Virus record (IMG/VR): IMGVR_UViG_3300046167_000793
Location: 1-34,460 of that record
DNA from: a virus
Direction: 5' to 3' (one strand)
Length of the DNA: 34,460 nt
Shown here piece by piece: positions 1-34,460 of the stretch. The translations under genes and the position numbers were made by a program. Each line of letters begins with the position of its first letter. The stretch's first letter is position 1. Under the pieces are notes generated by a model. The model was not told the DNA's origin, searched no databases, and saw only the letters and a program-made list of their open reading frames with translations.

Positions 1-1055
1 GAATTATATTCATTAAATATATTTTTACTTTCTTGACTAACAAATATATCATATTCTTTTAATAATGAAATTCCAGCATTTACACTTCCTTGACCTTTTA
101 TACAAGGTTTAATTAATATTCCATCTCGTTTAATTTGTTCAATTGACTTTGGCTCTGCTGCATCAGCATAACATAACACATTTTCATAACCATCATTTTT
201 TAAAAAGTCAGCTATTTCTCCATTTGTTAATCCTTTGCTATATAATAATTCGTGAACATAAATTTTATCGTTTTTTAAAAATAATAATACAATAGCTGTT
301 TGATGATTTGAAAATCCAAAGTCCATTCCTATAATACCCTCTGCATCTGTATCAAATTCTGGAAATTCGCTATGTGGTATAAAAGTCCAATTATTATAAA
401 TTTGTCTTGCACTAAATATTGCTTTCTGTCCTTCTCCATATACTCGCCAATAATCTGGGTCTCGTTCTCTCATTCTTTCTATTTCAAATACTAATTCTTT
501 TGATAAAAATTTATTGTCTTGATATGTTGTTATCCAAGTATCACAATCATCACGAACAATTAAATCGCTATATAACCAATGCACTGGGTCCGACGGATTA
601 AAATCTACAATGACAGAATCTATTGTTCTTAGATTTATTTGCCTAAAATCTTCTAATGTTAATTCATTCGCTTCATTTAAAAAAGCTATATTTCTTTTTC
701 TACCTCTAATTTTTTGTGGTTCATCTACGGAAAGAAATTCTATCAAATGGTCATTATATGTAAATGTATTTGCAGCTTTATTATGTATTCCTAAATAATA
801 AATTCCAGTTTGTTGTAATATTATTAATATATCACGAAGCACTGAACCTTTAAGCGCTGGAAGTGTCTTTCTGATTATGGAAATAACTAAAGGCTTTTTA
901 GATGTTGTAATTAAATATACTATGTATTGACAGACTGCGACTGTTTTTCCACTTCTTGTTCCTCCTTGGTGGACTTTAAATCTTTTGTCGCTTCCAATGA
1001 GGTCGTAGAATTGTCTATTGCATTGCTGTTCAATTCTTGTTCTGCTGGTTTCCAT
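1..1055 (-). CDS. terL: Terminase large subunit, N-terminal 351 codons (gene continues at 34460)
   Basis: ATPase-nuclease motor that packages DNA through the portal. My translation starts at ATG 1055 and stays open to base 1. It continues in the same frame at 34460 and stops at 34328, giving 395 aa, a normal length for PBSX/Terminase_3-type TerL. Visible motifs: Walker A GGTRSGKT (residues 31-38), Walker B IAFLNE (123-128), NPSDPVHWLY (154-163), nuclease Asp in GMDFGFSN (D245) and the second acidic motif ADAAEPK (D298). The start codon lies inside terS; the Walker A motif itself falls in the overlap, so a start downstream of terS is impossible. Very sure of the family. Confidence 0.96.
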   Translation of the reverse strand, partial: METSRTRIEQQCNRQFYDLIGSDKRFKVHQGGTRSGKTVAVCQYIVYLITTSKKPLVISIIRKTLPALKGSVLRDILIILQQTGIYYLGIHNKAANTFTYNDHLIEFLSVDEPQKIRGRKRNIAFLNEANELTLEDFRQINLRTIDSVIVDFNPSDPVHWLYSDLIVRDDCDTWITTYQDNKFLSKELVFEIERMRERDPDYWRVYGEGQKAIFSARQIYNNWTFIPHSEFPEFDTDAEGIIGMDFGFSNHQTAIVLLFLKNDKIYVHELLYSKGLTNGEIADFLKNDGYENVLCYADAAEPKSIEQIKRDGILIKPCIKGQGSVNAGISLLKEYDIFVSQESKNIFNEYN

Positions 1056-1387
1056 TCTATTAAAGTTGATTTGATTGTTCCATCATGCTGAATTTCTTGT
1101 CTTTCTATATAACCACGTTTTTTTCCTTTTGTCTTTAAATAAAAAATAGTTGCTGGTGTATTACCATTTTGTATTTGTTTATGTAATTGAGATTCTGCAA
1201 AATCTAATGCAATATTTTCTATTTCTTTTACTTTGTTTGCAAAGTCATTATCATCTTTTAAATATTGATAAAATGTAGTCCTACCTATTCCAACTTGTTT
1301 ACAAGCAGTTGTCACAATTCCTAAAGATTTCTCTAAAGAATCAATTAAAGCCTTTTTTATATGTTCGGTTTTGTTCGCTTTTGCCAT
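920..1387 (-). CDS. terS: Terminase small subunit (HTH DNA-binding)
   Basis: Predicted to recognise phage DNA and hand it to TerL. The N-terminal half carries a helix-turn-helix (about residues 24-45, ACKQVGIGRTTFYQYLKDD). It is followed by the stretch GNTPATIFYLKTKGKKRGY (75-93) that is common in phage HTH-type small terminases. The last 40 residues are low-complexity Ser/Thr/Glu/Lys and overlap terL by 136 nt in another frame, which probably explains their odd composition. A terminator and a TAnnTTTG box sit directly before the ATG, so a new transcript seems to begin here and run into terL and portal. 155 aa is usual for the family. Confidence 0.85.
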   Translation of the reverse strand: MAKANKTEHIKKALIDSLEKSLGIVTTACKQVGIGRTTFYQYLKDDNDFANKVKEIENIALDFAESQLHKQIQNGNTPATIFYLKTKGKKRGYIERQEIQHDGTIKSTLIEWKPAEQELNSNAIDNSTTSLEATKDLKSTKEEQEVEKQSQSVNT

Positions 1388-1391
1388 TTTA

Positions 1392-1399
1392 CAAATTTA
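1392..1399 (-). promoter_or_regulatory. -7 box TAAATTTG of a terS promoter, 4 nt before the ATG
   Basis: Minus-strand TAAATTTG matches the Bacteroidetes -7 consensus TAnnTTTG and ends only 4 nt before the terS ATG (1387), predicting a leaderless or nearly leaderless mRNA. No good -33 TTTG is seen at the expected spacing. The same geometry recurs at 11498, 19493 and 31614. Confidence 0.5.
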
Positions 1400-1401
1400 A
1401 A

Positions 1402-1428
1402 CAAAAAAAATCCCCTTTTGCAAGAGGA
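1402..1428 (-). terminator. Rho-independent terminator ending the early operon
   Basis: On the minus strand a 7-bp stem (TCCTCTT / AAGGGGA, one G-U pair) with a GCAA loop is followed by a run of eight to nine T. It lies after the LPD29 gene (stop 1455) and immediately before the terS promoter, separating early from packaging genes. Confidence 0.75.
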
Positions 1429-1454
1429 CTTTTAAAAACAAGAAAATTAATTGT

Positions 1455-1814
1455 TTAATTCCATTTAAATTCATAAGGTCTGTCCCAATCTCCAATATTA
1501 ATACCAATATAAAAAGTGGGTACCGAGCCGTAATCTCCATCATAAACTAATTCTTTTTGGTCATGGGCTATTATCCTATGAATTGTTTTTAAAACATTTT
1601 TAACTTGTGGTCTGTCATTATAATGTTCATCAATCCAATGATGATTAACTTGTTCGTAACCTTTTGGATTTTTAGTCATTTCAATTGGACCTGATAATAT
1701 CGTTACTGATATTTTCATGTGGTCTTGTTTTCTAATGCTAAATTTAAATTGTGGTAATGCAGCTTTTAAAGTCTGTCTTTTTAATCTAACTTCCTCTGTT
1801 GAAATATAAGGCAT
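1455..1814 (-). CDS. LPD29-like domain protein
   Basis: 119 aa protein resembling the large-polyvalent-protein-associated domain LPD29, known from phages and conjugative elements. The start YISTEEVRLKRQTLK, the middle VNHHWIDEHY and the end GINIGDWDRPYEFKWN follow the pattern I recall for that family. Its biochemical role is unknown to me. It is the last gene of the early minus-strand operon, 2 nt after the preceding small ORF and 27 nt before a terminator. Alternative: an unrelated small phage protein with similar spacing of aromatic residues. Confidence 0.6.
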   Translation of the reverse strand: MPYISTEEVRLKRQTLKAALPQFKFSIRKQDHMKISVTILSGPIEMTKNPKGYEQVNHHWIDEHYNDRPQVKNVLKTIHRIIAHDQKELVYDGDYGSVPTFYIGINIGDWDRPYEFKWN

Positions 1815-1816
1815 AA

Positions 1817-1978
1817 TTATAGGGTTTTAAATTTATTTAAATGTATTTCCTCTCCGTTGTCAAATACAACACGATTTGAAATTATACAAACAACTTTTGT
1901 ATATGTTATTATTTCTTTACCAAATTTAGATTTTCTTATAAACTTAAATTTGTCTCCTTTTTTAACTTTGTTTTCCAT
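1817..1978 (-). CDS. Small basic protein (53 aa), unknown
   Basis: ATG 1978 to TAA 1817. It begins MENKVKKGDKFKFIRKSKFG and ends in a strand-rich stretch (VVCIISNRVVFDNGEEIHL), suggesting a small beta-barrel of SH3/KOW type. This is inference from pattern only. It is packed between neighbours: its start overlaps the upstream ORF by 17 nt and its stop lies 2 nt before the next start, which supports it being a real gene. Function not recognised. Confidence 0.6.
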   Translation of the reverse strand: MENKVKKGDKFKFIRKSKFGKEIITYTKVVCIISNRVVFDNGEEIHLNKFKTL

Positions 1979-2114
1979 ACGATTTTATTTTCCAATTTTT
2001 TTTAAAAGATTGTTTTGATATAAACATTGAATAATTATATCTATGAATTAAATATTCATCTCCGACTTTATCACAAGCCCAAACCATTCCACTTTTTTTA
2101 TTTATAATGAACAT
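1962..2114 (-). CDS. Small protein (50 aa), unknown
   Basis: ATG 2114 to TAA 1962. The start overlaps the end of the upstream gene by 13 nt and the end overlaps the next start by 17 nt, typical of coupled phage micro-genes. The sequence is aromatic-rich (MVWACDKVGDEYLIHRYNYS) and C-terminally basic. No family recognised. An internal ATG at residue 10 is an alternative start. Confidence 0.55.
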   Translation of the reverse strand: MFIINKKSGMVWACDKVGDEYLIHRYNYSMFISKQSFKKNWKIKSYGKQS

Positions 2115-2482
2115 TTTTGTAAAGGTTTTTGTAATTTAATATATTGAGATTTAAGCAATTCAATTTCTTTTAAAATTCTTTTTTGCTCTTTTCTAACTTT
2201 AATTTCCTCTAAAGTTTTTATTTGATTTATATTTTCAATTTCCATATCCCATATATATGACATAATGAGTAATTGGTAATTTGAAAAATTTATCAATTTT
2301 GAATAATCAATTTTGTAATCAATTTCAATATCAAATATTGTTGATTCTTTAGGAGATACATAACTAGATTTGTTGCTTAACCAAGCTCTATAATCCTCTT
2401 TATATTTTGAATATAATTGATTATATATACAATTTAATTGACTTTTGTTTTTTCTTTTTGATAAGTATTTTAATATTTCCAT
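2102..2482 (-). CDS. Hypothetical protein with C-terminal coiled coil
   Basis: 126 aa. The N-terminal half is Lys/Tyr/Ser-rich (KYLSKRKNKSQLNCIYNQLY). The C-terminal third (about 88-115) has heptad-like Leu/Ile spacing with charged residues (IKVRKEQKRILKEIELLK), so a coiled coil is likely. It starts a three-to-four gene run, with its own TATATTTATACTATAAA element just upstream. I do not recognise the function. Confidence 0.65.
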   Translation of the reverse strand: MEILKYLSKRKNKSQLNCIYNQLYSKYKEDYRAWLSNKSSYVSPKESTIFDIEIDYKIDYSKLINFSNYQLLIMSYIWDMEIENINQIKTLEEIKVRKEQKRILKEIELLKSQYIKLQKPLQKCSL

Positions 2483-2492
2483 TTTCTTATTG

Positions 2493-2513
2493 TTTTATAG
2501 TATAAATATAAAG
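2493..2513 (-). promoter_or_regulatory. Early-type promoter element CTTTATATTTATACTATAAAA
   Basis: The minus-strand sequence before the 2482 start reads CTTTATATTTATACTATAAA followed by an A-rich leader. Nearly the same element precedes the genes starting at 12192 and 29257, and a weaker version precedes the primase-helicase at 5953. It differs from the late TAnnTTTG boxes. Confidence 0.5.
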
Positions 2514-2538
2514 AAAATTTTACAAATAAAAAAATATT

Positions 2539-3615
2539 TTATATAATAAATTCCCAATTAGTTGTTAGTCTTTTTTCAGACCCACTATTTAATTTATTAT
2601 TAGCAGATTTAGTTCTACCACCCATTGTTCTACCATGACTTTTTAATCTCCAATCATTTGATTTTTTAAAAAAATGGATTAATGATGGTGCTGATGTAGT
2701 TATAGAAAATCTATAATTATTTTCTATATAATATTTTCCAATAAATTCTAATAACATAATTCCAAATCCAATTCCTTGAAAATCTGGTAATATTACAAGT
2801 CTATGAACTTTTTTCATATTCTTTAATCTTTGATGTGGAAAATGCAAAATAGAAATAAAACCTGCTAATTGATTATTTACATAAGCAACATAAGTATGTG
2901 CTGCATTATGATGAGTATGACTTAAATAATGGTGCTTAGCAAAAGCTTTCCAGATTGTTTTATCTTTTGTAGCGAGTATTTGTAAATCAACTTTTGGTCT
3001 ATTTTTTTTTTGCTTCTCTAAATTTAGAAAAGTCATAGTATCTGTATTAAATATCCAATCTGGCATTAACCAATCTTCTACATCAAAATGACAGCTGACT
3101 GCTATAAATTGTTTCTTGGTTCTGCGAACACTTTTTTGAACCGCGTATGAACCAATCTGAGCAATTTTTCTATCTACCACAGAAGTAAACTCATCAAATA
3201 CGATTAATTTATTATTATTTAATAAAGCATTAGCTAAATCAACCCTCATTTTTTGACCATTGCTTAATACACTATAACTCTTTAACCAACTTGGTGGAGA
3301 AGAAAAACCTACTGCATTAAATGTTTTTACAATTTCATCAATTGATTTATCTTTTGGCATATCATCTAATATAGATTCAGCTTTATATTTAAAGTTTGTT
3401 ATATATGATTTTGGAAATAATTCTTTTGCAATAGTAGTTTTTCCTGTACCACTTGCACCAACAATTAAACCCACTTGCCATTTTTTTGGTAATTCTATAT
3501 TACCAACAAATATTTCTTCTATTTTATTAGAATTTAAATCAAATTTACCCATTACCGAAGCTACACGAAAACTTTCAGATGGTTTTGATTTTTTTACAAT
3601 GTTAAAACTCGGCAT
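2539..3615 (-). CDS. ABC-type ATPase fused to GNAT acyltransferase domain
   Basis: 358 aa two-domain protein. Residues about 35-200 are an ABC ATPase: Walker A GASGTGKT (53-60), signature LSNGQ (117-121), Walker B LIVFDEFTS (137-145) and switch His (SCHFD, H176). No transmembrane segment is seen, so it is not an ordinary transporter. Residues about 205-358 are a GNAT fold with the acyl-CoA loop Q280-G-I-G283-F-G285 after VHRLVILPD. It overlaps the upstream ParB-domain gene by 22 nt, so the two are made together. GNAT enzymes acylate proteins or small molecules; phage Mu Mom is a GNAT-like DNA modifier. A nucleic-acid or protein modification role is inferred, not shown. Confidence 0.85.
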   Translation of the reverse strand: MPSFNIVKKSKPSESFRVASVMGKFDLNSNKIEEIFVGNIELPKKWQVGLIVGASGTGKTTIAKELFPKSYITNFKYKAESILDDMPKDKSIDEIVKTFNAVGFSSPPSWLKSYSVLSNGQKMRVDLANALLNNNKLIVFDEFTSVVDRKIAQIGSYAVQKSVRRTKKQFIAVSCHFDVEDWLMPDWIFNTDTMTFLNLEKQKKNRPKVDLQILATKDKTIWKAFAKHHYLSHTHHNAAHTYVAYVNNQLAGFISILHFPHQRLKNMKKVHRLVILPDFQGIGFGIMLLEFIGKYYIENNYRFSITTSAPSLIHFFKKSNDWRLKSHGRTMGGRTKSANNKLNSGSEKRLTTNWEFII

Positions 3616-4106
3616 TTATATCCTCTTTTACTTAACTCCTCAAATAATTGTTCTTGTTCATCTTCGGACTTAACTGTTATTTCTATTTTTAAATCTGCAA
3701 TTAATGCTTCTGATAAATCTTCAATTTCATCTGCACCAGTCGAAACATTTAGACCCCAGTTAGCTAATTCCTCAAAGCTATATTCATTGCCTAATATATC
3801 CCAATCCCATTCTCCAAAACCAACATTATCTTTTATAATAAATTCTCTTTTTTGTTTTTCTGACCAATCAGTAACTTGGTCAACCCAAACTTTTTTTAAT
3901 CCAGCTTCTTTACAAGCTTTTAATCTCATATTTCCTCCCAATATTATATTTTTTTCATCTATAATAATTGGTCTTTTTTCTAACATTTCTGGAAAAGCTT
4001 TAATTGACTTAACTAATTTTTCAAAAGCTTTTTTATTTATAAATCTTGGATTAGATTCATTTTCAAATATGGATTCTATTTTTACTTGTTTTTTATTCTG
4101 AATCAT
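3594..4106 (-). CDS. ParB/sulfiredoxin-domain protein
   Basis: 170 aa. The N-terminal ParB/Srx domain has the hallmark ILGGNMRLKACKEAGL (residues 55-70) preceded by RPIIIDEKN. This fold can bind DNA, hydrolyse nucleotides or act as a nuclease. The C-terminal part (about 110-170) is acidic, then ends in a typical phage ParB tail with a ferredoxin-like feel (EDEQEQLFEELSKRGYKCRV). There is no partner ParA and no parS-like site visible, so plasmid-type partition is unlikely. The gene is coupled by overlap to the ABC-GNAT gene, which points to a joint activity. Confidence 0.8.
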   Translation of the reverse strand: MIQNKKQVKIESIFENESNPRFINKKAFEKLVKSIKAFPEMLEKRPIIIDEKNIILGGNMRLKACKEAGLKKVWVDQVTDWSEKQKREFIIKDNVGFGEWDWDILGNEYSFEELANWGLNVSTGADEIEDLSEALIADLKIEITVKSEDEQEQLFEELSKRGYKCRVLTL

Positions 4107-4263
4107 CTGTATAATAATTAATATTAATTATGATAATAAAAAAAACTATTTGTATTGTATGTCTTAAATCATCTGAAATTTTTTCTGTCCCTTCAATATC
4201 TTCATTAGAATAATTTATACAAAAACCAAATCCCCATATATAAGCAATCTCTATATCATACAT
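4093..4263 (-). CDS. Small protein (56 aa) with hydrophobic C-terminal half
   Basis: ATG 4263 to TAA 4093, filling the gap between the primase-helicase and the ParB gene and overlapping the ParB start by 14 nt. It begins MYDIEIAYIWGFGF, then has an acidic middle and a hydrophobic run IVFFIIIINI (about 39-48). It may be a membrane peptide, or only an AT-rich open frame. Position and overlap favour a real gene; function unknown. Confidence 0.45.
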   Translation of the reverse strand: MYDIEIAYIWGFGFCINYSNEDIEGTEKISDDLRHTIQIVFFIIIININYYTDDSE

Positions 4264-4279
4264 TTAACAAAGTTATAAT

Positions 4280-5953
4280 TTAAAATGGAATATTATCTTT
4301 AATGACTTCAAATCTTTGAATATCTTTATCTATCTCTTTATATACACCGCCATTTGCGAAATCTGGTGCTACCATAAAATCTCCTTGTTTTCCATTTTCT
4401 TTTCTTTTAACTTTTTGAACATATATTTGTACACTATCAGAATTAAATTTAGTTTTTTGACCTAAATTTCTATAAACTGTAACACAATTAAAAGCTTTAT
4501 TAAAAAAATCGCTGGATTGAGAAATATCATATGGAGTTGGAACTCTATATTTACCCTCTATGCTTTCCATTTTTCTTGGGTGTGCAACTAATATTAAGTG
4601 TGTATTTGTTTGCTGACAAAATTGAGTTATTTCAGATAATAATTTTCCAACATAAGTAAAATCTCTTTGTGATGAATGGTCTAACATATTCCAAGGGTCA
4701 ATCACACATATTTGAACTCCTTTTTGAAAAACTAATTGCCTAAAAGCATCTAGTATTCCCTTTAATGTTAAATTTTCTAAATCAATTTTTACAAAATTAA
4801 AATGTTCAATTATAAAATCTTTAGATTGATTTAATAAATCATTATTACAATTTGTTTCATTTAATTTATTTGCAATTCTTTTTATATGACCCTCGTATGG
4901 ATAACTCTCTGGACTAAACATTGCTATTCTAAAATTTTCGTGGACTGCCAAATTAATACATAGCTGGTCGATAACATCGGATTTTCCCGCATTTGGAATC
5001 CCTGTAAATACTGACCATTCTCCAAAGCTAATGTTATAATATTCTTTGCTGTCTCCAAGTCGCACATCATAATTTGTGATTCCATTTTCGTTATAATTTA
5101 AAACACTTTCCCAAATATCGTTTAAATTTAGAACTCCTTCAATTGGAAAACTTTTAGCAGTATCAATAACTTCTCTTAAAGCACTTGGTCCTTTATTAAT
5201 TAAAATTTCATTAGCATCTTTATATTCTCCAAAATCAACATATTTACATCTTCCTTGTCCAAATCGCCTTGCTAATTCATTTCTTAAATTCAAACCGGCT
5301 TCATCATTATCACAACATAATATAATTTGTTTTTTATCTTCAAAATATTTATAACAATTATCTAAATATTCCAATCTTTGATTACCAACATTTGCTCCAT
5401 TTGGAACAGAACAAACAGAAAATATTCCAGCTTCAAATAAACTCATTGCATCCATTTCTCCCTCGGTTATATATATAGTGTCCATTTCAACTATATTATC
5501 TATTCCATAAAATATTAATTCTGCATCTTTATATAATTTAAAATTCTTTTTTCCATCTCTATATTTTATATTAACCAATTCTTTATTACGATAATAATTG
5601 AAATTAATAGCAGTTCTTGTTTCTTTTACTTGTGGAAAATATGTTTTACTTTCTGTAATTTTCCAATTTATAATAGTAGTTTCTGAAATTGCTCTTTTTT
5701 TAAACCAATTAATTGTTCTTTCTGATAATTTAGATTTAGCTATAATTGGTTTAACATATTCTTTTTTTTGTGTCAAACTAACATTTCCAGACCAATTACA
5801 ATGATGACAATGATACAATCCTTTTTCAACATTAACCGATAAACATTTTTGAGTTTTCTTTTTTCTTTTATGACTACACTTTGGACAAGTCAATTGAGTT
5901 TCGCCATTTCTTGAGCCAATATTAATTCCAATATCTTGAAATTTTTCTTTCAT
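4280..5953 (-). CDS. DNA primase-helicase (zinc finger, TOPRIM, RecA-type helicase)
   Basis: 557 aa, the T7 gp4/Twinkle-like layout in one chain. A zinc finger is formed by C23, C26, C49 and C52. The TOPRIM domain has YITEGEMDAM (E165, E167) and CCDNDEAG (D215, D217). The RecA-like helicase has Walker A GIPNAGKS (318-325) and Walker B-like ICVIDPWNM. It would unwind duplex DNA and lay primers at the phage fork. With no phage DNA polymerase in the window, it must work with the host replicase. It sits in the middle of the early operon with an early-type promoter element upstream. Confidence 0.93.
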   Translation of the reverse strand: MKEKFQDIGINIGSRNGETQLTCPKCSHKRKKKTQKCLSVNVEKGLYHCHHCNWSGNVSLTQKKEYVKPIIAKSKLSERTINWFKKRAISETTIINWKITESKTYFPQVKETRTAINFNYYRNKELVNIKYRDGKKNFKLYKDAELIFYGIDNIVEMDTIYITEGEMDAMSLFEAGIFSVCSVPNGANVGNQRLEYLDNCYKYFEDKKQIILCCDNDEAGLNLRNELARRFGQGRCKYVDFGEYKDANEILINKGPSALREVIDTAKSFPIEGVLNLNDIWESVLNYNENGITNYDVRLGDSKEYYNISFGEWSVFTGIPNAGKSDVIDQLCINLAVHENFRIAMFSPESYPYEGHIKRIANKLNETNCNNDLLNQSKDFIIEHFNFVKIDLENLTLKGILDAFRQLVFQKGVQICVIDPWNMLDHSSQRDFTYVGKLLSEITQFCQQTNTHLILVAHPRKMESIEGKYRVPTPYDISQSSDFFNKAFNCVTVYRNLGQKTKFNSDSVQIYVQKVKRKENGKQGDFMVAPDFANGGVYKEIDKDIQRFEVIKDNIPF

Positions 5954-5970
5954 TTTTAAATAAGTTTTTC

Positions 5971-5989
5971 ATTTAGTATAAATTAAAAG
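5971..5989 (-). promoter_or_regulatory. Possible early promoter element before primase-helicase
   Basis: The minus strand reads CTTTTAATTTATACTAAAT about 20 nt before the 5953 start. It resembles the CTTTATATTTATACTATAAA element at 2493 and those at 12214 and 29273, but is weaker. It lies in the 65-nt intergenic stretch, one of few gaps in the early operon. Confidence 0.35.
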
Positions 5990-6018
5990 AAAATAAACCA
6001 CTAGAAAAAATATATTAT

Positions 6019-6420
6019 TTAAAATCTACATTTTTCATTATCAAATAATTTGCCCAATCTATTTATATATGGTACAAACATTTGTGGTTTTTTTAAATTT
6101 TTCCATTCTCCATTATAATAAAAAGATGTTACAAAACATTTACTCAATGGAATGTCTTTATTATCTACTCTAAAAGAATGTTCAACTTTTAATACAATTG
6201 CTTTTTTTACTCCTACATGCCAAGAATCAGCAATTCTTTGCAACATTAATTTTTGACCTGTTGGTATTGGACTACCTTTATATTTAATTTCCATTAATAT
6301 TAAAATTTGTTCATCAAATTCTAAAACAGCATCAATATCACTTGGATGCATTTTTTTATTTTGTACACCGCTAAAATCTATTGTTTGTCTAACTCTATTA
6401 CTATTTTTTATTAAACTCAT
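6019..6420 (-). CDS. Putative PD-(D/E)XK nuclease-fold protein
   Basis: 133 aa. Residues 24-50 show a PD-(D/E)XK-like core: MHPSDIDAVLEF (D28/D30), then ILILMEIKYKG with E44-x-K46. After it comes a helix with Gln (LMLQRIADSW), as in small restriction-like and resolvase-like nucleases. Its place between replication genes fits a resolvase or DNA-processing role, but substrate and activity are inference. Its start overlaps the upstream replication gene by 4 nt (ATG inside its last codons). Alternative: a catalytically inactive member of the fold. Confidence 0.6.
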   Translation of the reverse strand: MSLIKNSNRVRQTIDFSGVQNKKMHPSDIDAVLEFDEQILILMEIKYKGSPIPTGQKLMLQRIADSWHVGVKKAIVLKVEHSFRVDNKDIPLSKCFVTSFYYNGEWKNLKKPQMFVPYINRLGKLFDNEKCRF

Positions 6421-7088
6421 ATATTAACTTTTTTTAAATCTTTACCAAATTTAGCTTCAAATACATTTATATATTTTAATCCATCACGATTTTTCTTTCT
6501 TAATTTTAAAATGGTTAAAAAATTTTCTTTCCAAAATTCATCTTGTCTAACTTTTTGACAAATAAAATATACTTTTCTAGGATTGCAACCATCTAATCTT
6601 TCCAATTTATCTAAACATTCCAACCATTTAATTTTATCTGAATGAGTTTTAGGTCTTGTTTGAACTGGAAATAATTCACAAATATGATTAAATGATTTTA
6701 AAATTATATCTGAAAAATTTTCTATACTATTATTATTATATATAATATTATTATTATCCTGTAACATTTCTTTCATAGGTCTATAAGTTTTCTTTAATAC
6801 CTTTTCTTCTGAATGTATATATATTTTTCTTTGTTCAATTTCTTTTGAATCCTTTTTATAAATCATTTTAACTTTTATATAATTTTTAGATTTAAGCTGA
6901 TTAATCCATTTAGAAATTGATGTTGTTGTTACTCCATATAAATCAGCAAAATATTTATTAGTTGCAAAACAAAATCCTTGTTCATTTGATAATGCTGTTA
7001 ATTCGCCATACATTAATTTCGCATTGGGGGTTAGTTCCTCATCATACCGAACAAATGCTGGTATCACGGCAAAATAATTTTTTTTCAT
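6417..7088 (-). CDS. Replication protein with winged HTH (HTH_36/DnaD-like organiser)
   Basis: 223 aa. The N-terminal region (1-75) has the layout of phage replication-initiator wHTH proteins: FVRYDEELTPNAKLMYGEL, then NKYFADLYGVTTTSISKWI as recognition helix, then a basic wing. A low-complexity Asn linker (about 111-120) follows. The C-terminal helical domain (about 125-215) is Lys-rich, with FSDIILKSFNHICEL. It likely binds the phage origin and recruits the primase-helicase encoded two genes downstream. The origin itself is not evident to me. Confidence 0.7.
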   Translation of the reverse strand: MKKNYFAVIPAFVRYDEELTPNAKLMYGELTALSNEQGFCFATNKYFADLYGVTTTSISKWINQLKSKNYIKVKMIYKKDSKEIEQRKIYIHSEEKVLKKTYRPMKEMLQDNNNIIYNNNSIENFSDIILKSFNHICELFPVQTRPKTHSDKIKWLECLDKLERLDGCNPRKVYFICQKVRQDEFWKENFLTILKLRKKNRDGLKYINVFEAKFGKDLKKVNI

Positions 7089-7090
7089 TT

Positions 7091-7366
7091 TTAGATTTCT
7101 TCTGTGATTTGTTTAATCTCGTTGAAAAAACTTCTTAGTCTTAAATATAAAGATTTAACTTCAATTAATTCTATATTAGTATCTTGATAAATCATAAATA
7201 AAGCTTCCAATAATACATCAAATTCTGCATTTGTTAATTTTCCAATATAATCGTAATGTTCGTATCCATCAAATTTTCCAGTATATGTATATCTAATTCT
7301 TTGTTTACTTTCACTCCAAAAAACCATTTTATAATCGTGCATTTTATTAATTTTTAAAATATTCAT
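7091..7366 (-). CDS. Hypothetical protein, 91 aa
   Basis: Small protein with an aromatic N-terminal strand region (YKMVFWSESKQRIRYTYTG) and a helical C-terminus (LTNAEFDVLLEALFMIYQD, then LYLRLRSFFNEIKQI). The first ATG overlaps the VRR-NUC gene by 20 nt; the ATG at residue 9 (7342) would avoid overlap and is a fair alternative start. It lies 2 nt before the replication-protein gene. No family recognised. Confidence 0.6.
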   Translation of the reverse strand: MNILKINKMHDYKMVFWSESKQRIRYTYTGKFDGYEHYDYIGKLTNAEFDVLLEALFMIYQDTNIELIEVKSLYLRLRSFFNEIKQITEEI

Positions 7367-7826
7367 CTATTATTTGAACAGTTTTATCGTAATCATTTAA
7401 CCAATGAACTTCCCAATTAGAATTTTTTAAATTGTCCATTGCTTTAAATTGATTTTCTGTTGGTTTATTATAACCAACTTTTAATTCTATAGCTAAACCA
7501 TTTTTTTTTGAATTACTTTTAAAAATTAATATATCTGGAATTCCAGCTTTACCACCTAAATATTTAAATTTGAATCTTTCAAATGGACTTCTTTTTCCTT
7601 CATTTGGTACATGAATTGCATAAGTTTTAGGATATTGATAAGATAAATATTCCATAACTTTATGTTGTAAAATATCTTCTTTTCCTAAATATTTTTGAAA
7701 AGGATTTGCCAAATTATTTAATTTAGTTATACAAATTTCTTTTAAAAGTAGAAAAATTTTATTTGTATATCCTAAAAAAAAATAAAAACTATAATTTTTA
7801 TAATAAAATAGCACCATCTTTTGCAA
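7347..7826 (-). CDS. VRR-NUC domain nuclease
   Basis: Holliday-junction/flap-type nuclease fold often found with phage replication genes. The domain starts around residue 50 (EDILQHKVMEYL). It carries IHVPNEGKR (71-79), GGKAGIPDILIF (91-102, P97-D98) and LAIELKVG (111-118, E114-x-K116), then KPTENQ (121-126) with the motif IV Gln. The first 40 residues (FYYKNYSFYFFLGYTN) overlap the upstream gene and look non-coding. The true start may be the TTG at codon 39, since no ATG lies between residues 4 and 58. Confidence 0.82.
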   Translation of the reverse strand: MQKMVLFYYKNYSFYFFLGYTNKIFLLLKEICITKLNNLANPFQKYLGKEDILQHKVMEYLSYQYPKTYAIHVPNEGKRSPFERFKFKYLGGKAGIPDILIFKSNSKKNGLAIELKVGYNKPTENQFKAMDNLKNSNWEVHWLNDYDKTVQIIDEYFKN

Positions 7827-8592
7827 CTATATCGCCAATATATTTAGTTATTTTTCCTGTTTTTAAATATTGTTTCCAATAATGAAAAGCAGTTTGCCAA
7901 CCAAGTCTACCAAATTCAATCATTTCATCTGATAATCCATATAATTGAATTGCAAAAGGTGCATTAGTTTCTGCTGCAATAAATCTAAATTTAGTAACAT
8001 CATAACCTAACATATCGCAATAAAATGTTGCTTGAATATTATATCCATAGTTCCAAATATCTCTTTTAAATGCTTTTGGAGAAGCATCTTGACAAGTTTT
8101 TAAATCACTTATCCAATCATTACCCAGAACATCTGGTCTAACACGAACAGGAACTCCTAAATATTCTCCATAATGTGAAACTTCATATTTACCTTTTGTA
8201 TATAAGTAAGCATCATCATCATTTTGCAAATTATCGTACATAGTGCATAATTTAAAATATACATCTGCCGAAACACTTTCTTTTAATTGATTCCTAGTTT
8301 CAATTGAAGCTTTAATTTCTTTATCAGGTTTTTTTCTTAAATCCAATTTAGGTAAAGCAAAATATTGTTTGTCAAATTCTGCCATTCCTTCTAATAATAA
8401 AACATGAGCAGCTTTACCCAATTCCATAGCTGGAGAAGATTTATATTCTTTTTGTAAATAATGTTTTACTGAATAATTTTTTTTTGCAATTAATTTTAAA
8501 CCACTTGCTGAGATACAATCTTTATTATGATAATCAGTAATATTATCATATTCAATTTTTAGTTTCTCTATTTTCATTTCCGTTTTTTTCAT
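7798..8592 (-). CDS. RecE-like PD-(D/E)XK exonuclease (DUF3799-type)
   Basis: 264 aa. The exonuclease VIII/RecE catalytic domain has ISASGLKL near the N-terminus and GKAAHVLLLEG (59-69). Metal ligands are in VRVRPDVL (D154) and WISDLKTCQ (D163, K165), with the helix YNIQATFYCDML (Q187). It would resect double-stranded ends to make 3' single strands for the ERF annealase encoded upstream at 9121-9687, forming a recombination pair like RecE/RecT or Exo/Bet. The start at 8592 overlaps a small ORF; M6 is an alternative. Confidence 0.85.
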   Translation of the reverse strand: MKKTEMKIEKLKIEYDNITDYHNKDCISASGLKLIAKKNYSVKHYLQKEYKSSPAMELGKAAHVLLLEGMAEFDKQYFALPKLDLRKKPDKEIKASIETRNQLKESVSADVYFKLCTMYDNLQNDDDAYLYTKGKYEVSHYGEYLGVPVRVRPDVLGNDWISDLKTCQDASPKAFKRDIWNYGYNIQATFYCDMLGYDVTKFRFIAAETNAPFAIQLYGLSDEMIEFGRLGWQTAFHYWKQYLKTGKITKYIGDIVAKDGAILL

Positions 8593-8731
8593 AATTATTT
8601 TGATTTATTTTTTTTTGATATTCATTTGCTAATTTATAACCAACTAACAATAAATTTAGTTTCAGAATTTCAGCTTCCATAGCTTCTATTCTTACTTGTT
8701 TGAAATTTGCTAAACTTTCTTTTGCTGTCAT
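8552..8731 (-). CDS. Small helical protein (59 aa), unknown
   Basis: ATG 8731 to TGA 8552. It starts MTAKESLANFKQVRIEAMEA and is predicted helical, with a Leu-rich stretch (EILKLNLLLVGYKLANEY). It overlaps the RecE-like gene by 41 nt and begins 3 nt after the T-tract of a terminator. It fills an otherwise empty 180-nt space. Function not recognised; only the first two thirds are outside the overlap, so moderate confidence. Confidence 0.5.
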   Translation of the reverse strand: MTAKESLANFKQVRIEAMEAEILKLNLLLVGYKLANEYQKKINQNNYEKNGNENRETKN

Positions 8732-8733
8732 AG

Positions 8734-8763
8734 TAAAAAAAAGGGGAACATTTAGCTCCCCTT
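8734..8763 (-). terminator. Rho-independent terminator after the SSB-like gene
   Basis: On the minus strand the stem AAGGGGA / TCCCCTT with a 9-nt loop is followed by eight T. It lies between the stop of the DUF3127 gene (8771) and the 59-aa ORF start (8731). It probably attenuates the recombination operon, since the downstream nuclease genes are in the same direction with no obvious new promoter. Confidence 0.75.
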
Positions 8764-8770
8764 GAATTAG

Positions 8771-9109
8771 TTAAAATGGTAAATCATCATCTGATTCACT
8801 TGTTACAGGTTGTTTTGAAGTTTGTTCTGTATTTTCAGAATTTGCTTCTATTCTCCATCCTTGTATGGAATTAAAATATTTAATTCCTTTATCAGGACTT
8901 TCCCATTCTCTACCTCTTAAGTTTATTCCAACTATAACACTATCTCCAACTTTGAAACCATTTAATTTTTCAATAGCAGCTTTTATAAACTCTATTTGAA
9001 TAGGTTGTGGATATTGTTCTTGGGTAGTTATTACGATTGATTTTTTAGTGAAATCATTTGCATAAGTTTCTAATGGACCTATGACTTTTATTATTCCTGT
9101 TACTTCCAT
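8771..9109 (-). CDS. DUF3127 SSB-like single-strand DNA-binding protein
   Basis: 112 aa. MEVTGIIKVIGPL, TTQEQYPQPIQIEF and INLRGREWESP with YFNSIQGWRIE match the Bacteroidetes DUF3127 family, an OB-fold-like protein. It ends in an acidic tail DDDLPF, like the C-terminal tip by which SSB proteins recruit partners. It probably coats single-stranded DNA during replication and recombination; it sits directly between the ERF annealase and the RecE-like nuclease genes. It is the only SSB candidate in the window. Confidence 0.85.
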   Translation of the reverse strand: MEVTGIIKVIGPLETYANDFTKKSIVITTQEQYPQPIQIEFIKAAIEKLNGFKVGDSVIVGINLRGREWESPDKGIKYFNSIQGWRIEANSENTEQTSKQPVTSESDDDLPF

Positions 9110-9120
9110 TTTTTATTTAT

Positions 9121-9687
9121 TTAAGTTAAAATTAATTGTTCGTGCACTTGTTTACTGACTTTATAGTGTTGTCTAATATCGGAAATAGTTTTTCCATCTT
9201 TTAGACCTTGTAAAGCATTATCATATTCTTTAGTTCCTAAATTCAACCAAGGCAATTCCTCTCTTGAATCATTATTTGGATTAGTCATTTGTGCATCATC
9301 ATCTTGTGCTTGTAAAGCAATTAAAGATGCTAATGTATATCTACGATAATAACTTATTGCACTACCCACTTTTTGAGGATTATCTATATTAGGCAAAACA
9401 ATTTCGCTATCAATAAATTCTCCTGTAGCAACATCAGATATTCTAGATGTTACTTTACCATCTAATATAGGTTGGTGTAATATTAATTCATGTTTATTTA
9501 ATAAAGGCTTTAAGTGATTTATTAAAGCATTAATATCAAAATATTTAGAATTAAAAAAAGGATTTGTTGTGTCCTTTGAAATAGCATCTAAATCTTTTTG
9601 TAAATCAAATAATTTTTGATTAAAAGTTTTTGCTATTTTTTTAGTTCTCAATGGTTTTTGAGATACGTTTGAGTTTTCTTTTTTCAT
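9121..9687 (-). CDS. erf: ERF-family single-strand annealing recombinase
   Basis: 188 aa, usual ERF size. The core has LFDLQKDLDAISKDTTNP, INHLKPLLNKHELIL and the hallmark GSAISYYRRYTLASLIAL followed by QAQDDDA. The C-terminal 50 residues look like a small helical DNA-binding tail (LKDGKTISDIRQHYKVSK). It anneals complementary single strands. Its partner genes (SSB-like, RecE-like) follow in the operon. The first 16 codons overlap the upstream HTH gene by 47 nt; there is no later ATG before the domain, so the overlap is probably real. Confidence 0.9.
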   Translation of the reverse strand: MKKENSNVSQKPLRTKKIAKTFNQKLFDLQKDLDAISKDTTNPFFNSKYFDINALINHLKPLLNKHELILHQPILDGKVTSRISDVATGEFIDSEIVLPNIDNPQKVGSAISYYRRYTLASLIALQAQDDDAQMTNPNNDSREELPWLNLGTKEYDNALQGLKDGKTISDIRQHYKVSKQVHEQLILT

Positions 9688-9883
9688 TTTTTTGAGTTGT
9701 TAAAAGGTTAAATTCAAAACCCATTTCTGTTAACAAATCTAATTCTTGAATTGTTATTTTATGTGGGTTTCTAATTCTTGATTGTAATGTTGGTGCTGTT
9801 ATATTTAAAGCACTAGCAACATCTTTCTTTTTTATATCCAAATTTTTTCTTTGGACTAAAAAATCTATTTCAAATTTTGTCAT
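9641..9883 (-). CDS. Small Cro/XRE-like HTH regulator
   Basis: 80 aa. KKKDVASALNITAPTLQSRI (about 18-37) is a helix-turn-helix, preceded by a short helix and followed by KITIQELDLLTEMGF. The C-terminus is highly basic (KNEKRKLKRISK) and overlaps the ERF gene. It may be the early-gene regulator of the phage. No divergent cI-type partner or integrase is visible, so a lysogeny switch is not supported. It overlaps the upstream Cys-rich gene by 14 nt. Confidence 0.7.
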   Translation of the reverse strand: MTKFEIDFLVQRKNLDIKKKDVASALNITAPTLQSRIRNPHKITIQELDLLTEMGFEFNLLTTQKNEKRKLKRISKTIEN

Positions 9884-10148
9884 AAGACTTCCATTTTAGT
9901 AAAGGACACGAACATTGTTCACACATTACTTTTGCAGTAATGACACAACCACATCCTTTGGTTAATTTACCAGTTATCATATTTATACCTTTACGATTTG
10001 GAGAACAAATCAAGCCATCTCTTAAATGACATTTATGACAATTCATTAATCGTAATTCAGCCACCTCTTTAAACGATTGGTCAAGTAAATGTAATTTTGA
10101 TTTTAACAAATTTGCCCAACCATTTATAATGTGATTAAAATTTAACAT
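9870..10148 (-). CDS. Cys-rich zinc-binding protein, paralogue of 21521-21781
   Basis: 92 aa. A helical start (GWANLLKSKLHLL) precedes Cys pairs: CHKCHLRDGLICSPNRKG, then GKLTKGCGCVITAKVMC and CSCPLLKW. At least eight Cys suggest two metal sites. The 86-aa protein at 21521-21781 has the same layout (C..C, ICSPNKKG, GKLVNGCGC, CPLGKW), so the genome holds two paralogues, one early and one among tail genes. Function unknown. It heads the recombination operon, with only an AT-rich 57-nt leader before it. Confidence 0.75.
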   Translation of the reverse strand: MLNFNHIINGWANLLKSKLHLLDQSFKEVAELRLMNCHKCHLRDGLICSPNRKGINMITGKLTKGCGCVITAKVMCEQCSCPLLKWKSYDKI

Positions 10149-10205
10149 ATAAATATTTATATAAAAGTAAAAAAAAATTTTAACTTAAAAAAGAAAATTT
10201 ATATT

Positions 10206-11492
10206 TTATTCTTCAAAATTTATAGTTTCAAGTATTTGAACATCATCATCTTGATTAGGTAAATGACAAATAAGTTCATAAGTATTTTGTTTAACATTAT
10301 AAGTCATAGAATCAATAATTGCTGAAACTGGGTCTTGTAATACTGTAGTTCCAAAATTTGTCCATATTTTATTATACATTTGAATTGGTGCAGAACTATT
10401 ATCATTTTTATAATAACTACCTTCATATCTTTTTACAAATGTTCTAAAATCATTAGCCATTTCTTGATTTATAAAATGGTCTAAATTTCCTGTCTCATTA
10501 TCATTTCTTTTTTTAAATACACCTGAAAATTTACCAAGAACATCATTATTAGATAATGTGTTTGTAAAGGTCATATTTTCTTTTTCATATGAACCTGTTG
10601 ATTTTTTTGCTCCTGCAAGTTCATAAATTTCAGTTTTTTCAATTAAATTCTTTCCTGATGTTCCCACATTAGCCACATATATATTATCATACCAATTCAT
10701 TCCAATATAAACATCCACTGAATCTCTTGCTGGTGGATAAATTGAAGCCAATAATCTAATAGATGTTCCAGCAGCAGCTGGTGCAGAATTTAATGTGGTT
10801 GTATATTTAACCCATTGATTATTTGTTGTTGTTGTAATTGCTTTATAATGATTAGCTGAAAAAGTTGAACCAGCTTCAAATTTATTATCATCAAAATTAT
10901 AAACATAATTTGGGTTTCCATCTCCGTTATTATCTAAACCTACTGTTATATGAAAAGTATAATTTTCATTACAGCTATAACTAATATTATCACATTGTTT
11001 ATAGAAATAATAATAAAATCCAAATTCATAATCTGAAGTAGCATTAACAAATGTTCTTGTTGAAGTTGTTATTATTGCACTTCCTTTATTTGGTAAAGTT
11101 GGCATTTGTGATGTATAACTTCTAACCATATAATCATCTGTAATAGGTAATGGAGTTAATGGAAATAAATTTTGTATAAATTGATTTTTTTCAACCTTTA
11201 CAACATCTCCAGTTCCCATATTCCAATCATAAGTATCATATCTAAAAGTTGGATTATCATTTACTATATCTCTGTTATCTACATCTATTTTTCTGTCTAT
11301 AAATCTTAGTGGTCTTAAATATTCAGTAACTAAATTTTGGTCTATTGGTTGTAAATTATCTGGAACTGTTTGCAAAATATTTTCATTTAAAGTAAATCTA
11401 TAATTACCATCAGATGTATATACTTTAAACTCACATAATTCTGTTCCACTATTTTGTAAAAAAGTTAATTGTTGTTGTCTAATTGTCGCCAT
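10206..11492 (-). CDS. Tail-tip/minor tail protein with carbohydrate-binding-like insertion
   Basis: 428 aa virion protein, last gene of the tail block. The N-terminal 110 residues and the C-terminal 150 (GKFSGVFKKRN, IYELAGAKKSTGSY, NQDDDVQILETINFEE) look like the conserved tail-tip part. The middle (about 120-275) reads like a jelly-roll carbohydrate-binding module, with NNQWVKYTTTL, DVYIGMNWYDNIYV and a Ca-loop-like DNNGDGN (187-193). It has its own terminator-promoter junction just upstream, with TATCTTTG only 5 nt before the ATG. A glycan-binding role in adsorption is inference. Confidence 0.65.
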   Translation of the reverse strand: MATIRQQQLTFLQNSGTELCEFKVYTSDGNYRFTLNENILQTVPDNLQPIDQNLVTEYLRPLRFIDRKIDVDNRDIVNDNPTFRYDTYDWNMGTGDVVKVEKNQFIQNLFPLTPLPITDDYMVRSYTSQMPTLPNKGSAIITTSTRTFVNATSDYEFGFYYYFYKQCDNISYSCNENYTFHITVGLDNNGDGNPNYVYNFDDNKFEAGSTFSANHYKAITTTTNNQWVKYTTTLNSAPAAAGTSIRLLASIYPPARDSVDVYIGMNWYDNIYVANVGTSGKNLIEKTEIYELAGAKKSTGSYEKENMTFTNTLSNNDVLGKFSGVFKKRNDNETGNLDHFINQEMANDFRTFVKRYEGSYYKNDNSSAPIQMYNKIWTNFGTTVLQDPVSAIIDSMTYNVKQNTYELICHLPNQDDDVQILETINFEE

Positions 11493-11497
11493 AAAGA

Positions 11498-11505
11498 CAA
11501 AGATA
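11498..11505 (-). promoter_or_regulatory. -7 box TATCTTTG, 5 nt before the 11492 start
   Basis: Minus-strand TATCTTTG follows the T-tract of the preceding terminator without a gap and ends 5 nt before the ATG of the tail-tip gene, so a leaderless transcript is expected. It matches TAnnTTTG; no clear -33 TTTG is seen. Confidence 0.5.
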
Positions 11506-11533
11506 AAAAAAAACCCACCAATGAGGTGGGCTT
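11505..11533 (-). terminator. Rho-independent terminator after the 11554-12192 gene
   Basis: On the minus strand the perfect stem CCCACC / GGTGGG (extended by G-T and A-T pairs) with a 5-nt loop is followed by nine T. It isolates the 11554-12192 gene as a single-gene transcript, and its T-tract merges into the next promoter box. Confidence 0.85.
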
Positions 11534-11553
11534 AATTTTGATTGGATTATTAA

Positions 11554-12192
11554 TTACTTTTTTAAAGTAGTAACGAATCTATAATGACTACAATATTGAA
11601 TTCCATTTACCCAAATTAATCTAGCATGAACTCTACCTAAATAATTATTTAAATTATCTGTTGCGCTAATCCAAAATTCAAAATCATCTTTTGCTGAAGT
11701 TTGAATATCCTCTTTTGATAAATTAACATTTTCTGATATAAAACCGAATTTATCTAATCTTACCACCATGTGAATTAATCTTTTTTCAAAAGTTTGATTT
11801 GCTTCTGCTATCCATTCATCTCTAAGAGTTTGTTTTTGATATTTAGAAGTGATATCATCTATTTGTGGTAATTTATTAAAAGATGTATTTCCAATTTCTA
11901 AAATTTCGTTCATTTTTCTTTGTGTGTGATATTCTTCAGATGTTAATCTATCATTATAATAATCCCAATAAGATGGACTAGGAAATTCTTCTCTACATTC
12001 CCAATATACTGATGAATTCCAAGCATTTCTCTTAATTCCTGTTAATTCTTCTAATCTAAGAACTGCTGTTTCTAATTTATTGATATTATAATCAACAACC
12101 GCTTTAATATAATTATCTCTTTGTATTAAAGTGTTAAGGTTAAGAAATTCTAAACCTGCTTTTTGTGTGTTTGTTAAATTTACTTTTTTCAT
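11554..12192 (-). CDS. Hypothetical protein of a single-gene (moron-like) transcript
   Basis: 212 aa, no family recognised. It is mostly helical with many Trp/Tyr (RNAWNSSVYWECREEF, PSPSYWDYYNDRLTSEEY) and ends in a compact C-terminal domain (LGRVHARLIWVNGIQYCSHY). It has its own promoter (element shared with 29257 and 2482) and its own strong terminator, and is divergent from the plus-strand gene at 12351. That isolation inside the tail block is typical of accessory genes acting on the host, for example anti-defence or exclusion; this is inferred only from layout. Confidence 0.7.
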   Translation of the reverse strand: MKKVNLTNTQKAGLEFLNLNTLIQRDNYIKAVVDYNINKLETAVLRLEELTGIKRNAWNSSVYWECREEFPSPSYWDYYNDRLTSEEYHTQRKMNEILEIGNTSFNKLPQIDDITSKYQKQTLRDEWIAEANQTFEKRLIHMVVRLDKFGFISENVNLSKEDIQTSAKDDFEFWISATDNLNNYLGRVHARLIWVNGIQYCSHYRFVTTLKK

Positions 12193-12350
12193 TTTAATTG
12201 TTTTTATTATTATTTATAGTGTAAATATAAGGATAATTCTTTAAAAGATAAAATATTTTTTAACTTTTTTAATAAATTTTTATTATTAAAATATTTTTTG
12301 TATATTTGTTCTATAATTAATAAATAATAAAAACAATTAAAATTAAAATT
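12193..12350. promoter_or_regulatory. Divergent promoter region with inverted leader repeats
   Basis: 158 nt of very AT-rich DNA between two divergent genes. Minus side: CTTATATTTACACTATAAAT (12214-12232), then the leader AATAAAAACAATTAAAATG. Plus side: -7 box TATATTTG (12301-12308), then a leader with the same ATAAATAATAAAAACAATT core (12320-12345). The two leaders form an inverted repeat of over 20 nt. The left half is almost the same as 29258-29290. Confidence 0.6.
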
Positions 12351-12644
12351 ATGAAATTAGATAAAACAGAAAGAAAAATATTATTACAAAAATTAAATAA
12401 TATTAGATACGATAACAAAAGATTAAAAGATGAATTATCATATATAAGAGAAGATATGAAAGAAAATCCTTTACATCCTGGTTCATTCGAAAGTTCTAAA
12501 AATCTTACTCAAGAAACAAAAGATAAATTAAGTAAAATATTACTTCGTTTATATGATAAAATATTTGAAACTAAACTTGAAATAACTTTTAATAAAGATA
12601 AAATCAAAACAATTGAAAATATTTTAATTGCTAACGAATTTTAA
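12351..12644 (+). CDS. Coiled-coil hypothetical protein, one of only two plus-strand genes
   Basis: 97 aa. It is charged and helical: residues 3-35 (KTERKILLQKLNNIRYDNK) and 53-92 (LSKILLRLYDKIFETKLEI) look like two helices of a coiled coil, joined by a Pro/Gly turn (NPLHPGSFES). Expressed from its own TATATTTG promoter, it ends 4 nt before the stop of the radical SAM gene on the other strand, with no terminator seen between. Unknown function; it may partner with the divergent 11554-12192 gene. Confidence 0.7.
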   Translation: MKLDKTERKILLQKLNNIRYDNKRLKDELSYIREDMKENPLHPGSFESSKNLTQETKDKLSKILLRLYDKIFETKLEITFNKDKIKTIENILIANEF

Positions 12645-12648
12645 AATA

Positions 12649-13263
12649 TTAATCAAATTTTGCACTAGCACAATTACGGCAAATCGTATTATAAGAATTT
12701 ACAATTTTATTTATATGGTTTGCCTTTCCCCAAAAATCGGATAATTTTTCTTTGCTTAAATCTCCCACAACAATTTCCATATCATAATCATTACAACATA
12801 AAAAAGCTTGACCGATTGCATTAATATGAATCCATCCAATAGGTCTGCCGCCAACTTCACGACCATTTCCACAACTTGTTACTTGTTTATTTTCGTTTTG
12901 TTGTAAAAATTTATTTATAGCTTTTTTATTATCAATTTTATCTTCTAACAATCCTGCTCGGTCAATTAAATGAGTCATACCATAAATATTCATACCAGGA
13001 AACATAGCACGACCAACATTGACTTCCAATTTATTTTCTCCTTGTTCTGGTCTTAAATCAATATCATCTGGAAAATCTTTTCCTGGTTCAATCCAACCCC
13101 CATTTTCAAATAATGAATATGTATTTATACCATTCATGCCAATACTAATAGAACCATTTGCAATTCTTTCAGGAAACAAATCATAAACATATTTAATATT
13201 TCTAATCAAATTTTTATACATTCCCTCTTTCATTCCAGTTCTTTTTGCCCCAAATTTCTGCAT
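12649..13263 (-). CDS. Radical SAM/SPASM enzyme, C-terminal fragment (frameshifted)
   Basis: 204 aa frame holding the C-terminal half of the enzyme begun at 13690. The SPASM-like domain has WIHINAIGQAFLCCNDYDME (C156, C157), GDLSKEKLSDFW, and the final C195-x2-C198 for an auxiliary iron-sulfur cluster; C131 may also ligate. The apparent ATG at 13263 is internal to the domain, so this is not an independent gene. It reads in +1 relative to the upstream fragment. Removing one A in the A5 run at 13242-13246 restores a continuous protein of about 347 aa. Confidence 0.75.
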   Translation of the reverse strand: MQKFGAKRTGMKEGMYKNLIRNIKYVYDLFPERIANGSISIGMNGINTYSLFENGGWIEPGKDFPDDIDLRPEQGENKLEVNVGRAMFPGMNIYGMTHLIDRAGLLEDKIDNKKAINKFLQQNENKQVTSCGNGREVGGRPIGWIHINAIGQAFLCCNDYDMEIVVGDLSKEKLSDFWGKANHINKIVNSYNTICRNCASAKFD

Positions 13264-13690
13264 TAGTTAATATTGGAACATTAAAATTTAAACCACTAAT
13301 TACTGAATCATATTTTTTTAGTAAATCTGCTTTTTTAGGCGTTAAAGGAGTTCCATTTGTCAATATCATAGTCATTAGTCCATTTTGTTTTAAAGTGGCT
13401 AAGAACTCCTCTAAATGAGGATAAAGCAATGTTTCATTATAATGACTTGTATAAAATCCATTAAATGTTTTAGCAACTAATCCATCTTTTTTTTCTCTTT
13501 CCTCTAAAATATTATCTAAAATTCTTTTTAATAAGTCAATTGGCATCGGTTTCATAGCGTGTTTTGGATTACCTTTTGTTGATACAGGACAAAACCAACA
13601 GGAAGCATTACATAATCCGTTGGGGTCTAATTGCATTTGACTTATTTTATGTTTTTGAAAATCAGCTATTATTTTATCCTTTATATTCAT
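13214..13690 (-). CDS. Radical SAM enzyme, N-terminal fragment (frameshifted)
   Basis: 158 aa fragment with the catalytic cluster motif C27-N-A-S-C31-W-F-C34 after QMQLDPNG, typical of SPASM-type radical SAM enzymes that modify peptides or proteins. TMILTNGTPLT and YDSVISGLNFNV fit the TIM-barrel strands. The frame breaks after LTNAEIWGK and ends with an aberrant tail. The rest of the enzyme is at 12649-13263 in the +1 frame. The start overlaps the glycosyltransferase gene by 17 nt, so both are co-translated. The break could be a sequence error, a true mutation or recoding. Confidence 0.78.
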   Translation of the reverse strand: MNIKDKIIADFQKHKISQMQLDPNGLCNASCWFCPVSTKGNPKHAMKPMPIDLLKRILDNILEEREKKDGLVAKTFNGFYTSHYNETLLYPHLEEFLATLKQNGLMTMILTNGTPLTPKKADLLKKYDSVISGLNFNVPILTNAEIWGKKNWNERGNV

Positions 13691-14597
13691 ATAATGCTTT
13701 TTTTACTATTTCATAATAATTGAATGATGCTTTTTGTTTGTTAAATTCTAAATAATTTGGTGGTAGCATATCAACATATTTTCCTTTGTTAAATAAATCT
13801 GTGTTTGCACCTGTAACTCCAGCATTATGAAATATTGGTTTTATATCCCACATTTGAATTCCATCTACAGCAAACATAAAATCTAATTCTCTTATAATTT
13901 CAGTTTTTTTACCTATTTTCCATAATCCCCATAAAACTGCCCACATATCAGCACACCATATTTGTAATTCGTGATATGATGGATTAAGACCTTTAATTCG
14001 TTTATTCATTATTGAAATATTTTTGAATAAATTTATTGAATCTGTTTCAACCATTTCCCAAAATTCATAAGTTATATTTTTTAGTATATATTGAGCACCA
14101 CCAGAATTATTTTGATTTTTTTTTACAATTTCTTTATTAATATTCATTATCTGACACATTCTATTTAAAACATTTTCTCCTTTTTCCATTATATAATCAT
14201 AACCAATATAGCTTCTAGTATCACTTAAATAACACGTTGGATTACAACCACATAAATATTTATCTATTTCTAATGGTTTTGTTAAAACTATATCACAATC
14301 GTGATACATAAAAGTGCCAGTATATAAATTTGGGTATTTTTTGAAATGTTGTTTTAAAACATGAGGTCTAATGCTTGATATATATGTAAAATCTGTTCTT
14401 GTATCATTATAAAAATAGAAATTTACATTAGGATATTTTTCTTCTAATTTATAAAAATAATTATCAATTTTATTTTGAATAGCACAAACAATATCTATTT
14501 GAGATTGTTCAATTCCATTATGTATAAAATTATAAATTAATGTATCAATTTGCCAAGCATAATATAAAGTAGCTGGTTGGGCACATAAATATCTCAT
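13674..14597 (-). CDS. Glycosyltransferase-like protein (GT-A fold, DxD)
   Basis: 307 aa. It has a GT-A-like nucleotide-sugar layout with the metal-binding motif HDCDIVL (D100-x-D102) following TGTFMY. Later come QNNSGGAQYI and the C-terminal GIQMWDIKPIFHNAG, where the His is typical of GT metal or acceptor sites. It lies between the polythreonine tail gene and a radical SAM gene and overlaps the latter by 17 nt. The most attractive substrate is the adjacent Thr-rich tail protein, but a host or DNA substrate cannot be excluded. No signal peptide, so it acts in the cytoplasm during assembly. Confidence 0.7.
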   Translation of the reverse strand: MRYLCAQPATLYYAWQIDTLIYNFIHNGIEQSQIDIVCAIQNKIDNYFYKLEEKYPNVNFYFYNDTRTDFTYISSIRPHVLKQHFKKYPNLYTGTFMYHDCDIVLTKPLEIDKYLCGCNPTCYLSDTRSYIGYDYIMEKGENVLNRMCQIMNINKEIVKKNQNNSGGAQYILKNITYEFWEMVETDSINLFKNISIMNKRIKGLNPSYHELQIWCADMWAVLWGLWKIGKKTEIIRELDFMFAVDGIQMWDIKPIFHNAGVTGANTDLFNKGKYVDMLPPNYLEFNKQKASFNYYEIVKKALYEYKG

Positions 14598-14617
14598 TTT
14601 TTTTCATTTTTTTATTT

Positions 14618-17272
14618 TTAAGGACAAGATGGACAAGTTGCAGATGTTAAAGTTGTTCCACTCCAATAATAATATGTTTGACCATCTTCTGTCATATATT
14701 GAGCAGATAAAAGTGATGTACAAGCGCTTGATGTATAAAGCGCAGTTGCTGTAGATAATTGGCTACTATTAGCATAAACATTTCTAACTCTATCAGAAGT
14801 ACAACAAGCATCAACTGCTGAAGTAGATGATAAATAAACACTAATTGCAACACATTGTGCTTGTGTCGTGGTTGTAGTGGTTGTAGTTGTCGTGGTTGCT
14901 GCAGCATTACAATTTGTACAATTTGCAAATCTGTCTCCAGCAGGTATCGTAGAAATACTTCCGTTTTGTCCTTGACCACCATTTTGAACAAAATTAAAAC
15001 ATTCATCAATACCATTTATTTGTTTCCTAATGGTTTGTGGAAAGCTATTTGATGTATTACTATAATATAAAACTTGTCCTTGTGGGTCTGAACATTCAAC
15101 ATACAATGCATAATAAATTGCTGCTGTTGTTGTTGTCGTAGTAGTCGTGGTTGTAGTAGAAGTTGTTGTTTCTCCAACACAATTATTACAAGTTGAATAT
15201 TGAGGATATAATCTATCTCCGTTACTATCAGTTTGGTCAATCCATAAATTACTAGTTACACTTGTAACTGATGGATTAAACCAACATTCTCCGTTTGTAT
15301 CTTCAACCACAGTAGGAAATCTATCTTGATTATTTCCAAAATATTTTGTTGCATCATTACCTCCTGTAGCACAATCTACATATCTTCTAAAATATGTTAA
15401 TGTTGGTTGTGTTGTAGTTGTGGTAGTTGCAGCGGTTGTTGTTGTTGCACAAGTTTGTGTAACAGTTGGATATGGAGATGGGTCTAATAAAGTTGCTGTT
15501 CCACCAATAGTATAACAATTAGTTCCATCATTACTAACATAAACTTGGTCTCCAATACCAAAGCTATTATTAATTTGAGCATAAGTTACAAATCCATCTG
15601 AATTTCTTTCTACAACAAATGAATTTGCAGCTTGTGTTGTAGTCGTAGTGGTGGTCGTTGTGGAAGTTGTTGTTGTTGTTGTTGTGGTTGCACAAAGACC
15701 TGTTACTGTTGGCAAACTTCCTGGATTTGCAGCAATTTGTTCAGCTGTTATTAAAAAACAAGCTGTTCCGGTATCACTTTTTGTTACTGTATCTCCAACA
15801 TTAAAACTTGCACTAATTTGAGTTAATGCTGGAAGTCCTGTAAATACTTCAGTCATTAAAAAAGAATTATTATTTTGACAAGCTTGAGTAATTGTTGGAT
15901 ATGATGCAGCATTTGCTAAATAAGTTGATGAAGCTATCGTATAACAAGTAGTTCCACCACCTGAAATTTCTACTGTATTTCCAACAGAATAATTTAAATC
16001 AATTTGAACATATTGACTAGTACCATTCGGATTTGATAATAACCAAACATTTGGCGCTAAAGTAGTTGTTGTGGTTGTGGTTGTTGATGTTGTTCCTGAA
16101 CACGCGCTTCCAGCAACACATTCAACAGTATCTCCAATTGTTGTACCATATAAATTTGTAGCAAAAGCAGTACAATAATAAGTTTGTCCTTGAATTAATG
16201 TTGGACTTATTTTAGTATGTACACCTGTTGAAGTAATTGAAGCAGAACTAATTTTTGTATTATTTAAATAACTTGTTGCATCTGTTCCGATATACCAACC
16301 AGCATCAGTTAATGCCGCTTGACCTAAACTCGTAATATTAAGTGACATAGTCATTGTAGTATTACTAGCAAAAACTAAATCATTTGTTACTACAGTTGGT
16401 AATCCAAATAAAGTTGTTGTTGTTGTAATTGGAATAACTCTAGTATCATAATTATTTGAATTTGACATCACATACCAAGACCCATTTGATTGGAATATTC
16501 TAGAATTACAAACATTTAAAATATCAATTAATAAATCTTTGGAATTTCTTCTAACTAAATCTTTATAGGTTGCAAATTCAAATACATTTATATCGTGAAA
16601 TATAGAATTTGATGTTAATGCAGTATTTGATTCAATTAAATTTTGTATATAAATATCAAATCCTAATTCAAGATTATCTAATATTTTTCTGATATAATAA
16701 AAAAATGAATTATAATTGTTTTGTCCACCAGTGGTTGTTATTGGATTTCCATTTCCATCTAAAGCAATTTGTCCTTCAGGTGCATCATAAGAATCTAAAG
16801 TTCCAAGACCATCAGTAGCATTTAAAGATAAATTATAAGGTGTTGAAACTATTTGTTCTCTAAATTGGTCAGTAACTAACCAACCCTCCCAATAAATATT
16901 GAAATCCCCAGATTCTGCCCAAGCAAAATTAGCATCATCAAAATTATCATTTTCTGTTTGCCATTCTGAATCTGTTCCAACAGTATCAGTGGTTTGTCCA
17001 TCTAAAATTCTAAGTTTATATTCTCGTTCATCAAAAACATAAAATTCATCATACGTTATTGTATCTGTTACAACTAAATTTAAAGTACAAGCACTTCCTA
17101 TAATAGGATTATAAAAATCATCATCATTTTCCCAACTTATTTGAACAGGATTATCTGTTCCAATTAATTCTAATACAGCGCCAAAATAATCTTTTTTCAA
17201 GATTTGCACAACACGACCATTTCCTTTTACATCGGAAAATTGTAATTCATATTTGACTCTGTAAATTGCCAC
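14618..17272 (-). CDS. Large tail-tip/adhesin protein with polythreonine linkers and Cys-rich modules
   Basis: 884 aa. Residues 1-275 look like the structural tail-hub part (MAIYRVKYELQFSDVKGNG). About 285-390 is a FN3-like module (GQTYYCTAFATNLYGT). After that, runs of Thr (near 393-404, 527-547, 608-620, 700-716, 790-801) separate Cys-rich modules: three of type A (VQIDLNYSVG, ISASFNVGDTV, AQINNSFGIGDQV, each ending in a Cys) and three of type B (RRYVDCATGG, ALYVECSDPQ, AISVYLSSTS, ending CNNC, CTNC, CPSC). It follows the tape measure by 2 nt. Likely a receptor-binding protein; the linkers may be glycosylated. Confidence 0.8.
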   Translation of the reverse strand: MAIYRVKYELQFSDVKGNGRVVQILKKDYFGAVLELIGTDNPVQISWENDDDFYNPIIGSACTLNLVVTDTITYDEFYVFDEREYKLRILDGQTTDTVGTDSEWQTENDNFDDANFAWAESGDFNIYWEGWLVTDQFREQIVSTPYNLSLNATDGLGTLDSYDAPEGQIALDGNGNPITTTGGQNNYNSFFYYIRKILDNLELGFDIYIQNLIESNTALTSNSIFHDINVFEFATYKDLVRRNSKDLLIDILNVCNSRIFQSNGSWYVMSNSNNYDTRVIPITTTTTLFGLPTVVTNDLVFASNTTMTMSLNITSLGQAALTDAGWYIGTDATSYLNNTKISSASITSTGVHTKISPTLIQGQTYYCTAFATNLYGTTIGDTVECVAGSACSGTTSTTTTTTTTLAPNVWLLSNPNGTSQYVQIDLNYSVGNTVEISGGGTTCYTIASSTYLANAASYPTITQACQNNNSFLMTEVFTGLPALTQISASFNVGDTVTKSDTGTACFLITAEQIAANPGSLPTVTGLCATTTTTTTTSTTTTTTTTTQAANSFVVERNSDGFVTYAQINNSFGIGDQVYVSNDGTNCYTIGGTATLLDPSPYPTVTQTCATTTTAATTTTTTQPTLTYFRRYVDCATGGNDATKYFGNNQDRFPTVVEDTNGECWFNPSVTSVTSNLWIDQTDSNGDRLYPQYSTCNNCVGETTTSTTTTTTTTTTTAAIYYALYVECSDPQGQVLYYSNTSNSFPQTIRKQINGIDECFNFVQNGGQGQNGSISTIPAGDRFANCTNCNAAATTTTTTTTTTTQAQCVAISVYLSSTSAVDACCTSDRVRNVYANSSQLSTATALYTSSACTSLLSAQYMTEDGQTYYYWSGTTLTSATCPSCP
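14868..16095 (-). repeat. Five (ACN)n polythreonine-coding tracts
   Basis: Threonine-codon tracts at about 14868-14901, 15123-15170, 15411-15446, 15632-15690 and 16061-16095 separate the modules of the tail protein; a shorter one is near 16420. Codons mix ACA, ACT, ACC and ACG, so the amino acid rather than the DNA repeat is conserved. The tracts still give homology for module shuffling. Confidence 0.85.
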
Positions 17273-17274
17273 AA

Positions 17275-19488
17275 TTATATAATTCTATTTCTATTCCTTT
17301 CGGCTCTTTGTAAAGCTACAACTAAATCTTGACCTCTTAAAACAAATTCTCCTGTCATTTTATTTGAAGTGCCATCGCCAAGCATTGATTTTAATCTATT
17401 TAATGGTGCAACAACCTCTGGATTACTTCTTGCTCCTGGATATTCTCCCATTAATCCTAAAGTTGGACCACTTATTATTCCACCTTTAGCAAATTCTTGA
17501 ACACCACCACTTCTCATTTTGTTTGCAATACCTCTTATAACTCCACCAATAGCTACTGCGGCTGCTCCTGCAACTGCTCCAACAATTGGAATTGCAAATG
17601 TTTTAGATATTTCAGAAGCAGCAATTGCAGCTAATCCCATTTGAATAATTAAATCTCCTAATATTTGTAACATTGATGCAGCAAAACTTTTAAAAGAACC
17701 ATCACTTTTATCAAAAGCAGCAGTTACACTATCAGCAAAAGCATTAATAAAAGGTTTTATAACATCAAAAGATTTTACAAAGCTTTTAGTTCCATTTTCT
17801 ACTTTAGTTGGAACATTACTTAAAATAGTTCCTGCTTCCATTGCGGCATCTCCCATTTTAGCATATCCTTGACTTAAAAGAGATATTGCATTAACTTGCT
17901 CTACTATACCACGAGTAGTTTTTCCTCCATCATCTCCATCAGATGGATTTAAATTTTTTGATAAAACACTATCTAATTCTTTATTTACACCAGCTAATGT
18001 TTCTTCAAATGATTTATATTCTTTATTTTCATTTGCTACTGCTTTTGCATGGTCAACAGCTTGTAAAACTCTAAATAAAGCTTGATTTCCCATTGACTTA
18101 AATAAATTTCCTATTGTTTTTAAAGTTCCAACTTTTCCTTCTGATACAACATTATCTATTGTTTGACCTAAAAATGTAATAGCTGCTATTAAAACACCAA
18201 TTCCTGCAATAACTGGATTTGCATATAATAATTGTAATGCTAATGTTACTCCTTTAACACCAACAGCTACAGCAGGTAATACTGTACCTGCTAAATATAA
18301 TAATGGTCCTGCTAATGCAGCTAAACTTACCAATGAAACAATAACAGTTTTCATTGTTGGACTTAATCCTTTAAATTTATCTGATAAAAAAACTATGAAT
18401 TTACTAAGAGATTTTATCATAGGAACTATAACAACAGAAATTTCTTCTCCAATTTCAGTTAAAGAATTTTTTACATCACTAATTGCATCTTTTAATTGGA
18501 AACTTGGACTACCAGCTGTTTTTTGAAAAGCTTCAGCAGTAGCACCAGATGCATTTGCTAATTCATTAAATATTTCTGCTGTTTGGTCTGCTCCTTTTCC
18601 TAATAAATCCATAATACCCATCAATGCTCTTGTATTACCAAAAACTTTTTGTTGTGCATCTCCATTATTTTGAAATTCAGTTTTTAATCTTTGTAAAACA
18701 GCTAACAAACCATCTTCTTGAATTATTTGTCTTAATTTTTCAGAACTCAAATTCATATCTTCTAAAGCATCAGCACCCTCTTTACTTGGTTTTAGAATTG
18801 ATGTTAAAATATTTTTTAACTGCATTGAAGCTGTTGCAGCATTTGTACCTGTTCTAGACATACCAGCTAAAACAGCACCAACTTCATCAAATGTAACTCC
18901 CATATTAGAAGCAATTGGAATAACTTGACCTATAGCACCAGCTAATTCTGTTGATTCTAATTTACCTTCACGAACTGCTGCAACTAAAACATCTGTTGCT
19001 TGTGAAGCACTTAATGAATCAGAACCATAAGCATTCATAGCCGAAGTTGCTGCATCTGCGATTGTTGCTACATCTCCTAATCCAGCTGTAGAAGCTTTTA
19101 AAGATGCTTCTAAAACCTCCATAGCTTCTGCACCCTCTAAACCTGCAGATGTAATAAAGAATAAAGCATCAGCAGCATCTCCTGCGCTTTGTCCTGTGTC
19201 TTTTGCTAATTGAATAACACCCTCTCTCATTTTATCAACTTCCTCTGCTGATAATCCTACAAGCGCTTGTATTTTAGTCATTGATTCATCAAATGACATA
19301 GCCATTTTAACTGCAGCACCACCAACTAAAGCTAATGGTAATGTAACATTTCTTGATAAATTACTACCAACTGTTTTAAGTTTAGCACTAAATTTACTAA
19401 CTCTTGATTGTGCTTTGTTTAATGCTGCTACTAATTGGGTGGAATCCCCTTTTAAAAAAACCTCTAAAACTGTATTTTGATTTGCCAT
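17275..19488 (-). CDS. Tail tape measure protein (TP901 family)
   Basis: 737 aa. The TP901 tape-measure core is at about 60-300 (LPLALVGGAAVKMAMSFDES, LVGLSAEEVDKMREGV, AGMSRTGTNAATASMQLKNI). Hydrophobic segments about 380-445 are the membrane/channel part. The C-terminal Gly/Ala-rich hydrophobic helices include IPIVGAVAGAAAVAIGG. It sets tail length; at roughly 1.5 Angstrom per residue a tail near 110 nm would be expected. It sits after the tail-assembly chaperones. A -7 box TATTTTTG ends 4 nt before the ATG. Confidence 0.93.
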   Translation of the reverse strand: MANQNTVLEVFLKGDSTQLVAALNKAQSRVSKFSAKLKTVGSNLSRNVTLPLALVGGAAVKMAMSFDESMTKIQALVGLSAEEVDKMREGVIQLAKDTGQSAGDAADALFFITSAGLEGAEAMEVLEASLKASTAGLGDVATIADAATSAMNAYGSDSLSASQATDVLVAAVREGKLESTELAGAIGQVIPIASNMGVTFDEVGAVLAGMSRTGTNAATASMQLKNILTSILKPSKEGADALEDMNLSSEKLRQIIQEDGLLAVLQRLKTEFQNNGDAQQKVFGNTRALMGIMDLLGKGADQTAEIFNELANASGATAEAFQKTAGSPSFQLKDAISDVKNSLTEIGEEISVVIVPMIKSLSKFIVFLSDKFKGLSPTMKTVIVSLVSLAALAGPLLYLAGTVLPAVAVGVKGVTLALQLLYANPVIAGIGVLIAAITFLGQTIDNVVSEGKVGTLKTIGNLFKSMGNQALFRVLQAVDHAKAVANENKEYKSFEETLAGVNKELDSVLSKNLNPSDGDDGGKTTRGIVEQVNAISLLSQGYAKMGDAAMEAGTILSNVPTKVENGTKSFVKSFDVIKPFINAFADSVTAAFDKSDGSFKSFAASMLQILGDLIIQMGLAAIAASEISKTFAIPIVGAVAGAAAVAIGGVIRGIANKMRSGGVQEFAKGGIISGPTLGLMGEYPGARSNPEVVAPLNRLKSMLGDGTSNKMTGEFVLRGQDLVVALQRAERNRNRII

Positions 19489-19492
19489 ATTA

Positions 19493-19500
19493 CAAAAATA
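19493..19500 (-). promoter_or_regulatory. -7 box TATTTTTG, 4 nt before tape-measure ATG
   Basis: Minus-strand TATTTTTG then TAAT then ATG. It matches TAnnTTTG with the same 4-nt gap as terS and the protease gene, predicting a leaderless tape-measure mRNA. Confidence 0.4.
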
Positions 19501-19505
19501 CTATT

Positions 19506-19823
19506 TTATTTATTAAACTTTTTATTGACTTTTTCTTCAAATTCTTTCATTTGTTCATATGTGGATTTTGGAATAACATTTTTATTGATATTATCTTGTG
19601 GTAATTCAAATAAATCTCCTGGCTTTAGCATTTGTGATTTTTTTTGACAATTTACATTATATAACATTGTAGCTATAAAACGATTTTGTTCCCACGATAA
19701 ATTTAAACTAATTACAAAAGCTTCTGATAAAAGCTTATTTTCTTTGAAAGTATTTACCCAAAATTCATTGGGATTAATTCCTATATAACCGATATAAAAA
19801 TCAGTTATATCTTCCCAATTTAT
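19506..19823 (-). CDS. Tail assembly chaperone, frameshift-extended part (gpT-like)
   Basis: Open frame without its own start, reached by a -1 slip at the A10 run 19832-19823. It adds 105 residues to the 126-aa chaperone, giving a 231-aa fusion. It opens INWEDITDFYIGYIGINPNE, continues NLSWEQNRFIATMLYN and ends in a helical KEFEEKVNKKF. It lies exactly between the chaperone and tape-measure genes, as gpT does behind gpG in lambda. The lambda-type GT fusion recruits tail tube protein to the tape measure. This explains the roughly 310-nt stretch here that otherwise lacks a start codon. Confidence 0.85.
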   Translation of the reverse strand: MNWEDITDFYIGYIGINPNEFWVNTFKENKLLSEAFVISLNLSWEQNRFIATMLYNVNCQKKSQMLKPGDLFELPQDNINKNVIPKSTYEQMKEFEEKVNKKFNK

Positions 19824-20200
19824 TTTTTTTTTGTATCTGTTGAAGTGGTTTTAGGATTTCTTTCTATTCCTTGATTAAGGTCATTTCCTAAAATTCTAGA
19901 TTCAGTCATAGCTTGAACAATTTCTTCTATTTTTGAAGCATCAACATCTTCAAGCCAACTACCAACATCATAAATATCATAATCAATTGGATTTTTTTCT
20001 TCTTGGTCAAATGCTAATATAGCACTATGAAAAAGGGCTCTTAAAGTAATTAGCGATATACCTTTTCCAAATATATCGCCAATTTCATCTAAACTAATTC
20101 CTAATTCATCAGTAAAATTTGCCCAAAAGTTCATTGAAAAATGAAGTGTGCGATTTTTACCACCAATTTCAAAGGTATAATAACCTCTTTTTTTATTCAT
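19820..20200 (-). CDS. Tail assembly chaperone (gpG-like)
   Basis: 126 aa. YYTFEIGGKNRTLHFSMNFW, then LGISLDEIGDIFGKG and LRALFHSAILAFD follow the tail-assembly-chaperone pattern, lying between the major tail protein and the tape measure. It ends DTKKK with the three Lys codons forming most of an A10 run just before TAA, the site of the proposed -1 frameshift into 19506-19823. Short and long forms would be made in a fixed ratio, as in most long-tailed phages. Confidence 0.88.
   Translation of the reverse strand: MNKKRGYYTFEIGGKNRTLHFSMNFWANFTDELGISLDEIGDIFGKGISLITLRALFHSAILAFDQEEKNPIDYDIYDVGSWLEDVDASKIEEIVQAMTESRILGNDLNQGIERNPKTTSTDTKKK
19823..19832 (-). promoter_or_regulatory. A10 slippery site for -1 ribosomal frameshift
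   Basis: Ten consecutive A on the mRNA, read AC-A AAA AAA AAA TAA in frame 0. A -1 slip reads the last A again as ATA AAT TGG and enters the 105-codon gpT-like frame. Perfect re-pairing of Lys tRNA is possible. No strong 3' hairpin is obvious in the AT-rich sequence after it. Confidence 0.75.
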
Positions 20201-20210
20201 TAATTATTTA

Positions 20211-20630
20211 TTAATTAACACTTGTAGTAACTGCTCCAGTAATTTGGATTGTTCCACTAAATGTAACAGCTGTTTCAGCTTCTGCAGATATTTCAACTGA
20301 TGTAACAAAGCCCTCTCCAGTGTAAACAGTATCTCCAGTAGCTGCTGTTCCAAATGAAAAATCAACTTTGGTTCTACCTAATAGATATCCAGCTAATTCA
20401 TCTCCCCCTGCTGTATCTGTATAATCTACTAAACCATCAAAAGATATTTCTCCACTTCTTACAGCTGGAATTATTTCTGAAAAACCTGCTGAATCTTTAG
20501 TTGTAACATCTGAAACATCATTTGAGAAAGATATTGAACAACTTGTTGTATGTGCAACTGTTGCTAATGTTCCTCCATCAGTAATTACTTTTAATAATAA
20601 ATTTGTTCCGTTAAATATTGTACTTGCCAT
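20211..20630 (-). CDS. Major tail (tube) protein
   Basis: 139 aa. MASTIFNGTNLLLKV, SCSISFSNDVSDVTTKDS and GEISFDGLVDYTD are typical of the TP901-1-like tube protein family. The C-terminal TFSGTIQITGAV closes the beta barrel. Small size and low Cys/Trp content fit a tube monomer. It precedes the chaperones by 10 nt and has its own TATATTTG box upstream, which suits a protein needed in hundreds of copies. Confidence 0.9.
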   Translation of the reverse strand: MASTIFNGTNLLLKVITDGGTLATVAHTTSCSISFSNDVSDVTTKDSAGFSEIIPAVRSGEISFDGLVDYTDTAGGDELAGYLLGRTKVDFSFGTAATGDTVYTGEGFVTSVEISAEAETAVTFSGTIQITGAVTTSVN

Positions 20631-20649
20631 CTCTTAAATTTTTATATAA

Positions 20650-20657
20650 CAAATATA
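20650..20657 (-). promoter_or_regulatory. -7 box TATATTTG before the major tail protein gene
   Basis: On the minus strand TTAACTATATTTGTTATA contains a perfect TAnnTTTG, 19 nt before the ATG at 20630. The surrounding TTAnCTAnnTTTGT resembles boxes at 24852, 27678 and 34316. It overlaps the region just after a small ORF stop. Confidence 0.5.
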
Positions 20658-20658
20658 G

Positions 20659-20763
20659 TTAATTTTTAAATAATAGTTTTTGAATAATTTTATTCCAAAT
20701 CATTTTAAATTTCTTTTTCATTTTTTCAAGCCAATCTGCAATTTTTCTAAATATTTTTATCAT
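20659..20763 (-). CDS. Small cationic amphipathic peptide (34 aa)
   Basis: ATG 20763 to TAA 20659. The ATG overlaps the upstream stop (ATGA), indicating translational coupling. The sequence MIKIFRKIADWLEKMKKKF then MIWNKIIQKLL is a strongly basic amphipathic helix, like membrane-active peptides. With the 50-aa membrane protein before it, it may act in lysis or at the host membrane; this is inference. Very short, so moderate confidence as a gene. Confidence 0.45.
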   Translation of the reverse strand: MIKIFRKIADWLEKMKKKFKMIWNKIIQKLLFKN

Positions 20764-20912
20764 TGTTTTTTTCCTTTTAATAATTGAACTATTTTAATTA
20801 TGGTATAAACCAGTGTTGCAAATATAAGTAATGTTTGTAAACCCATATTTATTTCAGCTATTGTTATAATTAAAACACTAAAGCCTAATATAGTAGGTTC
20901 AAACGAGTTCAT
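20760..20912 (-). CDS. Small membrane protein (50 aa)
   Basis: ATG 20912 to TGA 20760. It contains two hydrophobic stretches (ILGFSVLIITIA, about 8-19; LQTLLIFATLVYTIIKIV, about 25-42) and a basic C-terminus (KGKKQ), like a small two-helix inner-membrane protein. Start and stop overlap both neighbours (TAATG upstream, ATGA downstream). It could be a holin-like or exclusion protein; no family recognised. Confidence 0.6.
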   Translation of the reverse strand: MNSFEPTILGFSVLIITIAEINMGLQTLLIFATLVYTIIKIVQLLKGKKQ

Positions 20913-21223
20913 TATTTTTTATATTTATTTATTATTGATTGAATGCTATCTAGTGAAACAGTTATTTTCATAGTTAGTCCAGCTTCAAATCTAGCTATTG
21001 GTTTGTTATCAAAATATAATACGATTGTGGGCACGCTTTTTATAGACTTTTTTAGAATATCTGTTTGGTCCTCTACATAAGCATATTGAACTTTAGTATT
21101 TTGTAATCTTTCTAATCTATTAAAGCTATTACTTTCATTCCATTTATAATTAAAATGCACTGTTGTTACATCTTGACCATAACCAAAATAACTAATTAAT
21201 AAAGCTAATATTAAAATTCTCAT
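20912..21223 (-). CDS. Exported thioredoxin-fold protein lacking CxxC
   Basis: 103 aa. An N-terminal signal peptide (MRILILALLISYFGYGQ, cleavage near 16-17) is followed by a short thioredoxin-like domain with the cis-Pro loop SVPTIVLYFDNK (V64-P65-T66) and RFEAGLT. There is no Cys at the expected active site, so it is not a redox enzyme; the fold may be a binding domain in the periplasm. It is in a four-gene set of small membrane or exported proteins. Overlaps at both ends show tight coupling. Confidence 0.65.
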   Translation of the reverse strand: MRILILALLISYFGYGQDVTTVHFNYKWNESNSFNRLERLQNTKVQYAYVEDQTDILKKSIKSVPTIVLYFDNKPIARFEAGLTMKITVSLDSIQSIINKYKK

Positions 21224-21516
21224 CTATTTTTTGTTATAATTTCAAATAATTTTGCATCAATATCTTCAAGCTTTTCTCCATTTTCTTGAACTTTGTCTTG
21301 TGTATTAATAATTGTTTCACGAATTAATTGGTCTTTTAAATCATATTCTGTCCTTGATACTGGAGGTTCTGGTAATTCTTTTGCTAATTCTATATCAGCT
21401 TGTAAAGAATACCACATACCAACCACCGTTACTACTACAGCACCTAACGTAACTAAATTCTCAACACTAATGTTAAATTTTTTTTTCTTTATTTCTTCTA
21501 AATCTAATTCTGCCAT
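21220..21516 (-). CDS. Single-pass membrane protein with periplasmic helix
   Basis: 98 aa. A basic cytoplasmic N-terminus (EEIKKKKFN) precedes one transmembrane segment (LVTLGAVVVTVVGMWYSL, about 22-39), a Pro-rich joint (KELPEPPVS) and a long charged helix (VQENGEKLEDIDAKLFEI). This is the shape of an i-spanin-like or tether protein. It is next to the exported thioredoxin-like gene (4-nt overlap). A role in lysis or in host-membrane exclusion is inference. Confidence 0.6.
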   Translation of the reverse strand: MAELDLEEIKKKKFNISVENLVTLGAVVVTVVGMWYSLQADIELAKELPEPPVSRTEYDLKDQLIRETIINTQDKVQENGEKLEDIDAKLFEIITKNR

Positions 21517-21520
21517 AATT

Positions 21521-21781
21521 TTACCATTTTCCTAATGGACAAGTTGAATCTAACGATAACACTTTTGCGTTTAACAAACAACCACAACCATTAACTAATT
21601 TACCATTTTCTTTATGCTTTCCTTTTTTATTTGGCGAACATATATTGTGTGTTCTTATCTCACAAACATTACAAATATCTATTCTTACTTTTCCTATTTT
21701 TTTTGTTTCATCATTTAATACATCTAATTGTTTAAGAACAAAATTACTCCACCCATCTAATATTTCTTTTAACTTATTCAT
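21521..21781 (-). CDS. Cys-rich zinc-binding protein, paralogue of 9870-10148
   Basis: 86 aa with helix-plus-zinc layout: ILDGWSNFVLKQLDVL, then ICNVCEIRTHNICSPNKKGK, GKLVNGCGCLLNAKV and CPLGKW. It shares pattern and spacing with the early protein at 9870-10148, which has GWANLLKSKL, ICSPNRKG, GCGC and CPLLKW. Its start overlaps the stop of the FN3 adhesin gene. Function unknown; metal binding is likely from the conserved Cys. Confidence 0.75.
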   Translation of the reverse strand: MNKLKEILDGWSNFVLKQLDVLNDETKKIGKVRIDICNVCEIRTHNICSPNKKGKHKENGKLVNGCGCLLNAKVLSLDSTCPLGKW

Positions 21782-22923
21782 TAGTTAGAACAACTTTGTG
21801 TTGCTGACCTTGTACTATCTGCATAACCACTCGCTTGTATTGCACCATACATTGTGTAACTTCCTCCAGCTTGTGCATTACAATAACAATTTCTTAAACT
21901 TAAACCAGAATATCTCCATTGATTTCCTGAATAATTTCCTGACACGTTATAACAAGGTGGACTAGGGTAGCTAGTTGAACTCATCATACTAGCACCATAT
22001 ACATATTGATTATTTGTTACTGAAGCGTTATAATGGAAATTTACACCACCACTAAAATAAAATGGACAATATTGTGAGTTACTCATATCTCCAAAAGGCA
22101 CTAATGCTTGACCATATTGTACTGGTACTGTTGGTAATGGAGTTGTAGCAGTATGATTATAACCTTGCACACTTTCTCCTGCTGCATTAGTTGCCCATTG
22201 TCTAGCATAATATTGTGTGTTTGCATTTAGTGAACTAATGGTGTAATCTCTAGTTGAATACGGTCCCCAAGAACCTGCTGCTCCAGTTCCTAAAGTGTAT
22301 TTAGTATTGTTTGTGTATGTTGAACTTGTACCTAAATAAACACCCCAAGATGTAGGTTGACAAGCAGTAACTAAAGATGTTTCAGTATATCTTAATCTAA
22401 AAAATATAGATGATGAAGTACTTGCACTCATTATATTTATACTATTATGACCAACTGGAACTATTGAACAAGCAGTTGTTTGTGTTGAAATTGTTGAACC
22501 TCTAGCTTCTCCGACTGAATTAATTGCAAATGCTGTTATATAATATATTTGACCAGGTGTTAAACTAGATTCTGCTTTATTAAATGCACCTGTCCCAGCA
22601 CCAGATGTATCTTTTGTGTTTTGTGTGTAATCAGCATTAGTTCCAAAATAAAATCCTCTACTTGTTACTGTTGCACCACCATCAGCAGATATATTACCAT
22701 TACATTGCAAAGAACCTGGAGTAATTGCTGTTGTAGCTTCAGTAGTAACAGTTGGAGTAGTAACACTTGAATAACCGTAGAATTCAGACATAGTGTCTGG
22801 TGCATCAAAACCAGCATCATCAGCTAATTGCCCTAATGAAACATTTGTATCTGTATCGTTACCGTTTATTTCTTGGTTTATATCTGCCCTTAATCTTAAA
22901 GGTCCTGAACCTGGTATTGCCAT
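21781..22923 (-). CDS. Tail/adhesin protein with FN3-like modules
   Basis: 380 aa. The N-terminus (1-50: GSGPLRLRADINQEING, SLGQLADDAGF, MSEFYGYS) is a common virion attachment segment of marine phages. Two FN3-like repeats follow, about 55-150 (GQIYYITAFAINSVGEA) and 155-265 (NTQYYARQWATNAAGES). The C-terminal 110 residues are rich in Tyr, Ser, Asn and Cys (PPCYNVSGNYSGNQW, LRNCYCNAQAG), like a receptor-binding tip. The first repeat resembles the FN3 module of the 14618-17272 tail protein. Confidence 0.75.
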   Translation of the reverse strand: MAIPGSGPLRLRADINQEINGNDTDTNVSLGQLADDAGFDAPDTMSEFYGYSSVTTPTVTTEATTAITPGSLQCNGNISADGGATVTSRGFYFGTNADYTQNTKDTSGAGTGAFNKAESSLTPGQIYYITAFAINSVGEARGSTISTQTTACSIVPVGHNSINIMSASTSSSIFFRLRYTETSLVTACQPTSWGVYLGTSSTYTNNTKYTLGTGAAGSWGPYSTRDYTISSLNANTQYYARQWATNAAGESVQGYNHTATTPLPTVPVQYGQALVPFGDMSNSQYCPFYFSGGVNFHYNASVTNNQYVYGASMMSSTSYPSPPCYNVSGNYSGNQWRYSGLSLRNCYCNAQAGGSYTMYGAIQASGYADSTRSATQSCSN

Positions 22924-22941
22924 AATTTATATATTAAAAGT

Positions 22942-23349
22942 TTAACAATTTTCTAAATCACTATTAGGTTCTAAAATTGCTTTTAGTGCATCATAACATT
23001 GCGACCATATATTTTCATCACGATTATAATTAAATATTGCACTTGTTGCAAAAAACAAATAATCTTCATTATCATTATCTCTTGTAGCAACATCTTCATA
23101 TCCAGCATAATGAAAATGTATTACTTCATTTTTTTGCATATATCCTGTTTCCTGATTTATACCACTCATTGTGTGAACTTGAATAGATTTTATGTAAATA
23201 TATATATCTTTAAATGTTTCTGTTCTTTCAACAGTTATAGGTTGAGTGATTGTTTCGTTAGTACCATCTGGATATTGTACTAAAATATCTTCAGTTTCGC
23301 TTTCGTGTTCTTCAACAAAAAGCCATTCTATATCTCCTTGTAATGCCAT
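22942..23349 (-). CDS. Hypothetical virion-region protein, 135 aa
   Basis: Acidic protein, MALQGDIEWLFVEEHESE then VQYPDGTNETITQP and KDIYIYIKSIQVHTM, beta-rich, ending in a short helix (CYDALKAILEPN). It lies 2 nt after the S74 fibre gene and before the FN3 adhesin, so a structural or fibre-accessory role is likely. No family recognised. Confidence 0.65.
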   Translation of the reverse strand: MALQGDIEWLFVEEHESETEDILVQYPDGTNETITQPITVERTETFKDIYIYIKSIQVHTMSGINQETGYMQKNEVIHFHYAGYEDVATRDNDNEDYLFFATSAIFNYNRDENIWSQCYDALKAILEPNSDLENC

Positions 23350-23351
23350 AG

Positions 23352-24404
23352 TTAATCTTTTTTACAATTATTACATTCATCTAATTTATCAGATAATTCT
23401 TTTACTGATTCAATTAGTAATCCAATTAAACCATTATAGTCTACAGTTTTAAATGTATCAGAACCATCTAAAGTATTTTGTGTTTTAATTAATGATGGCA
23501 TTACTTTTTCTACATCTTGTGCAATTATACCACCACTTGCTTTTCCATTTGATTTATAATTAAATGTTACACCTTTTAATTCTTTTACTTTATCTATAGC
23601 ATTATCAATAATTTCTACATTGTCTTTTAATTTTTCATCAGATGATATTACTGAAGAATAAGCAACAACATCTCCCTCTACTTGTAAAGTTCCTGTGTTT
23701 TGTAATCTCATATCTTCACTTCCATCTAAAAAGAAATTAATTTGGTCAGTTCCTACATTTATATAATCATTGGTGTCTCTACCAATTTGATAAATAACAC
23801 CTCTTTGGTCACTTGCTAATGCAGCTGCACCATAACCAACTTCTTTTCCCATTCCACTATGAGCAGAACAATATGTATATAAAGTAGCTGTATCTTGTTC
23901 AGTTATTATTTGAGTATATGCTCCTGCTTGACCAGGAGTTCCTACTGTTGTAACAAGAGTTGTATAAGCAGAACCTCCACCATGAGTTCCATCTGCTGTT
24001 GTAGAAAACAATAATGGGTGTGTTGCATTTGAAGCATCACTTTGGTCAAAACGATATGTTTGACCTTTAGATAGTGTTACATCTTGATAACCACCATCAT
24101 AATAATATTTATTTCCACCTGCATTTACTACAGTTATAGCAATTTTTGTGAACACAATATTAGTTCCATTATTTATTTGAATATTATCAACCATTCCAGT
24201 ATTTAAAACACTTGATGATGTTGAACCTAATACAGTTCCAACTGCAGCAGATGATATATTTCCAGATGTATCAACACTAACACCAATTGAATTACCAGCA
24301 CCATCTGATAATAATTGAAGGTTTCCATCTGCTTGTCCGTTATCATTAAACTTGATTAACGAATCGTATGTATCTTTTATTTTTTGTCCTGTTAAACTTG
24401 CCAT
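23352..24404 (-). CDS. Tail fibre with cupredoxin-like domain and S74 chaperone
   Basis: 350 aa. The N-terminus (1-75) is a fibre stalk. The middle (about 85-190) reads as a cupredoxin-like domain known from marine phage fibres: GQTYRFDQSDASNATHPLLF (H129), then YTYCSAHSGMG with C179, H182 and M185, the set used by type 1 copper sites. The C-terminus is an S74 intramolecular chaperone: VISSDEKLKDNV (S255 and K260 as catalytic dyad) and GGIIAQDVEKVMP, ending in a helix that folds the trimer and then cleaves off. Copper binding is inferred. Confidence 0.85.
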   Translation of the reverse strand: MASLTGQKIKDTYDSLIKFNDNGQADGNLQLLSDGAGNSIGVSVDTSGNISSAAVGTVLGSTSSSVLNTGMVDNIQINNGTNIVFTKIAITVVNAGGNKYYYDGGYQDVTLSKGQTYRFDQSDASNATHPLLFSTTADGTHGGGSAYTTLVTTVGTPGQAGAYTQIITEQDTATLYTYCSAHSGMGKEVGYGAAALASDQRGVIYQIGRDTNDYINVGTDQINFFLDGSEDMRLQNTGTLQVEGDVVAYSSVISSDEKLKDNVEIIDNAIDKVKELKGVTFNYKSNGKASGGIIAQDVEKVMPSLIKTQNTLDGSDTFKTVDYNGLIGLLIESVKELSDKLDECNNCKKD

Positions 24405-24419
24405 TACTTTTTTTTTTAA

Positions 24420-24545
24420 TTATTGTGCTTTATCCCAATCTGTTGCTTCATCTTGCCATAAACTATTATATTCATTCCAATATTTTTCAATATGAGATTT
24501 AACTTTATTTGCAAACGTTACTAAGCTATTTCCTAAACCTATCAT
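24420..24545 (-). CDS. Small acidic/aromatic protein (41 aa)
   Basis: ATG 24545 to TAA 24420; the ATG overlaps the stop of the upstream gene (ATGA). MIGLGNSLVTFANKVKSHIE then YWNEYNSLWQDEATDWDKA, Trp-rich and helical. It occupies the only space between two virion genes. Function unknown; coupling suggests it is expressed with the structural protein 24542-24814. Confidence 0.55.
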   Translation of the reverse strand: MIGLGNSLVTFANKVKSHIEKYWNEYNSLWQDEATDWDKAQ

Positions 24546-24814
24546 TGTAAATATGCTATAACTTTACCACTATCAACTGTAATTGCTGTTAAATTTCCAT
24601 AAATAGTCATTCCAGCTTCTAGATTTAAATTTGTTATTGTTGTATCTCCACCTGTTCCTGCACTTGTAAAATCAACTTGTGCATCTGACACAACTTGAAT
24701 TGCTAGAAATTTTTCTCCACCTGCAGAAGTTTCTCCTGATGAAAGTTGTCTCATTCCTTGAAATCCAAAACTTGCTTTGTTGTAATCTTCGTTATAAAAT
24801 AAATTTGTTGCCAT
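24542..24814 (-). CDS. Small virion/decoration-like protein
   Basis: 90 aa. NLFYNEDYNKASFGFQGMRQ, then GGEKFLAIQVVSDAQVDF, TTITNLNLEAGMTIYGN and KVIAYLQ at the end: a beta-sandwich-like pattern seen in small structural proteins of marine phages. It has its own TATTTTTG box, suggesting high expression. Decoration or fibre-base role is inference. Confidence 0.65.
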   Translation of the reverse strand: MATNLFYNEDYNKASFGFQGMRQLSSGETSAGGEKFLAIQVVSDAQVDFTSAGTGGDTTITNLNLEAGMTIYGNLTAITVDSGKVIAYLQ

Positions 24815-24851
24815 ATCTAATATTTAAAATATTAATTAGTAATATTTAATA

Positions 24852-24859
24852 CAAAAATA
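24852..24859 (-). promoter_or_regulatory. -7 box in TTTACTATTTTTGTATT before 24814
   Basis: Minus-strand TATTTTTG within ACTATTTTTGTA, the same core as before the portal gene (34316). It lies about 37 nt before the ATG, so this transcript has an AT-rich leader. Confidence 0.5.
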
Positions 24860-24871
24860 GTAAATTAATTT

Positions 24872-25003
24872 TTATCGTTTCTTTCCTTGACCACGATATT
24901 TTTTTTTATACCCTTTTTGACCTTTACTTGCATTTTTGCTATGCCTTCCTGGTCTTTTCTTTTTTGGCTTTTCTATATAAGAAACAAATACTTTTCTTGC
25001 CAT
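24872..25003 (-). CDS. Small highly basic protein (43 aa)
   Basis: ATG 25003 to TAA 24872; the ATG overlaps the holin stop (TAATG). It starts MARKVFVSYIEKPKKKRPGR and continues with HSKNASKGQKGYKKKYRG; over a third of residues are Lys/Arg. Probably nucleic-acid or membrane-surface binding. Similar short basic ORFs are familiar from flavobacterial phages, but I know no function. Confidence 0.6.
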   Translation of the reverse strand: MARKVFVSYIEKPKKKRPGRHSKNASKGQKGYKKKYRGQGKKR

Positions 25004-25455
25004 TATTTACTTATAGACTTAAATTTCTCGGCACCACGACTTCCAAAATAAGCAACATAAACTGTAATTAATAAAGATTTTAAAAGGTCAATCCAACCAC
25101 TATCAACTGAAAAATCTAATCCAGATGAATCAACAAATATTAATAAGACCATAGATGTAGTTAAAAATATTAATGCCATTGGTCTTGTATTTTTTGATAA
25201 CCAAGAATCAGATTGCATATCGCTTGACCATCTTTTTGATACTTCTTGCATTTCAATTGTGTCTTGATTTAATAATGCTAAAGCTTTTTCTTTATCCTCT
25301 GCTGGTAATATTGGGTCTTTTTCGATTAAATTTTTAACTATTCCAAATACTCCTTTGTCAGGTAATACATCTCCCAATGAATGAACTATTCCAGAACCAG
25401 CAGTTGCTAAAAATTTACCAACACCAGTATCTTTAAACTTCTTTTTCTTGCTCAT
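25003..25455 (-). CDS. Holin (3-TM holin-like family)
   Basis: 150 aa. A charged N-terminal domain precedes KRWSSDMQSDSWLSKNTRPM (74-93), the usual lead-in of the 3-TM holin-like family. Transmembrane segments follow at about 93-109 (LIFLTTSMVLLIFV) and 122-137 (LLKSLLITVYVAYFG), and the C-terminus is basic (SRGAEKFKS). It forms the membrane lesion that lets the endolysin out. It overlaps the endolysin gene by 23 nt, making a two-gene lysis cassette. Confidence 0.8.
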   Translation of the reverse strand: MSKKKKFKDTGVGKFLATAGSGIVHSLGDVLPDKGVFGIVKNLIEKDPILPAEDKEKALALLNQDTIEMQEVSKRWSSDMQSDSWLSKNTRPMALIFLTTSMVLLIFVDSSGLDFSVDSGWIDLLKSLLITVYVAYFGSRGAEKFKSISK

Positions 25456-25945
25456 TTTTTGAATCTAAATCAAACCATTTATATGTAGAAAAACCTTTTC
25501 CAGATTGTCTATATGCTTGATAAACTAATTTTCTATTTGCACCTTTGACATAAGAAACATGAACCCAATCAGGATTTTTATCATCTCCCATTTCCCAAAT
25601 TAATTTATCGTAATCATAATTATTTTTAATTAAATAAAATATATCTGAATTAGTCATTTTACCATTACTAATTAAATCAATTGCTTGTCCTGTTAAATGT
25701 TGAGATTGTTCTGCACCTTTTAAAGCAGCATTTAATTCTTTACCTCTAAAAAAACTTGATACTCTTATTGGGTGACCAATTTCTTTTCTTAACGGTTCAA
25801 ATAATTCTTCTGCTAATATTTTCATATTCTCCATAGCATACCTAGGTGGTGTATTATCTATTTTATGTTTTTTAGCTGTATTAGAACCAGCATAAGCTTC
25901 TTTGATGCTTATATGTTTTGAAAATGTTGTACTTTTTTTTGTCAT
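25433..25945 (-). CDS. Endolysin, M15-type peptidase
   Basis: 170 aa. The D-Ala-D-Ala carboxypeptidase/L-Ala-D-Glu peptidase fold shows IRVSSFFRGKELN, SQHLTGQAIDL (H83 and D90 as zinc ligands), LIWEMG (E118) and PDWVHVSY (H129). It cleaves the peptidoglycan stem peptide at the end of infection. No signal peptide is visible, so release depends on the overlapping holin gene. Start ATG 25945 lies 5 nt after the tail-terminator gene stop. Confidence 0.9.
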   Translation of the reverse strand: MTKKSTTFSKHISIKEAYAGSNTAKKHKIDNTPPRYAMENMKILAEELFEPLRKEIGHPIRVSSFFRGKELNAALKGAEQSQHLTGQAIDLISNGKMTNSDIFYLIKNNYDYDKLIWEMGDDKNPDWVHVSYVKGANRKLVYQAYRQSGKGFSTYKWFDLDSKNEQEKEV

Positions 25946-25950
25946 TACTT

Positions 25951-26388
25951 TTAATTTTGTTGAACTCTATTTGTTATATCTATAAATGCTTTAAAGTATG
26001 TTTTATCTTCATCAGCATCTTCGGTATAAGTAACACCATCAAGATTGAATTGATATACATTAAAATTTTGTCCACTTAAATCAAATTCATCTGTTTTTGA
26101 TGTTTTTAATAATTGCAAGATACTATTTACTATGGAATTAGTTTCTAATTCTCCTCCATCATCAGAAAAAAAAGCTGTAACAACTTCTATTCTTGTGGTA
26201 CAATCATAAATGAAACTTGTTTTATTATCTTCTGTTTGTGATGTTATTTGAGAATAAACAATTATATATGGTTCATCTTGTGTGCTTGGAACACGATTAT
26301 AAACAGGAACATTATTTCCTCCATAAGTTATATTTCCATTTAACCTTGTAATTATTTTTTGTCTTATATAATGAATTGGTTCTTTCAT
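25951..26388 (-). CDS. Tail terminator/completion protein
   Basis: 145 aa. IHYIRQKIITRLNGN, VYNRVPSTQDEPYIIVYSQ and CTTRIEVVTAF match the small tail-completion protein family (DUF3168-like) that caps the tail tube and joins it to the head. Its place after the gp10-like gene is canonical. It overlaps that gene by 4 nt (ATGA). Confidence 0.8.
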   Translation of the reverse strand: MKEPIHYIRQKIITRLNGNITYGGNNVPVYNRVPSTQDEPYIIVYSQITSQTEDNKTSFIYDCTTRIEVVTAFFSDDGGELETNSIVNSILQLLKTSKTDEFDLSGQNFNVYQFNLDGVTYTEDADEDKTYFKAFIDITNRVQQN

Positions 26389-26741
26389 TTTCTAATTGTT
26401 TTTTTTAATCTTGTTTCTACATTCCTTAATAACAAAGCAACTCCTGCATGAACTTTATAAAAGAAAAATGGTTGTGCTTGCATATATTTAGTTCCATATT
26501 CTAAAAAAGCAGAATAAGGGGCAGCTGATTTAACTGAATTACCATTCCACCTTACATTTCTTCTCAAATTTCCTGTATCAACTGGTATTGGTTTTCTTTT
26601 AACATCAGCTGCTATAGTTAAACCAGCTTTATGAACTTCATATTGAAATTGTAATTCAGAAAATTGTCTTAATTGAAATAGCTTTTTACTTAATTTAGCT
26701 TTGCTTTGTTTTCCTAATTTTATTTCAAATGCTTTTTTCAT
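26385..26741 (-). CDS. HK97 gp10-like tail completion protein
   Basis: 118 aa. IPVDTGNLRRNVRW and SAAPYSAFLEYGTKYMQAQP are the hallmark of the HK97 gp10 family, which acts at the head-tail joint. The basic N-terminal helix region is normal. It overlaps neighbours by 1-4 nt, in the usual order connector, closure, gp10, terminator. Confidence 0.9.
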   Translation of the reverse strand: MKKAFEIKLGKQSKAKLSKKLFQLRQFSELQFQYEVHKAGLTIAADVKRKPIPVDTGNLRRNVRWNGNSVKSAAPYSAFLEYGTKYMQAQPFFFYKVHAGVALLLRNVETRLKKTIRK

Positions 26742-27067
26742 TAATTTCTTTTTACAGCGACAATTTTAGCATAATCTTTTAATTCAAAATCATATTTATC
26801 TCTTATATTATAAAAACCAGTTTGATTTTCTATTTGTAATAAATCTGTAATTAAAATAGTGTCAGCTGTTCTTTTTCTAACAATTAATTCAATTTCCAAA
26901 TCTCTATTTCTTTTGCCATTTTTTTGATTAATATCTCCAGCTATAAATTTTAAATTTGCCCAAATTGTATTTTGAGTTGCATTAGTTGATGTAAAACCAC
27001 CAAATCCATCACTTGCTTTGGTTAATCTTTTTATCAAAATCCTTGTATCTAATTTTCCTGCGTCCAT
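26741..27067 (-). CDS. Head-tail closure/adaptor protein (SPP1 gp16-like)
   Basis: 108 aa. MDAGKLDTRILIKRLTKASD with GFGGFT and IWANLKFIAGD is the head-closure family. The C-terminal strands read FYNIRDKYDFELKDYAKIV. It closes the connector after DNA packaging. Start and stop share one base with both neighbours, indicating coupled translation. Confidence 0.88.
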   Translation of the reverse strand: MDAGKLDTRILIKRLTKASDGFGGFTSTNATQNTIWANLKFIAGDINQKNGKRNRDLEIELIVRKRTADTILITDLLQIENQTGFYNIRDKYDFELKDYAKIVAVKRN

Positions 27068-27618
27068 TATATAAATACATTTTTATAACTACTTAAAGAA
27101 CTTTTAACATTAGTTGGAACTTCATTAACAGCAGCGCCAATTATAAAATCTGCTCTATTATCATAATAAGTTGAAACCATTTGTAATATAGCTTGGATTA
27201 AAAAACTATCATCTAATCCTGTTGTTATATAAGTAACTTTAACTTCTTCTGCTGGTAAACTATTTAATTCAATTAATGTATCTCCTAAACCAAAAGTCTC
27301 ATAAGCGGTAGCAGCTAAATTTGTTCCTTTAACTGATATAGAACTTATTGAAGCTACTGGTCCAAATGGTAAAACAAATCTATCATCTACACTTGCTAAA
27401 TATAAAGTTCTATTTTTTGCAACAATATCTCGGCTAATATAATTTTCACATATTATTCTTGCTTGTGTTATCATTTGAGCAATTAAAGTATCATCAGCAC
27501 TTGTATCAACCCTCATATAATCTTTAGCAACTGATGTAGCTACTATTTCACTTCCTGTTGTAGCGTTTATTTTTATTTGAGTATGAAACTCATTTAATGG
27601 ATTTGTATTATATAACAT
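27067..27618 (-). CDS. Head-tail connector (gp6/gp15-like)
   Basis: 183 aa. KDYMRVDTSADDTLIAQMIT and QARIICENYISRDI are the helices of the gp6-type connector. A beta domain follows (LPFGPVASISSISVKG), then a C-terminal helix with LQMVSTYYDNRADF. It forms the ring below the portal. It begins the connector operon, after a terminator and a TAAATTTG box. Confidence 0.9.
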   Translation of the reverse strand: MLYNTNPLNEFHTQIKINATTGSEIVATSVAKDYMRVDTSADDTLIAQMITQARIICENYISRDIVAKNRTLYLASVDDRFVLPFGPVASISSISVKGTNLAATAYETFGLGDTLIELNSLPAEEVKVTYITTGLDDSFLIQAILQMVSTYYDNRADFIIGAAVNEVPTNVKSSLSSYKNVFI

Positions 27619-27677
27619 AACTAATTTTATTTGTTTTGTTTTTGAATATGTTTCTTTCCATCATTTATTTTCTTTTA

Positions 27678-27685
27678 CAAATTTA
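27678..27685 (-). promoter_or_regulatory. -7 box TAAATTTG of the connector operon
   Basis: The minus strand reads TTACTAAATTTGTAAAAG directly after a terminator T-tract. The TTACTAnnTTTGTA shape is shared with the portal promoter (34316) and the 24852 box. It lies 59 nt before the ATG at 27618. Confidence 0.5.
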
Positions 27686-27687
27686 GT

Positions 27688-27717
27688 AAAAAAAAACACC
27701 ATTAAAATATAATGGTG
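27688..27717 (-). terminator. Rho-independent terminator after 27744-28106
   Basis: On the minus strand the stem CACCATT / AATGGTG with a 7-nt AT loop is followed by nine T. It ends the small-gene island and abuts the connector promoter. Confidence 0.85.
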
Positions 27718-27743
27718 CTTTCCTCAAAAAAATGAAATAAAAC

Positions 27744-28106
27744 TTATTCAAAAGCAAAGTTATTAAAATATTTTGAATAGGCATTTGTTAAGCTTAATCT
27801 AACAGCTAATCTTTTGCCATCATTTTTAAATATAAAAAAACCACCAAATTTTTCAACCCATATAGCAAAAAAATCAACATCAGATTTTTTATAACTATGT
27901 TTCCATTGTATATGAATAGTTTTCCTATTTTTTTGATATCCTTGTGTTGTTGATTTAATTTGAACACGATACATAGTTTTTCCTGTATCAGCTACACAAT
28001 CATAAAAAGAAGTATGAATTAAAGGATAAGACACTTTAATATCTCTTTTAAGACATTCAATTCCGAATTTATATTCAGCAATACAACCTTTTGCATTGGA
28101 ATCCAC
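27744..28106 (-). CDS. PD-(D/E)XK endonuclease (PDDEXK_11 type)
   Basis: 120 aa, starting at GTG 28106; a stop lies three codons upstream, and no ATG is available. KGCIAEYKFGIECLKRDIKV (E11), SFYDCVAD (D36) and YRVQIKST (Q49-x-K51) follow the group-I-intron-associated PD-(D/E)XK endonuclease family, here free-standing. The end includes DVDFFAIWVEKFGGFFIF. It may be a homing-type nuclease or a defence/competition nuclease. Set between two terminators among small genes, it looks like an accessory gene inserted between capsid and connector genes. Confidence 0.78.
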   Translation of the reverse strand: MDSNAKGCIAEYKFGIECLKRDIKVSYPLIHTSFYDCVADTGKTMYRVQIKSTTQGYQKNRKTIHIQWKHSYKKSDVDFFAIWVEKFGGFFIFKNDGKRLAVRLSLTNAYSKYFNNFAFE

Positions 28107-28120
28107 AAAACTAAGTTATA

Positions 28121-28159
28121 AAAAAAAAGTGGTAATGCTTTTGAGATACATTACCACTT
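28121..28159 (-). terminator. Strong rho-independent terminator between small genes and nuclease
   Basis: On the minus strand an 11-bp perfect stem AAGTGGTAATG / CATTACCACTT with an 11-nt loop is followed by eight to nine T. It lies 15 nt before the nuclease GTG, so that gene needs read-through or an unrecognised promoter; a TAGTTTTG box overlaps its start codon. Confidence 0.85.
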
Positions 28160-28216
28160 ACCTAATTATTCAAAATAAAAACAATCTACTAAACTAACAT
28201 TTAACTAATATATAAA

Positions 28217-28354
28217 CTAACTTTTTAAATAACAATTGATTGAACAATAATTTAGCTCAAAATCAATATGAGTTACAAATTTCTTTTTACATTTTCTACA
28301 TTTTTTATGTAGAATCTCCTTCAATTTCTTTTCTAATGGTTCCTTTAATTTCAT
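28217..28354 (-). CDS. Small zinc-finger-like protein (45 aa)
   Basis: ATG 28354 to TAG 28217, overlapping the end of the upstream ORF by 50 nt in another frame. A basic N-terminus (MKLKEPLEKKLKEILHKK) precedes C19-x2-C22 and C37-x3-C41 (KKCRKCKKKF, NYCSINCYLK), a four-Cys metal site as in small transcription-factor-like fingers. It fills an otherwise empty space before a terminator. Unknown role, possibly nucleic-acid binding. Confidence 0.55.
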   Translation of the reverse strand: MKLKEPLEKKLKEILHKKCRKCKKKFVTHIDFELNYCSINCYLKS

Positions 28355-28511
28355 AAGGTCTTTTTTCTATTTCGTTTAATCTTATTATAATTAGTTTTAA
28401 ATGCTCCATTATATAAAACCAATCATCATTACTCCATTTTCTTTTATTCTTTCTTAAAATGGTGTTTAAAGGCTTTACAAACTGTGTTATATTATATTTA
28501 TTTAGTTTCAT
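28305..28511 (-). CDS. Hypothetical helical protein (68 aa)
   Basis: MKLNKYNITQFVKPLNTILR, then basic NKRKWSNDDWFYIMEHLKLI and a charged C-terminus; mostly helical. ATG 28511 overlaps the stop of the upstream membrane-protein gene (TAATG). No family recognised. Part of a run of four coupled micro-genes. Confidence 0.6.
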   Translation of the reverse strand: MKLNKYNITQFVKPLNTILRKNKRKWSNDDWFYIMEHLKLIIIRLNEIEKRPYEIKGTIRKEIEGDST

Positions 28512-28666
28512 TATCTAAATAACCAAAATAAGAAATTAATACCCATAATTGACCAAAATGTAAATAAACCTAATCCCCAACATAAATATTTAATAAATCT
28601 TTTTTGCCATTCTTTATCTACTGGCATATTTATATCTTGTTGAGTTGCTTTATAAATTGTTTTCAT
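28511..28666 (-). CDS. Small membrane protein (51 aa)
   Basis: Start chosen at ATG 28666, which overlaps the previous stop (TAATG); a longer frame from 28702 would run into that gene. MKTIYKATQQDINMPVDKEW is followed by a hydrophobic, Trp-rich tail (YLCWGLGLFTFWSIMGINFL), one or two membrane passes. Function unknown; with the 35-aa membrane peptide before it, a host-membrane target is plausible. Confidence 0.6.
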   Translation of the reverse strand: MKTIYKATQQDINMPVDKEWQKRFIKYLCWGLGLFTFWSIMGINFLFWLFR

Positions 28667-28773
28667 TATAAACCAAATATTATTGAAATTGACCAAATAC
28701 AAAAGAACATTCCAAGTCCTAATATAGTGTAACCAATTATTGTTAATGCTTCTAATATTTCTTTTTTATTCAT
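28666..28773 (-). CDS. Membrane peptide (35 aa)
   Basis: ATG 28773 to TAA 28666. MNKKEILEALTIIGYTILGL then GMFFCIWSISIIFGL: short charged N-terminus and a hydrophobic helix of 20 or more residues. Coupled by TAATG to the 51-aa membrane protein. Too short to classify. Confidence 0.5.
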   Translation of the reverse strand: MNKKEILEALTIIGYTILGLGMFFCIWSISIIFGL

Positions 28774-28921
28774 ATTTTCTAAGTTTTAAAAAGATGCTGC
28801 CATTTCAAACTTGACTACTTAATTTTCTCACTAAGGTTAATAAACCTATGATTGATATTGAATTTAATGTTTCTGTTTTACTTTGGTTATCAGCACCTAT
28901 ATTGTTTTTATTATTATTTAT

Positions 28922-29257
28922 TTATTTCCCTATAATGTTAAATCTTTCTTTTAAGAACTTTTTTAATTCTTTTTTGTTTACACCTTTTTTGTCTACCCAA
29001 TATATAATACTATCTTGTATATTTATAGGTTTACCCCAGTTTGTATAGTTATCTAATGGCAAACCATGTGATTGCCAAATGTTATACTTATCTAGTCGTT
29101 CGAACCATAAGCAATCTCCACCAAACATTCCACCATCTATTTTAAATTTGATGTAGTCTGTGTCATTAATGTAGAAAAAATAAGTTTTGTATTTATTTTC
29201 TAATTTAAATTTTAAGTTGTTTTCTAAAATTGTTTGTTCTATATCTTTTGTTTTCAT
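28922..29257 (-). CDS. Hypothetical protein of divergent module B
   Basis: 111 aa. Beta-rich middle (KTYFFYINDTDYIKFKIDGG, MFGGDCLWFERLDKY, WQSHGLPLDNYTNWGKP) and a helical basic C-terminus (KKGVNKKELKKFLKERF). It is expressed from the CTTATATTTACACTATAAAT element shared with 12192, divergent from 29372-29605. After its TAA the frame stays open for 38 more codons (to 28805), which may hold another peptide. No family recognised; accessory, host-directed role inferred from layout only. Confidence 0.7.
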   Translation of the reverse strand: MKTKDIEQTILENNLKFKLENKYKTYFFYINDTDYIKFKIDGGMFGGDCLWFERLDKYNIWQSHGLPLDNYTNWGKPINIQDSIIYWVDKKGVNKKELKKFLKERFNIIGK

Positions 29258-29371
29258 TTTAATTGTTTTTATTTATAGTGTAAATATAAGAAATTCTTTT
29301 ATAAAGAAAAAATTTTTTTATTAAAAAGATTTATTTATATTCGTCTTATATTAATATTAAAATAAATAAAA
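29258..29371. promoter_or_regulatory. Divergent promoter region similar to 12193-12350
   Basis: The minus-strand side carries CTTATATTTACACTATAAAT (29273-29290), then the leader AAAAACAATTAAAATG, nearly base-for-base as upstream of 12192. The plus-strand side has TATATTCG (29336-29343), one mismatch from TAnnTTTG, 28 nt before the ATG at 29372. No terminator inside. Confidence 0.6.
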
Positions 29372-29605
29372 ATGAATATAGAAACAATAAATATGGAAAC
29401 CGAACTTAGAAAAGCAGAAGTTTCAGATATATTTTTTAACTATGCAGCTACATCTTATTTATATGTAAATCACGAATCTGAAGGGAGAACTCCTGAACAG
29501 ATTAGAACTGATTTATTAAAAGATGCAACTAAGTTATTAGATATGCTTTTAGATGATTCTTATACACCTAATGAATTAGTTACAAACTTTTTGAATAGGA
29601 TATAA
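29372..29605 (+). CDS. Hypothetical acidic helical protein (plus strand)
   Basis: 77 aa. MNIETINMETELRKAEVSDI, then a Tyr-rich middle (FFNYAATSYLYVNHES) and the helix PEQIRTDLLKDATKLLDMLL. M8 is a possible alternative start. Acidic overall and short, in a module with its own promoter and a strong terminator behind it. This size and charge would suit a host-protein inhibitor, but there is no sequence evidence for a target. Confidence 0.65.
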   Translation: MNIETINMETELRKAEVSDIFFNYAATSYLYVNHESEGRTPEQIRTDLLKDATKLLDMLLDDSYTPNELVTNFLNRI

Positions 29606-29633
29606 TAATTTAGTTTGTTGAAGTACAAACAAG

Positions 29634-29668
29634 AAAAAGGGGAATAGAATTAACTACTCCCCTTTTTT
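29634..29668. terminator. Bidirectional terminator between 29605 and capsid gene
   Basis: The arms AAAAAGGGGAATAG and CTACTCCCCTTTTT pair with one mismatch and give T-tracts on both strands. It ends the plus-strand gene at 29605 and the capsid transcript (stop 29691). Confidence 0.88.
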
Positions 29669-29690
29669 AATTGTATAAAACTCTAATTTA

Positions 29691-30899
29691 TTATAGAGCT
29701 GCTATTACTGTTGAGAATGCTCCTCTACAGAATGCATTAGGTAGATATGTTGTAAATCCAATTCTTTCTTGAACTCTAACAGTGATAAAGTTCTTTTGAA
29801 CATTATCAGAATCTTGTTCAAAGAATTCAACACTAACATTTTCTCTTACCCATAACTGCGCACCTGTTGAGAAATTACCAACGATAAATTCATCAGCTGC
29901 CATTGCAGTATTAACCATTACAGGAATTCCCATAAAGTTTGGTTGTAGTCCATTATAAACTTGGTCTTTTAGATATCTGTTATCAGAATCTTTAAGCGCT
30001 AAGATTTTATGGAAGTCTGTAGGATTAACTAAAATATAATCAGCTGTGTAATTAGATTTTGCTAATTGGTTTACAGCAGTTAATAATACATCAAATTGTT
30101 GTGGGTTACTTATAACACCAGCAGCAAATCCAGATGCAGCATTACTCCAAGCAGTTCCTGTATTTCTTAATCCGTGTAGATTTGGTGCAATACCATTACC
30201 ACCTAAAAGTTGGTCATCTTCCACAGCCATTAATTTACTAGGCACTCTTGCAGAAATATAAGAACTTAATTGTTCTGTATCTTCTAACATTTGTCTTGAA
30301 AGTCTTAAATATGTTCCAACTGTTTCTATTGGCGCAGTTGAAGCTGTTAAGTTAAAATCAGATTGACCTAATGCAGCACCTTCAGCAGTTGCAGCATTTC
30401 CATTAGTATATGCACTTTCTTTTACATATCTAATTAAATCAGAATTTGTTGTTCCGATTGGCACCATTTGTCTAATATGTGTAGTATTAGATGGGTCAAA
30501 CTTAATTCCAGGTACTCTAGTCGCAGCGATTACTTCGCCCGTATAGTCAGCACCAGTTGTCATATCCGCTTTAATTTCAAATGAAGCGTTTCTTGAATTT
30601 CTCTTTTTTAGAGAATCAATTGCGCCATCATTAATTGCGTTTCTTAAAGCTGATTTAAAATTTAATGGAGCAGTTGATTTAGTTTCTAACTTTTTGTTAG
30701 CCACTTCAATTGAATCCATTCTTTTAAGCATTTCCTCGTTCTTAGTAGTAATTTGATTAGTTAAGTTATCGATTTCACTTTTTAGTGTTTCATTAACTTC
30801 GCCTTTCGCGTTATCCTTAGCCGATTCCATTGCTTTTTCAATCTTTGAATCTACCAAATTTCCTAATTGGTCTAATTCGTTTTTTATATCTTCGTTCAT
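29691..30899 (-). CDS. Major capsid protein (HK97 fold)
   Basis: 402 aa. The N-terminal 70 residues are a charged coiled coil (LVDSKIEKAMESAKDN, QITTKNEEMLKRMDSIE), the scaffolding delta domain removed by the protease. The mature part (from about 75-105) includes VPIGTTNSDLIRYVKES, SRQMLEDTEQLSSYISAR, LLGGNGIAPNLHGL and the end VRVQERIGFTTYLPNAFCRG, all typical of the HK97 family. Start and protease stop share one base. A bidirectional terminator follows it. Confidence 0.95.
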   Translation of the reverse strand: MNEDIKNELDQLGNLVDSKIEKAMESAKDNAKGEVNETLKSEIDNLTNQITTKNEEMLKRMDSIEVANKKLETKSTAPLNFKSALRNAINDGAIDSLKKRNSRNASFEIKADMTTGADYTGEVIAATRVPGIKFDPSNTTHIRQMVPIGTTNSDLIRYVKESAYTNGNAATAEGAALGQSDFNLTASTAPIETVGTYLRLSRQMLEDTEQLSSYISARVPSKLMAVEDDQLLGGNGIAPNLHGLRNTGTAWSNAASGFAAGVISNPQQFDVLLTAVNQLAKSNYTADYILVNPTDFHKILALKDSDNRYLKDQVYNGLQPNFMGIPVMVNTAMAADEFIVGNFSTGAQLWVRENVSVEFFEQDSDNVQKNFITVRVQERIGFTTYLPNAFCRGAFSTVIAAL

Positions 30900-31609
30900 T
30901 ACGAGTTTTTTAATTGATTAAACAAATATTCATAAATTTCGCTTTTATCATTCTTTACTTGTTTCGGCTCTGTGACTTCAATATCAGTCGGCAAAGTGAT
31001 ATAATCAGAAAATAACGATTTTAGCTTCATAAGTTCTGCTTCAATAGCATAACCTAAATTGTCTGATATGTTTCCTTTTCTAATTAGCTTAGCAAGGTTA
31101 TCATATCTTTTAAATACTTTGTCAGAATCTAAATTACCTTTAACATCTAATATCATAGCTTCATCATTAGCAGCTAATGTAACAGCAGATATTTCATATA
31201 ATTTTACTTCTGTTAATTTTCTATAGCAATTATCATAACCTGTTGGACATTGTTCTTTTTGCATTGGCATAATTCCAACACTATTTTCAGTTATAACTCC
31301 TGCTTTTATTAATTCTAAAACATCAGTTCCTAATTGTGTTTTTGGAACTTCTGCAACAAAGACCAATCCTTTTTCATCTTCATAAAGGTCTTTCATTTTA
31401 CCTAATGGTTTATCCATTTGGTGTTGATACAAGTATTTTATTCTTGAACCATTTTCAGTAATTGTTTTGGTATATGCACCTTTAGCAATTATATCTCCAT
31501 CAGAATCAATGTTATTAAATACAGAACCATAACCAGTAACTATACCAGCTTTTTCATCTAAATCTTTTATTTCTCCTATTGGATTTGTTTTATAAATTAA
31601 TTTTTCCAT
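30899..31609 (-). CDS. Prohead maturation protease (HK97, U35-type)
   Basis: 236 aa. GIVTGYGSVFNNIDSDGDII and KGAYTKTI open the domain. Catalytic His is H63 in YLYQHQMDKPLGK and Ser S110 in TENSVGIMPM; EISAVTLAANDEAMI follows. It cleaves scaffolding parts of the capsid protein. The insert CPTGYDNCY (121-129) is unusual but harmless. A TATCTTTG box ends 4 nt before the ATG, so this gene and the capsid gene may have their own leaderless transcript. Confidence 0.93.
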   Translation of the reverse strand: MEKLIYKTNPIGEIKDLDEKAGIVTGYGSVFNNIDSDGDIIAKGAYTKTITENGSRIKYLYQHQMDKPLGKMKDLYEDEKGLVFVAEVPKTQLGTDVLELIKAGVITENSVGIMPMQKEQCPTGYDNCYRKLTEVKLYEISAVTLAANDEAMILDVKGNLDSDKVFKRYDNLAKLIRKGNISDNLGYAIEAELMKLKSLFSDYITLPTDIEVTEPKQVKNDKSEIYEYLFNQLKNS

Positions 31610-31613
31610 ATTG

Positions 31614-31621
31614 CAAAGATA
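31614..31621 (-). promoter_or_regulatory. -7 box TATCTTTG, 4 nt before protease ATG
   Basis: Minus-strand TATCTTTG, CAAT, ATG. It would place the transcription start at or next to the ATG and drive protease plus capsid. Confidence 0.45.
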
Positions 31622-31627
31622 TTAATT

Positions 31628-32407
31628 TTAATTAATTGTAAATGATTCTTTAGGTATTGGTGCAGAAGCACATCTACAGTTTATAACATTCCCAGCAGAA
31701 CCAGCGCTATCTCCAGGGTGTGCTAATTGTTCTCCCATAACTATAAATTTAGCATTCATATCCACTTTTTGACCATTTGCTCTTGCGTGTGCATCTCTTT
31801 CTCTACCATCTAAAGATGTTAGCCATTCTTTATCAAGGTTTTGTTGTCCAAATATTTCATTTGCACTTGTATTTGTAGCAAAATTAGCTGCATTTACTGA
31901 TTCAGTTCTAACTATTCTTTTAGCATTTACAACTGACATATATCTAAATTTTTTTCTTAATATTCTTCCAGCTTGTTGTTCTCCCATTTCTTGAAATTCT
32001 TGTTCAGACATTTTCTTTCTCAAATATTTTACAAATTCTTTTTTTCTATTACCACTTATAGAAACAATTCTTTCTCCTGCAATTGTTTCGCCTAAAAATG
32101 TAAATTTTTCATTCCATATATCAGTATAATTATCAGCTTCTTGTTTAGTAACATATTTTTCATAATTATTCATATACCATTTAGCCATTCGCAAACCAAT
32201 CTGATTATACAAACCACCATATAACTTTTTTAATTCTGATAATTGAAAATAAGAATCCATATTGGGTATGTTTCTACCTGTTAAAAATGCATCAATAACT
32301 TTATTGGATTCTTTTATAAAATAATTAGACCAAATAATATCTTGTTTCCTTTCGCCAGTTTCTAATTGCTTAGTCCAATGCTTATAATAATCTTTAATCT
32401 TGCTCAC
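31628..32407 (-). CDS. MuF-like phage head morphogenesis protein
   Basis: 259 aa. The helical N-terminal half (YKHWTKQLETGERKQDIIW, YFQLSELKKLYGGLY) binds the portal. The MuF domain at about 155-250 has AKRIVRTESVNAAN, LDGRERDAHARANG and the closing NVINCRC (243-246). It is a minor head protein needed early in prohead assembly. It overlaps the portal gene by 14 nt. Confidence 0.88.
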   Translation of the reverse strand: MSKIKDYYKHWTKQLETGERKQDIIWSNYFIKESNKVIDAFLTGRNIPNMDSYFQLSELKKLYGGLYNQIGLRMAKWYMNNYEKYVTKQEADNYTDIWNEKFTFLGETIAGERIVSISGNRKKEFVKYLRKKMSEQEFQEMGEQQAGRILRKKFRYMSVVNAKRIVRTESVNAANFATNTSANEIFGQQNLDKEWLTSLDGRERDAHARANGQKVDMNAKFIVMGEQLAHPGDSAGSAGNVINCRCASAPIPKESFTIN

Positions 32408-34298
32408 GTTCAGATATTCTTTTTACATAACTAAACATTGCTTTACCTCCCCATAAATTATAAGCAACATAACCTTTATCTTTCCAAGGTTCATTTCTAA
32501 ATTTAGGATTTATTTTTGCATTATCTTCGTGTCTTGATAAAAAGCTATAAGTTCTTTTAATTGTATCTAACGATAAAGCTTCACGACTTGCTAATTGACT
32601 GGCTCTTGTCCAACCAACTTTTGTACCACCTTTAACAACATCTCTACCGTATTTTTCTCTCCATTCAATCATTCGTTTAGCATTATTGCTAGCACTTTGT
32701 GGATATTTGTTATAAGTGTCTGCTTTTTCTTCTTGTTCGTGATAACCTGGCTTTAAAGTTGTTCCAACTGCAGCTTCATAATCTGCATGAGTTGCACAAG
32801 GCATAAATATATTTCTACCATTTTCCTCGTGGCTATGAATTCCACTACAACCAATTTCTTGTGCTCTTGCATTTGCTTCACCTGGATTATCAAAAACATC
32901 TGTTCTAATTTCTCCTTTATCAAAATTGTTATAATCTATATTTATACTTTTAATTTCTTCCTCGATAATATCTTCCTCCCCCATATTTGTTACATTATTT
33001 GGAATATAATAATCATTCATTTTTTCATTTTCGGCATCAACACCATAAGTCATTGCTTGTCTTTTTTCATTTGGTGTAATCCACCAAGCTTTTGACATTT
33101 GGTCAACCACTTTATCCATTTCCTCTTGTAATTCAGAAATATTAGTGTAATCAAAATCAATATATAATTTTTCTCCATAAGCAGGAACTAACCATCTATT
33201 TAATTCATCTTTGATTTTATTTAATTCTGGAATAACAGCATTTTGATATAAAGACTTTTTAGCTTCAACTACATTATTATATGTTGAAGATTCTGTGTTA
33301 TTTAATAAAACTGCTGGAACAGAATATATATTACATAAATCTTTAATACTTGCATTATATTGTTCAATTAAAGATAAATCACTTGCATTTAATCCAAAAT
33401 TAACCCACGATAATTTCTTTGGAGTTATAATAACATCTCCAGCATTATTGCTTCCTTGATATTGTTGTTTGAATTTTTCTTTTAATTGTTTAGCTTGAAC
33501 TTCATTTAAATCTCCTTCATCTGACATTAATAATCCTCTTGCTGTTTGATTTTGTAAATATTTAACTCCTGTTGTTAATGCTTCATTATTTGCATCCATT
33601 GACCTTAAACCAGCTTTTAGTGGACTCATTCCATATAAATGAGACCCTGTTCCATCATAATATGGATTAAAATCTTTTATATGACAAATATCATTTGCTT
33701 CCATTTTATATTGTCCGTTATAATCTAATGAATAAGATGAAACAGGTTCAAATATTCCATTCGAATTAATTTCTACTTTTTGACTAGGTAATACATATAA
33801 TTCTTGAAACTTTGATGAATTCGGTCCTCCATCTGGACCTATTCCATATATATATCTATTTCCAGTTAATTTTCCAAAAGCAATTATTTCTTGAATCCAG
33901 CTACTATATGATTGTGCTGGATTAGGTCTCTCTAATAATTGGTGTAATTCTGTATCTTCTAATTCTTCTAAAGCGTGCTTTCTTAAAATACCAGCTTTAT
34001 GTAATGATGCACCATTAGCTAATCCACTTGTCATAGCTTTATATCTTTTTAATTCGCTTTCATTTTTTACTTCATAAATATTAAATGGAATTGTTGCAGC
34101 TGTTTTTGCAATTAAATTAACAATAGAATAAATTGTTGAATTATATCTATATCCTTTATTTATATAAGTGTCATCATTATCAGGATTCCAAATAATTGAT
34201 TGACCTAAATATTTATAAACTGCTCTATTAAATTGGTCGTTTGTGGATTGTAAATTTTTTGTCAATAGACCTCCAAGTCTCTGAAATATATTTGCCAT
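32394..34298 (-). CDS. Portal protein (HK97 type) with C-terminal extension
   Basis: 634 aa. Residues about 1-415 are the HK97-type portal: YRYNSTIYSIVNLIAKTAAT, LLERPNPAQSYSSWIQEIIA, NDICHIKDFNPYY, MSPLKAGLRSMDANNEALT and WWITPNEKRQAM. After an acidic linker come two added parts: DNPGEANARAQEIGCSGIHS to MPCATHADYEAA (about 470-520) and a basic domain (PQSASNNAKRMIEWREKYGR, WTRASQLASREALSLDTIKR, NLWGGKAMFSYVKR). Both parts recur in marine phage head proteins; their roles are unknown to me. It forms the packaging ring and partners TerL, whose stop lies 29 nt upstream. Confidence 0.93.
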   Translation of the reverse strand: MANIFQRLGGLLTKNLQSTNDQFNRAVYKYLGQSIIWNPDNDDTYINKGYRYNSTIYSIVNLIAKTAATIPFNIYEVKNESELKRYKAMTSGLANGASLHKAGILRKHALEELEDTELHQLLERPNPAQSYSSWIQEIIAFGKLTGNRYIYGIGPDGGPNSSKFQELYVLPSQKVEINSNGIFEPVSSYSLDYNGQYKMEANDICHIKDFNPYYDGTGSHLYGMSPLKAGLRSMDANNEALTTGVKYLQNQTARGLLMSDEGDLNEVQAKQLKEKFKQQYQGSNNAGDVIITPKKLSWVNFGLNASDLSLIEQYNASIKDLCNIYSVPAVLLNNTESSTYNNVVEAKKSLYQNAVIPELNKIKDELNRWLVPAYGEKLYIDFDYTNISELQEEMDKVVDQMSKAWWITPNEKRQAMTYGVDAENEKMNDYYIPNNVTNMGEEDIIEEEIKSINIDYNNFDKGEIRTDVFDNPGEANARAQEIGCSGIHSHEENGRNIFMPCATHADYEAAVGTTLKPGYHEQEEKADTYNKYPQSASNNAKRMIEWREKYGRDVVKGGTKVGWTRASQLASREALSLDTIKRTYSFLSRHEDNAKINPKFRNEPWKDKGYVAYNLWGGKAMFSYVKRISEREQD

Positions 34299-34315
34299 AG
34301 CTATACTTTATTTTA

Positions 34316-34323
34316 CAAAAATA
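34316..34323 (-). promoter_or_regulatory. -7 box in TTACTATTTTTGTA before portal gene
   Basis: Minus-strand TATTTTTG, just after the terL stop and 17 nt before the portal ATG. The ACTATTTTTGTA core is the same as at 24852-24859. Confidence 0.5.
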
Positions 34324-34327
34324 GTAA

Positions 34328-34460
34328 TTAAATTACAAAAAACTTTTGGCGCTTTCCAAAGTGAGAATAAACTCCATATCTTATAGCATCCATTAAGTGG
34401 TCTGAAAGCATTTTTGGTTTGTTAATTATAGTTCCATCTTTTAATTGTTCCCAATAATAA
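34328..34460 (-). CDS. terL: Terminase large subunit, C-terminal part (joined to 1055-1)
   Basis: The last 43 full codons and stop of TerL. The codon TCT is split between base 1 and base 34460. The peptide reads YYWEQLKDGTIINKPK then SDHLMDAIRYGVYSHFG, where the Asp (D372 or D376 of 395) is the conserved last nuclease metal ligand in the DAhRYG ending of terminases. The stop is TAA at 34328-34330. The exact in-frame join shows that the window ends are adjacent in the real molecule. Confidence 0.95.
   Translation of the reverse strand, partial: YYWEQLKDGTIINKPKMLSDHLMDAIRYGVYSHFGKRQKFFVI

Follow-up and report, generated by a model that had tools for sequence, protein, structure and literature searches.

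What is the substrate of a phage gene pair that couples a ParB-like protein to a fusion of ABC ATPase and GNAT acyltransferase? We address this question with the 34,460-nucleotide stretch of IMG/VR record IMGVR_UViG_3300046167_000793 (hereafter, the window), in which all features given below lie on the minus strand. As the first-pass annotation of the window had proposed, a gene for a ParB-fold protein and a gene for an ABC-GNAT protein are present and overlap. The upstream gene (3594..4106) encodes a ParB/Srx-fold partner protein of 170 aa, and the downstream gene (2539..3615) encodes an ABC ATPase-GNAT fusion of 358 aa. The overlap is 22 nt (3594..3615). In addition, the sequence AGAGGAT within the ParB gene (3620..3626) resembles a Shine-Dalgarno site and probably serves the ABC-GNAT gene.

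The cassette is flanked upstream by a primase/helicase gene (4280..5953; phrog_239, E 6e-84). The gene of the small terminase subunit (920..1387; phrog_309, E 3e-11) is located downstream, and this order is shared by relatives. The small terminase gene is separated from the cassette by an ORF for an LPD29-domain protein (1455-1814), LPD29 being a polyvalent-protein domain, and a 126-aa ORF of no clear family (2102-2482). The large terminase gene is divided between the two ends of the window (1-918 and about 34330-34460). Therefore, the record appears to be circularly permuted and near-complete, with its cut inside the large terminase gene. In the structural region, what appears by eye to be a radical-SAM-like gene (CNASCWFCP) is spread over a pair of ORFs that overlap and differ in frame (12649-14597), adjoining a possible glycosyltransferase-like ORF. 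An ORF of 884 aa (14618-17272) contains several polythreonine runs that resemble low-complexity linkers of tail proteins. No ParA is recognised in the ORF lists of the window, where the profile search covered only part of the genes.

The ABC-GNAT protein matches ABC_tran (E 4e-10) and Acetyltransf_1 (E 7e-8) of Pfam, both past the cut-off. A single full-length PHROG family, phrog_11143, covers residues 6-356 with the ABC domain preceding the GNAT domain (E 8e-94). The AF2 model of the fusion has a pLDDT of 90.5 and a pTM of 0.84. In a fold search of the PDB, this model matches ABC ATPase domains, which account for most of the top 50, and the GNAT 2ae6. The best curated match of the ABC domain is ABC-F-like, at a score far below its cut-off. 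Aligned motifs of the ABC domain include Walker A (GASGTGKTT, residues 53-61, with G53-ASGTGK59-TT; 3433..3459), the signature (LSNGQ, residues 117-121, with L117-S118-N-G120-Q; 3253..3267), Walker B (KLIVFDE, residues 136-142, with D141-E142; 3190..3210), the D-loop (S145-V-V-D148), and the switch residue H176. The GNAT domain, as delimited by Pfam and the AF2 model, spans about residues 205-330 (2626..3003) and carries the acyl-CoA-binding loop QGIGFG (residues 280-285, Q280-G281-x-G283-x-G285; 2761..2778). In an alignment of 89 diverse ABC-GNAT homologues, the motif residues are mostly invariant or more than 90% conserved, bearing out the earlier statement that the ATPase and acyl-CoA motifs are intact.

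The fused architecture had also been called unusual, which does not hold. The fusion constitutes a widespread phage family, phrog_11143, for which IMG/VR contains at least 595 relatives. A further 468 ABC-GNAT relatives are found in bacterial and archaeal genomes; many of these copies are probably located in prophages, because terminase and portal-type genes neighbour many of those examined. The query is answered by 63 phage records, the last few of which match the ABC part only. Cultured carriers include Lactococcus phage P335, Leptospira phages LE3 and LE4, Gordonia phages NHagos and Jace, Nonlabens phage P12024S, and Pseudomonas phage Komp_PAO1_1. A search across genomes with phrog_11143 is unspecific, as it matches all 14 control genomes. 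In Tenacibaculum phage pT24 (L085, 3857-5029), the ABC-GNAT is annotated as two genes, and a stop or frameshift cuts the GNAT.

The prediction that ABC ATPase-coupled GNATs acylate DNA bases reportedly stems from Iyer et al. (2013, NAR 41:7635). Section 3.4.7 of a 2021 review of jumbo phages likewise predicts that an ABC ATPase-coupled GNAT, QAX98348.1, modifies a DNA base with an acyl group, in a reaction that is uncharacterised (PMC7824862). This protein aligns with the window protein as a member of the full-length family, with 36.6% identity. The review assigns the accession to pT24; it is that of Aeromonas phage AsFcp_2 (H23/L094). Since a protein of the same family has already been so predicted, the idea of DNA acylation is not new. 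The window cassette is thus a member of a widespread family that is predicted to acylate DNA.

The partner protein matches ParB_N of Pfam with an E value of 1.4e-4, which is under the curated cut-off, and ParB/methylase families of PHROG with E values of 1e-22 to 1e-26. In Foldseek searches, the model of the protein resembles ParB, Noc, and sulfiredoxin (Srx). The ParB domain proper comprises residues 5-123 (3738..4094). It keeps the P-motif GxxR (GGNMR), in which G58 and R61 are conserved; a residue of the R61 kind is required for binding in other members (PMC12704722). The partner is modelled with the ParB/Srx (ParB-CTPase) fold and is predicted to bind NTP. Comparison with known defence systems yields partial matches only (mad3, over 70 residues, and a model for a type II methylase, whose match falls on the ParB domain), and assignment to such a system is rejected.

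Conservation in the partner is concentrated in the last ~40 residues, and the ParB domain itself is variable. In this C-terminal module (residues 128-170; 3597..3725), residues E148, Q151, G162, C165, and R166 are nearly invariant. The model of the window ParB contains the helix of the module and has no paired strands. Stand-alone versions of the module form a family of their own, phrog_28816, which matches the C-terminus of the window ParB weakly (E 0.34).

Does the ABC-GNAT gene travel with its partner, as the first-pass annotation had asked? A partner gene is located upstream in 221 of 239 relatives that have a readable start, and is absent in 18; this set is not a random sample, because its members were ranked by how closely they match the window or a window-based alignment. 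Four relatives in the set have the C-terminal module alone, with no ParB domain. The pairs occur across Bacteroidota, Pseudomonadota, Planctomycetota, Chloroflexota, Bacillota, and Bathyarchaeota. Of the 221 pairs, 181 share an overlap of exactly 22 nt, including all 141 pairs from viral contigs, 35 of 67 from genomes, and 5 of 13 from phage records. Among the subset of neighbour clusters that were annotated, the conserved neighbours of ABC-GNAT relatives are the ParB/module partner and phage late genes. The reverse search, with the window ParB as the query, agrees with this picture. Among its 80 nearest ParB relatives, 36 have both the C-terminal module and an ABC-GNAT, two have the module without an ABC-GNAT, and none has an ABC-GNAT without the module; the remainder comprises 41 with neither and one that is cut short. 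The pairing of the ParB/module partner with ABC-GNAT is near-obligate.

At least eight of the module-less ParBs among the 80 nearest are fusions with an N6/N4 DNA methylase, and the six that were scanned match PF01555 with E values of 1e-13 to 1e-28. The methylase-fused ParB domains are 64-67% identical to that of the window, whereas the ABC-GNAT-linked ParBs are 57-62% identical for three other close ones and lower for distant ones. The fusions hold the same pre-terminase slot, with the terminase genes in the same order. Independent work describes fusions of phage ParB folds with N6_N4 methylases (PMC12704722), and a phage ParB fold adjoins the DNA carboxymethyltransferase CmoX (PMC12783734). 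In locus L440, the ParB gene is followed immediately by a Mom homologue (phrog_1384, E 4.5e-50) and then by terminase. A ParB-like gene is likewise paired with Mom in Microbacterium phage Appa, so that the ParB–Mom pairing is known from two loci only. In Appa (L279, 1969-3121), the ParB-like gp46 overlaps the Mom-like gp47 by 8 nt, and the C-terminus of gp46 is a CxxC segment in place of the C-terminal module. In a phylogeny of 156 ParB domains, which is built on few columns and has much of its topology unresolved, the ABC-GNAT label changes nine times, and at least five of the changes are forced by well supported branches.

The ParB domain has other company as well. ParBs very close to that of the window, with a short zinc ribbon (CELCGK) at their end and no enzyme domain, occupy the same pre-terminase slot (L417, L433, L437, and others), and ParB is combined with DUF4417 in other phages. 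Therefore, linkage to ParB alone is no proof of a DNA enzyme. The annotated 'DNA modification methylase' of Streptococcus phage Javan576 (L280, 2983-4071) was considered as a ParB-methylase and rejected, as it consists of ParB and DUF4417; its label seems to derive from the ParB part.

The Mu-like branch of the family provides a second kind of context. A search seeded by a Pseudomonas member defines 80 loci of this branch. The C-terminal module is a stand-alone ORF in all 80, and its overlap is nearly always 4 nt. Two reference phages of the branch are transposable and Mu-like, with genes for transposase, a MuB-like protein, and Gam. In both, the trio of module, ABC-GNAT, and formyltransferase follows the tail genes, at the position of com-mom in Mu. 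The stand-alone upstream ORF was considered as a homologue of Com; this finds no support, and the ORF corresponds to the C-terminal module of the ParB partner (phrog_28816).

Is the GNAT domain itself a Mom? A solved structure of Mom, a methylcarbamoylase, is available (8bv8). Comparison of the GNAT with Mom profiles in hhalign gives probabilities of 1.5-18% and E values of 0.035-0.0014, with no significant overall match. The sole aligned stretch sets H229-Y230, part of a motif H229-Y230-L231 ahead of the second GNAT strand (2923..2931), on H58-Y59 of the Mom HYS (p 0.0014). With no Mom match in the window and no significant hhalign result, membership of the GNAT in the Mom family (phrog_1384) is rejected. 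The GNAT may work like Mom, judging from the aligned motif, and is not placed in the Mom family.

The same context bears on the most serious competing reading, in which the GNAT would acylate a protein of the host, such as RNA polymerase, as has been proposed for other phage GNATs, with the ABC domain in a regulatory role and ParB targeting the enzyme or autoregulating. Host proteins are the presumed targets of many phage GNATs (Rac, in the discussion of phage GNATs in PMC7824862). Moreover, the CoA loop of the window protein is typical of GNATs, and its PDB match 2ae6 is a generic GNAT. However, DNA methylases and, in one locus, Mom replace ABC-GNAT as the companion of the ParB domain at the same slot, and the cassette sits ahead of terminase or, in Mu-like phages, in the place of mom. 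We consider a host-protein substrate rather unlikely.

The formyltransferase gene lies directly downstream of ABC-GNAT in 56 of the 80 Mu-like-branch loci, and the remainder are mostly contig ends. Its product matches Formyl_trans_N of Pfam and has about 200 aa. A formyltransferase is also located 3' of ABC-GNAT in Gordonia phages, and it adjoins ABC-GNAT, by coordinates, in two gut phages. No formyltransferase gene is found in the window phage. In Gordonia phage Jace (L090), an aspartate decarboxylase gene (5101-5526) is located directly 3' of ABC-GNAT; the enzyme makes beta-alanine and would therefore serve CoA synthesis.

Among solved structures, the phage formyltransferase matches the N-terminal domain of 10-formyl-THF dehydrogenase with an E value of 1e-40 and Met-tRNA formyltransferase with one of 5e-27. 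The former domain passes formyl to a phosphopantetheine thiol (PMC8748788). Its catalytic triad is His106-Ser108-Asp142, and HypX is proposed to form formyl-CoA likewise (PMC6802093). In the phage formyltransferases, His96, Ser98, and Asp132 are invariant and spaced as in that triad. Because a triad of this kind moves formyl to a thiol, we propose that formyl-CoA may feed the GNAT. Tentatively, the ABC-GNAT would then be the catalytic half of the system, the 40-residue adaptor its constant part, and ParB an optional targeting head; in Mu-like, Gordonia, and some gut phages, the formyltransferase would produce formyl-CoA, with which the GNAT would formylate a DNA base. This scheme is possible and speculative. 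To our knowledge, no phage is known to mark its DNA enzymatically with formyl on a base.

A neighbouring formyltransferase is also reminiscent of Met-tRNA formylation, and could be read as a sign that the GNAT acylates (aminoacyl-)tRNA or ribosomes with the help of an ABC-F-like ATPase. ABC-F-like is indeed the best curated match, though a distant one by its cut-off, and aminoacyl-tRNA is acetylated by GNAT toxins. However, the phage formyltransferase is nearer to 10-formyl-THF dehydrogenase than to Met-tRNA formyltransferase and is short, the window protein has a single ABC domain, unlike ABC-F, and its ParB partner is exchanged with DNA methylases, which together make an RNA or translation target very improbable. 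Just as improbable is a packaging or replication accessory, in which ParB and the ABC ATPase would clamp DNA for terminase while the GNAT merely regulates, because, although the cassette is directly ahead of terminase in the window and most relatives, Mu-like and T4-like phages place it away from terminase, DNA methylases take the same terminase-proximal slot, and the catalytic and CoA motifs of the GNAT are conserved.

We therefore favour, with a probability of about two in three, the reading that the cassette is an ATP-driven, ParB-targeted DNA acylation module, Mom-like in action, that counters restriction. The first-pass annotation had suggested sequence-guided acylation of DNA, with Mom as an example, or of a host protein; the near-obligate pairing, the exchange with methylases and Mom, and the mom position favour DNA, whereas a relation of the GNAT to Mom by sequence is not supported. 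In a plausible mechanism, the ParB-fold domain, whose fold is of the NTP-binding clamp type, would bring the module onto DNA, and the C-terminal ~40-residue module would dock on or activate the ABC-GNAT protein. ATP-dependent dimerisation of ABC domains might then drive a DNA-remodelling or base-exposing step. With acyl-CoA as the donor, the GNAT would acylate an exocyclic base amine, most probably the N6 of adenine, which is also the position modified by Mom, and the acylated phage DNA would withstand host nucleases. In the Mu-like branch, the proposed donor is formyl-CoA from the neighbouring formyltransferase. DNA as the substrate is what we infer from gene context and motifs.

Prediction of DNA-base acylation by the ABC-GNAT family has been standing since 2013. 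Our analysis adds context evidence for a DNA substrate, namely the swap with DNA-methylase domains and the mom position, and describes a new variant that carries a formyltransferase. It also names the likely minimal parts: the adaptor module and ABC-GNAT, plus ParB or formyltransferase depending on lineage. If true, the proposal would widen phage DNA hypermodification by a class that is driven by ATP, possibly with formyl-CoA as a donor. Compared with the present analysis, the jumbo phage review is silent on ParB, and its section 3.4.7 mentions neither the 40-residue module nor the formyltransferase (PMC7824862).

Several known systems resemble the cassette in part. Mom of Mu shares with ABC-GNAT the placement of the HY motif and the genome position in Mu-like phages; both adjoin a ParB domain of the window kind, and the proposed chemistry on DNA is of the acyl-transferase type. 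However, Mom has no ABC domain, the QxxGxG CoA loop is missing from it in the alignment, and its partner Com in Mu differs from the C-terminal module. The phage ParB-N6_N4 methyltransferase fusions (PF02195+PF01555) share a near-identical ParB domain and the same genomic slot with the window, but carry a SAM methylase in one polypeptide with ParB, whereas the window has a separate, coupled ABC-GNAT gene for an acyl-CoA enzyme. The N-terminal domains of 10-formyltetrahydrofolate dehydrogenase (2bw0, 4qpd) and HypX share the His-Ser-Asp triad with the phage formyltransferase, which stands alone beside the GNAT and lacks the carrier and dehydrogenase domains of 10-formyl-THF dehydrogenase. Finally, DpdA and DpdB of the Dpd system likewise pair a ParB-like NTPase with a base-modifying enzyme (PMC12839542), but DpdA is a transglycosylase, and ABC and GNAT domains are absent from that system.
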